From Tangfeifania diversioriginum (GTDB lineage Bacteria; Bacteroidota; Bacteroidia; Bacteroidales; Prolixibacteraceae): a stretch of 64,000 bases of DNA. Under the pieces are notes generated by a model, which saw only the letters and a program-made list of their open reading frames with translations, did not search any database and had not been told where the DNA came from. Both the position numbers and the translations under genes were made by a program. The stretch is from contig NZ_FQZE01000018.1 in the NCBI RefSeq assembly GCF_900141875.1, positions 1 to 64,000 of the forward strand, in the 5' to 3' direction. Positions 1 to 64,000 of the stretch are shown piece by piece; the stretch's first letter is position 1, and the number at the start of each line of letters is the position of its first letter.

Positions 1-94
1 CGGTGTGAATGCATACTCTGCTAAAAATCGAAACCATGTCAATGAACTTATATATTATGGCACTATTGCCGCTTAATTATTTAACGAAGTATTG
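1..94 (+). mobile_element. 3' end of an IS4-type insertion sequence (fragment)
   Basis: The last 24 transposase codons (2-76, ending in IYYGTIAA and TAA) and the terminal sequence ttaacgaagtattg (81-94) are visible. The same 94 bases recur at 36164-36257 with three mismatches, so this is the right end of a second copy of the element annotated there. The rest lies outside the window. The right-hand flank appears to be the inside of a coding region. Confidence 0.75.
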
Positions 95-186
95 AACTTA
101 AGCACGAAGAAAATAAAATTTCTAAACTCATTAAGGAAATAGATAATATAAAAGAAAATCCAAAAATAGTTTCTGGTGATTCTTTT

Positions 187-1038
187 GTGAAAACAAGTTT
201 TTGGATTGGACTGATGATAATAATATTTTTAACCATTTATTTATTTGTATTTTATAGTTCGGCTGCATATTCTGCTCTTTTCAAGGACTTTACTCCTGAC
301 GATACAAATATCACACAAGCTATTTTTGATGCGCAGGCTGTAAGTAAAGCATTAGCAGATGGTTTTACCGAGCTAATTTTTATATTAGCAATTCCAGCAG
401 TATTTTTGGGGCTGGGATTTTTAATTCACAAGTTTTCAGAAGAAAAAGGTATTGCCAAATATTTTAAAATCATTGGCCTTGTTGTAGTGACATTCATTTT
501 TGATTTTATCATTGCTTATGCAATTGTAAAAGAGATTTACGAAATTAAGATTGGAGGGAGCTTCCAAGAAATGGCACCAATGACAATCGAAGGTGCATTT
601 AAAGAAATTAATTTTTGGATTATCATTTTTGCTGGTTTTGTGGTTTATATAATTTGGGGATTTGTATTCAGTTTCACAATGAAAGAATTTGAGAAGATGG
701 ATAGAGTGCGTTACGCTATAAAAACCAAAAACCAAAAATTATCCGAATATAAAATCGACTGTAAACAAATCAAGGAGAATCTTACAAAACTTCAATCGCA
801 AAGGAATAATACGCAAGGAGAAATAGACAAACAAAAAATTAGGTTAGAATCTTATGTGCTTTATTTCAATGACGTAAGAGAAGGTATAAATAATTACTTC
901 ACAGGCTGGGGTGGTTATTTGAAATCTACTAACTCATCACAGTCAGATATTCATGACTGTGAACAAATCAAAGAACGGTTTTTGTTTGAATTGAAAAATT
1001 CGGAATTTATTAAAACAAGATCTGTTGCAAACAATTAA
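187..1038 (+). CDS. Four-helix membrane protein with coiled-coil tail, probably 5'-truncated by the IS
   Basis: I do not recognise the family. The 283-residue product has hydrophobic segments near residues 5-27, 57-80, 90-115 and 140-167, then a charged, coiled-coil-like region (about 170-225) and a cytoplasmic-looking tail. The GTG at 187 is a poor start: the frame is open back to base 85, and the translation of 94-186 (ELKHEENKISKLIKEID and on) looks like real hydrophilic protein running straight into the IS end at 94. I infer that the IS inserted into this gene and that the true N-terminus is lost; an internal GTG or ATG may still be used. The next gene starts 19 bases downstream on the same strand, so the two are probably cotranscribed. 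The region is clearly more AT-rich than the housekeeping genes further on, consistent with acquisition. Confidence 0.6.
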   Translation: MKTSFWIGLMIIIFLTIYLFVFYSSAAYSALFKDFTPDDTNITQAIFDAQAVSKALADGFTELIFILAIPAVFLGLGFLIHKFSEEKGIAKYFKIIGLVVVTFIFDFIIAYAIVKEIYEIKIGGSFQEMAPMTIEGAFKEINFWIIIFAGFVVYIIWGFVFSFTMKEFEKMDRVRYAIKTKNQKLSEYKIDCKQIKENLTKLQSQRNNTQGEIDKQKIRLESYVLYFNDVREGINNYFTGWGGYLKSTNSSQSDIHDCEQIKERFLFELKNSEFIKTRSVANN

Positions 1039-1057
1039 CTTTCAATTTAATAAAATT

Positions 1058-1954
1058 ATGAGACGATTATTCATTATTGCAATTGCTGCATTTTCGATTT
1101 TATCATGTAATAACAAGAATAGCATTAATTCTAATTCTGAAACTGAGAAAGCAGTAAAACCTCAAGAAAAACAATTAAATATTTCAATTCTGTTGGATTT
1201 GTCTGACAGAATCAGTCCAAGTATAAATTCCGACGCACAAAAAAATGACATTGAAAATATTAGAAATATAACAGAGTTTTTCAAATCAAATATGGCAAAT
1301 CTAGGAGCATACAAAGCAAAGGGGAAAATAAGGTTGTTTTTCAGTCCAACTCCTTCAAATGAAAATATTAACTCAATAGTAACCAAATTAACAATAGACT
1401 GCTCCGAAATGGAAAATAAAGGACGAAAAGAAGTTTATGATACTCTAACAGAACTTTATGCAAAGAATTTGGAGAAGATTTATCAAGAAACTATTGCTAC
1501 AAGTGATTGGGAAGGAAGTGATATTTGGAGGTTCTTCAAAAATGATGTGAAAGATTTTTGCATTGAAAAAGACACCACATATCGAAATATTTTAATCATT
1601 CTTACTGATGGTTATCTTTATCATGAGCAATCAGTTTATAATAACAAGAATCGATATACTTATCTTTTGGGCAATTCCAATATAAAAAAATATAGAAAGC
1701 AAAATTGGAAAGAATTGATAGCAAAAAATGATTTTGGAATTAAAACCGAAAGAAATGATTTGAATGAATTAGAAGTACTCGTTTTAGAAATTAGAGCGGA
1801 GAATTCTAATAATAAATTAGATGAAGACATTTTAAGATATTTATGGAAAAAATGGTTTAAAGAAATGAACGTTCGACGTTATGAAGTATATTATATGGAC
1901 TTACCTGCTAATACAAAGACAAGAATTGATAACTTTTTAAATAAAGCGAGTTGA
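1058..1954 (+). CDS. Lipoprotein with a von Willebrand factor A-like domain
   Basis: The ATG at 1058 gives a classical lipoprotein signal (MRRLFIIAIAAFSILSC, Cys17 the lipidation site), so it is preferred over the in-frame codon at 1025. From about residue 40 the protein resembles a vWA fold: a hydrophobic strand ends in LLDLSD (D47-L-S49), a MIDAS-like DxS, and a later strand ILIILTDGY supplies the TDG motif. No other domain is evident; the protein is 298 residues. It sits between a membrane protein and a 51-residue protein that follows after two bases, and the three look like one transcription unit. vWA lipoproteins usually mediate protein contacts at the cell surface or in the periplasm; the partner here is unknown. 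The vWA call rests on motif and strand pattern only. Confidence 0.7.
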   Translation: MRRLFIIAIAAFSILSCNNKNSINSNSETEKAVKPQEKQLNISILLDLSDRISPSINSDAQKNDIENIRNITEFFKSNMANLGAYKAKGKIRLFFSPTPSNENINSIVTKLTIDCSEMENKGRKEVYDTLTELYAKNLEKIYQETIATSDWEGSDIWRFFKNDVKDFCIEKDTTYRNILIILTDGYLYHEQSVYNNKNRYTYLLGNSNIKKYRKQNWKELIAKNDFGIKTERNDLNELEVLVLEIRAENSNNKLDEDILRYLWKKWFKEMNVRRYEVYYMDLPANTKTRIDNFLNKAS

Positions 1955-1956
1955 AA

Positions 1957-2112
1957 ATGAACTTGCAACAAAAAATTAATCCCCACTCCAACGCGATTCT
2001 GACGCAAGAATTGAAGAAAAAACAGCCCAGCCAACCTAAAAAATACATGAAACAGGTTGAGGATAGCATCAACAGAATGAGGAAAGGCCAAAATAAGAGA
2101 GAGAACAGGTGA
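1957..2112 (+). CDS. Small basic hypothetical protein (51 aa)
   Basis: An ATG two bases after the TGA of the vWA lipoprotein opens a frame of 51 codons (MNLQQKINPHSNAI at the start, NKRENR at the end). It is rich in Lys, Gln and Asn, has no membrane segment and no recognisable motif. The tight spacing suggests translational coupling. It could instead be a remnant of a longer gene, since REP repeats begin immediately downstream. Not recognised. Confidence 0.45.
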   Translation: MNLQQKINPHSNAILTQELKKKQPSQPKKYMKQVEDSINRMRKGQNKRENR

Positions 2113-2235
2113 AATAAAATAACGCGTTTTTGTTAATCGGGAACCGTCCCTTCGTGACCGGAGGGGGGGGTACTTTTTCCCGGCTCGTCTTCCGGCAGTA
2201 AAAGAAACCGGTATCCACAAATCGCCCACACCCCG

Positions 2236-2372
2236 GGTGCATCGGATTCTCCCAAAGGGATCAATTCGTGGCAATTCGCTGTTAAGAAATCGCCGATCGG
2301 AATCGGCGACACCCGTGGGTGCAGCGGATTCCGATCCGCTGATTCATAACGCCGATCGGAATTGGCATCACC
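2236..2372. repeat. REP/REPIN cluster upstream of the REP-associated transposase
   Basis: Two palindromic modules alternate here. Module A reads like agcggattctcccaaaggga followed by a complementary atccgct arm (about 2237-2282; a shortened version at 2319-2344). Module B is cgccgatcggaatcggcg or close variants (2290-2307 and 2350-2367). Units begin with GGTGC and end with CACC, i.e. the two ends are inverted, as in REPINs. Related sequence with a G tract may extend back to about 2135. The same modules recur at 2570-2699, 3176-3223 and 5787-5867. Confidence 0.75.
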
Positions 2373-2413
2373 TACTTTATTTTTCATAAATTGCACAATT
2401 AATCCATTCATCT

Positions 2414-3164
2414 ATGGAAAAAAAGGAGTATTACAAACATAATCTGCCCCATTTCCAACAACCCGGACAAGCGTATTTTGTGACCTGGAGTTTACAAGAT
2501 ACTGTGCCTAAAAAAGTGTTAAAACGATATACTCAGCAACTTGAAGTTTTAAAATCGCGGATTGATGCAGGTGCGGCGGATTCTCCTAGGGTATCACTTC
2601 ATGGCGATCCCCCCTTCACAAATCGCCGATCGGAATCGGCGACACCCATGGAACCAGCGGATTCTCCCAAAGGGATCACTTTGTGGCGATCCGCTGATTC
2701 GTAAACTCCGAAAAGAATATTACGCCCTTCGAAAAAGATACATAAAAGCCTACGATGACTTGCTGGATGCTGAAAGGAACCCAAAAACAGATCTTTCTAA
2801 ACCTGAAAAACTGGAGATTTTAATTGATGCCTTAAAATTTTGGAACGGAAAGAAGTTGAAGAATCACGCTTTTTGTATTATGCCGAATCATATTCACTGG
2901 GTGTTTCAGGTGTTTGAAAAAGACAGAAACGGAGAACCGGTTTATTTGCAGGATATTCTCTATTCGGTAAAGCGGTTTTCGGCTGGGCAGATAAACAAAC
3001 TGGAAAATAGAGAAGGCAGGTTATGGCAGAAGGAAAGTTTTGATACTACCATTCGCGATGAAAAACATTTGTATTATGCTATTGAATATACACTGAATAA
3101 TCCGGTAAACGCCGGTTTTGTGGATGATTGGCGGGAATGGCCGGGCAACTGGCATGAAGAATAA
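2414..3164 (+). pseudogene. REP-associated tyrosine transposase (Y1/IS200-like), frameshifted by an internal REP insertion
   Basis: The N-terminal part (from 2414, MEKKEYYKHNLPHFQQPGQ then YFVTWSL) and the C-terminal part (from 2700, KLRKEYYALRKR to the stop at 3162-3164) are both typical of RAYT proteins. The HUH motif is visible as MPNHIH, and the C-terminal ALDNP-like stretch as YTLNNPVNAGF. Between them, bases 2570-2699 are a REP module pair that interrupts the frame: the first part reads in one frame and runs to a stop at 2704, while the second resumes in another. A shorter protein could be made from the second frame, but it would lack the first strand of the fold, so I treat the gene as broken. 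REP repeats surround it on both sides, as expected for a RAYT and its substrates. Confidence 0.8.
2570..2699. repeat. REPIN inside the transposase gene
   Basis: About 130 bases made of a degenerate module A (2570-2615), module B (tcgccgatcggaatcggcga, 2622-2641) and a second module A (2656-2699). The insert length is not a multiple of three and shifts the transposase frame. Confidence 0.75.
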
Positions 3165-3175
3165 CTGGTGTGCCG

Positions 3176-3223
3176 GGTGCAGCGGATTCTCCCAAAGGGA
3201 TCACTCCGTGGCGATCCGCTGAT
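3176..3223. repeat. REP unit downstream of the transposase
   Basis: A near-perfect module A: ggtgc, then agcggattctcccaaaggga, then a complementary gcgatccgct arm. It begins 11 bases after the transposase stop. Confidence 0.75.
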
Positions 3224-3259
3224 AAAAAAATAGCAGGGGAAAGAAAAGTACCCCTGCTA
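3224..3259 (-). terminator. Intrinsic terminator of the PKD/beta-helix lipoprotein gene
   Basis: On the minus strand, TAGCAGGGG and CCCCTGCTA form a perfect 9-bp stem around an 11-base loop, followed by a run of seven T. It lies 23 bases past the stop codon of the gene at 3283. Confidence 0.85.
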
Positions 3260-3282
3260 CCCATTGTTATTTTGAGAAGTGT

Positions 3283-5670
3283 TTATTGTATCGTCAGCGC
3301 TGATCCCGCATTGCTGGTGAATGTATTTTCGGAGAGTAAAGTGGATTCCAATTCAGCAAGAGTACTGAGCATTCCGTTTACAGTTGAAGAATTGGAGATA
3401 AACAAGCCAGTTCCGCTACCGTTGGTGATTACTGAATTTTGTATCTCCAGTGTGCCATTTAATGCCACATTGGCTGTTCTCCAACCACCGCTGTACAATA
3501 TCTCGTCATTTCCTGCATAGGATACTTCGCAGTAGTTTAACTTGTTATTGGCACTATTGGTTTCAATTGCAATACCTTTCCATTTTTCATCGGTATCTAC
3601 AGCCGTAAATGTTATCATCTCATTTTCGGTTCCCTCGGCACTTAAGGCTCCTGAATCGTTAACAATAAGCGATGCATTGCTTGTAAATTTCAAGGTTGCA
3701 CCTGCATTGACAGTTAATGCTTCTTTGACCTGTACTTCGCTCATCACAAGGTAATAGGCGTCTCCGGACAAGGTAACCCACGTGTTATTTTCTGTATTTG
3801 TAAAATTCGATTTATAAATAGCTATAACGTTTTGGGTATTATTTGAAAACTGGAAACCTTCGTTAACTTCAGCAGCATGGTTTGCAGATAAAACAACCGG
3901 TCGCCCCTGGATATTCTCGAACGTCAGGTCGCTGAATGAAACTTCTGCACCTTTGTGAACATATATTCCATCCGCACTACTGTTTGATATTGTTGAATTG
4001 GTGATGGTAGCCTGCGCATTGTCACCTACTCCAACACTCACGTACTGCCAGCCGCTGTAATAGAAATTATCGTTACTTGCCGCCCACGAAACAGTTACAT
4101 AATCGAGTTCATTTCTTGCATCCGCTGATTCAAATATAATACCCGACCAATGGATTTGGCCGCTTTCATTGGCTGTGGTAAACACAATTTGATTTGAAGC
4201 AGTACCTTTTGCGATTAAAGCACCATCGGTATCTACCACTATTTTTACATCCTGTTCCGATTCAAATTGTGCGCCTTCTTCTATTCTCAGTAATGCTTCA
4301 ATAGTTATATTGCCGCTTAAATGGTAGCGTGCATTGTTTAAGGCGCTCCATTGTATTTCAGAATCAGACGACAAGGTTGATTTGTTAATTACAACTACAT
4401 CTTTCCTGTTTCCTGAAAAAGTAGTAGCGCCGTCCATGGAACCAGTTTGCGCTGCGTATAAACCTACGGGATAACCTTCGTTGTCTTCAAAGGAGTTGGA
4501 CGAGAATTCCCCCAACTCGCCATTTACATGAACAAAGAGCCCGTAATCGCCACTTTTCGAAATGGTGGTATTGTTTAGTTTTAGTTTACCTTCGTCACCA
4601 ACAGCCAGGGCAGCAGTTTTCCAACCCGAAGAATGCAGAATCTCTTCGCTGCCGGCCCAGGATATTTCAACATTAGACATGATGTTCCTGGCATCTGAAG
4701 AATTAACCAAAATACCTTTCCATCTTATCTCGCCCGCTACGTTGGCCGATGTAAATAGAATTGAATCGTCAGTGGTTCCTTCGGCATTTATCATTCCTGA
4801 ACTGGTAATGGTTAGTACCCTGTTTTGCTCAAAATGAACGATAACACCCGGGGCAACTGTTAATTCAGCATTTACATCCACATTGGCAGTAACAAGATAA
4901 TCCGGCATATCCGAGTCTTCAAAAATGTCCTCAAGAGTGGTGTTCTCATTTATATCTGAATCGATTACCATCGGATCTGCCTTGGCTATAATTGTCACCT
5001 GGGTGGCATTGCTGTTGTCGTTAGGATCGGTTACCTCCAGTTGAAGGATATATTCTCCCGGAACATCAGGAACAAAACCAGCTTCGGCATTGGTGTCGTT
5101 GTTTATTTCCGGATTACTGCCGTCGGGTTGGGAAACAATCGTCCATTGAAATGAAAGCTGATCCTCATCCGGATCGGTCGATGCACTTCCATCCAGTACA
5201 TAAGTTTGTGTTATGGTAATGCTGTTGTTTTCATTGTCCTCGCTGACGGCACTGCCATTTTCATCATGAATGACAGCAACAGGCGGGCTTCCCTCTGCTT
5301 CAACTACAGTGATGATGATTTCATCGGTCACTGCATCATAAACGCCGTCGGTCACTGTCAGCGTAACGGTATAACTTCCCGCAACGTCAGGAACAAAACT
5401 TGCATTTTTACTATTCGGGTTTGTTAAGGTAGCACTGCTGCTCGAAGGAGAAGTGGTGATTGCCCAGCTGTAAGCTAATTCATCATCGTCAGGATCGGTG
5501 CCAGTACCGTTTAAAGTTACTGTACTGCCCACTACTGCATCCTGATCAATGCCTGCATCTGCAGTTGGCGGATCGCCGGGCTGAACTTCTTCATCTTTTT
5601 CACAACTGTAAAAAATGCCTGTAAAAGCTAAGGCAATTAATACAACATAAGTTTTAACCAAATACTTCAT
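3283..5670 (-). CDS. Surface lipoprotein with tandem PKD-like domains and a parallel beta-helix
   Basis: The start at 5670 gives MKYLVKTYVVLIALAFTGIF followed by YSCEKDEE, a lipoprotein signal whose acidic residues after the lipidated Cys resemble the Bacteroidota surface-export signal; the open frame upstream of it is not signal-like. The product is 795 residues. Residues about 32-120 and 125-225 are two PKD/REJ-type beta-sandwich domains (ADAGIDQDAVVGSTVTLNG; DPDEDQLSFQW). The rest is repetitive beta-helix sequence, in three cycles of FTxANxxGxIxWxGI followed by a ChAS-like WAGS/WAAS motif, suggesting a carbohydrate- or ligand-binding surface solenoid. There is no T9SS sorting domain. The gene stands alone, flanked by REP repeats and with its own terminator. 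No catalytic residues can be named. Confidence 0.8.
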   Translation of the reverse strand: MKYLVKTYVVLIALAFTGIFYSCEKDEEVQPGDPPTADAGIDQDAVVGSTVTLNGTGTDPDDDELAYSWAITTSPSSSSATLTNPNSKNASFVPDVAGSYTVTLTVTDGVYDAVTDEIIITVVEAEGSPPVAVIHDENGSAVSEDNENNSITITQTYVLDGSASTDPDEDQLSFQWTIVSQPDGSNPEINNDTNAEAGFVPDVPGEYILQLEVTDPNDNSNATQVTIIAKADPMVIDSDINENTTLEDIFEDSDMPDYLVTANVDVNAELTVAPGVIVHFEQNRVLTITSSGMINAEGTTDDSILFTSANVAGEIRWKGILVNSSDARNIMSNVEISWAGSEEILHSSGWKTAALAVGDEGKLKLNNTTISKSGDYGLFVHVNGELGEFSSNSFEDNEGYPVGLYAAQTGSMDGATTFSGNRKDVVVINKSTLSSDSEIQWSALNNARYHLSGNITIEALLRIEEGAQFESEQDVKIVVDTDGALIAKGTASNQIVFTTANESGQIHWSGIIFESADARNELDYVTVSWAASNDNFYYSGWQYVSVGVGDNAQATITNSTISNSSADGIYVHKGAEVSFSDLTFENIQGRPVVLSANHAAEVNEGFQFSNNTQNVIAIYKSNFTNTENNTWVTLSGDAYYLVMSEVQVKEALTVNAGATLKFTSNASLIVNDSGALSAEGTENEMITFTAVDTDEKWKGIAIETNSANNKLNYCEVSYAGNDEILYSGGWRTANVALNGTLEIQNSVITNGSGTGLFISNSSTVNGMLSTLAELESTLLSENTFTSNAGSALTIQ

Positions 5671-5786
5671 AATAATTTGTTTTGTTTTGAAATGTGTTTT
5701 AATTAGAATTAATTTAAATAATGGCAACAGTACCAACTGAAATTAGTTCAAAAAAAATTTAAAAGAATGGCTTGATGAAGAAATAA

Positions 5787-5867
5787 GGTGTAGCGGATTC
5801 TTCCAAAGGGATCACTATGTGGTGCTCCGCTGATTAAAGAGATGCCGATCGGAATTGGCATCACCTG
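5787..5867. repeat. Complete REPIN between the lipoprotein gene and truA
   Basis: The clearest unit of the family: ggtgtagcggattc with its complementary arm (5787-5834), then atgccgatcggaattggcat and cacc (5842-5866). The outer ends GGTG and CACC are inverted. The rest of 5671-5997 holds no gene; it carries only the divergent upstream regions of its neighbours. Confidence 0.7.
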
Positions 5868-5997
5868 AAGCTTGAGAAGCCCGTCATTTTGGTGGGCGAG
5901 AGGTGGTTCCTGGGCAAATAGTTTTCAGACAGCACCCGTCTCACCGATGTATTTTGCAGAGAAAATGGTTAATTTGCGGTTTGAAGCGAAAAATATA

Positions 5998-6753
5998 ATG
6001 AGTCAACGCTATTTTTTACAACTGAGTTACAAAGGAACCCACTACCATGGCTGGCAAATTCAGCCCAATGCCGTTTCGGTGCAGGAAGTGATGGAAAAAG
6101 CATTGTCAACAATCCTTCGCGAAGAAATCGCAGTAGTGGGCGCCGGCCGCACCGATACCGGGGTACATGCTTCCTGTTTTGTACTGCATTTCGACAGTAA
6201 AAACAGGGCGATTGCTGAAGGAGACTTAGTTTTTAAACTGAACCGCTTTCTGCCGCCGGACATTGCGGTTATCGGCATTAAAAAGGCACCCGGCGATTTC
6301 CACGCCCGGTTCAGCGCCATCTCGCGCACCTACCACTATTATATTTCCACACAGAAAAATCCGTTTCAAACAGAAACCAGCTACCAATACACGGTTCCGC
6401 TCGATGTGCCAAAAATGAATGAAGCCGCCAAATTACTATTTGAATACACTGATTTTACCAGCTTCAGCCGACTGCATACCGATGTAAAAACCAACTACTG
6501 CAAAATATGCAAAGCAGAGTGGAGCAGGGAAGAAGATCAACTGGTTTTTACCATTTGCGCCGATCGATTTTTACGTAACATGGTACGTGCCGTGGTGGGA
6601 ACATTACTCGAAGTTGGCCGTGGAAAACTTTCTGTGGAAGGTTTCAGGGAAATTATTGAAAAAAAGGACAGGGGGGCGGCAGGAGCTTCGGCACCGGCCC
6701 GGGGACTGTTTTTATCCCACATCGGGTATCCAAAAGAGATGGAAATACAATAG
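5998..6753 (+). CDS. truA: tRNA pseudouridine(38-40) synthase TruA
   Basis: TruA isomerises uridines 38-40 in the anticodon stem-loop of many tRNAs. The 251-residue product has the family's normal length. The catalytic aspartate is D53 in [11 protein letters not shown], and the second half contains the expected [20 protein letters not shown] block. The ATG at 5998 ([19 protein letters not shown]) is the canonical N-terminus; the frame is open further upstream but that sequence is not TruA-like. The gene appears monocistronic, with a REPIN upstream and the small-RNA array downstream. Confidence 0.95.
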
Positions 6754-6840
6754 CACATTTTGATATTTGGGTAATTAACTTAGGTGTCAGAGTGTAGTAA
6801 ATAAATTTCGGTGTTGGAAAATCCTGCTTCCGTTGCGGGC

Positions 6841-6925
6841 AAAAAAAAAGGACGGGTCAACACCCATCCTTTTCATCTAACTAAACCAATAAAACTAATC
6901 AAACCTAAACCTATGAACTAAAACT
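6841..6925 (-). ncRNA. Putative small RNA, array copy 1
   Basis: On the minus strand a -7 box TATATTTG (6932-6939) precedes about 85 bases that end in a 12-bp stem (6846-6873, aaaaggatgggt / acccgtcctttt, one G-U pair, 4-base loop) and nine T. That is a complete transcription unit with no gene inside. The -33 region has no TTTG box, so it may need an activator. The RNA between start and terminator is U-rich and largely unstructured (for example gtttaggtttgattag), suited to base pairing. The start point is estimated from the -7 box. Confidence 0.55.
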
Positions 6926-7135
6926 ATGCTGCAAATATAAGCCCGATTTTGATTGAATGAGTTAACTGAGTGTTAAGAAATATGTTGTTAAACATTTTTT
7001 AACACTTTTTGGAGATAATAAAATTTGTAGAATGAATAATTAATGACTGATTTTGAAGTGATTATAAATAATTAAGTACTGATTATTTTACGACCAATAT
7101 AAATTGGTATTGGAAACTCCGGCTCCCATTGTGGC

Positions 7136-7220
7136 AAAAAAAAAGGACGGGTCAACACCCATCCTTTTCATCTAACTAAACCAATAAAACTAATCAAACC
7201 TAAACCTATGAACTAAAACT
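7136..7220 (-). ncRNA. Putative small RNA, array copy 2
   Basis: Same organisation as copy 1: -7 box at 7227-7234, terminator stem at 7141-7168 and a nine-T tail to 7136. The predicted RNA body is identical to copy 1 in the bases I compared; upstream the copies differ by single substitutions. Confidence 0.55.
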
Positions 7221-7382
7221 ATGCTGCAAATATAAGCCCGATTTTGATTGAATGGGTTAACTGAGTGTTAAGAAATATGTTGTTAAACATTTTTTAACAC
7301 TTTTGTTGAGATAGCAAAACCTATAGAATGTATAATTAATGGCTGTTTTTAAGGGAGTTATAAATAATTGAATGCTGATTGT

Positions 7383-7534
7383 TTCTACTTTGACAGATTA
7401 TATGAGAGACCGATTTTTCTTATTTTTTACCCCGGCCCCAAGTGGAGAAATAAGAAAAATCTATTTGGTTCCCCTTGGGGTGTAGGGTAAAACGAATAGA
7501 TTTTTCGATATTAGTGTAAAGTGTCAAAGTAGAA
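7383..7534. mobile_element. MITE-like 152-bp palindromic element inside the repeat array
   Basis: Perfect 13-bp terminal inverted repeats, ttctactttgaca (7383-7395) and tgtcaaagtagaa (7522-7534), enclose sequence that is itself an imperfect long palindrome (cgatttttcttatttttta against taaaacgaatagatttttcg). It interrupts the spacer between array copies 2 and 3; the uninterrupted spacer (ctgattattttacg) is preserved between copies 1 and 2, with perhaps a 2-3 base target duplication. No coding sequence is present, so mobilisation would need a transposase in trans. Confidence 0.7.
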
Positions 7535-7587
7535 TTATTTTACGACCAATATAAATTGGTATTGGAAACTCCGGCTCCCATTGTGGC

Positions 7588-7671
7588 AAAAAAAAGGACG
7601 GGTCAACACCCATCCTTTTCATCTAACTAAACCAATAAAACTAATCAAACCTAAACCTATGAACTAAAACT
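7588..7671 (-). ncRNA. Putative small RNA, array copy 3
   Basis: -7 box at 7678-7685, terminator stem at 7592-7619 and an eight-T tail. The RNA body matches the other copies, while the upstream segment beyond the -7 box has diverged most (gttaactgaatgttaaaaat). It lies about 60 bases from the terminator of the floA operon. Confidence 0.55.
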
Positions 7672-7746
7672 ATGCTGCAAATATAAGCTCGATTTTGATT
7701 GAATGGGTTAACTGAATGTTAAAAATATGTTATTCAACATTAAATC

Positions 7747-7782
7747 AAAAAAAAAGCCTTTCAGAAAATGAAAGGCTTTTTT
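7747..7782 (-). terminator. Intrinsic terminator of the floA operon
   Basis: A 13-bp stem (aaaaaagcctttc / gaaaggctttttt) with a 7-base loop and T-runs on both strands, 17 bases past the floA stop. It can act in both directions and would also isolate the small-RNA array. Confidence 0.85.
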
Positions 7783-7798
7783 GATAAGTTGTTGAATA

Positions 7799-8779
7799 TT
7801 ATTCTTTTTCATCATTTTGCTCGTCGTCTGCAATTGACCCGCGCATAGCCGTATCGGCTTTAATGTTATTGTATTTCATGTAATCCATTATGCCCAGGTT
7901 TCCGCTTTTGAATGCTTCGGAAATAGCCAGTGGCACTTTCACCTCGGCCTCGATAACTTTGGCACGGGCTTCCTGTGCTTTGGCTTTCATTTCCTGCTCG
8001 AGGGCTATAGCCATGGCACGGCGTTCTTCGGCTTTGGCCTGTGCAATGTTTTTGTCGGCTTCGGCCTGGTCAATTTGCAATCCGGCACCAATGTTTTTAC
8101 CAATGTCGATGTCTGCAATATCGATGGAGAGAATTTCGAAAGCGGTCCCGGCATCGAGTCCTTTCTCCAGCACAACCCGCGAAATAAAATCCGGATTTTC
8201 GAGCACGGCTTTGTGCGAGTGCGATGAACCGATGGAAGAAACAATCCCTTCGCCCACACGGGCCAAAACTGTGTCTTCGCCGGCGCCGCCTACCAACTGC
8301 TTAATACTTGCGCGGACAGTGACACGTGCTTTGGCAATCAGCTGAATCCCGTCTTTTGAAACGGCAGTAACCGGGGGGGTGTTAATCACTTTCGGGTTAA
8401 CCGACATTTGAACGGCCTCGAACACATCGCGGCCCGCAAGGTCGATGGCAGTGGCCACTTTAAAAGTTAAGTCGATGTTGGCTTTGGATGCCGACACCAG
8501 CGCGTGCACCACATTGGCCACGTGCCCGCCGGCCAGGTAGTGTGCCTCCAAATCGTTTCGGTTAAGATGAAGGCCTGCTTTTGTTCCTTCGATTAGTGCC
8601 CGGACGATAACTCCCGGCGGCACTTTTCTGAACCGCATCAGAAACAGCTGCAGAAGTGAAATTTTTACGCCTGAAACCAGGGCTGAAAACCACAACCCGA
8701 TGGGAATGAAATAGAGGATGATGAAAAGTAAAACAATTACTCCAATCACCATTCCCCATGTACCTACTGATTCAATCAT
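7799..8779 (-). CDS. floA: Flotillin-like protein FloA
   Basis: FloA proteins are membrane-anchored SPFH scaffolds that organise membrane microdomains. The 326-residue product has the family's length and order: an N-terminal hydrophobic hairpin (about residues 9-45), an SPFH domain (from about 50, [20 protein letters not shown]), and an Ala/Glu/Lys-rich coiled coil (about 230-285, [20 protein letters not shown]). It is last in the minus-strand order SPOR protein-clpS-nfeD-floA; the NfeD gene ends four bases upstream. The floA-nfeD pairing is widespread, and NfeD proteins usually partner SPFH proteins. Confidence 0.93.
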
Positions 8780-8783
8780 TTTG

Positions 8784-9254
8784 TTATTTTTTTACAGGTT
8801 CTACAATTATTTTATTAGTGAGCATTTTCAATACTTTTATTTCGGTGTTGTGGTCAACATAAGCGCCGGTTGACTGTGCTTCAACTATTTCGCCGTTAAC
8901 TTTTACTTTTCCTGAAGGGGCAAGCCGCCCAATGGTTTTTCCGGTATCGCCAACTTTAACTTTGGAGTTGTCAACCGATTCCACTTTGCCGTCAACAAAA
9001 GTTTCAAGCATCATTTTTTTGCCCGATTTCGATTTAAAAAAATAGTAAATCAGCAAAGGGGAGGCAATTAAAACAAACGTGAGGGTAAGAAAACCAATCC
9101 CGGTACCATATTCTGAAAAAGCTATAAAAACGCTGATCCCCAGCAGAATGAATCCGCCAATCCCGGCAATGGTAACTCCGGGTATCACGGCAAACTCGAT
9201 GAGTAAGAGCAACAAACCCAGTAAAATGAGCAAAATAATAGCAAATGCGGTCAT
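8784..9254 (-). CDS. NfeD-family membrane protein
   Basis: A 156-residue short NfeD: two or three N-terminal membrane helices (about residues 2-70, with [20 protein letters not shown]) and a C-terminal OB-fold (about 85-150, [20 protein letters not shown]). It lacks the ClpP-like protease domain found in long NfeD proteins. Its start overlaps the clpS stop by four bases (ATGA), and floA follows after four bases, so the three are translationally coupled. Expected role: partner of FloA in the membrane. Confidence 0.88.
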
Positions 9255-9538
9255 GATTCTGTATTTATGGATGTGCTTAACTCTCTTTCAGTCAGCGCAT
9301 CTTTCATTTTTTTTAATGTGTTAAATTCCCCTTTACGAATGTCGCAACTGCCATTGTGGTGGGTAATTACCGTACATTGTACTGCTTGTTCGTAATCGTG
9401 GTCGCAAACGTCAATCAGTGCATCAATAACGTAATCGAAACTGTGCACTTCATCATTGTGCAAAACCAGCAGGTATTCATTGGTTTCCTTTTGTTGGAGG
9501 TTTTTGGCCGGATTCTTTTTAGTCTCTCTCGATGTCAT
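9251..9538 (-). CDS. clpS: ATP-dependent Clp protease adaptor ClpS
   Basis: ClpS delivers N-degron substrates to a ClpA/ClpC-type unfoldase. The 95-residue product has a disordered N-terminus and the core fold with YLLVLHNDEVHSFDYVIDAL, where the N-D-E/D and following hydrophobic residues form the N-degron pocket, and QCTVITHHNGSCDIRKGEF. The gene starts 20 bases inside the 3' end of the upstream SPOR gene and overlaps nfeD by four bases. No clp ATPase is in the window. Confidence 0.9.
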   Translation of the reverse strand: MTSRETKKNPAKNLQQKETNEYLLVLHNDEVHSFDYVIDALIDVCDHDYEQAVQCTVITHHNGSCDIRKGEFNTLKKMKDALTERELSTSINTES

Positions 9539-11027
9539 CTTCTGCTTCTATATTTTTTGCTTGTTCCAAAGTTATTCTTTTTCCGTTAAAATACGGTACA
9601 ACAAAGGCATCTTCTATTCCTTCCTGCCTCACCTGGTTTTGCATTTTTATGGCATCATCAAGATTTGAGAGGTTTCCTGTGGTGTAAACAACCACTCCGT
9701 CTTCATCGGTATAGTTGTCAATTTTACGGATGAGTGATAATTTATTGAACTTTCGTTTGATATAGGATGGCAGTCCGCGACTGTAAGCTCCTATTTGTAT
9801 TTTGTAAACCAACTGGTTTTCATTTTCCTGTTGTTGGTTTTGAGAGATCGGTTCCGAATTGTTGAACAAATCGCTTGCTGCTATTAAAAGCGGAGTGTCA
9901 GTGTCTTTTTTCTGGTTTTGTACTGTTGCCTGCTCGCGGGCCTTTTTCATTTTATCCAGTTCTATAATGAAATTATTTACCGCAGTTTCTCCGGCTTGTT
10001 GCCAGTAATTATTTTCGAGCTGCCTGCTTTCCGAAAAAAGCTGCATAATATTTTCCCTGATCTGGTATAATTCATTTTCAATGGTGAGAATTTCATCACC
10101 GATTTCTGCTTTTCTTTCAGGGTCTTGTGTTGTTTTATATTCGTTTCGCAGTTTCTCGGCCTTTTCAATATCCTGATTCAGCTCTGACTGAATTTTTTTT
10201 CCTTCCAGAAAAAGTTCTTTTCCTTTTTCAGTTTTGAAATGGGCGGTGTTGAGGTAAGTTATTTTGTTATTTACCTGGAATTCTACCGGCTCACCCGACG
10301 GTGGAGTGTAGGTTGCTTTTACGCCGGGCAGGTCGGGCAAATTTTTTCGGGGTGTTGAAATTAATTCGGTTTGAAGCGATTGGGGAACCGGAACTATCAG
10401 GCTGTCTTCAATGACCGGATTTTCTGCAATAATTTCTTTTTCCTGCTTTGTTGAGGGAGGAGTGGTTTCCGGTATTGTACTTTCGGGGGCTTTGGTTTGC
10501 TCCTTTTCGGCAGTAGGTTCAGGCTGTTCCTGTTGAACGGTAATTGCTGCCTGTGCCGGTTTTTCTTGTTCAGCAAAAGGATTCACTTTATCGTAACATT
10601 GCTGAATTTTTTGGGTGAGTTGAACTTCTTCACGGTCATCTTCAGTTACACTAATTCTGTATTGGTTATAGTATTTTAGTGCCTGTTCCCAATTATTTCT
10701 TGCGTGATACTGAATTCCCAGATAATAGTTAATGCGGTGAGGAGTGGCATCTTTTATTACGCCCAGCAGAGTGTTCAAATCATTTTCTGAATAATGGCCA
10801 TTTTCGGTTCGGCTGGCAGCATAATAATAATTTAACATGGTGTTACCCGGTTCATTTTCCAGCAGTTGCCTGAACGCAGTTTCTGCGGCTTCATATTCTC
10901 CATCATCGAAAAGTTGCATGGCCCTGATGGCCGAAACATCCTGGTTGCCGGCAAAAAGGTTACCATTTCCGGCAAACAATAAAACAAACAGGAGTGTTAG
11001 TAGTACTAATTTATTATTGTTCAGCAT
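9519..11027 (-). CDS. TPR-like and SPOR-domain periplasmic protein
   Basis: The start at 11027 (MLNNNKLVLLTLLFVLLFAG) provides a signal peptide; the longer open frame begins with sequence that is not signal-like. The 502-residue product has a TPR-like helical region (about 30-150, AMQLFDDGEYEAAETAFRQL), a Pro/Glu/Gln-rich linker (about 165-230), a charged coiled-coil stretch (about 270-345) and a C-terminal SPOR domain (about 406-480, VYKIQIGAYSRGLP). SPOR domains bind denuded peptidoglycan at division sites, so a role in the envelope or in division is likely but not shown. It heads the clpS-nfeD-floA operon with a 20-base overlap into clpS. Confidence 0.82.
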   Translation of the reverse strand: MLNNNKLVLLTLLFVLLFAGNGNLFAGNQDVSAIRAMQLFDDGEYEAAETAFRQLLENEPGNTMLNYYYAASRTENGHYSENDLNTLLGVIKDATPHRINYYLGIQYHARNNWEQALKYYNQYRISVTEDDREEVQLTQKIQQCYDKVNPFAEQEKPAQAAITVQQEQPEPTAEKEQTKAPESTIPETTPPSTKQEKEIIAENPVIEDSLIVPVPQSLQTELISTPRKNLPDLPGVKATYTPPSGEPVEFQVNNKITYLNTAHFKTEKGKELFLEGKKIQSELNQDIEKAEKLRNEYKTTQDPERKAEIGDEILTIENELYQIRENIMQLFSESRQLENNYWQQAGETAVNNFIIELDKMKKAREQATVQNQKKDTDTPLLIAASDLFNNSEPISQNQQQENENQLVYKIQIGAYSRGLPSYIKRKFNKLSLIRKIDNYTDEDGVVVYTTGNLSNLDDAIKMQNQVRQEGIEDAFVVPYFNGKRITLEQAKNIEAEDDIERD

Positions 11028-11152
11028 TGTTTTTTTCTGATAATTTACAAATGGTAAAATTACAAAAATTGTGCAAAGCAGTAACTTTTTAAGGGCAAAG
11101 GAATCTTTCGGAATCAAATAAGATGTTGCCTGATATTTATCATTAAATAACG

Positions 11153-11160
11153 TATATTTG
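11153..11160 (+). promoter_or_regulatory. -7 box upstream of bcp
   Basis: TATATTTG fits the Bacteroidota TAnnTTTG element and lies 24 bases before the bcp ATG. A TTG occurs 24 bases further upstream, wider than the usual 19-21 spacing, so only the -7 element is convincing. Confidence 0.55.
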
Positions 11161-11184
11161 TAGAACTTGAAAAACAAACAAAAC

Positions 11185-11649
11185 ATGACAACATTAAAAT
11201 CAGGCGATAAAGCACCCGATTTTGAGGGGGTAAATCAGGATGGCAAAAAGGTTGGTTTACAGGATTTCTCAGGAAAAAAGCTGATACTTTACTTTTACCC
11301 GAAAGACAACACGCCGGGCTGCACAGCCGAATCGTGTAACCTGAACGATAATTACAATGCCTGGCTAGAAAAAGGATATGAAGTATTGGGCGTGAGCCCC
11401 GATAGTGTAGAATCGCACCGGAAATTTAAAGAAAAATTCAATCTGGAATTCGATTTGTTAGCCGATACAGAAAAAGAGATCCTGCAGGCTTACGGTGCCT
11501 GGGGCGAAAAAAATATGTATGGGAAAAAATATATGGGCGTGTTACGCACCACTTTTGTTATCGATGAAAACGGGGTGATAGAAGACGTTTTCAAAAAAGT
11601 GAAAACAAAAGATCATACGAATCAAATTTTAAAAAGCTTAAATATATAA
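11185..11649 (+). CDS. bcp: Thiol peroxidase Bcp (peroxiredoxin)
   Basis: Bcp reduces hydrogen peroxide and organic hydroperoxides in the cytoplasm. The start at 11185 (MTTLKSGDKAPDFEG) fits the family; a TTG at 11167 is less likely. The 154-residue product carries the peroxidatic Cys46 in TPGCTAESC and a resolving Cys51 five residues later, the atypical 2-Cys Bcp arrangement, and ends with the family's TFVIDENG strand. recA follows 12 bases after the stop, so the two may share the promoter at 11153. Confidence 0.93.
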   Translation: MTTLKSGDKAPDFEGVNQDGKKVGLQDFSGKKLILYFYPKDNTPGCTAESCNLNDNYNAWLEKGYEVLGVSPDSVESHRKFKEKFNLEFDLLADTEKEILQAYGAWGEKNMYGKKYMGVLRTTFVIDENGVIEDVFKKVKTKDHTNQILKSLNI

Positions 11650-11661
11650 CCTGGTCTGAAC

Positions 11662-12690
11662 ATGACGAAAGAAGAAAAAGCAACAATGAACAAAGAAAAG
11701 CTGAAAGCACTTCAGCTTACCATGGACAAAATTGAAAAGAGTTACGGAAAAGGTTCCATCATGCGTATGGGCGACCGAGTTGTTGAAAATCTTCCGGCTA
11801 TCCAGTCGGGCTCGTTGGCACTCGACATTGCTCTTGGCGTAGGTGGTTACCCCAAAGGACGGGTAGTTGAAATTTATGGCCCCGAATCGTCGGGTAAAAC
11901 CACGCTGGCCATTCATGCCATTGCCGAGGCACAAAAAGCCGGTGGCATTGCCGCAATTGTAGATGCCGAGCATGCTTTCGATCCGTACTATGCCAAAAAA
12001 CTTGGCGTGGATACCGAGGAACTGCTGATTTCGCAACCCGACAACGGCGAACAGGCCCTCGAAATTGTGGATAACCTGGTGCGCTCGGGTGCCATCGACA
12101 TTATTGTTATCGACTCCGTGGCAGCACTTACGCCAAAAGCTGAGCTCGAAGGCGAAATGGGCGATTCCAGAATGGGATTGCAGGCCCGCCTCATGTCGCA
12201 GGCTTTGCGGAAACTCACAGGAAACATCAGCAAAACAAAAACCTGCTGTGTTTTTATTAACCAGCTACGCGAAAAAATTGGTGTGATGTTTGGCAACCCC
12301 GAAACCACCACAGGTGGGAATGCCCTGAAATTTTACTCGTCGGTGCGTTTGGATATCCGGCGGATTGGCCAGATTAAAGACGGCGATGAGGTGATGGGTA
12401 TTAATGTACGGGTGAAGGTTGTGAAAAACAAAGTGGCACCACCTTTCCGAAAAGCAGAATTCGATATTTTGTATGGCGAAGGAATTTCAAAATCGGGTGA
12501 AATTATCGATTTGGGCGTTCAATATAATATTGTCAAAAAAAGTGGATCGTGGTTTAGTTATGGCGACACCAAACTTGGGCAGGGGCGCGAAACTGTGCGC
12601 AACCTGATAATCGATAACCCTGAACTGGCACAAGAGCTTGAAACCAAAATTTTTGATGCCATTACAGGAAAAACCACAACAACAGAATAA
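11662..12690 (+). CDS. recA: Recombinase RecA
   Basis: RecA forms filaments on single-stranded DNA for strand exchange and triggers LexA-type self-cleavage. The 342-residue product has the Walker A motif [13 protein letters not shown], Walker [11 protein letters not shown], the L1 loop ([20 protein letters not shown], the MAW-motif region) and L2 with [17 protein letters not shown]. The C-terminal tail is short and ends in a Thr-rich stretch, without the long acidic tail of E. coli. The start could also be the ATG at 11686. It lies 12 bases after bcp and ends at a strong terminator. No SOS box can be called. Confidence 0.98.
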
Positions 12691-12712
12691 GAAACGAAAA
12701 ACGGCAGATTAT

Positions 12713-12754
12713 ACTGGGTGAAACGCGTCTGTCGATTCATCCAGTTTTTTTTTT
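12713..12754 (+). terminator. Intrinsic terminator after recA
   Basis: actgggtgaa and ttcatccagt form a 10-bp stem (one G-U pair) followed by ten T. It separates recA from the threonine operon, which starts 18 bases further on. Confidence 0.9.
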
Positions 12755-12772
12755 AATGAAAAAAAAGTTCGC

Positions 12773-15196
12773 ATGAAGGTTTTAAAATTTGGAGGCACAT
12801 CAGTTGGCTCAGCCAAAAACATTCAAAAAGTTAGGGAAATTGTACAAAGCCAGAATGACAATGTAATTGTTGTGGTTTCCGCATTGGGAGGAGTAACCGA
12901 CTTAATTCTTGAGGCAGCACAGGTTGCTGCCACCGGTACGGACGATTTTGGTAATTATCTGAAAGAAATAAAACAGCGGCACTCCACAGTGGTTTCCGAA
13001 CTTTTTAACGGCTCGGGCCCCATAACTTATATTGCTGACGAACTGTTGGATGAGTTGGAACAAATTCTTACCGGAATTACGCTGGTGGGGGAGCTCACCC
13101 CAAAAACCCTTGACCGCATTGCCGGAATAGGCGAGCGTATTTCATCGCATGTTGTTGCGCAGTATATTCCCGGGGCTATCAGGGAAGATGCAGCCGAATT
13201 TATTAAAACAAACAGTAATTTTGGAAAAGCTGCGGTTGATTTTGATGAAACCGACCAGTTGATAAAAGCGAAATTCAAAGATTTTTCCGGCGTTGCCGTT
13301 GTTCCGGGGTTCATTGCCAAAAACTCCCGCAATGAATTCACCACTTTAGGCCGCGGCGGTTCCGATTATACCTCAGCCATTATTGCCGCAGCCCTCGAAG
13401 TTGAAGCCCTTGAAATTTGGACCGATGTGGATGGTTTTATGACTGCCGATCCACGCGTTATAAGTAAAGCCTACACAATTCCGGAGCTCACTTATTCCGA
13501 AGCTATGGAGTTGTCGCATTTCGGCGCAAAAGTGATTTACCCGCCAACTATTTTGCCGGTTTACCAGAAAGGAATTCCTGTTCATATAAAAAATACGTTT
13601 AAGCCCGAAAATGAAGGCACACTCATTTTAAGCAGCACCAGTGACCGAAAAGATCGGCCGATTAAAGGAATTTCTTCCATCTCCCGGATTGCGTTGCTTA
13701 CACTACAGGGAATTGGAATGGTGGGGGTTACCGGTATTTCAATGCGTTTGTTTACGGCGCTGGCCAAAATGAATGTAAATGTGATCCTGATTTCACAAGC
13801 TTCATCCGAGAATTCAATTAGTGTGGCGGTTGACGAGCACGCGGTTAACCTTGCTGAAAGTGCCATCAGGGCTGAGTTTGAAAAGGAGATTGCAAGCGGG
13901 CAGGTGAGTAAAATTGCCATAGAAAACGATTTGTCTATTGTGGCTATTGTGGGCGAAAACATGAAACACACTACCGGAATTGCCGGAAAACTGTTTTCAA
14001 CCATTGGAAGAAATGGGATAAACATAATTGCCATTGCGCAGGGCGCCTCGGAGCTTAATATTTCCTGGGTGGTAAAAACCAGCGAACTGCGAAAAACACT
14101 GAACGTGGTGCATGAATCGTTCTTCCTCTCCGAAAATGTGGAATTGAATGTATTCCTGATGGGTATTGGAACTGTTGGTGGAAATTTACTGCAACAAATT
14201 CAGAAGCAACAGCAAAAGCTGCTCGATGAAAAACACCTGAAAATTAAACTCACAGGAATTGCGAACACGAAAAAAATGATTTTCAGGCGCGAGGGTTTTG
14301 ATATCGCGAATGTAAAAGAAACGCTGCAGGCCTCGGAAATGAAATCTTCGTTGCAGGGATTTGTGGAAGCGATGAAGGCAATGAATATTTACAACTCGGT
14401 TTTTGTGGATTGCACCGCCTCGGACGAGGTTGCTTCGCTGTACAAAGAAATTTTGCAGTCGAACATTGCTGTGGTGACGGCCAACAAAGTGGCTGCTTCT
14501 TCAGCTTACGAAAACTACACCGCGTTGAAAAACATTGCCAAACAAAAAGGTGTTAAATTTTTGTTTGAAACCAATGTTGGTGCAGGTTTACCAATTATTA
14601 ACACCCTCAACGATTTGGTTTATTCAGGGGACCGGATTCTGAAAATCGAGGCTGTGTTGTCAGGTACGCTCAATTTTATTTTCAATACTATTTCAGCAGA
14701 AACACCATTGAGCAAAACCATACAAATGGCAAAAGAACAAGGGTTTTCGGAACCCGATCCGCGGGTGGATTTGAGCGGGGTGGATGTGGCACGTAAAATT
14801 CTGATCCTGGCCCGCGAAGCCGGGTATCCGCTCGAGATGGAAGACATTACCATCGAGCGTTTTGTTCCTGCGTCCTTTTTTGACGGCTCGCTTGACGATT
14901 TCTGGAAAAACATTCCGGCCCTTGATGATGAATTTGAAACAAAACGTAAAAAGCTGGAAGAAGAAAACAAAAAGTGGCGTTTTGTTGCCCGCTACGAAAA
15001 CGGAAAAGCACAAATCGGGCTGCAGGTAGTGGATAGCAAACATCCGTTTTATGATTTGGAAGGCAGCAACAACCTGGTGATGTACACCACCGAGCGTTAC
15101 AACGAATTCCCGATGCTGATAAAAGGATATGGCGCCGGTGCTTCGGTTACGGCTGCCGGTGTGTTTGCCGATTTAATTAAAGTATCGAATATTTAA
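12773..15196 (+). CDS. thrA: Bifunctional aspartate kinase / homoserine dehydrogenase
   Basis: Catalyses the first and third steps of threonine/methionine synthesis. The 807-residue length fits ThrA. The kinase domain starts MKVLKFGGTSVGSA and continues to about residue 275 (EIWTDVDGFMTADPR). Two ACT-type regulatory domains follow (about 305-450; ISMRLFTALAKMNVNVILIS and KLFSTIGRNGINIIAIAQGA). The dehydrogenase begins near 465 with the NAD(P)-binding loop GIGTVGGNLLQQI, and its catalytic region includes VLSGTLNFIF and EPDPRVDLSGVDVARK. It heads the operon thrA, mutase-like gene, thrC. The gene order and ACT domains suggest threonine feedback; no leader-peptide attenuator is visible in the short upstream region. 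Confidence 0.97.
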   Translation: MKVLKFGGTSVGSAKNIQKVREIVQSQNDNVIVVVSALGGVTDLILEAAQVAATGTDDFGNYLKEIKQRHSTVVSELFNGSGPITYIADELLDELEQILTGITLVGELTPKTLDRIAGIGERISSHVVAQYIPGAIREDAAEFIKTNSNFGKAAVDFDETDQLIKAKFKDFSGVAVVPGFIAKNSRNEFTTLGRGGSDYTSAIIAAALEVEALEIWTDVDGFMTADPRVISKAYTIPELTYSEAMELSHFGAKVIYPPTILPVYQKGIPVHIKNTFKPENEGTLILSSTSDRKDRPIKGISSISRIALLTLQGIGMVGVTGISMRLFTALAKMNVNVILISQASSENSISVAVDEHAVNLAESAIRAEFEKEIASGQVSKIAIENDLSIVAIVGENMKHTTGIAGKLFSTIGRNGINIIAIAQGASELNISWVVKTSELRKTLNVVHESFFLSENVELNVFLMGIGTVGGNLLQQIQKQQQKLLDEKHLKIKLTGIANTKKMIFRREGFDIANVKETLQASEMKSSLQGFVEAMKAMNIYNSVFVDCTASDEVASLYKEILQSNIAVVTANKVAASSAYENYTALKNIAKQKGVKFLFETNVGAGLPIINTLNDLVYSGDRILKIEAVLSGTLNFIFNTISAETPLSKTIQMAKEQGFSEPDPRVDLSGVDVARKILILAREAGYPLEMEDITIERFVPASFFDGSLDDFWKNIPALDDEFETKRKKLEEENKKWRFVARYENGKAQIGLQVVDSKHPFYDLEGSNNLVMYTTERYNEFPMLIKGYGAGASVTAAGVFADLIKVSNI

Positions 15197-15207
15197 ACTG
15201 AATGATT

Positions 15208-16416
15208 ATGAAGCACTTAATTATACTTGGCGATGGAATGGCCGATGAACCGCTGGAGGATTTTGGCGGGAAAACGCCCCTCCAAATGGCCCGGAAAACA
15301 CATATCGACTGGCTGGCCAGAAACGGACAAACCGGGCGGTTGAGTACAGTTCCCGAAACCATGCATCCGGGCAGCGAAATTGCTAACATGGCCGTTCTGG
15401 GCTACGATGTGCAAAAGGTTTACGATGGCCGTGGCGTGCTCGAGGCTGCCAGCATGGGCGTTGAACTACAACCCGGTGACCTGGCCATGCGCTGCAATTT
15501 GCTCACCATTGAAAACGGTATTTTGGAAAACCATTCAGGCGGGCACATTTCTACCGGGGAGGCAGCTGAACTGATTCATTTTCTGAATGAAAAGCTGGGC
15601 GATAATCAGGTGAAATTTTACCCGGGAGTTTCCTACCGTCACCTGCTGGTGGTGAAAGGGGGCGACAAAAATATTAACTGCACCCCTCCCCATGATGTGC
15701 AGGGAGCCCCGTTCAAGGATGTTTTGATAATTGAAAAGACGAAAGAAGGGATTGAAACCGCACGCAAACTGAACGAATTAATCCTGAAGTCACAGGAAAT
15801 TCTGACAAACCACCCGGTGAACAAAAAACGCCGGAAAAGCGTAAAGCCAGTAGCTAACAGCATCTGGCCGTGGTCGCCGGGCAACAAACCGAAAATGCCC
15901 ACGCTGAAAGAGATGTTTGGAATTGAAAAATCGGCCGTAATTTCGGCAGTCGATTTAATCCAGGGAATTGGCGTGTATGCCGGCATGGAAGTGATTAAAG
16001 TGGAAGGTGCCACCGGTTTGTACGATACCAACTACGAAGGGAAAGCCCGGGCAGCCGTGGAGGCATTAAAAACGAACGATTTTGTTTACCTGCACATCGA
16101 GGCAAGTGATGAAGCTGGCCACGAAGGAGATGTGGAACTAAAAACAAAAACCATTGAGTTCCTCGACCAGCGGGTGATAAAATACATTCTGGAAGAAACC
16201 CAAAAAATGGACGAGCCCGTGGCCATTGCCATTTTGCCCGATCATCCTACACCCTGCGCTCTGAAAACCCATACCCGAGAACCGGTACCATTTCTGGTGT
16301 ACAAACCCGGTATTGAACCCGATGAGGTGGCAGTGTACGATGAATTCAGTGTCCAGAACGGTTCGTACGGTTTGCTGAAGGACGATGAGTTTATTCGAAA
16401 GTTTTTGGAATTATGA
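15208..16416 (+). CDS. Archaeal-type phosphoglycerate mutase-like protein, likely homoserine kinase analogue
   Basis: An alkaline-phosphatase-superfamily protein of the ApgM family (about 402 residues). MKHLIILGDGMADEP carries the first metal-binding Asp; further landmarks are SEIANMAVLGYD (the Ser/Thr nucleophile region), HIEASDEAGHEGD and ILPDHPTPC. Proteins of this family sit between thrA and thrC in many Bacteroidota that lack a GHMP-type ThrB, and have been proposed as homoserine kinase analogues; the same order here supports that reading over glycolysis. ATG codons at 15202 and 15208 are both possible; 15208 gives the standard N-terminus. The stop overlaps the thrC start, so the two are coupled. 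Confidence 0.85.
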   Translation: MKHLIILGDGMADEPLEDFGGKTPLQMARKTHIDWLARNGQTGRLSTVPETMHPGSEIANMAVLGYDVQKVYDGRGVLEAASMGVELQPGDLAMRCNLLTIENGILENHSGGHISTGEAAELIHFLNEKLGDNQVKFYPGVSYRHLLVVKGGDKNINCTPPHDVQGAPFKDVLIIEKTKEGIETARKLNELILKSQEILTNHPVNKKRRKSVKPVANSIWPWSPGNKPKMPTLKEMFGIEKSAVISAVDLIQGIGVYAGMEVIKVEGATGLYDTNYEGKARAAVEALKTNDFVYLHIEASDEAGHEGDVELKTKTIEFLDQRVIKYILEETQKMDEPVAIAILPDHPTPCALKTHTREPVPFLVYKPGIEPDEVAVYDEFSVQNGSYGLLKDDEFIRKFLEL

Positions 16417-17726
16417 TGTATTACAGCACCAATAAAAAGACGCCATCAGTAACCCTGAAACAAGCAGTGGTAAAAGGACTGGCGGCCGACAACGGGTTGT
16501 TTATGCCCGGACGGATTGAAAAAATCGAACCTTCATTTTTTGATAATATTCAACACCTCTCTTTTCAGGAAATTGCCTTCGAAGTAGCAAAGAAATTTTT
16601 TGGCGAAGATGTGGACGAAGTTAGTTTGAAAGAGATTGTTTACGATACGCTCGCATTCGATTGCCCGGTGGTGAAAATCACAGATGATATTTATTCTCTG
16701 GAACTGTTTCACGGGCCAACACTGGCGTTTAAAGATGTGGGTGCCCGCTTTATGGCGCGTCTGCTCAGCTATTTTCTGGGAGATAATCAAAAACAGGTGC
16801 ACGTGTTGGTGGCTACCTCGGGCGATACGGGCAGCGCCGTAGCCAACGGGTTTCTCGGAGTGGAAGGAATCCATGTACATGTGCTCTATCCTAAAGGAAA
16901 AGTGAGTAAAATACAGGAGTCGCAGTTCACCACGCTTGGTCAAAATATTACCGCGCTTGAAGTGGACGGTACTTTCGACGACTGCCAGCGCCTGGTGAAA
17001 ACTGCCTTTTTGGATGAGGAGTTGAATAAAAAGTTGATGCTTACTTCGGCCAACTCCATCAATGTAGCACGTTTTCTTCCGCAGGCTTTTTACTATTTCA
17101 ATGCGTATGCACGGCTGAAAGAAAAAGGTGTTCTTGAAAACAGAGATCTTGTAGTTTCGGTCCCCAGCGGCAATTTCGGCAACCTCACCGCGGGGTTGTT
17201 TGCCCGCGAAATGGGGCTTCCTGTAGCGCAGTTCCTGGCGGCCAACAACCAAAACGATGTGGTTTACGAATACCTGAAAACCAGTGAGTATAACCCGCGC
17301 CCTTCGGTTGAAACCATTGCCAACGCCATGGATGTTGGGGCACCCAGTAATTTTGCCCGGATACTCGATTTGTTCAAGCATTCGCATGAAAAAATTTCTT
17401 CGGTATTGAAAGGTTTCCGCTATTCCAATGAGCAAATCAGGGAAACGATAAAAAATGTATTCAGCCAAACCGGCTATTTGTGCGACCCGCATGGTGCCTG
17501 TGGTTACCAGGCACTGGCTGATTTTCTACAGCCCAATCAAACAGGTGTTTTCCTTGAAACTGCCCATCCCGCAAAATTTACCGAAACTGTTGCTCAGGTG
17601 GTTGGTGCATCCAATATGGAAATTCCGCAGCGGCTTGCTTCATTCTTAAAGGAAGACAAGCAGGTTAAAAAACTTGGTAATGATTTTCAGGATTTTAAAA
17701 AATATCTTCTTCCCGGAAAATTTTAA
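16413..17726 (+). CDS. thrC: Threonine synthase
   Basis: A PLP enzyme converting O-phosphohomoserine to threonine. The 437-residue product has the PLP lysine in GPTLAFKDVGARFMARLL, the phosphate-binding ATSGDTGSAVANGF, and SVPSGNFGNLTAG. The N-terminus (YYSTNKKTPSVTLKQAVVKG) is typical of the long ThrC class. It overlaps the preceding gene by four bases (ATGA), giving the order thrA, kinase analogue, thrC. Either of two adjacent ATGs could start it. No terminator is evident in the 150 bases before rpoD. Confidence 0.97.
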   Translation: MMYYSTNKKTPSVTLKQAVVKGLAADNGLFMPGRIEKIEPSFFDNIQHLSFQEIAFEVAKKFFGEDVDEVSLKEIVYDTLAFDCPVVKITDDIYSLELFHGPTLAFKDVGARFMARLLSYFLGDNQKQVHVLVATSGDTGSAVANGFLGVEGIHVHVLYPKGKVSKIQESQFTTLGQNITALEVDGTFDDCQRLVKTAFLDEELNKKLMLTSANSINVARFLPQAFYYFNAYARLKEKGVLENRDLVVSVPSGNFGNLTAGLFAREMGLPVAQFLAANNQNDVVYEYLKTSEYNPRPSVETIANAMDVGAPSNFARILDLFKHSHEKISSVLKGFRYSNEQIRETIKNVFSQTGYLCDPHGACGYQALADFLQPNQTGVFLETAHPAKFTETVAQVVGASNMEIPQRLASFLKEDKQVKKLGNDFQDFKKYLLPGKF

Positions 17727-17878
17727 TCAAAAATTACCTGAACATTCATAAAACACGCATGTTTTCTTAACCAGAAAGGTTATTTTTCGTATAGTATTAC
17801 TAAAATGTATTTATTTTTTGGTGATTATCAAAACGATATATATTTTTAGCTAACTTTTTTTGAGATAAAACCAGGTTT

Positions 17879-18745
17879 ATGAGACAACTTAAAATTACCA
17901 AACAAGTAACTAACCGCGATACATTGTCGCTGGACAAGTACTTGCACGAAATTGGAAAGGTGGAGTTGTTGTCGGCAGAAAAAGAGGTTGAACTAGCCAA
18001 ACGAATCAAAAAAGGAGACAGTGAAGCCCTTGAAACACTCATTAAAGCCAACCTTCGATTTGTGGTTTCAGTTTCAAAACAGTACCAAAACCAGGGACTG
18101 AGTTTACCCGATTTGATTAATGAAGGAAACCTGGGGCTGATAAAAGCCGCCGAGCGCTTTGACGAAACCCGGGGGTTTAAATTTATTTCCTACGCCGTTT
18201 GGTGGATTCGGCAATCTATTCTACAGGCACTGGCCGAACAGGCACGCATAGTTCGGCTTCCGCTAAACAAAATCGGTTCCATCAACAAAATCAACAAAGC
18301 ATTTAATAAGCTGGAACAGGAGTTCCAACGCGAACCCACTTCCGACGAGGTGGCCACCCTGATGGAATCGAAACCAGAGCTGATTGAGGATGCCATGAAT
18401 TTTTCGAATATTCATGTTTCAATGGATGCCCCGCTGCGCGATGAGGAAGCGAACGACATGTACGATGTGATGCTGAATGACGATTCGCCCAGTCCCGACT
18501 CAGAATTGATGAACAGTTCACTTCGTCAGGAAATTGAGCGCTCACTGTCCACCCTGTGCGACAGGGAAGCAGAAATTCTCCGTTGCTATTTTGGTTTAAA
18601 AGGTTACCAGCCACATACGCTGGAAGAAATTGGCGATGTATTTGGGTTAACCCGAGAGCGCGTGCGGCAGATAAAAGAAAAAGCCATAAAAAAGTTAAGA
18701 AACCAATACCGGAACCGTTTGCTTAAAGCATACCTCGGGCAATAA
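17879..18745 (+). CDS. rpoD: Primary RNA polymerase sigma factor (sigma-70 family, short Bacteroidota form)
   Basis: 288 residues, the usual length of the Bacteroidota housekeeping sigma, which lacks region 1.1. Region 1.2 is near residues 10-40 ([20 protein letters not shown]), region 2 near 50-125 ([30 protein letters not shown]), region 3 near 130-205, and region 4.2 ends the protein ([20 protein letters not shown]). It recognises the TTTG / TAnnTTTG promoters seen across the window. rpe follows after 12 bases and may be cotranscribed. The AT-rich leader (17727-17878) probably holds the promoter, but no TAnnTTTG match is clear. Confidence 0.96.
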
Positions 18746-18757
18746 TTAAATTTTTTC

Positions 18758-19408
18758 ATGAAACATTTGATAGCTCCCTCCATTCTTGCAGCTAATTTTA
18801 ATAACCTTGAAAAAGACATTGAAGTCATTAACCACAGCGAAGCTGATTTTGTGCATTGCGATGTGATGGACGGCGTTTTTGTGCCTAATATTTCATTTGG
18901 AATCCCCGTCATATCCCAGTTGAAGCAAGTGGCCCGCAAACCACTGGATGTTCATCTGATGATTATCGATCCGGATAAATTTATTGCAGATTTTGCTGAT
19001 GCCGGAGCTGATTATTTAACCGTGCATTACGAAGTTTGCAACCATTTGAACCGCACCGTTAATCTGATAAAAGAACACGGAATGAAAGCCAGTGTATGTT
19101 TGAACCCGCACACTCCGGTGGCCGTTCTGGAAGACATAATTGGTGAGTTGGATATGGTTTTACTGATGTCGGTTAACCCGGGGTTTGGCGGACAAAAATT
19201 TATTTCCAACACTTATAAGAAAGTCAGCCAGCTCCGCAACCTGATTGAACAATCAAATTCAGATTGCCTTATTGAAGTTGACGGGGGCGTGAAATACGAA
19301 ACCGGAAAAAAACTGTTCGATGCCGGTGCCAATGTTTTGGTGGCAGGTAGTTTTGTGTTTTCGTCCGAAAATCCGGAAGCAACCATTAATAACCTGAAGG
19401 CACTTTAA
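18758..19408 (+). CDS. rpe: Ribulose-phosphate 3-epimerase
   Basis: Interconverts ribulose-5-phosphate and xylulose-5-phosphate in the pentose phosphate pathway. The 216-residue TIM barrel begins LIAPSILAANF, with the metal-binding HCDVMDGVFVPN, DVHLMI, the phosphate-site MSVNPGFGGQKF, and EVDGGVK near the end. It follows rpoD by 12 bases and converges with the FeoB-associated gene, overlapping its 3' end by four bases. Confidence 0.96.
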   Translation: MKHLIAPSILAANFNNLEKDIEVINHSEADFVHCDVMDGVFVPNISFGIPVISQLKQVARKPLDVHLMIIDPDKFIADFADAGADYLTVHYEVCNHLNRTVNLIKEHGMKASVCLNPHTPVAVLEDIIGELDMVLLMSVNPGFGGQKFISNTYKKVSQLRNLIEQSNSDCLIEVDGGVKYETGKKLFDAGANVLVAGSFVFSSENPEATINNLKAL

Positions 19409-19638
19409 TTTTTTTCAGTGAATGTTTTATTGCAAAAATCAGCGTTATCCGGGGGTGATGCTGACTGGTCGCGCAAAATGCATTCTTCCGTACAAATTGA
19501 GCAATTGTTTTGTTTTTGCTGTTGTTCATTATTCAACTTATCAGCAGGTTTCTTTTTACTGAATTTTTTGTAAAACTTCCAGAAAGCAAACAAAAAGGCT
19601 GCTGCCACTATCAGATATGTAATGATTTCCTGTGTCAT
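19405..19638 (-). CDS. FeoB-associated Cys-rich membrane protein
   Basis: A 77-residue protein with one N-terminal membrane helix (about residues 4-20, IITYLIVAAAFLFAFW), a Lys-rich stretch and a C-terminal Cys cluster (CSICTEEC). This is the pattern of the small FeoB-associated Cys-rich proteins (FeoC-like position). It starts one base after the feoB stop, so it belongs to the feo operon. Its cysteines may handle iron or sense redox state; this is inferred from family and context. Confidence 0.8.
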   Translation of the reverse strand: MTQEIITYLIVAAAFLFAFWKFYKKFSKKKPADKLNNEQQQKQNNCSICTEECILRDQSASPPDNADFCNKTFTEKN

Positions 19639-19639
19639 T

Positions 19640-22105
19640 TCAGCTCAATAAATTCCCTACATTGTAAACTGCAAAAGCGGTAATCCATGCCAGCGATGTG
19701 GTATATAAAACAACAAAGGCAGCCCATTTCCACGAGCCTGCCTCATTTTTTATGGTAGCCACAACACCCACGCAGGGGAAATAGATCAGGATGAAAATTA
19801 AAAAGGCGAGTGCGGCGGGAAGAGTAAAAACTTTCTGCCCTTTGTTTTTTCCGGTGGTGTGCACTTCGTCCCTTAGTTTTTGCTGAAGATTAACCGAAGA
19901 GTCAGCATCGCCCGACTGGTATAAAACACCCATTGTGCTTACCACTATTTCTTTGGCAGGCAACCCGGCCAGCAGGCTGATACTCATTTTCCAGTCGAAA
20001 CCGAGGGGGCGCATGACAGGTTCAATTACATGTCCGAGTTGCCCGAGGTAAGACCCGTAAAGCTGTTCTGCTTTCAGCTGTTGTTCAAGGCTGGCAATAT
20101 TTTCCTGTTTTAATTCTTCATCCAGCTGGGTATTGGCTTTAACAATTTCAATTTCATGTTTAACCTGCTGGTTTTTTTCGGTTTCGCGCGGGAAATAGCC
20201 CAATGACCAAATAATAACTACCCCGATTAATATTATTGTCCCGATTTTTTTCAGATAGTGCCTGGTTTTGTCCCACATGTGGTAAATAATATTTCGGACT
20301 GTGGGCATGCGGTAAGAGGGAAGCTCCATTACAAAAGGGGTTTCTTTGTTTTTGAAAACCGTTTTATTCAGGATTTGCGAAGTAAAAAATGCAAAAAATA
20401 TCCCTGCGGCGTAAATTCCTATTAGAATGAGTGATTGAAATTTATCGAAGAATGCTGAAATTATAAGTATGTAAACCGGCAACCGTGCGCTGCACGACAT
20501 GAACGGAATGATCAACATGGTCAGCAGCCGGTCGCCGCGGTTACGTAATGTGCGTGTGGCCAAAATGGCCGGGACATTGCAACCAAATCCCATCACCAGC
20601 GGGATAAATGACCGCCCGTGCAGCCCGAAACGGTGCATAATATTATCCATTAAAAAAGCAGCACGTGCCATATAACCCGATTCCTCGAGCAATGAAATAA
20701 AGAAGAAAAGTATAAGGATATTGGGCAGAAACACAAGAACGCTGCCTGCCCCGGCAATGACCCCATCAACCAGTAAATCTTTGAGTATTCCATCGGGCAT
20801 AATACCCGAAATGAAATTGCCAAGTTCCATTACTCCTGCGTCAATCCAGTTCATGGGGAAGGCACCCAAATTAAATGTGGTATAAAACATAATGAACAGG
20901 ATGGCCCCAAAAATGGGTAGTCCCCAGTACTTGTGGGTGAGAACACTGTCAATTCTTTCTGATCCTGTTTTTTGTTTTCTGAACGGATTTTTAAACGTTT
21001 CTTTCAGGGCCCCGGCAATAAAACCATATTTGGCATCGGTAATAACTGTTTCGCTGTCTTCATTCCGGAGTCCTTCAATTTTACTGATCTCCGTTTCGGT
21101 GATGTTTTTTATTTCCGCGAAGTTAGAGTAATCTGAAAGCAATTCTGTTACATGTTTATCACGCTCCAAAAGTTTAATGGCCAGAAAACGCGACGATATT
21201 TTATCGGTAACCGGCTTAACTTCTTTTATTTTTTGACGGATACACTGAATCGAATCTTCCAGGTCGCTCCCGTAATTAATGTGCACATGCCGGCTGATAG
21301 TATCTCTTCCTTCAAAAACTTCAATTACTTTGTCGAAGAGCTCATCGTGTCCAATTCCTTTTGAGCTGATGGTTGGGATAAACGGAATTCCCATTAAACG
21401 CGAAAGCCCCTTGTAATCAAACTTCATTTTTTTGCGCTCCAGATCATCGTACATGTTAAGGGCGGCAACAATGCGTAAATCCATGTCGATGAGCTGGGTG
21501 GTAAGGAACAGGTTCCGCTCCAGTTTGGTGGAATCAATTACGTTAATTACCAAATCGGGCGTTTGCTCATAAATAAATTCACGAACAAATATTTCCTCTT
21601 TGGAGTACGCCGTTAAACTGTATGTTCCGGGTAAATCATAAAAATTGAAGGTGTAACCTTTTACATTGAATGTTGTTTTTTTTATGTCAACCGTAACACC
21701 GGTGTAGTTCCCCACCTTTTCTTTTGCACCCGAAATGGAATTGAAGAGTGTGGTTTTTCCGCAGTTGGGATTGCCAACCAGGGCAATGTTTATGGTGCGG
21801 GTTCTTTCCGACTGGTTAATCAGTTTGATTTTCCGGTCGATTACCCCTTTGTATGTGCCGTTTTGCGAAGCATCAAATTCGCTCACCGGCACCACTTCAA
21901 TCAATTCGGCTTCCGATTTTCTTAACGATACGTTATAATCGAGTATTTTAAATTCGAACGGTCCTTTGAAGGGGGCATTTTTTATCACCTTCACCTCTTT
22001 CCCCTTCACAAAACCCATTTCAGTAATGCGTTTTCTGAATGATCCGTGCCCGAGTACTTTGGTTATTATTACTGTTTCACTATGTTTTACTTCGCTTAAC
22101 TTCAA
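19640..22105 (-). CDS. feoB: FeoA-FeoB fusion, ferrous iron transporter
   Basis: An 821-residue inner-membrane ferrous iron transporter with an N-terminal FeoA domain (residues 1-75, MKLSEVKHSETVIITKVLG) fused to FeoB. The G domain has G1 NPNCGKTTLFNS, G2 GNYTGVTVD, G3 DLPGTYSL and a G4-like NMYDD. The membrane part contains the two Gate motifs, with GFGCNVPAILATRTLRNRGD and GLPAKEIVVSTMGVLYQ. FeoAB fusions are common in Bacteroidota. The small Cys-rich gene follows after one base. A 13-bp palindrome next to the -7 box suggests iron-responsive repression. Confidence 0.95.
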   Translation of the reverse strand: MKLSEVKHSETVIITKVLGHGSFRKRITEMGFVKGKEVKVIKNAPFKGPFEFKILDYNVSLRKSEAELIEVVPVSEFDASQNGTYKGVIDRKIKLINQSERTRTINIALVGNPNCGKTTLFNSISGAKEKVGNYTGVTVDIKKTTFNVKGYTFNFYDLPGTYSLTAYSKEEIFVREFIYEQTPDLVINVIDSTKLERNLFLTTQLIDMDLRIVAALNMYDDLERKKMKFDYKGLSRLMGIPFIPTISSKGIGHDELFDKVIEVFEGRDTISRHVHINYGSDLEDSIQCIRQKIKEVKPVTDKISSRFLAIKLLERDKHVTELLSDYSNFAEIKNITETEISKIEGLRNEDSETVITDAKYGFIAGALKETFKNPFRKQKTGSERIDSVLTHKYWGLPIFGAILFIMFYTTFNLGAFPMNWIDAGVMELGNFISGIMPDGILKDLLVDGVIAGAGSVLVFLPNILILFFFISLLEESGYMARAAFLMDNIMHRFGLHGRSFIPLVMGFGCNVPAILATRTLRNRGDRLLTMLIIPFMSCSARLPVYILIISAFFDKFQSLILIGIYAAGIFFAFFTSQILNKTVFKNKETPFVMELPSYRMPTVRNIIYHMWDKTRHYLKKIGTIILIGVVIIWSLGYFPRETEKNQQVKHEIEIVKANTQLDEELKQENIASLEQQLKAEQLYGSYLGQLGHVIEPVMRPLGFDWKMSISLLAGLPAKEIVVSTMGVLYQSGDADSSVNLQQKLRDEVHTTGKNKGQKVFTLPAALAFLIFILIYFPCVGVVATIKNEAGSWKWAAFVVLYTTSLAWITAFAVYNVGNLLS

Positions 22106-22157
22106 ACTCTTCAGTCCCTTCTCTTTTTCGTATTTAATTTAAATAAAAATAAGCGTA

Positions 22158-22190
22158 CAAATATATTTAAAATCCCTCTATTTAAAATAG
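22158..22190 (-). promoter_or_regulatory. Promoter and candidate operator of the feo operon
   Basis: On the minus strand a TATATTTG -7 box (22158-22165) lies 52 bases before the feoAB start. Twelve bases upstream of it is the palindrome CTATTTTAAATAG (22178-22190), placed where a repressor would block polymerase. Its length and AT content could suit a Fur- or DtxR-type regulator; the identity is inference. Confidence 0.45.
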
Positions 22191-22222
22191 GTTTAAATTT
22201 TCTTATAATCGCAACAAGTGGT

Positions 22223-22230
22223 TATTTTTG
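22223..22230 (+). promoter_or_regulatory. -7 box of the HEAT-like / thiamine-binding gene pair
   Basis: TATTTTTG matches TAnnTTTG and lies 17 bases before the ATG at 22248, implying a very short leader. It is divergent from the feo promoter. No TTTG is seen at the -33 position. Confidence 0.4.
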
Positions 22231-22247
22231 TTGTTTAAACTGTTTGA

Positions 22248-23009
22248 ATGGAAGAAGATAAATACTATAAGGACATACAGAAGGCGATTGAGGATTTACC
22301 CGGAGATTTCAGTATCCTGGAGGAGCAGATTGACATCAAGGATCAGATGAAATACTTCGAGTTTTCAAAGGAGATCAGGGAAAAAAATATTGGAAAGGAG
22401 TGTTTTGAAAACCGGGAGGAGTTGTTTCATGCTGAAACAACTGAGGAACGGAAAAAAGAAATTTTATCGGCCATTGCCGCTGTTGACGAGGTGAAAGCCT
22501 ACCGTACCATTGAAAAATACCTTGAAGAACCGGATAAAGAACTGCGCAACTGGGCAGTGCTTGCCCTGCAGGAGAGCCGGATGTTGCTGAAAAGTTCGCT
22601 GCTCGACGAAAAGCAGGTTTTCATCTCTACCGGTTTGGGCGGTAAAGGAAAAAAACTACGTTACTATGTGGTATTTATTAACCGCGACAGAAACAACATG
22701 CTTAACGCCACACAGCAAAAACTGGTAAAGGATGAGCTTATTTTTGAACTGAAAGACAATGACGGAGAATTTGAATCCATCGATTTTTTCGAGGGCTTTT
22801 CAACCTCGCTCATTTTATTGCCGCTGAAAGCCGACATCAAAAAGCTGTTTAACAATGTGGTAGTCGAATGTAACCAATACGGCAACTTCCTCAACGACGA
22901 CATGGTAATTACCAACGTAAAAGTTTTATCGCGCGGTGAAATTATTCAAATGTTAAATCAAAGTGAAAATTTAAACTTAGGTGATGGAATGGAAGAAGAA
23001 AACAGTTAA
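22248..23009 (+). CDS. Hypothetical protein with a HEAT-like segment
   Basis: A 253-residue soluble acidic protein without signal or membrane segments. Residues about 65-110 look like one or two HEAT-type helical repeats (AVDEVKAYRTIEKYL, ELRNWAVLALQES). The C-terminal half is alpha/beta with no motif I recognise. It overlaps the thiamine-binding protein gene by 26 bases, and the two appear to form an operon divergent from feoAB. Function unknown; the HEAT assignment is from pattern only. Confidence 0.7.
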   Translation: MEEDKYYKDIQKAIEDLPGDFSILEEQIDIKDQMKYFEFSKEIREKNIGKECFENREELFHAETTEERKKEILSAIAAVDEVKAYRTIEKYLEEPDKELRNWAVLALQESRMLLKSSLLDEKQVFISTGLGGKGKKLRYYVVFINRDRNNMLNATQQKLVKDELIFELKDNDGEFESIDFFEGFSTSLILLPLKADIKKLFNNVVVECNQYGNFLNDDMVITNVKVLSRGEIIQMLNQSENLNLGDGMEEENS

Positions 23010-23286
23010 TGTCGCCATCCAGGTTTTGCCCGAAGCCGACGGAAAAATTAAATATTCGCTTGTTGATGAGGCCATTGAAGCCATCCGGAATACCGGTTTG
23101 AAATACAGGGTGTGTCCGTTTGAAACAGTGGTGGAATGTACCTACAACGAATTGCCCATTTTGCTTGAAACAATTCACGATGCCTGCCAAAAAGCTGGTA
23201 CTCAAAAGATGTTAACCAATCTGAAAATTCAGGTTGACTTTCAAAACGGCGTTACCATTGAAGATAAAATGGAAAAGTACGATTAA
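22984..23286 (+). CDS. MTH1187/YkoF-type thiamine-binding protein (DUF77)
   Basis: A 100-residue ferredoxin-like-fold protein. The N-terminal strand VNVAIQVLPEADGKIKYSLV and the later GLKYRVCPFETVVECTYNE are typical of the MTH1187 family, whose members bind thiamine or related compounds and often form tetramers. The ATG at 22984 is chosen; the GTG just before it is also possible. It overlaps the end of the preceding hypothetical gene. Whether it serves thiamine uptake or signalling cannot be told here. Confidence 0.82.
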   Translation: MEWKKKTVNVAIQVLPEADGKIKYSLVDEAIEAIRNTGLKYRVCPFETVVECTYNELPILLETIHDACQKAGTQKMLTNLKIQVDFQNGVTIEDKMEKYD

Positions 23287-23298
23287 CATTTTTTGAAA

Positions 23299-23331
23299 TT
23301 TGCTGCTATTTCTTAAAAAGTATTATATTTG
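23299..23331 (+). promoter_or_regulatory. Promoter of tRNA-Arg
   Basis: TTTG (23299-23302), 21 bases, then TATATTTG (23324-23331): a good match to the Bacteroidota housekeeping promoter, 70 bases upstream of the tRNA. Confidence 0.65.
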
Positions 23332-23401
23332 CACCCGCTTTTATAACATGTCAACGGCTTGTTTGAAGCAGTCTGAAAAAGGAAGACGTTCTTAAAAATA
23401 T

Positions 23402-23478
23402 GGACCTGTAGCTTAATTGGATAGAGCACCTGACTACGGATCAGGAGGTTGTGGGTTCGAGTCCCGCCAGGTTCACCA
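23402..23478 (+). tRNA. tRNA-Arg (anticodon ACG)
   Basis: A complete cloverleaf: acceptor ggacctg / caggttc, D-arm with agcttaattggatagagc, anticodon stem cctga / tcagg around loop ctacgga (ACG), T-arm with gggttcgagtccc, and encoded CCA (23476-23478). ACG reads CGN Arg codons after A34 deamination. Confidence 0.96.
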
Positions 23479-23483
23479 AAGCG

Positions 23484-23522
23484 GGGATTTTATCAGAAAT
23501 GATGGAATCCCTTTTTTTTTTC
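23484..23522 (+). terminator. Intrinsic terminator after tRNA-Arg
   Basis: gggatt (23484-23489) and aatccc (23506-23511) form a stem followed by a run of at least ten T. Confidence 0.75.
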
Positions 23523-23718
23523 TTTTCTTCTTTTTCTTGGACATCTCCAGTATTTTTACTTTGAATCCTGCCCATTTTGAAGCCGGTATAAGGTACAATG
23601 TCCCTCCTTTAAAAGTTTTGACCAGGGGAAATTTAACAATAAAAATACTTCTATCTGCTCGTTGCTTTCTGTTAAAATATGTACTTTCGGCAATTAGAAT
23701 ATTCTTATTACCTAATCT

Positions 23719-24414
23719 ATGTACTTTTCAAATTCGGAACTTGTAGAATCACTTCAACGAGACTTTATCCTCCCGGAAAAAAAACAGCGTGGTGGCGCAT
23801 TCATTTATTTTGCTGAGAGTATGCCCGGTTTTGCGCATTTTAATTGCACTGACACATTTCAAATGATTTATGTAAACAATAATTTTTCCGATTATTTTGG
23901 GTTGTCACCCAACGAAATAATTGGTAAGGACATTCAATTTTTCAGGGAACACTACTGTTTCGCGGAATGGAAAAATAAGGTGGAGGAAATTGTTGACTCC
24001 GCAGAACGGGATGACGAACAAAAGTTCTTTTTATATATTCAGAAAATTCGAAAGACTGAAAAATCAGAATATCGCGATTTTATTTGTTTTACACAGTGGT
24101 GGAGTAGCTTCCAGTGTTTTTTAACATATAATATCCCGGTAGATAATTTGGGGAATGGTACAAAAATTATAAACCGTTTTATTGAACGGAATGAATTTAT
24201 CCGGAACAATTATAAAAAATTTGCATCGTTAACCAACCGTGAGATAGAAATTTTACGATTGATTGGTGCAGGTAAATCGAGGAATGAAATTGCCAAAATA
24301 TTATACATTTCAAAGCACACTATCGACAACCATCGAAAACACATCAGGCATAAACTGGAAATAAAATCTACGGCCGATTTATTTCGTTACATCTATACCT
24401 TTTCACTTGTTTGA
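23719..24414 (+). CDS. PAS-like domain LuxR-family transcriptional regulator
   Basis: A 231-residue single-polypeptide regulator. Residues about 40-145 resemble a PAS domain (MIYVNNNFSDYFGLSPNEII then GKDIQFF), which may bind a small ligand or cofactor. Residues about 165-225 form the LuxR/NarL helix-turn-helix (LTNREIEILRLIGAGKSRNE then IAKILYISKHTIDNHRK). There is no receiver domain and no phosphoacceptor Asp motif. It lies directly upstream of the giant secreted protein gene on the same strand, separated by a terminator-like hairpin, so it is a candidate regulator of that locus. Confidence 0.85.
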   Translation: MYFSNSELVESLQRDFILPEKKQRGGAFIYFAESMPGFAHFNCTDTFQMIYVNNNFSDYFGLSPNEIIGKDIQFFREHYCFAEWKNKVEEIVDSAERDDEQKFFLYIQKIRKTEKSEYRDFICFTQWWSSFQCFLTYNIPVDNLGNGTKIINRFIERNEFIRNNYKKFASLTNREIEILRLIGAGKSRNEIAKILYISKHTIDNHRKHIRHKLEIKSTADLFRYIYTFSLV

Positions 24415-24424
24415 AAATTATGAA

Positions 24425-24453
24425 AAATGACCGAATTTGGTCATTTGTTTTTT
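24425..24453 (+). terminator. Terminator-like hairpin between the LuxR regulator and the giant gene
   Basis: aaatgacc (24425-24432) and ggtcattt (24439-24446) form a perfect 8-bp stem with a 6-base loop, followed by gtttttt. It begins 11 bases after the regulator's stop. Readthrough at this site could limit expression of the giant gene. Confidence 0.6.
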
Positions 24454-24491
24454 ACATTCTTATGTTTTTTTTTACAAAAAACCAGCTTATT

Positions 24492-27400
24492 ATGAAATTG
24501 CAAAAAATGCCCCCTTCTTGGACCGGTTTATATAAAACTTTAGGGATAGCAGTGTGCCTGTTTTTTATAAGTTTAGGACAAGTTCATGCCCAGAGAATAT
24601 CTGCCGACAAGGTCACAATGAATGCCAACGATTTAAAAAACGGTTACATCTATCTGAAAATACCAATCTACGATGATGACGCGAATGACGAGGGGATTAC
24701 ACCGACCAGCACACGGGCAGGGAAAATAAAAGTGAATAACAATACGCTTCTCCGTTTTTGGTCGTTTCATGGCGCGGGTGATCCGCAGGGAGATGACGAC
24801 TGGTATTGGGTTAGGGCGCACCGGACCCGTTCGGATGTGGATGTAAATATTTACAGAACGTCGGGTACTGATTACTGGAAGTCAGTTTCTGCAGTCACTT
24901 CTTCTTACAGTTCGTCCACTTATACCCAGGTTGATATAACGAAAGATGGAAGTACAACCTGGGCACAAATCCGGGTCTGTTTACCCACTTGGCTTCTTGA
25001 CGATGGTACGCTAGAAGTGGGGGTGAGTTATTACGTGGATGAAGACGGTGGAGCCGATTATGGAGAAACCAGTACCTCCCATAGTTTTTCCGGGTTAACA
25101 TTTCCGACACCCAGTTTATCCTCGTCATTTTCGTCTTCACCTGGAAAATATGACATTACAGCAACGATTTCTTCCACGGGAGTTTATGCAGGGTATGAAT
25201 ATTCTATTGACGGAATTAACTTCAGTGATTTGAATGCGGGTTCTGCTGTGATACCGGTAAACATTGCAGAAACCGAACAAACCAAAACGGTAACTATACG
25301 TTACACCCTTGGCTATTGCAACCGTACAATGGAGAAAGCAAATACCATTAAACTGCCGGCCTATCCGCAGGCAAAAAATTTTACGGCTTCGCAACTGGCC
25401 AACGGGAATACCTCCGTAACATGGAATGTAAATACATCCGGTTTGGGGAATTCTCCCGTCACCGGCGACCAGTTCGAAATACAGCGGGCTGATAATGCTG
25501 AATTCAATAATCCGGTAAGCGTAGCAAAAGTTGGATACGATGTAGCAAGAAGCAATTATGATATTATTGATGAAACGTCAGAAGAGAATCTGAACGGAAC
25601 CTATTATTACCGGATTCGGCGCACAAAGACACAGAATGAATGGGGCTGGGATTTATGCAGTACAGCCACCATTAATTTTTCCATGGCCCATAAAAAAATT
25701 GAAAATGCCAGCGTACAGTTACTGGATGGAAATTTTTCAAAAATAACATGGAATTACGACAGTGGTAATGTATGGACAGACGGTTCGAGCGTGATTATTG
25801 AACGTTACAATATTACCAACGGAGGAGTAAAGGAGACCATAACTGTTCCGGCAGATTCTCTTCCAAACCGTTCTTATTCTGAGGAGCTTTTCCAGATGTG
25901 CAACAAGTTCACCTATAAAATTTATGTAAAACCCGGAAGTCCAAAATATACAACCCAGGAAGCCATATCAGTGCAGGGGGAAATAGTGCCGCTGGAATCG
26001 GGGAACCTACTCGCTATAAATGCTTCAAAGGGCTATTTCTCGGATCGTACTGAATTGTCGTGGGAGACTGACGGAATGCCGATTGATTATTTTACGGTAA
26101 AAAGCAGGGAATACCAATCAGGAAATTCGTTTAAACAAATTCAGCAAATTACCGCTACCGATGGCTCTGAACTGTACCAGTTTAACGATGAACAATCGGG
26201 CCCTGGAACCGTATATGAATATCAAATTGTAGGGGTTACCAATTGTGCCGATGTAACCATTTATACCGATACGCTATATACCTACGGTTTCCGTACACCA
26301 ACGGGCGATATTTACGGACGTGTAACCTTCGAAAGCGGGCAGGCTGAAGAAAATGTTGAAGTACGGCTTGAAAGCGAAGAAGAGGGGATAATGGGCAAAA
26401 GCACAGAGTTTGACGCAACCAGCCCGGCAACAATCAACAATGAATCATTTTTCGAGAATAACACCGATTCGTTCACGGTTCAGGCATGGATTGCCCCCGA
26501 TGACGTAATCGGTACACGAAAAATATTCTCGAAGCCGGGAATGGCTGAGCTGGGAATGAAGGACGGGAACTTCTATTTTTCTGTTGGGAGCCAGGAGATC
26601 AGTTCTTCCGGCTCCGTGAGTGAATACCGGGCAGGAGCCGATTTTGTGCATGTTACGGGAGTCAATAGTGGTGACAGTCTTTTTATTTATGTTAACGGGG
26701 AACGGACCGACAGTACCCTGAATAATGAAACCATCAGCGGAAATACTAACCAGGCGACCCTTGGTGAAAACTTTACCGGGGCCATCGACGAGGTCAGGAT
26801 TTGGAACCGGCCCCTGTCTGCAAAAGAGGTGGCGCGGGATTATAACCGCTACCTGACAGGAGGGGAAAAAGGGCTGATTGCCTACTGGAATTTTAATTAT
26901 GTGACGGATGGAAATTTTTACGATCGGTCTTATAAAAACAGTAATTATAACGAAAACCACGGGAAATTAAATGGCGCTGTTTCAACTGATATACGTATTC
27001 CAACAAGCGAACAGCTTGGTTACAAAGGCGTAACCGGAGCAGATGGCTCCTATTCCATCCGCGCCATTCCTTACAGCGGAAACGGAACGGTTTATACTAT
27101 TATTCCACGTTTGGGTATTCATCAGTTCGAACCAGAGGAAGAAGTGCGGTTTATTGGCGAAGGATCCGAAAGTTTCACTGTAAATTTTACCGATAAATCA
27201 TCGTTTAAAGTTACCGGCACAGTCACCTACGAAGGAGGTACCATCCCCGTTGAAGGAGTATCTTTTACGATTGACGGAGTAGTAGCGATGGGAAAAAACG
27301 GAACGGTACTGATGACAGATGCCCAGGGCGAATTTGAAATACGGGTGCCCGTTGGGTCGCATGAGGTGATTGCCAGAAAAGATAATCATGTTTTTAAAAA

Positions 27401-30400
27401 CAGCGGCAAAATAACAGATAGCTACGGCGTGGATTTGAACTACCAGGATGAAGTGCTTGGACTCGAATTGACCGATATTACCAAAGTAAAATATATAGGG
27501 CGTGTTGCAGGAGGTGCATTACAGGATTCGTATCTTTTGGGGCATTCGCTTTCTGCCAATAACCTGGCCGATGGAGTAACGGTTACGTTAACAACCAAAA
27601 ATCCGGCTTATTCTATTTCGAGTAGCGATACTACAAAAGTATTTGAACACCTGCTCCCGTCGAATAATAGCGGAGAGGGGTGGCCCAAAACAAATGATGT
27701 AACTTACAGTCAGGAAACAATTACCATTTATCCGAATGCAGAAACCGGGGAATTTGTGGCAGAGGTCATTCCTGAGGCATTTACTGTCAGGGTGAATGTT
27801 CCCGGCCACGACGATATTCCCGGCTCAGGGGAAGACCTCAATTTAACCCAAAGGCTGGTAATGAACTCCATTGTTTATGAATATGTTGATTCAACACTGG
27901 TTGACGAAGTGTGGGAAAAAACAAGTTATTCCGATACTGTTTTTTATAATGCCTCTCAGAAATTTATAAAACGCTACGCTCCAACCGTACGTATCCGGCA
28001 ACTGGATAGCAGGATGCAGGAATTGTCTTACTTTGGCGATACGGTGTATTATATGAAAACATTAGGGGGTGATGATGTGGAAATAAATTTGTATTCGAAT
28101 AACAATTACCTTCTTGGGAAGCCTGTTTTTACACAAAACAAATCGTATTCGCTTAAAGCAGAGGTATTTGAAGAATATAAATATTATGCCGCCGACGGGA
28201 CTTTAAAAGAAGATGTTGCGGCTGACGAAGTTCCAACCCGGGATGCAACGGTAGAGTTTACCAATAACTTGTCGGTTGCCGGGATTTCGGAAGTAGAAGC
28301 TGACAGTTTAGGGGTAGCAACTTATAGTTTTATCGTTACCGATCCTGAGCTGACTTCTGCTGTCCGGGCAATTTCTTCTAAAATATATTACGGAAACGAC
28401 GAGAATAGAACCTCTATTAACTGGGACGGGGCATTTACCGGAATTATTCTGGGATCTGTTCAAAGTGGCCGCGATTTTGTGACCGGGGGGCCCGACAAGG
28501 TATTAATGGTTTTGCGCGATCCTCCGGGTTCCAACAGCTATTCATATCTTGAAAAAGGAGTTACGGTAACCGAATCTTCCACTTACAATGGCAGTGCTAC
28601 AAACACGGGCTCCGAATTGTTTACCCAGAAGCTGGGAACAGAGTTGATTACTTTTACCGGTTTGGGTGCCGGAACCATTCAATCAGCCACAAACAGCACA
28701 GGATTTACCGTTGGGGTTCTTCATGAGGAAACAGTGGGAGGAAGTAATACCTCCGAATCTGTCACTACCACCACCACACGTTTTCAAACCAGTGGCGATC
28801 CGTCGTATGTGGGGGCCGATGCGGATGTATTTGTAGGCTACTCTACCAACATTGCTTATGGTTCTACCGAATGCGTGAGTATTATTCCAAGAGAAAAATT
28901 TTTGAAAAACATATCGGCTTATGAGGTTTTCAGGGATATTACCCCACTTGTCAGCGACTGGCTGTTAGTGAAGCAAACCGGCCTGGGAATTGCCCAAACC
29001 TTCGCAACCCTGTTCGCATACCCGCAGTCGCATATTGTTGACCGCTTACTGCCTGAGATGGAAGCATTAAGGGATAACTTTCTGATGCAGGAAGGAGAGG
29101 CCGATATCACAACCTTACAAAACCTGGCAAATGCGCAGGACACTGTTTTCTATGTTTCACGCCTGACTCCTGACGATCCAAATTTCGGAAAAACCAATTC
29201 GGATGTAGCGTTTAATAATGTGCCTGATCCCGACCCGAACGACGACTATAACGGACCGAGCTACCAGGTGATTTTCCCGGAGCGGATGGATTTTACACGC
29301 AGCGACACTATATTGTATCTTAATCAATCTATAAACAACTGGTACAAACAGCTGAAGGCAAACGAAGAAGCAAAAATAAATGCCGAACTGCTGCAAAATT
29401 ATTCTTTCCAGGGGGGCTCTCCGGTTGAATATTCTGAAGCCTATTCTACTACCGAATCGAGCACGGTGAAATTCGACATTATGATTGGTGCTAACTTTAA
29501 AACCGAAACCGATGTTAAAATTATGGGAAGTGGCTTTAAGTTTTCAATTGATGAATCGCTCACCACAACCCACGGAGGAGAATTTGCGGATGCAGAAACC
29601 GAAAGTCATTCCAAAGGATTTGTCCTTTCAGAAAGTGGAAGTGACTATTTAAGTGTCGATGTAATGTACGAAAACGCTGAAGGTGATACCGGGAACGAGA
29701 ACCCGGAAGATGATTTTTATCCGACATTTATTTTCAGAACACAGGCCGGGGCCACTTCCTGTCCTTACGAAGACGCGAATGTTACACAATATTATGAGCC
29801 GGGGAAACATGTAATTGACCAGGCAACAAAAAAGATTGAAGTCCCGGAAATTGCTGTTGAGCAGGATTTTATTGAAAATGTACCCTCCGGGAAAGGCGCA
29901 AATTTTGTGCTTTATCTGAGAAATAATTCAGAAATTAAACAAAACAACTGGTTCAATTTAAAGATTGTCGATGAATCGAATCCCAATGGGGCTAAATTAT
30001 ATGTTGACGGTGCCCCCATAGGAAATGGCCGCGAATTTTTGGTGCCGGCAGGCGAAACCCTAACCAAAACACTTGAAGTGGGGAAAGGCTCGGTGATGAA
30101 TTACGACAATTTAAAATTGATTTTGCAGTCGCAATGTCAGTCCGACATTGTTGATACCGTTAATTTTACGGTTCATTATACTCCTTCCTGTTGCGATGTA
30201 GAAGTGGAAAAGCCGGGCGGTAACTGGACATATAATACCAAACTGCCAACGGTTACAATTGACGGTGTCGATAAACACTACATGGATATTCGTATCAGTG
30301 GGTTCGATGTAAACTACGACAGTTTCAACCACATTAAACTGCAATACAAATCTTCGGCACAATCGGACGACGGCTGGATAACTCTTATGAAATATTACAG

Positions 30401-33400
30401 CGATTCAACGCTCTATCTGGATGCCCTGGAAAATGGTAATGCTGAAATGATAGATGCTTCTGATGCCGGAACAATAAAATATACACTTAAAATGGATGAC
30501 TTGCCAGACCAATTTTATGATCTGCGTGCAGTTTCTGTTTGTGTGATTAACAACGAAGCCATTGAAAATATCTCGGAAACGGTCAGCGGAATTAAAGACA
30601 TGTACCGCCCCCGCTTGTTTGGCAGTCCCCAGCCGGCGAACGGCATTTTAACCATAGAAGACGATATCCGGCTCAACTTTAACGAGCCGATTGCCGATGG
30701 CCTTTTAACCAAAAATAATTTTCAGGTAACCGGTATCCGCAACGGCGCCAAAACCGATCATTCTGTTTCTGTCAGTTTCGACGGAATAAACGATTTTATG
30801 GAAACGGAGTTTGAAAAGAACATGGCGAATAAGGATATTACAGTAGAAATGTGGATTAAATCGGATGCTCCACAGGATGCTGTTTTGTTCAGCCAGGGAA
30901 ACATAAATGAATCGGTTGAGATGGCCATTACAAATGACAACCATCTTCAATTAACGGTGGGGGACAATGTAATTACCAGTAACAATGCCGTACCGTTTGA
31001 AGCAGGTTCCTGGGCGCATGTGGCATTTGTTTTTAGCAAAACCGGATATATCACCGGTTATTATAATTTCAGCGAAGTCATCAGCAATGTTTTTGCGGGA
31101 ACTTACAACGGAATCGGGAATTTTATCCTCGGCAGAAGCATCAGCAGCGATAACGGTTTTTTCAGCGGATACATGCATAATGTGAGGGTCTGGAATAAAG
31201 AACGAACCTCGGGAGAATTACAGGTAAAAAGTTTAGCGAAGCTGTCGGGTAACGAACCGGGATTATTTGCCTGTTATCCCATGAATGCCGCCAGGGGGGA
31301 TTATGCTGAAGACAATGCCCGCGGAGCAAACATGCTCATGAATGGCTGTATTTGGTCCACCCCTGAAGGACGTGCCATTGAATTGAACGGAACCGACAGT
31401 TATGTCAGGATAAACACCGGGAGTTCTGCCGTTATCAAAGAGTCAATGGATTATTCCATCGAACTTTGGTTTAAAGGAGCGCCCGGTCAAACCAATGCCA
31501 CCCTGTTATCCAACGGCAGGGGCGACGGACAGGACCTGGGAGGTTCAGAGGACCTGTTCTCCATAGAGTTTGACGCGAACGGAAAGCTTTGCTTCAGAAA
31601 TAATGGATTTGTTTCAACGGTTGACAGCAACTACCTCGACAATAACTGGCATCATCTTGCAGTGAACGTTGGACGAACCATTGGCCGGGGCCAGATATAC
31701 ATCGATGGCAACATGGTGAACTATTTCAGTTCCGACGAGCTTGGGGGAATTGTTTCGGCATATATGTACATCGGTGCCCGCGGATGGTACGAGGAAGGTG
31801 CTTCCGCCACATTAATCCTTGATAACTATTTCGAAGGTACAATTGATGAGGTCAGGATTTGGGACCTTTATAAATACGAACAGCAAATTCAGGATTACAA
31901 TAATGTAAAACTGAACGGAAACGAAATGGGGCTGCTGGCTTATTATCCGTTTGAGTATTATAAAGAATGGCAGGGACTTGAGGAGCTCGATTTTACTCTG
32001 GCCGATATGAAAATCCAGGCCGATCCTGCCAATGCGGTTCCCGATGCCGAGGCCAACAATTCTGCGCAGGTTTCGGACACTCCGCCGGTAAAAGACAAAG
32101 GGCCGGTTTCCGACCTCGAATTCGATTTTGTTGTGAACAACGATGCGCTCATCATCTACCTTGAAGAATCGCCTGAGAAAATAGAAAAAACCATTGTAAC
32201 TTTTACAGTCGATGGTGTTCAGGATGTTAACGGGAATGAAAACAGCTCACCAATTACCTGGAGTGCATACATCGATCAGAACATGTTGAAATGGAGCGAT
32301 CCTGATTTAATGGTGACCAAACCCCTTGATGAGCCTTTAATATTTACGGTACAGGCTGTAAATAAAGGCGGCGCAGTTGAAAGTTTTTATATTGAAAATA
32401 TGCCGTCGTGGATGAAAATTACACCTTCCCGCGGTACAATTGAACCGAATTCTTCCATCAATATTACCTTCGAAATTGATGAAGGCCTCAATGTGGGGGC
32501 ATACAACGAAATGATTTACCTCACAAACAGAGATAATGTTTCTGAAGTGTTGGAAATAACTGTTATAGCAAAAGGAGAAACTCCCGGGTGGACAGTAAAT
32601 CCAGGCGGTTTCAATTACAATATGACTGTGTATGCCAAGTTGCGCATCAATAATATTTTCTCAACGGATGCGGAAGACAAAATTGCCGCGTTTGCCGATG
32701 GAAAATGTATTGGTGTTGCCAACGTTGAATACGAAGAGCGCAACGACATGTGGTATGCTTTCCTCACGCTCTATTCGAACACAACCAGTCGCGAAGGGAT
32801 TGTATTTAAAATATGGGATGCAAGTACCGGTCTTGTTTATCTGGCCGATGCGGGCATATCCATCAACTTTGCCAATAACAGCACGGTGGGAACACCCTCC
32901 GTCCCGCAAATTTTTGATGCCGCAAACATGGTTTATCAAAACATTGAACTGACGCCCGGTTGGAACTGGATTTCCTTTAATGTTGAATCGCCGGCGTTGA
33001 ACAGTTTAAACGAAGTGCTTGCCGATATGGAATGGGATACTTCCAATTTCTTTAAAAGCGAAGCAGGTAACCTTAGTGCAAACTATTCAGGTGTGCAGGG
33101 CAAATGGGTTGAAGAAAGCTCAATTGCCCTGGGAAATAAACTGATGTACAAGGTTTCTTCATCGGTCAGCCAAATACTCAGCCTGGCCGGGAATAAGATC
33201 ACACCTTCTGCCGAAAGTATAGAGGTATTAGGGAACCAGTGGAATTACATCAGTTACCTGCCTGCCGTGCGCATGAAGCTTGATGAAGCGTTGGCCGGAT
33301 ACGATGCAACTGAGGAGGACATTATTAAAACACAGGAAGGTTTTGCCATGTATTCCGGCAACATCGGCTGGGTGGGAAGCCTTTCTTATCTCAAACCGGG

Positions 33401-34067
33401 TAAAGGATACATGCTATTCAGTAATAACAATACCGCTGTCACCCTGAAATATCCCGACAGTTCGGGGTCGATGAGTGAAAAAAGTGGTGCGTTGGAGACC
33501 GAAGCCGAATACGTAAACAGAGATTATGCAGGGAATATGAATATGGTGGCCGTTACCGATGTTGAACCGCAGGAAAACGATCGTATCCTGGCTTATCTCG
33601 GCAATGACTTGAGCTCGAAAACGACCATCGGTTATGTCAACTATAATCCCAGGTATTTTATAACGATTGTCGGGAGTGTAAACCGTCCGGTGACGTTTGA
33701 ACTTGAACGAGACGGTCAGGTCATCGCAAAAACAGACAGTAACATTCCGTTTGTTGCTAATTCGGTGAATGGAACGATTGACGATCCGGTTGTTCTGCGT
33801 TTTAACAGGATTGACGACCGGATTTATGCTTATCCGAATCCGTTAAAAACAGAAGTTACCATTTCATTATTTACCCAAAATACCGGGGAGGTTGGAATTA
33901 AAATTACGGATATTACCGGCAGAACGTTAATTGAGAAACGAGGCACCCCGGTGTCCGCCGGACAATCTGTTACGACCATCGATTGCAGCAGATTAACGCC
34001 GGGATTATATTTTGCCCGGGTTGCCGTTGGCGGAAATACCCATGTGATAAAAATTGAAAAACAATAG
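24492..34067 (+). CDS. Giant T9SS-secreted surface protein with LamG-like domains (3191 aa)
   Basis: The ATG at 24492 gives a signal peptide (GIAVCLFFISLGQVHAQ); the frame is open back to 24411 but that part is not signal-like. Domain order: fibronectin III-like repeats in about the first 600 residues (RIRRTKTQ, YEYQIVGVTNC); LamG/concanavalin-like fold 1 at about 640-810 (GAIDEVRIWNRPLS); carboxypeptidase-regulatory-like modules at about 840-1100; a long middle region of unknown fold; LamG folds 2 (about 2090-2265) and 3 (about 2290-2490, GTIDEVRIWDLYK); a module with EDKIAAFADGKCIGVAN near 2730; two WNWIS/WNYIS repeats; and a C-terminal type A sorting domain (about 3110-3191, YAYPNPLKTEVTISLF, GLYFARVAVGG). 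It is expected on the cell surface or released. A two-base gap joins it to the next lipoprotein gene. Adhesion is the likely role, but unproven. Confidence 0.88.
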   Translation: MKLQKMPPSWTGLYKTLGIAVCLFFISLGQVHAQRISADKVTMNANDLKNGYIYLKIPIYDDDANDEGITPTSTRAGKIKVNNNTLLRFWSFHGAGDPQGDDDWYWVRAHRTRSDVDVNIYRTSGTDYWKSVSAVTSSYSSSTYTQVDITKDGSTTWAQIRVCLPTWLLDDGTLEVGVSYYVDEDGGADYGETSTSHSFSGLTFPTPSLSSSFSSSPGKYDITATISSTGVYAGYEYSIDGINFSDLNAGSAVIPVNIAETEQTKTVTIRYTLGYCNRTMEKANTIKLPAYPQAKNFTASQLANGNTSVTWNVNTSGLGNSPVTGDQFEIQRADNAEFNNPVSVAKVGYDVARSNYDIIDETSEENLNGTYYYRIRRTKTQNEWGWDLCSTATINFSMAHKKIENASVQLLDGNFSKITWNYDSGNVWTDGSSVIIERYNITNGGVKETITVPADSLPNRSYSEELFQMCNKFTYKIYVKPGSPKYTTQEAISVQGEIVPLESGNLLAINASKGYFSDRTELSWETDGMPIDYFTVKSREYQSGNSFKQIQQITATDGSELYQFNDEQSGPGTVYEYQIVGVTNCADVTIYTDTLYTYGFRTPTGDIYGRVTFESGQAEENVEVRLESEEEGIMGKSTEFDATSPATINNESFFENNTDSFTVQAWIAPDDVIGTRKIFSKPGMAELGMKDGNFYFSVGSQEISSSGSVSEYRAGADFVHVTGVNSGDSLFIYVNGERTDSTLNNETISGNTNQATLGENFTGAIDEVRIWNRPLSAKEVARDYNRYLTGGEKGLIAYWNFNYVTDGNFYDRSYKNSNYNENHGKLNGAVSTDIRIPTSEQLGYKGVTGADGSYSIRAIPYSGNGTVYTIIPRLGIHQFEPEEEVRFIGEGSESFTVNFTDKSSFKVTGTVTYEGGTIPVEGVSFTIDGVVAMGKNGTVLMTDAQGEFEIRVPVGSHEVIARKDNHVFKNSGKITDSYGVDLNYQDEVLGLELTDITKVKYIGRVAGGALQDSYLLGHSLSANNLADGVTVTLTTKNPAYSISSSDTTKVFEHLLPSNNSGEGWPKTNDVTYSQETITIYPNAETGEFVAEVIPEAFTVRVNVPGHDDIPGSGEDLNLTQRLVMNSIVYEYVDSTLVDEVWEKTSYSDTVFYNASQKFIKRYAPTVRIRQLDSRMQELSYFGDTVYYMKTLGGDDVEINLYSNNNYLLGKPVFTQNKSYSLKAEVFEEYKYYAADGTLKEDVAADEVPTRDATVEFTNNLSVAGISEVEADSLGVATYSFIVTDPELTSAVRAISSKIYYGNDENRTSINWDGAFTGIILGSVQSGRDFVTGGPDKVLMVLRDPPGSNSYSYLEKGVTVTESSTYNGSATNTGSELFTQKLGTELITFTGLGAGTIQSATNSTGFTVGVLHEETVGGSNTSESVTTTTTRFQTSGDPSYVGADADVFVGYSTNIAYGSTECVSIIPREKFLKNISAYEVFRDITPLVSDWLLVKQTGLGIAQTFATLFAYPQSHIVDRLLPEMEALRDNFLMQEGEADITTLQNLANAQDTVFYVSRLTPDDPNFGKTNSDVAFNNVPDPDPNDDYNGPSYQVIFPERMDFTRSDTILYLNQSINNWYKQLKANEEAKINAELLQNYSFQGGSPVEYSEAYSTTESSTVKFDIMIGANFKTETDVKIMGSGFKFSIDESLTTTHGGEFADAETESHSKGFVLSESGSDYLSVDVMYENAEGDTGNENPEDDFYPTFIFRTQAGATSCPYEDANVTQYYEPGKHVIDQATKKIEVPEIAVEQDFIENVPSGKGANFVLYLRNNSEIKQNNWFNLKIVDESNPNGAKLYVDGAPIGNGREFLVPAGETLTKTLEVGKGSVMNYDNLKLILQSQCQSDIVDTVNFTVHYTPSCCDVEVEKPGGNWTYNTKLPTVTIDGVDKHYMDIRISGFDVNYDSFNHIKLQYKSSAQSDDGWITLMKYYSDSTLYLDALENGNAEMIDASDAGTIKYTLKMDDLPDQFYDLRAVSVCVINNEAIENISETVSGIKDMYRPRLFGSPQPANGILTIEDDIRLNFNEPIADGLLTKNNFQVTGIRNGAKTDHSVSVSFDGINDFMETEFEKNMANKDITVEMWIKSDAPQDAVLFSQGNINESVEMAITNDNHLQLTVGDNVITSNNAVPFEAGSWAHVAFVFSKTGYITGYYNFSEVISNVFAGTYNGIGNFILGRSISSDNGFFSGYMHNVRVWNKERTSGELQVKSLAKLSGNEPGLFACYPMNAARGDYAEDNARGANMLMNGCIWSTPEGRAIELNGTDSYVRINTGSSAVIKESMDYSIELWFKGAPGQTNATLLSNGRGDGQDLGGSEDLFSIEFDANGKLCFRNNGFVSTVDSNYLDNNWHHLAVNVGRTIGRGQIYIDGNMVNYFSSDELGGIVSAYMYIGARGWYEEGASATLILDNYFEGTIDEVRIWDLYKYEQQIQDYNNVKLNGNEMGLLAYYPFEYYKEWQGLEELDFTLADMKIQADPANAVPDAEANNSAQVSDTPPVKDKGPVSDLEFDFVVNNDALIIYLEESPEKIEKTIVTFTVDGVQDVNGNENSSPITWSAYIDQNMLKWSDPDLMVTKPLDEPLIFTVQAVNKGGAVESFYIENMPSWMKITPSRGTIEPNSSINITFEIDEGLNVGAYNEMIYLTNRDNVSEVLEITVIAKGETPGWTVNPGGFNYNMTVYAKLRINNIFSTDAEDKIAAFADGKCIGVANVEYEERNDMWYAFLTLYSNTTSREGIVFKIWDASTGLVYLADAGISINFANNSTVGTPSVPQIFDAANMVYQNIELTPGWNWISFNVESPALNSLNEVLADMEWDTSNFFKSEAGNLSANYSGVQGKWVEESSIALGNKLMYKVSSSVSQILSLAGNKITPSAESIEVLGNQWNYISYLPAVRMKLDEALAGYDATEEDIIKTQEGFAMYSGNIGWVGSLSYLKPGKGYMLFSNNNTAVTLKYPDSSGSMSEKSGALETEAEYVNRDYAGNMNMVAVTDVEPQENDRILAYLGNDLSSKTTIGYVNYNPRYFITIVGSVNRPVTFELERDGQVIAKTDSNIPFVANSVNGTIDDPVVLRFNRIDDRIYAYPNPLKTEVTISLFTQNTGEVGIKITDITGRTLIEKRGTPVSAGQSVTTIDCSRLTPGLYFARVAVGGNTHVIKIEKQ

Positions 34068-34069
34068 AA

Positions 34070-34519
34070 ATGAAACAAATTAAAACGATTCTTGCACTGT
34101 GTATTGCAATCCTGGTTTTTGAGGGATGCAGTAAAGATACAGATCCGTATCCTGAATCTGCTGTGCCTTCATGGTCTGTTCAGTCGCCTGAATTGCTGCC
34201 CAACAGCTTTACTGCTATTGTTGCCATTCCCGATGAAATTAATATCTACGCCGGCGATGAGGATAAGATAGCTGCTTTTATTGGCGATGAATGCCGCGGT
34301 GTAGGGAATCTCGTGAAATCGGAGAGCACCGGGGAAAGGGTATATTATATCACAATCAGGGCCGCAGATACGGAAAACAGAGCGATTGTTTTCATGTATT
34401 ATAATGCCAGGCTTTCGTACATGTACCAGGCATTACAAAGCGTTCCGTTCGAAAACGACGGAACCTGGGGTACTCATGATTCACCCGTAATATTGGATTT
34501 GGAATACGTAACAGACTAA
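34070..34519 (+). CDS. Small lipoprotein sharing a module with the giant protein
   Basis: A 149-residue lipoprotein: signal MKQIKTILALCIAILVFEGC with the lipidated Cys followed by SKDTD. The mature part contains EDKIAAFIGDECRGVGN, which matches the giant protein's EDKIAAFADGKCIGVAN at 11 of 17 positions, and the surrounding strands also correspond, so this is a stand-alone copy of that domain. The gene starts two bases after the giant gene's stop and is surely cotranscribed. It may anchor or pair with the giant protein at the outer membrane; this is inference from homology and position. Confidence 0.8.
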   Translation: MKQIKTILALCIAILVFEGCSKDTDPYPESAVPSWSVQSPELLPNSFTAIVAIPDEINIYAGDEDKIAAFIGDECRGVGNLVKSESTGERVYYITIRAADTENRAIVFMYYNARLSYMYQALQSVPFENDGTWGTHDSPVILDLEYVTD

Positions 34520-34590
34520 TTGCGAAAACAAAAAATGCCGGCTGGTCTGTTAAGCCGACCAGTTGGTCATGAATAAAAAAAAACCAGAAA

Positions 34591-35364
34591 ATGAGAATTT
34601 CCGTTTTGACAATGATATTCCTGCTTTTTATGTCTGAGGTATGGGCCCAAACAGAAGGAGGCCAAGTTGCAGAAAAAGATTCAGGTGCATTCCGTCCCTT
34701 TCCCGAACATTTTTATATCGAGGCAACAGGGGGTGCCCAACTTCTTATTTCAGAAGACGTGGAAAACCTCGATTTCAACGACCGCTTTACTTCTTCGTTT
34801 TCCCTTTCGGCAGGAAAATGGTTTTCCCCGGTTTGGGGGGCCAGTGTAAAAATCCAGGGCTTTTCGCTGAACGGGTTTAGCACAACAGAAGGTATTTATA
34901 CCGCAACAACCGGGAGCACTTCTCCGTTTGATGAAGATCCGGTCAGAAAGGAGGTTACCATTAATCCCGACGGAACATACCGCCATTTCATCCGGTATGC
35001 GAACCTATCACTGAATGCGTATTTGAGCCTTGTCAACCTTTTTACCGAATTCAACGGGACTACCAGGTTTGATTTAATTCCTTCAGTTGGAATCGGAAAC
35101 ATGCACGTGTTTCAATACAAAGGAGTTCCTGCCAACAATTCCCTGTCGGTAAACCTTGGTGTAACGGGAAAATTTTGTGTTACCCCCAGGTTCGATGTAG
35201 CTGTCAGCGCCAATGCTGCCGTTTTTGATAACGATTTTGAAGGAAGAATTGCCGGTAGCAAATCATACGATAAATATGTGTCCGCAAGTGCAGGCATTGT
35301 ATATTATTTTAAGGACAGGCGACTGAAAGAGAAGGCGGAGAAAAATATGGATGCGGAAGAATGA
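34591..35364 (+). CDS. Outer-membrane beta-barrel protein
   Basis: A 257-residue protein with a signal peptide (MRISVLTMIFLLFMSEVWAQ) and alternating amphipathic strands typical of small outer-membrane barrels (FYIEATGGAQLLI, SFSLSAGKWFSPVWGASVKI, FDVAVSANAAVF, KYVSASAGIVYYFKDRR). It has no OmpA-like peptidoglycan-binding domain; after the last strand there is only a short charged tail. It is third in the giant-protein operon. The 71-base gap before it contains a ctggtc / gaccag hairpin (34542-34562) without a T-run, perhaps an mRNA processing or stability element. Confidence 0.78.
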   Translation: MRISVLTMIFLLFMSEVWAQTEGGQVAEKDSGAFRPFPEHFYIEATGGAQLLISEDVENLDFNDRFTSSFSLSAGKWFSPVWGASVKIQGFSLNGFSTTEGIYTATTGSTSPFDEDPVRKEVTINPDGTYRHFIRYANLSLNAYLSLVNLFTEFNGTTRFDLIPSVGIGNMHVFQYKGVPANNSLSVNLGVTGKFCVTPRFDVAVSANAAVFDNDFEGRIAGSKSYDKYVSASAGIVYYFKDRRLKEKAEKNMDAEE

Positions 35365-35422
35365 ACAACCCCGTGATTGTTGTATTCCCGGAAATTCGCA
35401 TTTTATAATGTTAAACTTAATT

Positions 35423-36257
35423 CAATACTTCGTTAAGAATGTGGATAACTATTTGAAAATGAGCAAAATAAGCCACCAGGACATTTGGTTAAACCCCTGA
35501 TAATTAGTATTTTAATGGATTTTACCACAAATCTGTTACAGAATGACTATTAGGGGATGTGATAATTATAATTAATTAATTATCAGAATGTTAATAAAGG
35601 TGTCAGTTTTCAATAAATGCAGGAAAGACTTTATCTGCGAAGTCGTTATCCTTTTGCTTTCCATTAAAGGGCGTGTCAACTTTTTACAACTCGGCCGCTT
35701 CGGGAATTCCAAAGAACATAGATACCGTCAACAATTTGAAAAACCTTTTCCCTGGCTCGATTTTAACAAAGAACTTGCCCTTTCGCATGGTGGCAGCCGG
35801 TTTGTAATAGCATTTGACCTGACCGATTCCTATGCAAGCGACAAAGGAAAACTAACCCGTAAACTTTACTTTAGTACCGATACCCAAATGGATGCACTTG
35901 AAATCCTGGATTGTTACCAAAGCAGGTTCCAGATTGAGTTTCTTTACCGCGACGCAAAGCAACACACAGGGTTGAACGATTCACAGGCACGCAGCGAAAA
36001 CAAGCTGAACTTTCACTTAAATGCTGCCCTTACTACCATCAACATTTGCTAAAGTGGAACATTGGTTGAGCCAACCAAAACAGGCACGTAAACCTTTTTC
36101 AATGGCTGATATTAAAACTATGAACCACAACAGGTTACTATTGCAACGATTTATTGACGTGTTCGGTGTTAATGCATACTCTGCTAAAAATCGAAACCTT
36201 GTCAATGAACTTATATATTATGGCACTATTGCCGCTTAATTTTTTAACGAAGTATTG
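35423..36257 (+). mobile_element. Internally deleted IS4-family element (835 bp)
   Basis: Bounded by 14-bp inverted ends caatacttcgttaa (35423-35436) and ttaacgaagtattg (36244-36257). The inside holds a defective transposase. The right-end 94 bases recur at 1-94. No clear target duplication is seen (left flank ttaaacttaatt, right flank tcaatacaattg). The segment inserts after the giant-protein operon and before the tRNA genes. Confidence 0.8.
35588..36239 (+). pseudogene. Defective IS4-family transposase
   Basis: The reading frame from 35588 covers an N-terminal segment (KGRVNFLQLGRFGNSKEHRY) and jumps after FVIAFDLTDSY to the C-terminal catalytic block YQSRFQIEFLYRDAK, an exact Y-(2)-R-(3)-E-(6)-K signature of IS4 enzymes. 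The central part that should hold the second catalytic Asp is missing, apparently by internal deletion. A frameshift near 36040 then moves the C-terminus (KVEHWLSQPKQARKPFSMAD to IYYGTIAA) into another frame. Full-length relatives are expected to be much longer. Not functional by itself. Confidence 0.82.
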
Positions 36258-36436
36258 TCAATACAATTGCTAATTTGCAAACTGATTAGTTACAAGTAAA
36301 TTAATAAAGTCTTGATAATGCTCGTTTGATTGTGCCATCAGATTTGTAAAATAAAATATTCAAAATTCGTTTTTTTTATCTTACTCCACAACTTTTTAAA
36401 TTGACCCCTGATGAGTTTTTCAGGATATCGGGCAAC

Positions 36437-36473
36437 AAAAAAAGGATTAAGCTGATTTTAAACAACTTAACCC
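36437..36473 (-). terminator. Intrinsic terminator after tRNA-Pro
   Basis: On the minus strand, gggttaag and cttaatcc pair (one G-U) and are followed by seven T. It ends the tRNA-Ser/tRNA-Pro transcript. Confidence 0.7.
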
Positions 36474-36482
36474 TTTCAAAAG

Positions 36483-36557
36483 TCGGGGTAGCAGGATTTG
36501 AACCTGCGACCCCCTGCTCCCAAAGCAGGTACACTAACCGGACTGTGCTATACCCCG
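36483..36557 (-). tRNA. tRNA-Pro (anticodon TGG)
   Basis: Acceptor cggggta / taccccg with discriminator A, anticodon stem cctgc / gcagg around loop tttggga (TGG), and T-arm gcaggttcaaatcctgc. CCA is not encoded. Confidence 0.95.
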
Positions 36558-36561
36558 TTTC

Positions 36562-36650
36562 AACCACCGAAGCTTTAGCGTAGGTGGTTTAAATAACTAT
36601 CAAAAATCTTAAGAACTTGTTATACTCCTTCACTAAAGCTTCGGAGTATT
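36562..36650. repeat. Pair of inverted hairpins sharing a gaagctttag core
   Basis: Hairpin 1 (36562-36589) is aaccacc ... ggtggtt around gaagctttagcgta. Hairpin 2 (36622-36650), read on the minus strand, is atactcc ... ggagtat around gaagctttagtgaa. The loops match at 11 of 14 bases while the stems differ with compensating changes, so the structure rather than the stem sequence is conserved. Confidence 0.6.
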
Positions 36651-36720
36651 AAAGCGGTGAGGGGGGGATTCCCGCGAAGCGATCCCCTCGGGAGAACCCG
36701 CGGTACAGTTATTGCCCTAC
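36651..36720 (-). pseudogene. Partial tRNA-Ser copy with a REP unit in its T-loop
   Basis: Bases 36651-36671 are identical to 36780-36800, the 3' end of the intact tRNA-Ser and its flank. The match resumes after about 22 extra bases (gaaccc-cggtacag). Those extra bases, read on the minus strand with their borders, give gcgggttctcccgagggg and atcgcttcgcgggaat, closely matching the REP module A at 3181 (gcggattctcccaaaggg, atcactccgtggcgat), with mostly transitions. The anticodon half is absent, so no tRNA can be made. Confidence 0.65.
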
Positions 36721-36783
36721 CCGCGATTTCAATTTTTCAAAAAACTTTTTTTGCTTCCACACAAGTGTGTTGAAACATAAAAG

Positions 36784-36872
36784 CGGTGAGGGGGGGATTC
36801 GAACCCCCGGTACAGTGTTACCCGTACGCTGGTTTAGCAAACCAGTGGTTTCAGCCACTCACCCACCTCACC
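36784..36872 (-). tRNA. tRNA-Ser (anticodon GCT)
   Basis: A class II tRNA: acceptor ggtgagg / cctcacc, anticodon stem ctggt / accag around loop ttgctaa (GCT), long variable arm (gtacgggtaacactgtac) and T-arm gggggttcgaatccccc. CCA is not encoded. Confidence 0.95.
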
Positions 36873-36984
36873 TTTTAAAAGTATTGGTTGGAGAAGTAAC
36901 CAAAGTCCTTTCATTTCTGAAAGCTTTGCTCTTTCACCTCAATCTTTTAATGAACTCACGGGTTACCCCGTTTTTTCGTGCGTG

Positions 36985-37015
36985 CAAATGTATTAATTGT
37001 TTTTACATTGGCAAA
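36985..37015 (-). promoter_or_regulatory. Promoter of the tRNA-Ser/tRNA-Pro unit
   Basis: On the minus strand, TTTG (37012-37015), exactly 19 bases, then TACATTTG (36985-36992): the best promoter match in the window, about 113 bases upstream of tRNA-Ser. The rest of 36873-37189 shows no gene. Confidence 0.75.
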
Positions 37016-37189
37016 ATCTTTTTTGCTTCAAAAAGCCTCTTGAACATGATTTTTTAGTTCGATATTTTTACAAGAAATCGTCAAAAATTAATTGTTAAAT
37101 AGAAAAGTGATATAAAACATTGAGCTTCAATATTGAAATGCAATCCTTCTTTATTACTTTTAGAATTTCAATATGAATTACAGACAAAA

Positions 37190-39247
37190 ATGAAGATGAA
37201 CCGAATATCAACTTTGCTCATCCTGTCATTTTTCATTTTTTTACAAAATGGATTATCGCAGGAAACCCCTCATTCAGTTTTTAATGCCAACCGTGGGGGC
37301 GACCAGCAATGGCTCACTTATCAGGACAATCATCGCGCTTTGTATCGGGTGATTACGAACCAGGCATTTCATTTACTTGAAGAACGTGCAGCAAAAGTTT
37401 TGGAAATTCATACTGCCACAGATTGGAAAAGGTACCAAAAAGAAACAAAAACAGCCTTGTGCGGTTCGCTGGCAAAGTTTAAAAAAACGCCGTTAAACGC
37501 CCGTACTACCGGTATTCTGGAGCGGGAAACATTTACCGTGGAAAAGATACTGTTTGAATCGCACCCCGGATTTTATGTAACCGCCGGCCTTTTTCTTCCC
37601 AAAAAGCGACAAAAACCTGCGCCGGCGGTAATTTATGCATGCGGTCACACAGAACTGGGTTTCCGAAGTGAAACTTATCAGCACGTGATATTAAATTTGG
37701 TTGAAAAAGGTTTTATTGTACTGGCGTTCGATCCGTTGGGACAAGGTGAGCGCCTGCAATATCCAAATGCCGAAACCGGAAAATCAAGGGTGGGCAGTTC
37801 CACCAAAGAACATTCCTACGCCGGAGTACAAAACCTGCTTTCAGGCACTTCGCTTACTGATTATTTTATCTGGGATGGTATTCGTGTGCTCGATTATTTG
37901 GAAACCCGCCCCGAAGTGGACATGAACCGCATTGGCATGACCGGCCGCTCTGGTGGCGGAACCCAAACCGCGCAAATTGCTGCCTGCGACCAACGTATTT
38001 ATGCCGCAGCGCCCGAATGTTACATCACCAGCTTTAAACGGCTTTTGCAATCCATTGGCCCGCAGGATGCCGAGCAAAACCCGTACAACGCCATTGCCAA
38101 CGGTTTCGATCATGCCGATTACCTGCATATCAGGGCACCAAAACCCACGCTGGTGATTACCACAACGCACGACTTTTTCAGCATCCAGGGAGCACGCGAA
38201 ACCTTTGCTGAAGTGCAAAAACCATACACTGCTTTTGGAAAACCCGAAAATATTCAAATGGTGGAAGATCTTGGTGTTCATGAATCGACCAGGAATAACC
38301 GGGAATCGCTATACGCGTTCTTTCAGAAACACCTTGAATTGCCTGGTGATCCCACAGACAGCAAAACAGCGCCTTTCGCGGAGGAAGAACTTTGGGTTAC
38401 CCCAACTGGTCAGGTAGGAACTTCGTTTGATGGAGAAACGGTTTTCAGCCTGAGCCGCAACTATTTTGCAGGAAAAAAGGTGACGGAAAGCGGATTGCCC
38501 GAAATCGTAGCACAAACAGCCGGAATTGATTTTCAGCGAAAACTAACAGCAGCAGTTTACACAGGAAAATTCACGAAAAAGGATGTTCTGGTGCAAAAAT
38601 ATTTTCTGGAAAATAACAGGGAAGATTATGGACTTCCGGTTTACGTTGTGAGTAACGAGAACGAAAATTCAGGGAAACTGGTTGTTTGGTTCCATCCCGA
38701 AGGGAAAGAACAAGTGTTTGAGGAACCGCTGCTTGCAGAGCTCGTTCAGGATGGGCACACCGTAGTTTGTGCTGATCTCCCGGGCACTGGAGAACTTAAC
38801 GACCCTGAATTTTCAGGCGATGGTGTTATTCAGGGAATTCCATTCAATTATACATTCGGAGCCAACCTCGTAGGGAAAAGTATTCCGGGAATTCAGGCCG
38901 GTGCCATCGATTTGGTTCATCAGTTTATTCATACTGAAGAGGAACTTGCGGGAAAAGAAAAAATTGCAGTTGTGCAGGGGCTCGCGACTTCTGCTTTTTT
39001 ACATTTTGCCACTGTGAAAAAATCATTTGGGAAAGCCGTTTTTTTGAATTTTCCTAATTCAGTATCTGACCTTTTTAACGATGAATTTTATAATCCGGAA
39101 GAAGCATTTGCCGTTGCCCCCGGGAGTCTGCTGTATTACGATTATCCAGCTTTAACTGAATATCTTTCCGCTTCAGGAGTTGGGGTTTTTATGAGCGAAA
39201 AATTGTCTGATAATCGGAAGATTATTGAATTCATCAATTCGCGTTAG
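37190..39247 (+). CDS. Secreted alpha/beta hydrolase of the acetyl xylan esterase type, with duplicated fold
   Basis: The ATG at 37190 gives a signal peptide (MKMNRISTLLILSFFIFLQN then GLSQ); product 685 residues. The first half is an AXE1/Abhydrolase-like domain with the nucleophile elbow GMTGRSGGGTQ (Ser near residue 254), an acid/His region near TTHDFFSIQGARETF, and GVHESTRNN. The second half (about 465-685) looks like a second hydrolase fold (VVWFHPEGKEQ, VVCADLPGTGELNDPEF) with no GxSxG, so it is probably non-catalytic. Such proteins deacetylate plant or algal polysaccharides in many Bacteroidota. The gene stands alone and converges with the patatin gene eight bases away. Substrate unknown. 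Confidence 0.82.
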   Translation: MKMNRISTLLILSFFIFLQNGLSQETPHSVFNANRGGDQQWLTYQDNHRALYRVITNQAFHLLEERAAKVLEIHTATDWKRYQKETKTALCGSLAKFKKTPLNARTTGILERETFTVEKILFESHPGFYVTAGLFLPKKRQKPAPAVIYACGHTELGFRSETYQHVILNLVEKGFIVLAFDPLGQGERLQYPNAETGKSRVGSSTKEHSYAGVQNLLSGTSLTDYFIWDGIRVLDYLETRPEVDMNRIGMTGRSGGGTQTAQIAACDQRIYAAAPECYITSFKRLLQSIGPQDAEQNPYNAIANGFDHADYLHIRAPKPTLVITTTHDFFSIQGARETFAEVQKPYTAFGKPENIQMVEDLGVHESTRNNRESLYAFFQKHLELPGDPTDSKTAPFAEEELWVTPTGQVGTSFDGETVFSLSRNYFAGKKVTESGLPEIVAQTAGIDFQRKLTAAVYTGKFTKKDVLVQKYFLENNREDYGLPVYVVSNENENSGKLVVWFHPEGKEQVFEEPLLAELVQDGHTVVCADLPGTGELNDPEFSGDGVIQGIPFNYTFGANLVGKSIPGIQAGAIDLVHQFIHTEEELAGKEKIAVVQGLATSAFLHFATVKKSFGKAVFLNFPNSVSDLFNDEFYNPEEAFAVAPGSLLYYDYPALTEYLSASGVGVFMSEKLSDNRKIIEFINSR

Positions 39248-39255
39248 AGAGGTAG

Positions 39256-39996
39256 TTACCTGCTTTTTAGTGAGTTATAGCCAAGTTCAAATAATTGGTC
39301 GGCGTGTGAACGGCTTAAAATATCGTACTGATCGATTCCTTCGGGCTCAATAAAAACCGATGCATATTTCTGGACCAGGTTCATGTTGGCATTCACGCTC
39401 ATGTAAAAAGTGCGCGACGCAATTTGTATCAGGTTTTTGAATTTTTCGCGCGGATTGAGCGGGGCAATGTTGACAACAATAATTTGTTCGCAATCGTTTT
39501 TGATGGGCTCGATGGGGATATTATCCATTAAACCGCCGTCAACATAATATTGACCGTTAATTTCAACCGGGGCAAAAAGCACAGGAATGGATGATGAAGC
39601 AAGTACTGTTTTGCCCAGGGGACCGCTGTTTTTGTATTCAACAGCTCCTTTGTTCATATTGGCCACAGCCACATAAAACGGAACTGGCAGTTCTTCAATA
39701 TTTTTATATTCAACTTCATCTTCAATAATTTCACGCAACCCGTCCAGTTTTAGCAGTCCGTTCACGGGTAAATTGAGTTTGGTGTATTGAAAAAACCAAC
39801 CCTTTTTGAAAATTTTCATGACCTCTTCGGGCGATTTCTGTCCGGCAATAAAAGCCCCTACAATTGCTCCTGCACTTGTTCCTGAAATCACTTCCGGGTA
39901 AATGCCTTTTTCGTTAAGCGCCGCAATTACGCCAAGGTGTGCAAATCCGCGTGTTCCGCCACCACTTAAAACCAGGCCGGTTTTGTATTTTTTCAT
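39256..39996 (-). CDS. Patatin-like phospholipase (RssA/NTE type)
   Basis: A 246-residue soluble acyl hydrolase. The oxyanion loop is SGGGTRG (residues 11-17), the nucleophile Ser41 lies in GTSAGA, and the catalytic Asp153 is in DGGLMDN, giving the Ser-Asp dyad of patatins. No signal peptide or barrel domain is present, so it is likely cytoplasmic. It faces the esterase gene end to end. Confidence 0.92.
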   Translation of the reverse strand: MKKYKTGLVLSGGGTRGFAHLGVIAALNEKGIYPEVISGTSAGAIVGAFIAGQKSPEEVMKIFKKGWFFQYTKLNLPVNGLLKLDGLREIIEDEVEYKNIEELPVPFYVAVANMNKGAVEYKNSGPLGKTVLASSSIPVLFAPVEINGQYYVDGGLMDNIPIEPIKNDCEQIIVVNIAPLNPREKFKNLIQIASRTFYMSVNANMNLVQKYASVFIEPEGIDQYDILSRSHADQLFELGYNSLKSR

Positions 39997-40063
39997 GATG
40001 CATTTTTCAAATAAATTACAAGTTTACAAAAATGAAAACGTTTTTAATAGGGATGAAAACAGG

Positions 40064-41524
40064 TCATTTCAATGTAAACCAATCCCGCATCACATTTTCT
40101 CTGCCTTTATCTTTTTTATGCCAGAAAATGTTTTTGTGGTTGTCGTAGTCGTACTGCTTCTCGTATTCTCCAATGTTTTTTACGATGTCTTTCAGAGCGG
40201 TAATCATCAGTTCCACTTCACTGTTTGTCATGGTGGGATGGAGCGACCACCTCACCCAGCCCGGTTTTTCGGACAGGTCGCCGTGATTGATTTTTTTGGT
40301 AATCTCCTCCGACTGCTCCTGGGTTACTTCCAGCAGAAAGTGGCCGTAGGTTCCGGCGCAGGCACAGCCACCGCGGGTTTGAATGCCGTATTTGTCGTTC
40401 AGGATTTGGACCACCAAATTATAGTGAATGCCCTCTATGTAGAATGAGATTACACCAAGGCGTTCGCGCACATTGTTGGCCAGGATTTTAATTTCCGGTA
40501 TTTCATCGAGGCCATTAAACGCCAGTTCCAAAAGTTTTTCCTCCCGTTTTTTGATGTTTTCAATTCCCATTTGGTCTTTCAGTTCAAAAGCCAAAGCCGC
40601 TCTTATGGATTGCAGGAAACCGGGGGTTCCACCGTCTTCGCGCGCCTCAATGTCGTCCACATATTTGTATTTTCCCCAAGGGTTGGTCCAGTCCACAGTG
40701 CCGCCACCCGGATTGTCGGGCACCCGGTTTTTGTACATTGAGCGATCGAAAACCAGTACGCCTGAAGCGCCCGGTCCACCCAAAAATTTGTGTGGTGAAA
40801 AAAGTACAGCATCCAGTTTTTCTTTTGGATCGGCCGGATGCATGTCAATTTCGTCGTATGGCGCCGAAGCGGCAAAATCGATAAAACAAACGCCGCCAAA
40901 TTCGTGCATGATGCGGGCCAGCTCTTTGTAGGGAGTTCTCACTCCGGTTACATTTGAACAGGCCGTGAACGATCCGATTTTAAACGGACGATTTTCGTAT
41001 TCTTTCAGCTGTTTGCGCAGGTTTTCAGGATTGACAATCATTCCGTCGCCGGGTTCAATTATTACCACTTCGGCATTGGTTTCGTACCAGCTGGTTTGGT
41101 TGGAATGATGTTCCATGTGCGTGATGAAAACCACCGGGCGCTCGCGTTCTTCCAGGCATTTTCTGTGCGTAAGTTTTCCGCAGTATTTTAACCCAAGAAT
41201 TCGCTGAAATTTGTTGATTACGGAAGTCATTCCAAAACCAGCAGTGATGAGAACATCTTCAGGGCCGGCATTTACATGGTTTTTTATGATTTCGTGCGAG
41301 CGATGATAGGCTTGGGTCATGAGTAAACCGGTTTCGCTGGTTTCGGTGTGCGTGTTGCCCACAAACGGACCGAATGCGTGGTTTATTTTGTCCTCGATGG
41401 GTTGGTACAACCGGCCGCTGGCAATCCAGTCGGCATACAAAATTTTTTGCTTTCCGAACGGGGTTTCAAATTCCTGGTCGATGCCAACAATGTTTTTTCT
41501 AAATTTTTTGAAGTACTTTTCCAT
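40064..41524 (-). CDS. Class V aminotransferase (cysteine desulfurase-like)
   Basis: The start at 41524 (MEKYFKKFRKNIVGIDQEF) is chosen; an upstream in-frame codon adds eleven unlikely residues. The 486-residue fold-type I PLP enzyme has the PLP lysine in LFSPHKFLGGPGASG, an HMEHHSNQ segment before it and a substrate-binding FIDFAASAPYD. Near the C-terminus is GGCACAGTYGH, which resembles the active-site loop of SufS-type desulfurases (Cys-x-Cys-Ala-Gly). No suf or isc genes are nearby. It could be a desulfurase or a lyase of this fold; the reaction cannot be settled from sequence alone. Confidence 0.85.
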   Translation of the reverse strand: MEKYFKKFRKNIVGIDQEFETPFGKQKILYADWIASGRLYQPIEDKINHAFGPFVGNTHTETSETGLLMTQAYHRSHEIIKNHVNAGPEDVLITAGFGMTSVINKFQRILGLKYCGKLTHRKCLEERERPVVFITHMEHHSNQTSWYETNAEVVIIEPGDGMIVNPENLRKQLKEYENRPFKIGSFTACSNVTGVRTPYKELARIMHEFGGVCFIDFAASAPYDEIDMHPADPKEKLDAVLFSPHKFLGGPGASGVLVFDRSMYKNRVPDNPGGGTVDWTNPWGKYKYVDDIEAREDGGTPGFLQSIRAALAFELKDQMGIENIKKREEKLLELAFNGLDEIPEIKILANNVRERLGVISFYIEGIHYNLVVQILNDKYGIQTRGGCACAGTYGHFLLEVTQEQSEEITKKINHGDLSEKPGWVRWSLHPTMTNSEVELMITALKDIVKNIGEYEKQYDYDNHKNIFWHKKDKGRENVMRDWFTLK

Positions 41525-41639
41525 TGAATTAGTTACATGGTAAAATATGCTCTGCAAAATAAATGGCTTTCATGAAATTGTTTTAGAAGATATGTCATGG
41601 TTAGTATGAATTATAATAAAACTGAACTATGGGAAATAT

Positions 41640-41672
41640 TTATAAAAATTGTTTGGAATAAACAATTTTCAT
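41640..41672 (-). pseudogene. Toxin gene stub (RelE/ParE-like N-terminus)
   Basis: The ATG at 41672 overlaps the TGA of the antitoxin-like gene (ATGA), and the ten codons that follow, MKIVYSKQFL, look like the first strand of a RelE/ParE-family toxin before a TAA at 41640-41642. I see no continuation in the other frames, so the toxin body has been lost. Confidence 0.45.
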
Positions 41673-41869
41673 TTTTTTAGCCAATTTTCAAATTCTTGGG
41701 CTTCTTTTTCATCCAGTAGAGATTGATCGCCATCTTCAATTGATTTGGCAAAAGCTTTTTCTTCCATTTCATCAGTAATGGAATAATGCTTTATGTTTAG
41801 CATTTTGGCCAAATCAGTGAATATTCTTAATTGTTTTTTGTTCCCTTTTAATAGCAGTTCCATATTCAT
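41669..41869 (-). CDS. Small antitoxin-like protein (66 aa)
   Basis: Residues 3-46 align along their length with the protein at 52334 (ELLLKGNKKQLRIFTDLAKM against TIIIKPKDKDELNFFLELAK). Both have a short beta strand, then helices, then a charged tail, as in antitoxins whose toxins follow with an ATGA overlap. Here the overlap is present but only ten toxin codons remain. No DNA-binding motif is obvious. The gene stands between the aminotransferase and htpG. Confidence 0.65.
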   Translation of the reverse strand: MNMELLLKGNKKQLRIFTDLAKMLNIKHYSITDEMEEKAFAKSIEDGDQSLLDEKEAQEFENWLKK

Positions 41870-41936
41870 GCAATATTAATATTTTCAAATTTATACAAAA
41901 TGTTCGGATATTGAAATTTAGTGTCCACGCTGGCGA

Positions 41937-41980
41937 TTATGACATTTCGTCATAAAACGCCGTTGGCATACGGTTTGATT
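41937..41980 (+). promoter_or_regulatory. Palindrome and sigma-54-like promoter upstream of htpG
   Basis: A perfect 7-bp-arm palindrome, ttatgac-atttc-gtcataa (41937-41955), is followed by ttggcatacggtttgatt (41963-41980). The latter has the GG-N10-G spacing of sigma-54 promoters (TTGGCA ... TTGA where TTGC is the consensus). Start of transcription would fall near 41990, 35 bases before htpG. No CIRCE element is present. Confidence 0.5.
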
Positions 41981-42024
41981 CCAGGGGGCAAACAATTCAA
42001 AAAGTAATATTAAAACGAAAAAAT

Positions 42025-44079
42025 ATGCAAACAGGAAAAATTGGCGTAACCAGTGAAAATCTGTTCCCCATTATCAAAAAATTTCTCTACTCTGATCATG
42101 ATATCTTTTTGAGGGAAATTGTTTCGAATGCGGTGGATGCCACACAGAAATTAAAAACACTGGCTTCAAAAGATGAATACAAAGGCGATGTAACCGACTT
42201 GAAAGTTCGGGTAAAACTCGATAAAAAGGCGAAAACCATTACGGTTTCCGATAACGGAATCGGGATGACTGCCGAGGAAATCGAGAAGTACATCAACGAG
42301 ATTGCCTTTTCGGGCGCCAACGATTTTTTGGAAAAATATAAAGATGATGCCAACGCTATTATCGGCCATTTCGGACTCGGTTTCTACAGTTCGTTTATGA
42401 TTTCGAAGGAGGTGGACATCATCACCAAATCGTATAAAGAAGGTTCGAAACCGGTAAAATGGACGTGCCAGGGAACACCGGAATTCACGCTGGATGAGAT
42501 TGAAAAAGAGGAAGTCGGAACTGATATTGTAATGCACATCAACGAGGATTCGGAAGAGTTTCTTGACGAAAATAAAATCAGTGAAATCCTCAATAAATAC
42601 TGCAAATTTTTACCGGTTCCGGTAGTTTTCAGAAAACAAAAAGAGTGGAAAGACGGCAAAGAGGTTGAAACCGACAAGGACAACCAGATTAACGATACCG
42701 AACCTGCCTGGACAAAAATGCCGGCCGACCTGAAAGATGAAGATTACAATAATTTTTATCGCAAGTTGTACCCAATGGCTGATGAGCCGCTGTTCCATAT
42801 TCATTTAAATGTGGATTATCCGTTCAACCTCACTGGTATTCTTTATTTCCCGAAAATCAAAAATAATTTCGAGGTTCAGAAAAATAAAATTCAGCTTTAT
42901 TCCAACCAGGTTTTTGTTACTGATTCGGTTGAAGGCATTGTGCCAGAATTCCTGACGCTGCTGCACGGGGTGCTCGATTCGCCCGATATTCCGCTGAACG
43001 TTTCGCGTTCGTACCTGCAGAGCGATTCGAATGTGAAAAAAATCAGCAACCACATTACCAAAAAAGTGGCCGACCGGTTGAGCGAAATTTTTAAGGAGAG
43101 CCGTGAAAATTTCGAGAAAAAATGGGACGATTTGAAAATATTCATCGAATACGGAATGTTGACTGATGATAAGTTTTACGACCGTGCCATGAAATTCTTC
43201 CTGTTTAAAAATACCGAGGGGAAATATTTCACTTTTGAGGAATATGAACAACTGATTAAAGAAAGTCAGACCGACAAGGATAAAAAAGTGGTGCACCTTT
43301 ACACTACCAACCAGGAAGAACAATATACTTTTGTGGAAGATGCCCGCGCAAAAGGTTACGATGTACTGATACTGGACGATGTGCTGGCTCCACACCTGAT
43401 TAACCGGTTCGAACAGAAACAAACCGACACCAGTTTTGTGCGTGTTGATGCCGACGTGGCTGAAAACCTGATTAAAAAGGAAGATTCGGAAAAAGAAGAT
43501 CTTTCGTGGGAGGAAAAGCAGGAGCTTTCACCTGTTTTCCAGGCTGTTGTACCAGAGAAAAATGACCATACGTTTATTGTTGATTTTAAAGATTTGGGCG
43601 AAAATGCCAGCCCGATGGTGATTACCCGCAGCGAATTCATGCGCCGCATGAAGGACATGAGCGCTGCCCAGGGTGGTATGAATATGTACGGTGATTTACC
43701 GGACAGTTTAAACCTGGTAGTGAACACAGCTCACCCGCTTGTGAAAAAAGTGATTGAAGCCAAAGATAAAAAGCTGAGCACGCAGCTTGAAAAAATGAAT
43801 GCGGATATTGCAGCCCAAAAAGCGGAGGCTGAAAAACTCGAAAAAGCCAAAGAGGGCAAAAAAGAGGAGGAGGTTCCGCAAGCTGAAAAAGAACAGTTGG
43901 AAAGCGTGAACAATGAGTTGGCTAAATTAGAAGAAGAAAAGCGCAGCAAACTGGCCGATTTTGGTAAGAAAAACAAACTGGCCAAACAAATGGTTGATTT
44001 GGCGCTGTTGGCCAACAACATGCTCAAGGGTGCCGATTTAGATAAATTTGTACGGAGAAGTGTTGAGTTGATTAAATAA
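42025..44079 (+). CDS. htpG: Molecular chaperone HtpG (Hsp90 family)
   Basis: The bacterial Hsp90 dimer, an ATP-dependent foldase in the cytoplasm. The 684-residue product is longer than the E. coli protein because of a charged C-terminal helical insertion (about 585-640, Lys/Glu-rich), common in Bacteroidota. The N-terminal GHKL ATPase shows REIVSNAVDA, DNGIGM and GHFGLGFYS; the middle domain contains the catalytic-loop region DSPDIPLNVSRSYLQSD. Monocistronic, with a sigma-54-like promoter and palindrome upstream and a strong terminator downstream, consistent with heat- or stress-induced expression. Confidence 0.97.
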   Translation: MQTGKIGVTSENLFPIIKKFLYSDHDIFLREIVSNAVDATQKLKTLASKDEYKGDVTDLKVRVKLDKKAKTITVSDNGIGMTAEEIEKYINEIAFSGANDFLEKYKDDANAIIGHFGLGFYSSFMISKEVDIITKSYKEGSKPVKWTCQGTPEFTLDEIEKEEVGTDIVMHINEDSEEFLDENKISEILNKYCKFLPVPVVFRKQKEWKDGKEVETDKDNQINDTEPAWTKMPADLKDEDYNNFYRKLYPMADEPLFHIHLNVDYPFNLTGILYFPKIKNNFEVQKNKIQLYSNQVFVTDSVEGIVPEFLTLLHGVLDSPDIPLNVSRSYLQSDSNVKKISNHITKKVADRLSEIFKESRENFEKKWDDLKIFIEYGMLTDDKFYDRAMKFFLFKNTEGKYFTFEEYEQLIKESQTDKDKKVVHLYTTNQEEQYTFVEDARAKGYDVLILDDVLAPHLINRFEQKQTDTSFVRVDADVAENLIKKEDSEKEDLSWEEKQELSPVFQAVVPEKNDHTFIVDFKDLGENASPMVITRSEFMRRMKDMSAAQGGMNMYGDLPDSLNLVVNTAHPLVKKVIEAKDKKLSTQLEKMNADIAAQKAEAEKLEKAKEGKKEEEVPQAEKEQLESVNNELAKLEEEKRSKLADFGKKNKLAKQMVDLALLANNMLKGADLDKFVRRSVELIK

Positions 44080-44094
44080 CGAAGGAAAGAAAAG

Positions 44095-44138
44095 AAGGGG
44101 ATTATCGAGGTTTTGATAATCCCCTTTATTTTTTTTGT
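44095..44138 (+). terminator. Intrinsic terminator after htpG
   Basis: aaggggattatc (44095-44106) and gataatcccctt (44115-44126) form a perfect 12-bp stem, 8-base loop, then a T-rich tail. It lies between convergent genes and may serve both. Confidence 0.9.
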
Positions 44139-44148
44139 ATATAGGTAA

Positions 44149-47100
44149 TTAAAAACGAACCATCATTTTTCTGAGACTCCCCTGTGGTGTTTTCAGTTCA
44201 TAAATATAGATGCCCGTCTTCAATTCATTCAATTTTAGCGAAAGGGATTGTTTGCCTGAAATATTCCTGTTAAAAATCAATGTTTTTAAAATTTCACCAT
44301 TTAAGTTGAGGATATTCAGCTCGGTGTCACTATTTTGAGGAACCGAAAAATCTATTGTGGTTCGTTCAGTAAATGGATTGGGGTAATTCTGTTTCAATAC
44401 ATATTTTTTTTCATTTAAAATTGAAGAATTGGTGTTGGGAGAAATAGTGAAAAGTCCGTTTGAACTATCATTTATATCCTGTATGCCTGATTTAGTTATT
44501 TTTATCATGCATTCTGAAGAATTGAGTTCGGGCACTGTCCATTGGTATATTTCTTCAACCGCATTAATATTTGAACCAATAATCTGCCAGTTGTTACCTC
44601 CATCACTTGAAAAATATATATCAATAAATTCAACATTTTCATAGCTCCACTGAATATTAATTTCTTTTTCAGTTTTTAATTCCTCCCCGCCATTTGGATA
44701 CAATACTTCGATAAATGGCATAGCAATTTCAAACGTACTTTCTGAGGTGTCAAATATTGCCGGATAAGTTGAACTTGTGATTTTGATCATGCACCCTGAT
44801 GAATTAATTAAAGGTATATCCCAAAAATAATTGCCTTCCTGTGCGTCAAGATTTTCAACAATTACTTCCCATGTAGTGCCATTATCGCTTGAGAAATAGA
44901 TATCCACATTTTCAATATTTTCGGATTCCCATTCAACACTTGCTGTTTCTGACGCAATAAATTTTTCGCCATCATTGGGACTTGTTAATGATATTTCACT
45001 TGGGTTTTTATCAATTTCTTTGAGTACAATATTGTCCATCGTAATCATTGCATCTGATGAACCTATTTCAATGACAAAGCGTGAATTAATGTCTGTGGAT
45101 TCTTCCATTTTAAAGGCATATTTGAATCTGTTCCTGCTTTCAGAAATTTCGAGGTTTTGACGAAAATAGTCGGAGTAATCGCCCCCGTTTTCGCTTATTA
45201 CTGCATCAATTGTAGTTTGTTTATTTGCTGATGCATCAAAACTGAGTTCATAACTTTTATCATATTCAATTTTAATGTCTGTCTGAATCAATTGGATATG
45301 CCATTTTTCTGATCCCGGGTTATCTACTTCAATAATTATTTCTTCATTTAATACATTCATTTGTGCATTTGCTTCACTGTTTAAATAAAGGTTCCAATAA
45401 TCTGTTTCATTTTCGAAAGTCCCGTTAATAATCAGATTGTCGTCATCTGTCGGGAGATAAATTTTTGCCTCAAATGCATCAAGCGATAGGGGAATAGCGT
45501 TAATTTCATCTGATTTGAAGTATTTCCGCTTATCATCAAATATATTGGTAAGTATATAATATCCCTCAGAGGCATTGTATAAAGTACCAAGATCCATTGT
45601 CAGGCCTGTGTGTTCGCCTGAAAAGTTCAGAGCTGTTACAACAAAACTGCTGTCCTTATTTATTGTTACGTATGTATAAACATTTTGATTTGTATTGGGT
45701 AAACGGATTAACTTAGCACTGTTTTGAATATGCTTTTTACGTGTATTGAGAAGTTTTTTGAAGAAAGGAATTAAACTTTGATTTCCTTCTGTCAACCCTT
45801 CAAATTGTTCTGTTTGTCCTGTCTCTGCTCCTCCATAAATTAGAGGAACTCCGGGAACCGTAAAAACAAGGGTGTGTGCTAATTTTGATTTTTCAGTGCC
45901 AAATAATTTGGCTGCTCTTTCATGATCATGATTTTCAATAAATCTGAGGGGGAGGGCATTCTCGGGGAATTTTTCATCTAAAATAGAGTGTAAATCGTTA
46001 ACAGAGGAGTGGTTGTTTAAGATTCCCGGAAGCCCTATGGATTCATCCCATCCTCTTAACTTCCAGTTATATACTGATGTGAAACGGTCGTCGAATAAAA
46101 TACTTTTGTTGTGTTCCTCAGATGGTGATTCTTCATAACTCCCAGTTGCAGGTGATGCGGCTGCTTCTCCCAGTAAGTAAAATTCAGGGTTTTTATTTTT
46201 GAGGTGTTTGGCAAGTTTTTTCCAGAAGACATTTGAGCGTTGCTCAATTCCCCAGGCAACATCAGCCCTGTATCCGTCCAAATTAAAGGTTGTCATCCAG
46301 TAATCTGCCACATCAATTAAGTATTTTTCTACTTGCGGATTGGAATAATTTAGATTTGGATTATCTATCCAATCGTAGTAGTAATCATAATTTGACTCTC
46401 CCGGGACTCCATCCCATATATAAAAATCAGCAAACTGAGAATTGTCTTTGTTTACCAAACAGTTCTGAAAAAAAGGATGTTCTTTGCTGGTATGGTTGAA
46501 AACGATATCAAGTATGATTTTTATTCCTTTTTCATGGGCGGCATCCACCATTTCTTTAAATTCTTGTTTAGTTCCCAAATAACTTTCAATTTCATAATAG
46601 TCTTCAACCCAGTAGCCCATTCCCCCGCCTTTTGTAATTGGAGTAAACCAAATAGCCTCAACACCCAGTTCTTTTAAATAATCTAATCTGGATTTTACAT
46701 TATTGAATATTTTTCCTCCAGGGACCCATCCATAGGAATTAATCTCATAAATATTCATGCTGTCAATCCAACCGGCAAAATTGTCAACCGTATGAATGAC
46801 TATTTTATTTGGCTTTGCAGAAACTATTTTTTTTGCTGTGAAGCTGTTTCCTTCTGTATTTGTAGCTTCCACATTAAACATATATTCCCCGGTATTTTCA
46901 TGTGGTATTGTGAAAGTTGTACTTGTTCCGGATAATGATGAAAAAGATACTTGTTTCGGATTGGAGTTTTCCTGGCTCCATTGATATGATAAGTCAAGAT
47001 CAACAGGAGAAGAACCGTTTGCTGTAAGTGTTACTTCTCTGCCCGTTATGTTTCCCTCTATTTCAACATAAGGCCAGGTTTCAGTTCCGGGGAGGTAATC

Positions 47101-47745
47101 AAATGATACAGTTCTTGTTTTTGTGCCTTCCGAAGAACCAATTTTTACTGAAACAGTATTTTTTTCCTTTATTAGCAAATCGTACGCATCATATCTGAAT
47201 GTTTGAGTTTCCTCATTGTAATAGTAAGATGGATTTTCAATAGTTGTTCCATTTATTTTAACTTCCCATGAATCGTTTAAAGGAGGATTTCCTTCGGAAA
47301 AAGCTACAATTGCTACGATTTCGCTGCTGAAATTTCCTTTCTTATTATCTTTGGGGATAAGGTATGAAATCATTGGATCGGATATTTCCATGTATGGTTG
47401 TGCATTTTCTTCGAACTTCAGAGGATTATTTGGATCTTCAATCCACTCCCCATCCACTACAAAAAAGTATCCAAATTCCGATGTTGTTTGAGGATTTAAA
47501 TCCAGTGTTATTTCAAAAATCCCATCGCTATCCTGGTCTTTTAATTCAAAATTCGGATTGTCAGGTTCCCAATCTGCAATCATACCGGTAAGGTAAACCG
47601 AGGAAATACTTTTGCCCAATGAATTATAATGAAAAGTTACTGGAACTGTTTGGCTGTGAGTTACAATGCTAATAAATAAAAAGATTGGACAAAGCAAAAA
47701 GGCATACTTAGTTTTAAGTAATTTGGTTTTTTGATTAGTATTCAT
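44149..47745 (-). CDS. T9SS-secreted GH13 alpha-amylase-like glycosidase
   Basis: 1198 residues with a signal peptide (YAFLLCPIFLFISIVTHSQ). An N-terminal early-set/CBM48-like domain (about 33-110, VYLTGMIADWEPDNPNF) and two Ig-like regions precede the GH13 barrel (about 325-740). All four GH13 motifs are present: DIVFNH, GYRADVAW (nucleophile Asp near 492), LLGEAA (acid Glu near 524) and FIENHDHE (Asp near 605). After the barrel come a carbohydrate-binding-like domain (about 775-930), two Ig-like repeats (each with VDIYFSSDNG or a variant), and a C-terminal type A sorting domain (YPNPFTERTTIDFSV to the end). It should act outside the cell on starch-like glucans. No susCD genes are nearby, and base composition is more AT-rich than flanking genes. 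Confidence 0.92.
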   Translation of the reverse strand: MNTNQKTKLLKTKYAFLLCPIFLFISIVTHSQTVPVTFHYNSLGKSISSVYLTGMIADWEPDNPNFELKDQDSDGIFEITLDLNPQTTSEFGYFFVVDGEWIEDPNNPLKFEENAQPYMEISDPMISYLIPKDNKKGNFSSEIVAIVAFSEGNPPLNDSWEVKINGTTIENPSYYYNEETQTFRYDAYDLLIKEKNTVSVKIGSSEGTKTRTVSFDYLPGTETWPYVEIEGNITGREVTLTANGSSPVDLDLSYQWSQENSNPKQVSFSSLSGTSTTFTIPHENTGEYMFNVEATNTEGNSFTAKKIVSAKPNKIVIHTVDNFAGWIDSMNIYEINSYGWVPGGKIFNNVKSRLDYLKELGVEAIWFTPITKGGGMGYWVEDYYEIESYLGTKQEFKEMVDAAHEKGIKIILDIVFNHTSKEHPFFQNCLVNKDNSQFADFYIWDGVPGESNYDYYYDWIDNPNLNYSNPQVEKYLIDVADYWMTTFNLDGYRADVAWGIEQRSNVFWKKLAKHLKNKNPEFYLLGEAAASPATGSYEESPSEEHNKSILFDDRFTSVYNWKLRGWDESIGLPGILNNHSSVNDLHSILDEKFPENALPLRFIENHDHERAAKLFGTEKSKLAHTLVFTVPGVPLIYGGAETGQTEQFEGLTEGNQSLIPFFKKLLNTRKKHIQNSAKLIRLPNTNQNVYTYVTINKDSSFVVTALNFSGEHTGLTMDLGTLYNASEGYYILTNIFDDKRKYFKSDEINAIPLSLDAFEAKIYLPTDDDNLIINGTFENETDYWNLYLNSEANAQMNVLNEEIIIEVDNPGSEKWHIQLIQTDIKIEYDKSYELSFDASANKQTTIDAVISENGGDYSDYFRQNLEISESRNRFKYAFKMEESTDINSRFVIEIGSSDAMITMDNIVLKEIDKNPSEISLTSPNDGEKFIASETASVEWESENIENVDIYFSSDNGTTWEVIVENLDAQEGNYFWDIPLINSSGCMIKITSSTYPAIFDTSESTFEIAMPFIEVLYPNGGEELKTEKEINIQWSYENVEFIDIYFSSDGGNNWQIIGSNINAVEEIYQWTVPELNSSECMIKITKSGIQDINDSSNGLFTISPNTNSSILNEKKYVLKQNYPNPFTERTTIDFSVPQNSDTELNILNLNGEILKTLIFNRNISGKQSLSLKLNELKTGIYIYELKTPQGSLRKMMVRF

Positions 47746-47803
47746 TTTTTTGAAAAAAGAGTACTTATTCGGTGTATTAATTTTTCTTCAAGGTACTTAT
47801 AAA

Positions 47804-48538
47804 TTAAAATAAATCAAAAAGAATTGAATTTTTTCTTGCTTCGTTCAACTGTTCAGGTTTGCCCACATCCATCCAAAAATCTGATGTGTCGAAAAAGCCT
47901 TTTATGCTATAATTTTTTGCCAGTTGGAGGTACCAGGTGGTCATTGAAAAACGCTGGTGACGGGGAAAGTAGTTGAAAATTTCAGGGCTGATAACATGAA
48001 TTCCACTGAATGCCATTTCCCTTGCCTTTTCAAAATTTTGAGGTAACGAAATTTTAGTTTCTCCTGTTTCTTTATTGATCCATCCCACCAGTCGCTGGTT
48101 TTGGTCGAATTTAAAGTAGCGCTGGGTTTTTCGTTTTCTTACAACCAGTGTTGCCAAGGCATCTGACTTTTTATGGTTTTCGGTCACTTTCTGTATATTC
48201 AGGTTGGTCAGGATATCTGTATTGTAGAGGAGAACGGGTTCATTTCCGGTTAACAGGGGAGCTGCTTTTTTCAGTCCGCCGCCTGTTTCGAGCAATTCGT
48301 GGGTTTCGTCGGAAATTGTTACCGGCAGGCCAAAATCATTGCTTTCAATATAATTAATCATCAAATCGGCGAAATGGTGCACATTCACCACAATTTCTGA
48401 AATGCCTTCCTTTTTTAATTTTTCAATGGCATGTTGCAACAATGTTTTGCCGCCAATTTCAACCAGGGCTTTGGGTTTGTTTTGGGTTTCTTCTTTTAGC
48501 CTGGAGCCGAGGCCGGCAGCAAAAATCATTGCTTTCAT
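47804..48538 (-). CDS. Sugar nucleotidyltransferase, MurU-like
   Basis: A 244-residue nucleotidyltransferase: the NTP-binding signature is MIFAAGLGSRLKEET...KPKALVEIGGKTLL, and ETGGGLKKAAPLL with DTFNPD-like YNTDIL matches the MurU / mannose-1-phosphate guanylyltransferase group. MurU converts N-acetylmuramate-1-phosphate to UDP-MurNAc in cell-wall recycling together with the kinase AmgK, which is not visible here. A general NDP-sugar role is possible. It lies nine bases after the DUF4293 gene on the same strand. Confidence 0.78.
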   Translation of the reverse strand: MKAMIFAAGLGSRLKEETQNKPKALVEIGGKTLLQHAIEKLKKEGISEIVVNVHHFADLMINYIESNDFGLPVTISDETHELLETGGGLKKAAPLLTGNEPVLLYNTDILTNLNIQKVTENHKKSDALATLVVRKRKTQRYFKFDQNQRLVGWINKETGETKISLPQNFEKAREMAFSGIHVISPEIFNYFPRHQRFSMTTWYLQLAKNYSIKGFFDTSDFWMDVGKPEQLNEARKNSILFDLF

Positions 48539-48547
48539 AGCTGGGGT

Positions 48548-48991
48548 TTACCGTATTCTGTTCAGGCTTCTGATTAGTGCTTCATCTTTTCCGATGGCTC
48601 GGATGGCCAGATAATCGAGAATGATGGCAACCAGAGGAAATGCCATGGGCACTTTGTAAGCCACTTGTGCATTGTCGAATGCAGCGTACGTAAAATAGAA
48701 AAACAATCCAACCAGGCCGAGTAACAAAATGATGGTAAAAACGACTATTCGGATTTGCCGGATGCGTTTTTTGTACATGAAAATTGCCACAAAATGCAGC
48801 AGGGTAATAAGGCCGATAAAAACCATTACCGGCAGGCCGTCGAAAATCATATTTTCACCATTAAAAATTCCTTTTGCATTGAAAATATGCAGCTCGTCAT
48901 TTACAAGTATTTCTGCAAAATCGAGTTTAAAAAGGGTAGCGGTTAGCAAGCCGGCAACAAGTAAATATACAGTTTGAATTCGTTGAATCAT
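48548..48991 (-). CDS. DUF4293 family membrane protein
   Basis: A 147-residue protein with four hydrophobic segments (about residues 5-25, 52-72, 80-102 and 112-132). The start MIQRIQTVYLLVAGLLTATL is characteristic of the DUF4293 proteins found in Bacteroidota. Function unknown. It lies between the AddA-like gene and the nucleotidyltransferase on the same strand, with 44 and 9 bases of spacing. Confidence 0.8.
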   Translation of the reverse strand: MIQRIQTVYLLVAGLLTATLFKLDFAEILVNDELHIFNAKGIFNGENMIFDGLPVMVFIGLITLLHFVAIFMYKKRIRQIRIVVFTIILLLGLVGLFFYFTYAAFDNAQVAYKVPMAFPLVAIILDYLAIRAIGKDEALIRSLNRIR

Positions 48992-49035
48992 GTTTTAAAA
49001 TTTTCTGCAAAAATAGTTTTTTTCCTTGTTAGCAA

Positions 49036-52000
49036 TCATATCTCACACACTTTTTCCACTTCGTCCTGATTGATATACCATAAAAATCCTTCCACTTGTT
49101 TGAAGCCGGAATCACGGAGCAATTGGGCGTAACGACTTACTTGTTTGTTATATTTTCCGGGAATTTTTTCGCCCCATTTGTAATCTACAACCACTGCATT
49201 TTCTCCTGAAATCATGATGCGGTCCGGACGGTACAACTGTCCTGATGAAATAATTTCCCGCTCGTTTAGTACTTTATAACTCCCGTTAAACCAGGGAATT
49301 GTTTGTGGGTTTTGAATACTTTCTGTCAGTTTCATTTTTATTTCGGCTGCTTCCTCGTCATTAATTTTTCCTTCGTTTTGAGCTTTTTGGCAAGCTGCTT
49401 CAATATCATCAACAGTTTCAATTTCCGCGAGGATTTCGTGCACCAGTTTTCCGGTGTTTTTTACTGATTGATGGAGCTCGCCCGGTATCAGAAAATCTTC
49501 GCTGTTCAGCCTCAGTTTAATTCTTTCGCCAAAATTATTAAAGTGATATTTTGTAATCCATTCTGAGTTGGATTCAACTTTTTTGGCAGTAAAAACGGGA
49601 AGTTCACCATAAGTGAATTGAGTGTTTTCAGCATTCCAGCATTCTGCAAACGAGTTTTCTTCCAGTTGCTCCAACGCAAATTTTAAAAGATGGTTGATTG
49701 TTTTTCCCGGGCCTTTTGAATTGTTTTTCTCATCGGGTTGTTCTGCGTTCACCATTAAAACTGATTTGGCCCGCGTGAATGCCACATAAACCAAATTTAG
49801 CGTATCAATATAAGCGTTTAGCTTTTCCTCGTAATAATCGTTGCTGAAAATTGTTTTTTCCAATGCCTGTGTAGCTTTTACAGGAAGTAATGGAAAACGG
49901 TTGAAGGGCCCTGATTCAGGCGTGCACCATAAAATGGGCGCCAGGTTTCCTTTCCATGAGCTGTTCCAGTTAAAATTGGGCAGCAGAACAGCTTCAAACT
50001 CCAGTCCTTTTGCTTTATGAACGGTCAGTAACCTGATGGCATCAACATCTTCATTTACGCTCACCGGGCTTTTGTAGCCTGTTTCGTTCCACCAGTGCAG
50101 CAGGTTGGAGAGGTCGTTTGAAATTGAAATTTTAATGTCTGCCGTTTGGTCGATAAAAGCCTGAAGAAAAGGGAGCTCCGATTTCATCTGAAAAAGGCCA
50201 AAGAGGGAAGCAATTTCCATTACCGACTCATCTAGTGAAGCCAGCAAAACTTTCGATTTTACTCGCTCAATTGCAGGCTGCAGTTCTTTTTCAAAAGCTT
50301 GTTCGAAATCAGTATCGAGTTGCCATTTTTCTTCCCGGATACCGGGAATTGTTTGTTGACCATTGGATTCCAACTCCGGTTTCAGCCATGAGAGCCATAA
50401 GTTTAGCAGGGCTGCTTTTACAATTTTATTGTCGGGGTCAACCAGCAATTCAATAATTAAAATGATGAAATTAACGCCTTTTGACGCGAACAGGAAAAGC
50501 GACTCATTTGAAATGACTGAAAGATTGTACCCGGTATTTTCCGGTTTTTGGGCAGCCTCAACAAAGGTTTCAATAATTTTTGTTCCTTCCTTGTTTGTCC
50601 GGATGAGGATTGCAGTATCGGCAGCTCGCAGCCCATTTTCCTGCAGTTGTTTTACCTGCTTAACCAGCAATTGGGCCGATTGTTTTTCAAAATCATCTTT
50701 TTCCAGAAAATTAATTTGTGCCAGTCCGGTTGGGGCCGTTTCGGTTTTACCGGGCTGCTGGACAAAATGCTCGTAAATGGATGAGAACTTGTTTTTGAAT
50801 TTTTCGTCATTAATATCAGCGAGCAGGTAGTTTTCGAATGTTTGTTTCAGTTGGCCAATTGCGGCATTATTAAAATTGATGATGTTTTGCCGGCTGCGCC
50901 AGTTTTTTTTGAGTGGCTTTTCTTCGGGTTGAAAATGTGGAAAATCGGTGTTTATTTGTTCGTCGAGGATATTCCAGTCGCTGTTTCGCCACCGGTAAAT
51001 CGACTGTTTTACATCTCCTACCAGCAGGTTGGTGTTCCCTTCCGAAAGTGAATTGGCCACGAGTGGCTTAAAATTATTCCATTGCAAGGCTGAGGTGTCC
51101 TGGAACTCATCGAGCATAAAATGACTGAACTGGTTCCCGATTTTCTCGTAAATGAATGGCGAATCGCTTTCGCCAATAATTTTGCTTAAAAGCAGGTTGG
51201 AGTCGGAAAGTTGTAGTACTCCTTTTTCGTGCAACAGCTCCCTGATTACTTCTTTCAGGTCGGTCAGTATCCCGAGCATTCGGAGCTGTTTATTTGCTTC
51301 AATAGCTGAAAAATAACGGGTTTCGTTATTGCTTTTGAAAGCGATAATTTCCTGTAAAAGTGGCTGGAGGGTGGTTTCAACTGCGTGTTGAATCTGGTCC
51401 CTTTTTGGACTTTTGGCAGTGTACCATTTTTCAATTTCAGTGGCATGTTTTTCAACTGTAGCGGTAAAATTTGGTTGTTCACCGGCAGCCAGTTTCAGGA
51501 AAAAATATCCAATACTTCGGCTCTTCCCTGAAAAATCATCAGGCTCAAGTCCGGCGTTTTCCATTTGCCTGACGCATTCAGCACCCTTCTGCTTTAATTC
51601 CGACTCGTACCAGATGATTATTTTTTTTAGCTCGCTTCTGAATTCCTTCAGGTTTTCGCGGGTGTAAACAGAATTTTCCTTTTCCGGGAAAAACAGTTGG
51701 AACTTTTCTTTAAACAGCTCTTTTCCCAGGTTTTTTATGTCATCCTCAATTTGCTGGCTTTTGTTATCGGTAATTTTTTCTTCACTGAAACTTACCAGCC
51801 ATTTTCGCAGTTGTTTGTCACTGTCAATTTTTTGCAGCAGCCGGTCGGTTGCTTCTTCCAGCAATAAACCATCGTCGAGCTCAAGAGTAACTTGGGGCGA
51901 AATGCCCATTTCGCGGTTAAAAGCTTTAATTATCCGCTGGGTAAATGAGTCGATGGTGCTTACTGAAAACCGGTTGTAATCGTGAAGAATATTTTTCAGC

Positions 52001-52266
52001 ACCTGCCGTGCGCGTTGGCGGATAACTTCTTCAGTGAGTGAAGTTTCATTTTCCAGTATAGTGGTATAATCAGTAGATTGGTTGCTGGCCAGTACATTGA
52101 GTTGTCCCAGGATGCGGTTTTTCATTTCGTTGGTGGCTTTGTTGGTGAATGTAACCGCAAGAATGTGTTTGTAGTTGAACGGATTTTTCAACAGCAGTTT
52201 GAGGTATTCTGCTACCAGCTGAAATGTTTTGCCGGAACCGGCTGATGCTTTATAAACGGTGAGCAT
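49036..52266 (-). CDS. AddA/RecB-like helicase-nuclease
   Basis: A 1076-residue superfamily 1A helicase with a C-terminal RecB-family nuclease. Walker A is KASAGSGKT (residues 5-13), motif Ia AVTFTNKATNEMKNRI, motif II FMLDEFQDTSALQWN, motif III LLVGDVKQSIYRWR, and later motifs LLTVHKAKGLEFEAVLLP and VYVAFTRAKSVLMV. The nuclease centre is seen as RPDRIMIS with VVVDYKWGEK (D-x-K). AddA acts with AddB in double-strand-break resection, but no AddB-like gene is in the window. The start codon at 52266 lies exactly where the preceding toxin-like reading frame loses its similarity. Confidence 0.88.
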   Translation of the reverse strand: MLTVYKASAGSGKTFQLVAEYLKLLLKNPFNYKHILAVTFTNKATNEMKNRILGQLNVLASNQSTDYTTILENETSLTEEVIRQRARQVLKNILHDYNRFSVSTIDSFTQRIIKAFNREMGISPQVTLELDDGLLLEEATDRLLQKIDSDKQLRKWLVSFSEEKITDNKSQQIEDDIKNLGKELFKEKFQLFFPEKENSVYTRENLKEFRSELKKIIIWYESELKQKGAECVRQMENAGLEPDDFSGKSRSIGYFFLKLAAGEQPNFTATVEKHATEIEKWYTAKSPKRDQIQHAVETTLQPLLQEIIAFKSNNETRYFSAIEANKQLRMLGILTDLKEVIRELLHEKGVLQLSDSNLLLSKIIGESDSPFIYEKIGNQFSHFMLDEFQDTSALQWNNFKPLVANSLSEGNTNLLVGDVKQSIYRWRNSDWNILDEQINTDFPHFQPEEKPLKKNWRSRQNIINFNNAAIGQLKQTFENYLLADINDEKFKNKFSSIYEHFVQQPGKTETAPTGLAQINFLEKDDFEKQSAQLLVKQVKQLQENGLRAADTAILIRTNKEGTKIIETFVEAAQKPENTGYNLSVISNESLFLFASKGVNFIILIIELLVDPDNKIVKAALLNLWLSWLKPELESNGQQTIPGIREEKWQLDTDFEQAFEKELQPAIERVKSKVLLASLDESVMEIASLFGLFQMKSELPFLQAFIDQTADIKISISNDLSNLLHWWNETGYKSPVSVNEDVDAIRLLTVHKAKGLEFEAVLLPNFNWNSSWKGNLAPILWCTPESGPFNRFPLLPVKATQALEKTIFSNDYYEEKLNAYIDTLNLVYVAFTRAKSVLMVNAEQPDEKNNSKGPGKTINHLLKFALEQLEENSFAECWNAENTQFTYGELPVFTAKKVESNSEWITKYHFNNFGERIKLRLNSEDFLIPGELHQSVKNTGKLVHEILAEIETVDDIEAACQKAQNEGKINDEEAAEIKMKLTESIQNPQTIPWFNGSYKVLNEREIISSGQLYRPDRIMISGENAVVVDYKWGEKIPGKYNKQVSRYAQLLRDSGFKQVEGFLWYINQDEVEKVCEI

Positions 52267-52337
52267 TTTATGTTAAGTTTTTTATCTCTTGTTTTAGCAA
52301 GCTCCTTTTCAAAACCATCAAGGTATTCGGTTTTCAT
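52212..52337 (-). pseudogene. 3'-truncated RelE-like toxin gene fused to the helicase start
   Basis: The ATG at 52337 overlaps the antitoxin stop (ATGA). The frame encodes MKTEYLDGFEKELAKTRDKK then LNIK, like the N-terminus of RelE/ParE toxins, and afterwards runs out of frame through the start of the AddA-like gene to a TAG at 52212-52214. Only about 24 toxin-like residues remain. I infer a deletion that removed the toxin body and joined the stub to the helicase gene. Confidence 0.55.
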
Positions 52338-52558
52338 TTATGATAGTCTTGTTGATTCTCATTTAATATATTGTTGAGTGTATCTAATACTTTTTTTCTG
52401 TCGGTTTTGTGAGTTTTTCTGTTTCTTTCCATTGCCTTCAAGAGTTGTTCATCTTGCATTTCTTCATAAGTTTTAGCACTTACACCTAACCTTTTTGCCA
52501 ATTCAAGAAAAAAATTTAGTTCGTCCTTGTCTTTTGGTTTTATAATTATTGTTTCCAT
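52334..52558 (-). CDS. Antitoxin-like protein (74 aa) with a truncated partner
   Basis: The start at 52558 (METIIIKPKDKDELNFFLEL) fits small Bacteroidota antitoxins: one beta strand, an amphipathic helix pair (LAKRLGVSAKTYEEMQDEQL) and a basic tail (RKTHKTDRKK). It is paralogous to the protein at 41669. A toxin-like frame follows with ATGA overlap but is cut short. The upstream bases (52559-52699) hold no gene. With the toxin gone, the antitoxin may persist as an anti-addiction protein or simply await decay. Confidence 0.7.
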   Translation of the reverse strand: METIIIKPKDKDELNFFLELAKRLGVSAKTYEEMQDEQLLKAMERNRKTHKTDRKKVLDTLNNILNENQQDYHK

Positions 52559-52699
52559 TTTTTTGCATTTTTCTTCAAATGTATTAAAAACTGGTTGTAA
52601 TACAAAGCTGGTGTGGGAGGGCATTGGCCATTGCCAACTCGCCTGCCTACCAGAATTGTTCAGGCGTGACTGCATTTCCAGACGAAGCTGCTGAAATTT

Positions 52700-53230
52700 T
52701 CAGGGGGTGGGGTGGCTTTGTATCACATTCACACGGGTTTCAATTTTAAAGTTTTTGGAAACGTTGTATTGTATGAACAGCGTTGAGCCGCGGGTGTCAA
52801 AATTGTTCAGTCCCTGGCTGGGGTAGGGGGCTTTAAAGATTGAATTTCCTCCAAAACTGTAACCACCCAAGCGGAAGTTTTTGCCAACCTGATAACTGCC
52901 TTCGCTAAAAATGGTTGCATTGCGTAAAAATGGGGAAGGTGAAATTCCTCCGAAACCCGGTGCGAAAAAATTCCCCTGGTGAAATGAAAAATCAGACAGA
53001 TTGTAGTTCCAGCGGTTGGTTAGTGCCTGTTTGAAATCAAACTCCGGCAGTTCTTGAAATTCCATTAATTCTCCCGTGGGCGAATTGCCCTGAAGGAAAT
53101 TCCGGTACATCATTTGCCGTTCGGTTTGCATTTGCAAAGAATCCTGTTCAGGAAGCAAGGGCATCAGCATTTCCTGTGCTGATACATTATAAATTATGAT
53201 GGTGAATAGTATGAATAATAAACGTTTCAC
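52700..53230 (-). CDS. Hypothetical secreted, probably outer-membrane protein (176 aa)
   Basis: Signal peptide MKRLLFILFTIIIYNVSAQ, a polar region, then Gly/Phe/Tyr-rich beta-strand-like sequence (RNATIFSEGSYQVGKNFRLG, STLFIQYNVSKNFKIETRVN). Comparable to small outer-membrane proteins of unknown function. It lies 95 bases downstream of the Wzz-like gene and may be the end of the export operon. Not recognised. Confidence 0.65.
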   Translation of the reverse strand: MKRLLFILFTIIIYNVSAQEMLMPLLPEQDSLQMQTERQMMYRNFLQGNSPTGELMEFQELPEFDFKQALTNRWNYNLSDFSFHQGNFFAPGFGGISPSPFLRNATIFSEGSYQVGKNFRLGGYSFGGNSIFKAPYPSQGLNNFDTRGSTLFIQYNVSKNFKIETRVNVIQSHPTP

Positions 53231-53325
53231 AAATGGCTCCTCCCTTTAAACTTCATTCGTATTGTCATCTTCAAAATTAAAAATAATCCCGAAGAATCGA
53301 GAACGGGAGCCACCTTTTCGCAGTA

Positions 53326-54495
53326 TCAGGATTCTGAATTTTCAGCCAGAGAATTGTTGTTTTCCTTATTGCCCGTGTCTATTTCTTTCCAGTGTTCTTT
53401 GGCAGTTTCGAGGTATTGGCTGGCAAAAACCCATCCAATGGCAACAATCCCGCCCAGGAAAATCCAGATAATCAAAATAATTTTTCGTTTGGGTTTGGTG
53501 CGTTCCTGTGGAACAGTAACCGGCTGTATTACAGAAAATACAGGCGTATCTTCTTTAACTTTAATACGTGCCTGTTCGAGTTGCTGGGCAAGGTTTGAGT
53601 AAACCTCAAAGGCCAGCTGGTATTCGTTTTGGAGCCTTTCCTGCTCGGTAAGGGCCATGGCGCTGGTCACGTTTTTGTTGCGGTCGCGGAAAGCGGCAAG
53701 GGCTGCCTGCGCTTCCTGGAATTCTTTTTTCTTTTCCTTGTATCGCTCTTCAATAAAATTTAATTGTTCTGAGGCCTTTTCAATTTTGAAATCGGTGATG
53801 TATTCCTGCAGCAATTCCTGTGCTTTTTGGGCGACCTCTGCCGACAGTTCGGCTTCATGAAAACTGGAATTTAGCTGGATAAATCCATCCTGGTCGTTTA
53901 TTTCGAGTGAAATGTTATCTGAAATAATCTTGCGGACTTCTTCCTGCTCTTTTGTCAGCCGGATTGTATTTCCATCTTGTGTTGCTACTGCGGAAGTTTT
54001 TTCTTCATCACCTTTTATGGCTTTGCTTATAACTCCGGGTAAGCCAATAGTATATTTTTTTACCAGGGAAAGCACTCCGGGCTGGCTGTACTCGGTGTAA
54101 TACTCAAAAAGGGTAACGGGTTCCTCAACATCCGAAAAAGTGAATTTGTTTTGCATGAGCTTTAACTGAAATGGTACGCTTTGCAAAATTTGCGGATAGG
54201 TTTGCGGCAACAGTTCGGTGGTGGTTTGGTTCATGTTCAGATTAATGCCGGCCATTGATGCCAGTGATGACAATCCACCGCTTGCTCTTTGGGTGCCTCC
54301 TGAACTCTGAGGGACCATTTTGGTTGAAGCTGTGTATTGTGTGGGAGAAAACAGTGCCACAATCACACCGATAACAGCAAAAATAAGTACTGTTTTAATA
54401 ATGAATTTCCGGCGTTCCCAAATGCTTTTTGCCAGGGCAACTAAATCAATTTCACCTTCTTCGGCAACCGGCGTATTTTTATTTTTTTCGTTCAT
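53326..54495 (-). CDS. Wzz-family polysaccharide chain-length / co-polymerase protein
   Basis: A 389-residue inner-membrane protein with the Wzz layout: an N-terminal membrane helix (about 33-50, FIIKTVLIFAVIGVIVALF) after a short cytoplasmic tail, a long periplasmic coiled-coil domain (about 200-300), and a second helix near 345-362 (IILIIWIFLGGIVAIGWVF) preceded by the Pro-rich VTVPQERTKPKRK motif. No tyrosine-kinase domain is attached. It follows the SLBB gene by 35 bases and sets polymer length for the exported polysaccharide. Confidence 0.9.
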   Translation of the reverse strand: MNEKNKNTPVAEEGEIDLVALAKSIWERRKFIIKTVLIFAVIGVIVALFSPTQYTASTKMVPQSSGGTQRASGGLSSLASMAGINLNMNQTTTELLPQTYPQILQSVPFQLKLMQNKFTFSDVEEPVTLFEYYTEYSQPGVLSLVKKYTIGLPGVISKAIKGDEEKTSAVATQDGNTIRLTKEQEEVRKIISDNISLEINDQDGFIQLNSSFHEAELSAEVAQKAQELLQEYITDFKIEKASEQLNFIEERYKEKKKEFQEAQAALAAFRDRNKNVTSAMALTEQERLQNEYQLAFEVYSNLAQQLEQARIKVKEDTPVFSVIQPVTVPQERTKPKRKIILIIWIFLGGIVAIGWVFASQYLETAKEHWKEIDTGNKENNNSLAENSES

Positions 54496-54530
54496 TTTAC
54501 AGGTAATTCAAATTCAAAATTATCAAAATG

Positions 54531-56849
54531 TTATCGTAACACGGCTGCAAGTGCAACGGCAATGGATGAGAATGTACTGGCAATCGACAACCAGGTTTGT
54601 GTCGTGATTCCTTCCCGCTCGGGTTTTGCCGGAACAACTATTTGGCTGCCGGGCAATACTTCCGGGTAGTTTTTTACAATAAAACTTTTGGTAGATGATG
54701 TGGCTCCGTTGGGGTATCTTACATATACTTTTCTTTTTAACGCATCTGATGAAAAACCGCCGCTTTTGTCGATGTAATATTTCAGAGATTTTCCTTCCTG
54801 GTAAGTGATTGAAAATGGATTTTGAACACTACCGGTAATTTTTACGGTTTGCATTTGCTCTGGAATTTCCAGAATGTCTCCGTCGCGTAATAGCAGGTCC
54901 TCGTTTCCACCTGGATTTTGCAATATTTTGTTGAGGTCAATGGCGATAAATTCACTTCCCAACTCTTCAGATACACGCGAAAAAGTTGCTCCATCTAAAA
55001 AGGACTGAGGTGTTAAACCACCAGCCATTTCTACCAAATCGGATATACGCTGGTGTTTATTCTGAATGGCAAAAATGCCTGCGTATTTTACTTCGCCTCG
55101 AACCATTACTGAGGCATTTTCGCGGAATGCCGGGGCACGCCGTACCGAAACCCGATCGAACGGTTTCAACGTGAAGTTGGCATCGCCTTCGTTAAATTTT
55201 AAATCGCGCGACAGGTCAAACGTGAAAATGTGTACCATCTCATCAGATAGCTCCGCTGCTTCTTCATATGAAAGCCTTCGGGATACTTCAATAAATGAGC
55301 TGTCGGCAGCCTCTGTAAAACCACCGGCCATGAAAATTGCATCGGCAAGGGTTGTGTTTTCTGCAAAATGAAAATCACCCGGTTCCAACACTTCGCCGGT
55401 TACGCTTATGTAGGGCGTTTGTTTTAAATCCAAAAGCGATTTAATTTGCACTGAATCTTCAGGGTTAAGCAAGATTGTATTTTCTCCGCTGAGAATAGGA
55501 TTTAAATCAAATGAAAGTGTCCTGCGGGTAGAGTCACTGTTCAGTCGGGTGATTATTGCACGGTTTAAAAAAGCATTTCCTTTCAGGCTGTCGGCTTTAA
55601 ATATTAAGTCTTTCAGAGTCATATTTTCTTTCCATTCGTACTCTCCCGGGCGAAAAACAGCTCCGGAAATGGTAACCCTGTTTTTAAATATTTTAACGGT
55701 TTGTCCGCTAAAGATGGAGTCCCCGTTTAGTATGAGTGCACTTTCAGCTTCATGAAAAGGAACATCAATAATACTTTTTCCACCTATGTTTTTCCTGTAA
55801 ATTTTCAAATTAGTCCAGTAGGCATCTGAGGTGAAACCTCCCGCAAATCTGATAACATCATTCAGTCTTTCGTCTTCTTTCACTTCGAATAGTCCTTTCC
55901 GTTTAAACTCACCGGAAACTGCAACTTGTTTTTCAGTAGGTGGAATCAAAATGATGTCTTCGTCTTTTAAACGGACGTTTTCAGCCACATCAGCATCGAT
56001 TAAAAATTTATAAATATCAATGGTTTTAAAAATTTCATCATCTCTGATAATATTGATGTTTCTAAAAGAACCAATTTCGTTTGGACCGCCCGATAAATAG
56101 AGTGCATTAAACGCAGTGGCTGTAACCGGGAGAGTATATGTTCCGGGAGCAGTTACTTCGCCAACAATATTCACATTTATTGAGCGAAGCCGGCCCATGT
56201 TAATCTGCGCAAAAGTTTGGGGATTGTCACTGCCCATATCGGCGTATATTTCGGTGAGCCGTTGTTTTATTTTTGTTTCGGCATTTTCAAAAGTCATTCC
56301 GGCAATATAAATTGGCCCTACATCCGGTATTAATATCTGTCCGCTCTTGTTTACGGTGAGCTGGTAGTTGTTTTGTGAATTTCCCCAAATGTTGATAATA
56401 ATTTGATCGCCAATACCTATTTCATAATTTTTGGGGGTTTGTATGTTTATGCTGGGTTCGAAAGTGAGATTTTCATTGTTGAACAATGAGGAGCCGAATA
56501 CTCTGAGTGTATCTTTTACCTGAACTTTTCTTTCAGAGAGTTGGTCGCCTTTTTGTCTTTGTAAGGAATCAGTTTTTTGAGTTTGCATTATCGTGTCCCT
56601 GTTTGCAATACTTTGTTGCAGGCGCTGCTGCATATCTCTGATTTGTTGCTCCGAAGCTCCACGCTGGCGGGCCATATTGGCCGCTTCAGTTGGCGAAAGG
56701 CCGGCATTTCTGATGGCCTCTTCAATCTTTTTTACATCCGATTCAGGCATTGTTTTCGGATCAACAGAACGAACATCTTGTGCAATGGAGCTAATTGCAA
56801 AAAAAACTGACAAGAACAAAAGAAGTATTTTTCTTGAATGGAATTTCAT
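54531..56849 (-). CDS. SLBB-domain polysaccharide export protein (Wza-like)
   Basis: The start at 56849 gives a signal peptide (KILLLFLSVFFAISSIAQ). The 772-residue product has a helical N-terminal region with AIRNAGLSPTEAANMARQRG, the polysaccharide export domain (about 135-215, YEIGIGDQIIINIWGNSQNN) and then five or six SLBB domains (for example VTAPGTYTLPVTATAFNALY; each with a Gly-x-Tyr/Phe turn). A C-terminal helix (LSIASTFSSIAVALAAVL) may cross the outer membrane. It lies 156 bases after the UpxY gene and 35 bases before wzz. Expected role: outer-membrane channel for capsule or exopolysaccharide. Confidence 0.9.
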   Translation of the reverse strand: MKFHSRKILLLFLSVFFAISSIAQDVRSVDPKTMPESDVKKIEEAIRNAGLSPTEAANMARQRGASEQQIRDMQQRLQQSIANRDTIMQTQKTDSLQRQKGDQLSERKVQVKDTLRVFGSSLFNNENLTFEPSINIQTPKNYEIGIGDQIIINIWGNSQNNYQLTVNKSGQILIPDVGPIYIAGMTFENAETKIKQRLTEIYADMGSDNPQTFAQINMGRLRSINVNIVGEVTAPGTYTLPVTATAFNALYLSGGPNEIGSFRNINIIRDDEIFKTIDIYKFLIDADVAENVRLKDEDIILIPPTEKQVAVSGEFKRKGLFEVKEDERLNDVIRFAGGFTSDAYWTNLKIYRKNIGGKSIIDVPFHEAESALILNGDSIFSGQTVKIFKNRVTISGAVFRPGEYEWKENMTLKDLIFKADSLKGNAFLNRAIITRLNSDSTRRTLSFDLNPILSGENTILLNPEDSVQIKSLLDLKQTPYISVTGEVLEPGDFHFAENTTLADAIFMAGGFTEAADSSFIEVSRRLSYEEAAELSDEMVHIFTFDLSRDLKFNEGDANFTLKPFDRVSVRRAPAFRENASVMVRGEVKYAGIFAIQNKHQRISDLVEMAGGLTPQSFLDGATFSRVSEELGSEFIAIDLNKILQNPGGNEDLLLRDGDILEIPEQMQTVKITGSVQNPFSITYQEGKSLKYYIDKSGGFSSDALKRKVYVRYPNGATSSTKSFIVKNYPEVLPGSQIVVPAKPEREGITTQTWLSIASTFSSIAVALAAVLR

Positions 56850-56993
56850 ATTATTATAAATTTTTTGGCAATTGGTTTCAAGCAATAATTGTTTAAAAAC
56901 TGTTTCACAAACGAAAGGCAAAAATAATTTTTATAATAATGTAAAACAGGTGAATTGCATTAATTTTTCTGTTTAAACGACTTTCAGAAGCAG

Positions 56994-57001
56994 CAAAGGT
57001 A
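56994..57001 (-). promoter_or_regulatory. Candidate -7 box of the export operon
   Basis: TACCTTTG on the minus strand matches TAnnTTTG, just after the UpxY stop, leaving a leader of about 140 bases to the SLBB gene. No TTTG at -33, so it is weak on its own. Confidence 0.3.
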
Positions 57002-57004
57002 CTC

Positions 57005-57529
57005 TTAGGGCAGTGCAGTAATTTTTTCTGCCGGCACTTCAACTGAAAAAACGGTATCAATTTGTTCAATTCGGATGATGAACCGGTTTTTGCTTTTAAA
57101 TTTTACCAATTCTCCCTGCACGCCAACGAGCGGACCAGCAATTATCTCCACTTTTTTCCCGGGCTTAAAGTTATCCGTCGTAACTGACACTTCAAAATCG
57201 GTTTGTTTCATCATTTTTTTCAGTGCATCAATTTGTTGGTCGGGAACAATTGCTGCCTTTCCTTCAAAAGTTATAAAGCAAACTACATTGTCGGTTTGCA
57301 ATACATGGTCATATTCTTTTCGGGTAATGTGCACAAAACAATAACTTGGTATTAAAGGCATTTTAACCCATTTTTTACGGTCTTTCCACCGGCGCAGTTT
57401 TTTCTGCAGGGGTAAAAAATACTCAATATTTTGTGCTGCTAAGTCGGCTAAAACTTTTTTTTCAGCCCGCGAGCGGGTATATACTACATACCAGGCTTTT
57501 GGGCTTGCCGGGTTATTTGTTGTGCTCAT
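57005..57529 (-). CDS. UpxY/NusG-like transcription antiterminator
   Basis: A 174-residue NusG paralogue: an NGN domain (about 11-115, WYVVYTRSRAEKKVLADLAA, with PLIPSYCFVHI) and a KOW domain (about 125-170, GKKVEIIAGPLVGVQGELVK). In Bacteroidota such UpxY proteins head capsular polysaccharide operons and let polymerase read through their long transcripts. Here it precedes the SLBB and Wzz genes. Its own leader contains a -7 box at 57564. Confidence 0.92.
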   Translation of the reverse strand: MSTTNNPASPKAWYVVYTRSRAEKKVLADLAAQNIEYFLPLQKKLRRWKDRKKWVKMPLIPSYCFVHITRKEYDHVLQTDNVVCFITFEGKAAIVPDQQIDALKKMMKQTDFEVSVTTDNFKPGKKVEIIAGPLVGVQGELVKFKSKNRFIIRIEQIDTVFSVEVPAEKITALP

Positions 57530-57563
57530 GAATTATTTCTTCAGACAAATTTGTTGTATGGTG

Positions 57564-57571
57564 CAAAGTTA
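57564..57571 (-). promoter_or_regulatory. -7 box of the UpxY gene
   Basis: TAACTTTG on the minus strand, 34 bases before the ATG at 57529, giving a leader of roughly 28 bases. No TTTG at -33. Confidence 0.4.
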
Positions 57572-57644
57572 AAAATTAAGTCGGTTTTGTTAGCTGAAAT
57601 ATTTTATAGAAATCATTGAAATATCGCTATTGATTGAATCTCTG

Positions 57645-58457
57645 TTAGTCGCATAATATATAGTTTTCGCGTCTGGGGTTAATCAAAAGCACCGGAAGGC
57701 CCTGGGCTTGCCTGATGATTTTTTTCTCGGGCAGTCCAATGAGTTTGTCAAGTGGCGTAATTACCGAACTGCCCAAAACAATGAGCAGATCACTACCCGA
57801 TGATTTTGCCAGTTCAAGTGCTTCAAAAGAATTCCCCAGGCTCGATTTACGCCCCTTGTAAATTTTATGTGTAATACTAAACTTGCTGAATAGTTTTTTG
57901 GCCAATAATACATTTTGAGCAACCTGTTTCAAATCATCTTTGTCTTTATCGTTTGCAGCCACCGAAATAATTTCGGAGCCGTTAAAGCGGCCAAACCACG
58001 AGCACCATAACGAACTGTCAGTGTTCTCTTTTCTCAAATCCAGCGGTTGAACTATTTTTTTGAAATCAGACGGACTATTCTCCGTGTCAACAAACAGAAA
58101 AGGAACAGGACTTTCTGTTACTGCTTTTGCTAAGTGACTGTAATTTTTAGCATCAGCAACCAGCAATATTGTTTCAAAATCGTCGGCAAGTAATTCGGGC
58201 ATTTCTGCAACCGGCCCGGTAATAATCAGCTTCGATGATTTTAGCGACGGTATTTCTTTTTTTACTGTAGCCAGATATTCATCTGACTTTTGTTTGAAAA
58301 TTGCACGCTTCCTTGTGTCTCTTTTTTGGCAATGAAAAACCAGGCAAAGTTCTTTCCGGAAAATCGATGCAATTTTTATCCCGTTTAAGATGAGTGTTTT
58401 ATCAGATGATGCGAGGGGTATTAGAACCGCAATTTTTTGTTCTTTGCTTTCACTCAT
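57645..58457 (-). CDS. Universal stress protein family protein
   Basis: The ATG at 58457 (MSESKEQKIAVLIPLASSDK) is preferred over 58484. The 270-residue product has two UspA-like alpha/beta halves; the second ends in the nucleotide-binding-type motif GSDLLIVLGSSVITPLDKLI near a PVLLINPR strand. The canonical GxxG(9x)GS/T motif is only partly kept, so nucleotide binding is uncertain. It is divergent from the acyl-CoA synthetase gene. Confidence 0.72.
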   Translation of the reverse strand: MSESKEQKIAVLIPLASSDKTLILNGIKIASIFRKELCLVFHCQKRDTRKRAIFKQKSDEYLATVKKEIPSLKSSKLIITGPVAEMPELLADDFETILLVADAKNYSHLAKAVTESPVPFLFVDTENSPSDFKKIVQPLDLRKENTDSSLWCSWFGRFNGSEIISVAANDKDKDDLKQVAQNVLLAKKLFSKFSITHKIYKGRKSSLGNSFEALELAKSSGSDLLIVLGSSVITPLDKLIGLPEKKIIRQAQGLPVLLINPRRENYILCD

Positions 58458-58574
58458 TATTGAAGTTTGGTTAAAAATAGCCAATTCATTGAAAGATTTA
58501 AATAATTGGGTTGAAAAATATCAGTACTGATTGAGTAAGATTTATTTATTTTTATCGGAACTAAAAATTATTGC

Positions 58575-60632
58575 ATGATAAACGAAAAGTTACTTCGTCC
58601 TGACAGTATCGCCGTTATAGGTGCTTCCAATAATATTTCGAAACCGGGAGGTAAAATCGTGAAGAATCTGATTGAGCATTCTTTTCCCGGAAAATTATAC
58701 CTGGTAAATCCAAAAGATCAGGAAATTCAGGGAATGAAATCGTACAAGCAGGCTAATGATTTGCCGCAAGTCGATTTGGCTATTCTGGCTATTCCTGCCA
58801 GGTTTTGCCTGGAGACGGTAAAAATTCTGGCAGAAAAAAAATCAACAAAAGCGTTTATTGTTCTTTCTGCCGGATTTGGCGAAACCAGCGATGAGGGGAA
58901 GGAATTGGAGCAGGAGATTGTGGATGTAGTGAACCGGCACAATGCATGCTTAATTGGTCCCAATTGCATTGGGGTAATGACTCCGCATCATGCCAGTGTG
59001 TTTACCACACCTGTTCCCAAACTGACACCCGCAGGTTGCGATTTTATTTCGGGATCGGGAGCCACCGCAGTGTTTATTATGGAATCCGGAATTCCCAAAG
59101 GACTGCGTTTTGCCAATGTGTTTTCGGTAGGCAACAGCGCGCAGACGGGCGTGGAAGATGTGCTGGCTTACCTCGATGAAACTTTCGATGAAAATGCCAG
59201 CTCACGGGTGAAACTGCTTTACATCGAAAACATCGACGATCCGGATAAATTGCTTTACCACGCTTCGTCACTTATTAACAAAGGGTGCAAAATTGCAGCG
59301 ATAAAAGCCGGGAGTTCGCAGGCTGGAAGTCGTGCCGCATCGTCGCACACCGGGGCACTGACCAGTTCGGATGCCGCTGTTGAGGCGCTTTTCCGCAAAG
59401 CCGGAATTGTTCGCTGTTACGGACGGGAGGAACTGACAACCTTGGCCAACGTGTTTATGTGCAAAGAACTGAAAGGGGAGAAGCTGGCAATTATTACCCA
59501 TGCCGGCGGACCGGGCGTGATGCTCACTGATGCGCTGGAAGACGGCGGACTGCAGATTCCGCGTATTGAAGATTCTCCTGCAAAAGATGCGCTCAAAGAA
59601 AAACTTTTCCCCGGCTCTTCCGTCGAAAATCCCATCGATTTCCTGGCTACCGGAACCGCAGCGCAGTTGGGGAAAATTGTGGATGCCTGCGAGCACGATT
59701 TCGATGTGGACGGGATGGCGGTAATTTTTGGCAGTCCCGGCCTTTTCCCGATCCGAGATGTGTACGAAGTGCTCGATAAAAAAATGCAGACCTGCAAAAA
59801 ACCGGTTTACCCGATTTTACCTTCTATTATTAATGTAAAAGAAGATGTTGCCTATTTCCTGTCGCACGGCAACGTAAATTTTCCCGATGAAGTTTTGCTG
59901 GGAAAAGCGCTTACCAAAGTTATTAACACGCCGGAACCGGCTTCAAATGAAATCTACGTAAAGGATATTAATGTGGATGCCATTGGTAGAATTCTGAACG
60001 AGTCCCAAAACGGTTATCAGCCGCCTGAAATTATTCACCGGTTGTTTGATGCTGCCGGCATTCCGCGGGTGGAAGAGATTGTTGCAAAGAATGAAAAGGA
60101 AGCCGTGTTAGCCGCTATGAAAATCGGGTTTCCGGTAGTGATGAAAGTAGTTGGTCCGGTGCATAAAACGGATGTGGGAGGCGTTGTGCTTAATGTAAGA
60201 AATGCTGAAGAGGTGCGGAAAGAGTTTCACCACCTGAATGAAATCGATGGAGTTGAGGGCGTGCTAATTGCCCAAATGGCTTCCGGAACCGAGCTTTTCC
60301 TCGGGGCAACTTATGAAGAAAATTTCGGGCACATTGTTTTGTGCGGGATGGGAGGAATTTATGTGGAGGTACTGAAAGATGTGGCTTCAGGCCTGGCTCC
60401 GCTGAGTCACGAAGAAGCTATGTCGATGCTGCGGCAGCTTAAATCATACAAACTTATGCAGGGGTACCGCAAGCAGGAAGGCATAAATATTCCGCAGTTT
60501 GCCGATATTATTGTGCGGCTTTCGAGCTTGCTGCGGTTTGCCACCGAAATCAAAGAACTGGATATTAATCCGCTGCTTGGCAACGAAAAAGAGATTCTGG
60601 CCGTGGATGCCCGGATTAGGGTGGAGAAGTGA
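58575..60632 (+). CDS. ADP-forming acyl-CoA synthetase (acetate-CoA ligase, fused subunits)
   Basis: Makes acetate (or another acid) and ATP from acyl-CoA, ADP and phosphate. In 685 residues the alpha and beta parts are fused: a CoA-binding Rossmann domain (about 6-100, RPDSIAVIGASNNISKPGGK), a ligase-CoA domain (about 140-450) with the phosphorylated His in SHTGALTSSD, and a C-terminal ATP-grasp domain (about 470-685, PVVMKVVGPVHKTDVGGVVL). This points to fermentative acetate formation with energy gain. It is flanked by the stress protein gene (divergent) and a methyltransferase. Confidence 0.92.
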   Translation: MINEKLLRPDSIAVIGASNNISKPGGKIVKNLIEHSFPGKLYLVNPKDQEIQGMKSYKQANDLPQVDLAILAIPARFCLETVKILAEKKSTKAFIVLSAGFGETSDEGKELEQEIVDVVNRHNACLIGPNCIGVMTPHHASVFTTPVPKLTPAGCDFISGSGATAVFIMESGIPKGLRFANVFSVGNSAQTGVEDVLAYLDETFDENASSRVKLLYIENIDDPDKLLYHASSLINKGCKIAAIKAGSSQAGSRAASSHTGALTSSDAAVEALFRKAGIVRCYGREELTTLANVFMCKELKGEKLAIITHAGGPGVMLTDALEDGGLQIPRIEDSPAKDALKEKLFPGSSVENPIDFLATGTAAQLGKIVDACEHDFDVDGMAVIFGSPGLFPIRDVYEVLDKKMQTCKKPVYPILPSIINVKEDVAYFLSHGNVNFPDEVLLGKALTKVINTPEPASNEIYVKDINVDAIGRILNESQNGYQPPEIIHRLFDAAGIPRVEEIVAKNEKEAVLAAMKIGFPVVMKVVGPVHKTDVGGVVLNVRNAEEVRKEFHHLNEIDGVEGVLIAQMASGTELFLGATYEENFGHIVLCGMGGIYVEVLKDVASGLAPLSHEEAMSMLRQLKSYKLMQGYRKQEGINIPQFADIIVRLSSLLRFATEIKELDINPLLGNEKEILAVDARIRVEK

Positions 60633-60661
60633 AGAAGAAGGAAGCGTTAAAAGATAGCAGA

Positions 60662-60693
60662 ATGCGCTTAGCGGTTTGATCCGCTTAGCGCAT
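60662..60693. repeat. Isolated near-perfect hairpin after the acyl-CoA synthetase gene
   Basis: atgcgcttagcgg (60662-60674) and ccgcttagcgcat (60681-60693) pair over 13 bases with one mismatch around tttgat. There is no T-run, so it is more like a stability hairpin or palindromic repeat than a classical terminator. Confidence 0.5.
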
Positions 60694-60768
60694 GGCAGGA
60701 AAATTTGATGAACCAAACAACCATCGCAATTGCCTGTTTTATAAAATTGAACATTCAAAATTACTGCA

Positions 60769-61509
60769 ATGAAAGATGCGCAAAACAAATTTTACAGTTC
60801 CATTTCAGATTATTATTCTGAAATATTTCCATACAAGCCGGCACAGTTGCAGTTTGTAAAAAATCAGTTGGAGCAGATCCCCGGGAAGAAGGTTCTCGAT
60901 ATCGGTTGTGCCACAGGGGAGTTGTCGTATCGGCTTGCAAAGGAAGGAGCGAAAGTTACAGGAATTGATTTGAACCCCGATTTAATTGCGCAGGCAAAAA
61001 GTTCCCGCATATATTCTGATTTGCATTTTCAGGTAGGGAACATGCTGGAACTGACAAACGATTTTCAGTCGGAGTGGTTTGATGCGGTGTTGTGTTTTGG
61101 AAATACGCTGGTGCACCTCACTTCTCCGGGGTTCATTCAAAATATGATGGAAGAAGTCAAAAATGTTTTAAAGCCAGGCGGAAAGTTTTTACTGCAAATT
61201 TTGAATTACGATTACATTTTAAATGAAAACGTGACTGAACTGCCACTGATTGAAACAGAAAATATCCGGTTTATTCGTAACTATATTTTTGAAGAGAACA
61301 ACCCGCTGGTGAAATTTCAAACCGAACTTGTGTTGAAAAAGGAGGGAAAAACAGTCCACAATGAAACTTCGCTTTTGGCGCTTCGAAGCGAAGAACTGAA
61401 AGGATTATTCGAAGAAACTGGCTTCAAAAACCTTGAGCTGTTCTCCAATTTTAGTAAAGAACCGTTTGGCGGAAAGCACCTGCCGCTGGTTGTAAGTGCA
61501 GATAAGTAA
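60769..61509 (+). CDS. Class I SAM-dependent methyltransferase
   Basis: A 246-residue Rossmann methyltransferase: motif I VLDIGCATGELSYRLA, the acidic end of strand 2 GIDLNPDLI, motif II-like region DAVLCFGNTLVHL and motif III LKPGGKFLLQILNYDYI. The N-terminal segment (FYSSISDYYSEIFPYKP) is typical of small-molecule methyltransferases of this class. Substrate unknown. It converges with the AraC gene six bases away. Confidence 0.9.
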   Translation: MKDAQNKFYSSISDYYSEIFPYKPAQLQFVKNQLEQIPGKKVLDIGCATGELSYRLAKEGAKVTGIDLNPDLIAQAKSSRIYSDLHFQVGNMLELTNDFQSEWFDAVLCFGNTLVHLTSPGFIQNMMEEVKNVLKPGGKFLLQILNYDYILNENVTELPLIETENIRFIRNYIFEENNPLVKFQTELVLKKEGKTVHNETSLLALRSEELKGLFEETGFKNLELFSNFSKEPFGGKHLPLVVSADK

Positions 61510-61515
61510 ATATTT

Positions 61516-62379
61516 TTATTTCCTAAACTCCGACGGACTCGTTCCGGCTTTCTGCTTAAAAAATCGGCTGAAATAATAGATCGACTCAAAACCGAGCAGG
61601 TAGCTGATTTCCTTTATGCTTTTGTCGGTTGTCAGCAAAAGCTCGCGTGCACGCATAATTTTTAACTGCAGAAAATATTGCCGGGGTGATAAGCCGGTAA
61701 AATTTTTAAACATCCGGCGAAAATAGGAATAGCCGATGTTATTATTCGCAGCAAATTGCTCAAGGTCAAAATTTTTATCCACTTCATTGCGCATTTCGAA
61801 CCGGGCTTTTTCAATTATTCCGGCAATCTCTTTTCCAGAAAATTCTTTTTGTTTTTGAAACGCAACGAGGTAGCCAAGCAATTTAATCAACATTCCGGAA
61901 GCGATTTGCTGAAATCCTGGTGGTTCGGTTTTTATGAGTTCAAAAACCCGGAGAAATGCATCCAGAATTTCTTCGTGAATACCGGTTGAAATAACCGGGT
62001 TTTCAGGATCGAACAATTTGTGGGCGAGAAAAAAACCGACCGCCGGACCGCTAAATCCGATGTAATTTTCTGTCCAGCCCGTTTTGCTGTGTGGTTTATA
62101 CCGGTGCCACTCCCCGGGAAAAGTGACCATTAAATCCCCTTTTTTTAAATTAAATGTACCATGATTGTTTTCCAGAATTCCGTTCCCTTCAGTAATATAA
62201 TTCACCTGGTATTCCTGCAAAATACGTCCGTTTTCCCAGGTGAAAAAATAACCTCCCGGATGCGTGGGGGAAGGATATTCCGTTTCCGGCGGAATTCTGA
62301 GCAAACCGGCTGAGGTGAGGTAGGTGCCCCAGTTTTCATCTTCACGACTGCTGGTCAGGTATTTTATGAAATCTTTCAC
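61516..62379 (-). CDS. AraC-family transcriptional regulator
   Basis: 287 residues: an N-terminal cupin-like sensor (about 20-160, with GNGILENNHGTFNLKKGDLM, VTFPGEWHRYKPH) and a C-terminal pair of helix-turn-helix motifs (about 190-285, YFRRMFKNFTGLSPRQYF, KEISYLLGFESIYYFSRFFK). It is divergent from rhaM and the GH78 gene across 110 bases, so it is the likely sugar-responsive activator of the rhamnose genes. Confidence 0.9.
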   Translation of the reverse strand: MKDFIKYLTSSREDENWGTYLTSAGLLRIPPETEYPSPTHPGGYFFTWENGRILQEYQVNYITEGNGILENNHGTFNLKKGDLMVTFPGEWHRYKPHSKTGWTENYIGFSGPAVGFFLAHKLFDPENPVISTGIHEEILDAFLRVFELIKTEPPGFQQIASGMLIKLLGYLVAFQKQKEFSGKEIAGIIEKARFEMRNEVDKNFDLEQFAANNNIGYSYFRRMFKNFTGLSPRQYFLQLKIMRARELLLTTDKSIKEISYLLGFESIYYFSRFFKQKAGTSPSEFRK

Positions 62380-62489
62380 TCTTGTGTCAAAAAATGCAAA
62401 TAATTGGTCAGAAAATGTATTTTATGTGGTGAATATAATTGATAATTTTAAATTTCAATAATTAAGTGTTCAAATCATAAATTACAAAT

Positions 62490-62804
62490 ATGGAACGGGT
62501 AGCGTTTAAGATGCACCTCAAAAAAGGAATGCGGGAAGAATACAAAAATCGGCACGACGCGATTTGGCCTGAGTTGAAACAATTACTGAAAGATGCAGGA
62601 ATCAGCGAATATTCCATTTTTCTGGATGAGGAAACCGATACACTTTTTGCATTTCAAAAAGTGACGGGAGGAAGCGGTTCGCAGGATTTGGGGCAAAATG
62701 AAATCGTGCAGAAATGGTGGGAATATATGGCGGACATCATGGAGACCAATCCGGATAACTCTCCGGTATCAGTATCTTTAAAAAAGGTTTTTTATATGGA
62801 ATAA
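62490..62804 (+). CDS. rhaM: L-rhamnose mutarotase
   Basis: Interconverts alpha and beta anomers of L-rhamnose. The 104-residue product carries the catalytic His22 in YKNRHDAIWPELKQLLKDAG, then NYSIFL-like EYSIFLDE and the C-terminal WWEYMADIMETNPDNSP typical of RhaM. It precedes the rhamnosidase gene by 28 bases and is divergent from the AraC gene. Confidence 0.93.
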   Translation: MERVAFKMHLKKGMREEYKNRHDAIWPELKQLLKDAGISEYSIFLDEETDTLFAFQKVTGGSGSQDLGQNEIVQKWWEYMADIMETNPDNSPVSVSLKKVFYME

Positions 62805-62832
62805 TATAGTTATAACTAAAACAATACAAATT

Positions 62833-64000
62833 ATGAAAAGAATTATTCATGGAGTAAAATTATTAACTGTTGTTTTTTTGTTCAGCAGTTTAACAGTTTC
62901 TGCTGCAGAAAAAATTATGGCAGAAGAATTAGTTTGTGAATACCACACCAACCCGGTGGGTATCGATGTTCAAAAACCGCGATTAAGCTGGAAGATTTTT
63001 TCTGATCAACAGGATGTCCTTCAAACAGCTTACGAAATCAGAGTTGCTGATTCTCCTGCAAACCTGAAAAGGAAAAACCGTTTGATTTGGAGTTCGGGAA
63101 AAGTGAACAGCGATCAGTCGGTAAATGTGGAATACCAGGGTCCCGAACTTGAACCGATGCAGCGTGTTTACTGGCAGGTGCGCATTTGGGACAACCAAAA
63201 CAATGCCACTAAATGGAGCGAACCTGCTTTCTGGGAAATGGGGCTCACCCAACCTGAACTTTGGACCGCTTCGTGGATTACCATGGAAAACGAAAAAGAA
63301 GGTGAAGGTTCGAAACCCAGCCACTTTTTGCGGAAAGAATTTTCCACTTCAAAAAAAGTTGAATCCGCCAGAGTTTATGTTTCCGCACTCGGTTTATATG
63401 AACTTTATCTGAATGGTAAAAAAGTGGGCGATGAATTGTTTACACCCGGCTGGACCAGTTATAACAACCGCATTCAGTATCAAACCTACGATGTTACATC
63501 TATGGTAAAGAAAGATAATGCGTTGGGCGCTATCCTGGGCGATGGGTGGTACCGCGGAAATATTGGATTTAGTAACCAGCGAAACTATTTCGGCGACAAA
63601 CTTGCGCTGATTGCCCAACTTCAGATTACATATTCTGATGGCTCAACCGAAACAATCGGAACAGACGAAAGCTGGAAAGCAACCACCGGCCCAATCATTT
63701 TTTCCGATATATACAATGGAGAAACCTACGATGCACGCCTGGAAATGCCGGACTGGGCAACTGCCGGGTTCAACGATAGTAACTGGGGAGCTGTAGCAAA
63801 ACTTAATCATTCGAAAGAAATTTTGATTGCCCCCCAGGGAGTGCCGGTTAAAGCCGTGGAAGAAATTTCGCCCATCGAAATAATTACTACGCCCAAAGGC
63901 GAAACTGTTTTCGATATGGGCCAGAATATGGTAGGCTGGGTGCGGTTAAAAGTAAAAGGAAATCGCGGCGATGCAGTAACGTTGAAGTTTGCCGAAGTTC
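62833..64000 (+). CDS. Alpha-L-rhamnosidase, GH78 (partial, runs off the window)
   Basis: The frame is open from the ATG at 62833 to the window end (389 codons). A signal peptide (MKRIIHGVKLLTVVFLFSSL, then TVSAAEK) is followed by the N-terminal Ig-like domain of bacterial rhamnosidases (CEYHTNPVGIDVQKPRLSW, YEIRVADSP) and the first beta-sandwich (RVYVSALGLYELYLNGKKVG, FTPGWTSYNNRIQYQTYDV, AILGDGWYRGNIGF). The catalytic (alpha/alpha)6 barrel lies beyond the end. It probably releases L-rhamnose from plant or algal glycans, with RhaM acting on the product. Confidence 0.92.
   Translation, partial: MKRIIHGVKLLTVVFLFSSLTVSAAEKIMAEELVCEYHTNPVGIDVQKPRLSWKIFSDQQDVLQTAYEIRVADSPANLKRKNRLIWSSGKVNSDQSVNVEYQGPELEPMQRVYWQVRIWDNQNNATKWSEPAFWEMGLTQPELWTASWITMENEKEGEGSKPSHFLRKEFSTSKKVESARVYVSALGLYELYLNGKKVGDELFTPGWTSYNNRIQYQTYDVTSMVKKDNALGAILGDGWYRGNIGFSNQRNYFGDKLALIAQLQITYSDGSTETIGTDESWKATTGPIIFSDIYNGETYDARLEMPDWATAGFNDSNWGAVAKLNHSKEILIAPQGVPVKAVEEISPIEIITTPKGETVFDMGQNMVGWVRLKVKGNRGDAVTLKFAEV

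Follow-up and report, generated by a model that had tools for sequence, protein, structure and literature searches.

Candidate FopS-like small RNA genes in a tandem array beside floA of Tangfeifania diversioriginum and their predicted complementarity to SusC translation starts

Introduction

Three nearly identical short units without an evident reading frame lie one behind the other between truA and floA in Tangfeifania diversioriginum, which raises the question of what they encode and which genes they might control. The locus is part of a window of 64,000 nucleotides, the whole stretch of DNA that was analysed (contig NZ_FQZE01000018.1, positions 1 to 64,000). A first-pass annotation made from the letters alone had proposed a multicopy regulatory RNA family, whose minus-strand units each consist of a −7 box, an RNA of about 85 nt and a terminator, and had pointed to a TTAA-rich stretch upstream of the box as a possible activator site.

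In Bacteroides thetaiotaomicron the small RNA (sRNA) FopS blocks the translation of susC at the start codon, and the RRM protein RbpB, which binds the 5' part of FopS, counteracts it (PMC11697453). FopS (Rfam RF04319) is reported as conserved within the Bacteroidaceae. The array described here probably represents a divergent Prolixibacteraceae branch of FopS-like sRNAs, to judge from sequence comparison, and this branch is undescribed as far as the searched libraries show.

Organization of the array

The array consists of three direct repeats of 172 nt (6838-7009, 7133-7304 and 7584-7755) with full-length identities of 99% and 84%, the higher value applying to copies 1 and 2. On the minus strand each unit is composed of the box TATATTTG, 14 nt, the sequence TTCATAGGTTTAGG..., a U-rich body and a terminator made of a 12-bp hairpin and 8-9 T, so that the three units of the first-pass annotation were borne out between 6841 and 7740 (Table 1). 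The RNA part of all three copies reaches the same score with a covariance model (R1). The predicted fold consists of the terminator and, 5' of it, a single weak AU helix, while the remaining 5' segment is unstructured. A chance origin of the array is excluded, because the 93-nt unit folds with a z of −3.7 and has matches in 32 of 61 genomes.

The repeats are spaced by 295 and then by 451, an irregularity due to a 156-bp palindromic insertion at 7379-7536 with terminal inverted repeats at 7383-7400 and 7517-7534. This element has ten matches in the genome including itself, with six other long copies and four others of 94-99% identity. The element makes up the additional 156 bp, so that the original period was about 295, in agreement with the roughly 300 bp proposed before. 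Two of its matches elsewhere are located near other sRNA candidates (C40:24400 and C50:76955).

Table 1 Features of the array, its neighbours and related units in other loci (positions in the window unless a contig or locus is named)
Feature	Position	Strand	Remarks
sRNA copy 1	6841..6925	-	predicted ~84-86 nt, seed TTCATAGG... then terminator; R1 match 6843-6931, 103.2 bits; fold z -3.7
sRNA copy 2	7136..7220	-	R1 match 7138-7226, 103.2 bits; 99% identity with copy 1 across 172 nt
sRNA copy 3	7587..7671	-	R1 match 7589-7677, 103.2 bits
-7 box TATATTTG, copy 1	6932..6939	-	family form TAnnTTTG, 20-23 nt 5' of seed in 130/141 units
-7 box TATATTTG, copy 2	7227..7234	-	
-7 box TATATTTG, copy 3	7678..7685	-	
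Upstream site TTAACACTCAGTTAAC, copy 1	6961..6976	-	putative activator site
Upstream site, copy 2	7256..7271	-	
Upstream site TTAACATTCAGTTAAC, copy 3	7707..7722	-	
Palindrome ATGTTGTTAAACAT, upstream of copy 1	6982..6995		
Palindrome ATGTTGTTAAACAT, upstream of copy 2	7277..7290		
Palindrome ATGTTATTCAACAT, upstream of copy 3	7727..7740		
MITE-like palindromic insertion	7379..7536		between copies 2 and 3, outside the sRNA system
floA (flotillin-like)	7799..8779	-	upstream neighbour of the array, same strand; PF12127, 523 bits
truA	5872..6753	+	convergent, downstream of the array; PF01416
Terminator-like inverted repeat	7750..7782		between array and floA
Sigma-FecR gap units	C40:24583, C24:38420, C24:47498, C50:75621		L180 1501-1577, L244 1501-1575, L240 1501-1589, L241 1501-1571
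susC-antisense units	L272 3740-3835(-), L258 492-611(+), L262 513-612(+), L263 503-597(+), L266 3538-3631(-)		others exist

The conservation is not explained by a reading frame, as had been stated in the first-pass annotation. It is very improbable that the units are small ORFs or leader peptides instead of noncoding RNAs: the only ATG of the window copies (AGATGAAAAGG) lies at the base of the terminator stem and is missing from most homologues, a frame opened there would cross the terminator, and indels in the TTTAGTTAG repeats shift any frame. The leader of a longer mRNA was also considered and rejected, as every unit has its own terminator and the next downstream gene, truA, is convergent.

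Elsewhere in the window, repeated GCGGATTCTCCCAAAGGGATCACT... elements are found at 2233-3229 (three copies of ~57 nt together with CGCCGATCGGAATCGGCG repeats), in and around ORFs at 2414-3164 whose translations resemble a REP-associated transposase; Pfam gave no match for the frame 2562-3164. A gene at 3283-5736 on the minus strand codes for a large protein in which PKD domains are combined with a right-handed beta helix.

Distribution and conservation of the family

The BLASTN and covariance-model searches suggested by the first-pass annotation were carried out and revealed a family spread across the Prolixibacteraceae. With the unit as query, all the genomes matched by BLASTN, that of T. 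diversioriginum and those of relatives, belong to the family of the window genome. An exact search for the seed pattern found 75 stretches of named genomes with up to five matches per stretch, and from these and other loci 141 distinct homologous units were collected. The named records are all Prolixibacteraceae or unclassified MAGs of Bacteroidales, Bacteroidia or Bacteroidota, and the genera include Mariniphaga, Draconibacterium, Maribellus, Prolixibacter, Sunxiuqinia, Mangrovibacterium and Gaoshiqia, all of which we take to be Prolixibacteraceae, as well as others.

The seed TTCATA[GA]GTTT[AG]G[GA]TTT..TTAGTTT is near-invariant among the units, in part by selection since it served as search pattern; units found by BLASTN show the same conservation. 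The terminator covaries with a score of 0.376 compared to 0.228 in shuffles (0/500), and in a wider set, whose alignment was fitted to the structure, changes on both sides of the stem number 152 versus 33. Tandem arrays contain up to 5 units, mostly spaced by 167-283 bp. Most homologous loci have floA beside the units, in the gene order TPR gene-clpS-nfeD-like-floA-array. In two loci (L293 and L295) a hairpin-like insert splits the seed after TTCATAGGTTT and the rest of the unit is kept.

The canonical promoter of the family, TAnnTTTG, is accompanied by a further conserved site. In 81 of the 130 units with a box, the distance from the start of TTAACATTCnnTTAAC (≤3 mismatches) to the −7 box is exactly 37 bp, and ATGTTnnnnAACAT is commonest at −56, where it occurs exactly in 26/130 units against a shuffled mean of 0.15. 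In the genome of T. diversioriginum the combination of TTAACATTCnnTTAAC and box at this fixed spacing is confined to the three array units; among the relatives it marks further family members in several genomes and unrelated places in others. The TTAA-rich site is thus real, and its fixed distance supports the idea of an activator site, which stays putative.

Near-identical tandem copies, two of them separated by a MITE-like element, could also be mobile or selfish repeats, or remnants of such, devoid of an RNA function. This reading is hardly credible given the conserved position next to floA, the covarying terminator and the fixed-distance promoter, and the seed pattern has no match in viral contigs. 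Phage carriage has been reported for FopS; owing to the missing match in viral contigs, it is not seen for the floA-array family. In contrast to a mobile repeat, a multicopy regulatory RNA family is supported by the 141 units, their tandem arrangement, the near-invariant 5' segment, the terminator and the fixed-distance promoter and upstream site. By comparative evidence the array units are real sRNA genes, whose transcription we infer.

Relation to FopS

No credible Rfam family was found for the window, whether at gathering or at permissive thresholds, and RF04319 in particular matched neither at its gathering threshold (56 bits) nor at E up to 10. The relationship to FopS emerges from the R1 model, which was built only from Prolixibacteraceae-type units and finds weaker members in other Bacteroidales families. 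Four intermediates (L168, L170, L166 and L171) match R1 and also RF04319 with 34-43 bits, below the threshold of 56. Furthermore, genomes of the window family contain sub-threshold RF04319 candidates at other loci, including C26:12614 of T. diversioriginum, many of which are recovered by R1, and a gathering-level FopS of another family (L212) is found by R1 at E 0.004. We read the floA-array units and FopS as one diverged superfamily, a link which would run via the intermediates and not directly.

Several general features of FopS are also present. The window units combine an unstructured 5' segment with an intrinsic terminator, the canonical promoter of the Bacteroidota primary sigma factor stands before the seed in 130/141 units, and the genome of T. 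diversioriginum harbours, besides the three array copies, paralogues on C80, C40 and C26 at E below 1e-3 as well as weaker ones. A seed complementary to the translation initiation regions of susC is found computationally (see below). The candidate on C26 (L237 1501-1577, C26:12607-12683) has its own TATTTTTG box and lies between genes named ppdK-like and clpB-like from reading their translations.

SusC start codons as predicted targets

The first-pass annotation had also suggested a target prediction for the U-rich body, and this brought to light a complementarity to SusC starts in two genomes. The 5' segment UUCAUA[GA]GUUUAGG... complements the starts of SusC translation, which have the form ..CTATGAA.., the reverse complement of the seed (..AAACCTAAACCTATGAA) reading as a start codon in an A-rich context, and the predicted pairing joins UUCAUAGGUUUAGG... 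of the sRNA to ..CCTAAACCTATGAA.. of the mRNA. The start TATGAA is present in 21/30 SusC genes of T. diversioriginum and 15/30 of a second genome (G029) compared to 32/292 other genes, with the SusC start set at the farthest upstream ATG, which will be wrong for some.

For the 30 SusC genes of T. diversioriginum the mean duplex energy is −17.3 kcal/mol versus −12.2 kcal/mol with shuffled seeds (0/150, z −5.1), energies which ignore the structure within each RNA and come from AT-rich pairings that are individually weak. In G029 the seed likewise beats all of the 150 dinucleotide-preserving shuffles at the SusC starts (0/150, z −3.5). The effect is absent from AT-matched other genes (z −1.1 and −0.7), and SusC differs from them in both genomes (Mann-Whitney, 1e-5 and 1.4e-3), although the matching is imperfect (0.756 versus 0.81 and 0.78 in SusC). 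In T. diversioriginum only the 40-nt windows that begin at −40 and −20 relative to the AUG carry the signal, which is absent at the other positions tested. A contiguous helix of at least 9 bp through the AUG is possible in 10/30 and 6/30 SusC genes against 4/292 controls (Fisher, 8e-9 and 6e-5), and all three bases of the AUG are paired in 24/30 and 18/30 SusC genes. Near-perfect complements of the seed (25 nt, ≤3 mismatches) are restricted to the array itself within the genome, hence pairing with targets would rely on shorter helices.

TATGAAAA may be favoured at SusC starts by translation itself, in which case the seed would simply match it. It is also conceivable, if rather improbable, that the main targets of a trans-acting antisense sRNA are other mRNAs with the same start context, as the tests covered SusC genes and the genes around the fetched loci and a few of the controls can form the helix through the AUG; the enrichment of SusC over AT-matched controls in two genomes and the occurrence of related units inside SusC loci speak against it. 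A similarly small probability is assigned to a 5' segment serving mainly as a binding site for RRM proteins (UUAGUU-type repeats), which would make the RNA a protein sponge instead of an mRNA-pairing molecule. Such a role would fit the UUUAGUU/GGUUUAG repeats, conserved over a longer stretch than pairing needs, the RRM_1 proteins of T. diversioriginum (two) and most relatives, and the binding of RbpB to FopS (PMC11697453). However, the complementarity is tied to a particular position and gene class, the starts of SusC genes, and two genomes (G010 and G030) keep the units with no RRM_1 match.

Related units at other loci

Further candidates in the genome of T. diversioriginum were found with a superfamily model (R2), which gave few matches in a class-wide scan, some of them chance-like (such as L249). 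Four candidates are located between genes for ECF sigma factors and FecR-like proteins upstream of susC, and both domains were confirmed by Pfam at two of these four loci. These units consist of TTCATAG, TTTAG repeats and a terminator and lack the TAnnTTTG box. In addition, weak matches lie antisense at about ten susC starts, most of them with strong terminators situated in the gap upstream of susC; a consensus promoter was not seen by eye in these antisense units. To some extent such matches are to be expected, given the likeness of the seed to the antisense strand of susC starts. In their opposition to susC starts they are similar to the cis-antisense RNAs of the DonS type, which suggests, without proving, that trans forms arose from cis-antisense RNAs. 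Tentatively, all of these may form one large Bacteroidales class of start-codon antisense RNAs with a UUUCAUA core (cis at susC, local at sigma-fecR, dispersed or tandem in trans as FopS and floA arrays), in which trans forms derive from cis susC antisense and globally restrain TonB-dependent glycan uptake at the level of translation; we regard this as possible rather than probable.

Proposed function

We consider it likely from these comparisons that the array encodes a multicopy, FopS-like sRNA which acts in trans to repress SusC translation. Three copies of an sRNA of ~85 nt would be made from their own TAnnTTTG promoters below the upstream site, each with an intrinsic terminator behind a long, mostly unstructured and near-invariant 5' seed. 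Through this seed the sRNA would bind many mRNAs of the SusC family over the AUG and the A-rich initiation region and keep ribosomes from loading, so that glycan uptake would be damped when a signal acts on the upstream site; the tandem copies would provide dosage. Repression, the signal and the participation of an RbpB-like RRM protein are, like transcription, what we infer.

The array places FopS-like, putatively SusC-start-directed sRNAs in an environmental Bacteroidales family and at a conserved tandem floA locus, and the shared promoter-upstream site predicts a dedicated regulator. The complementarity between seed and start offers a direct, testable target rule. If the proposal is true, regulating the translation of SusC importers through multicopy sRNAs would be an old and general feature of the Bacteroidales.

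Comparison with known sRNA systems

Qrr of Vibrio and OmrA/OmrB of enterobacteria are multicopy regulatory sRNAs (PMC11697453), and the likeness drawn to them by the first-pass annotation holds for this property. They are analogies only, from a different phylum with a different RNA-chaperone setting and with no Rfam match in the window; the closest relatives are probably FopS and GibS of Bacteroides. The DonS-type RNAs of Bacteroides PULs (78-128 nt) are opposed to susC homologs and lower susC expression (PMC7366714). They are encoded divergently to their own susC, whereas the array is flanked by floA and truA, lies near no susC and would act in trans.

GibS (BTnc035) of B. thetaiotaomicron also has a long single-stranded 5' seed pairing around start codons, but it is encoded by a single gene, measures ~145 nt, and possesses a second seed (R2) and a PM2 promoter of non-canonical type (PMC7366714); the promoter of the window units is the canonical TATATTTG and not PM2. 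From FopS the window family differs by a sequence diverged below Rfam detection, a longer near-invariant 5' segment with TTTAGTTAG repeats, a conserved TTAAC-type upstream site and the tandem position beside floA, while intergenic, antisense and 3' UTR-derived members are found among the 14 FopS genes (PMC11697453). Common to both are the multicopy state, the short length, the canonical promoter and the intrinsic terminator, a mostly unstructured U-rich 5' end with CAU followed by UUAG-type sequence, and a seed complementary to SusC translation starts, which is computed in the case of the window family.
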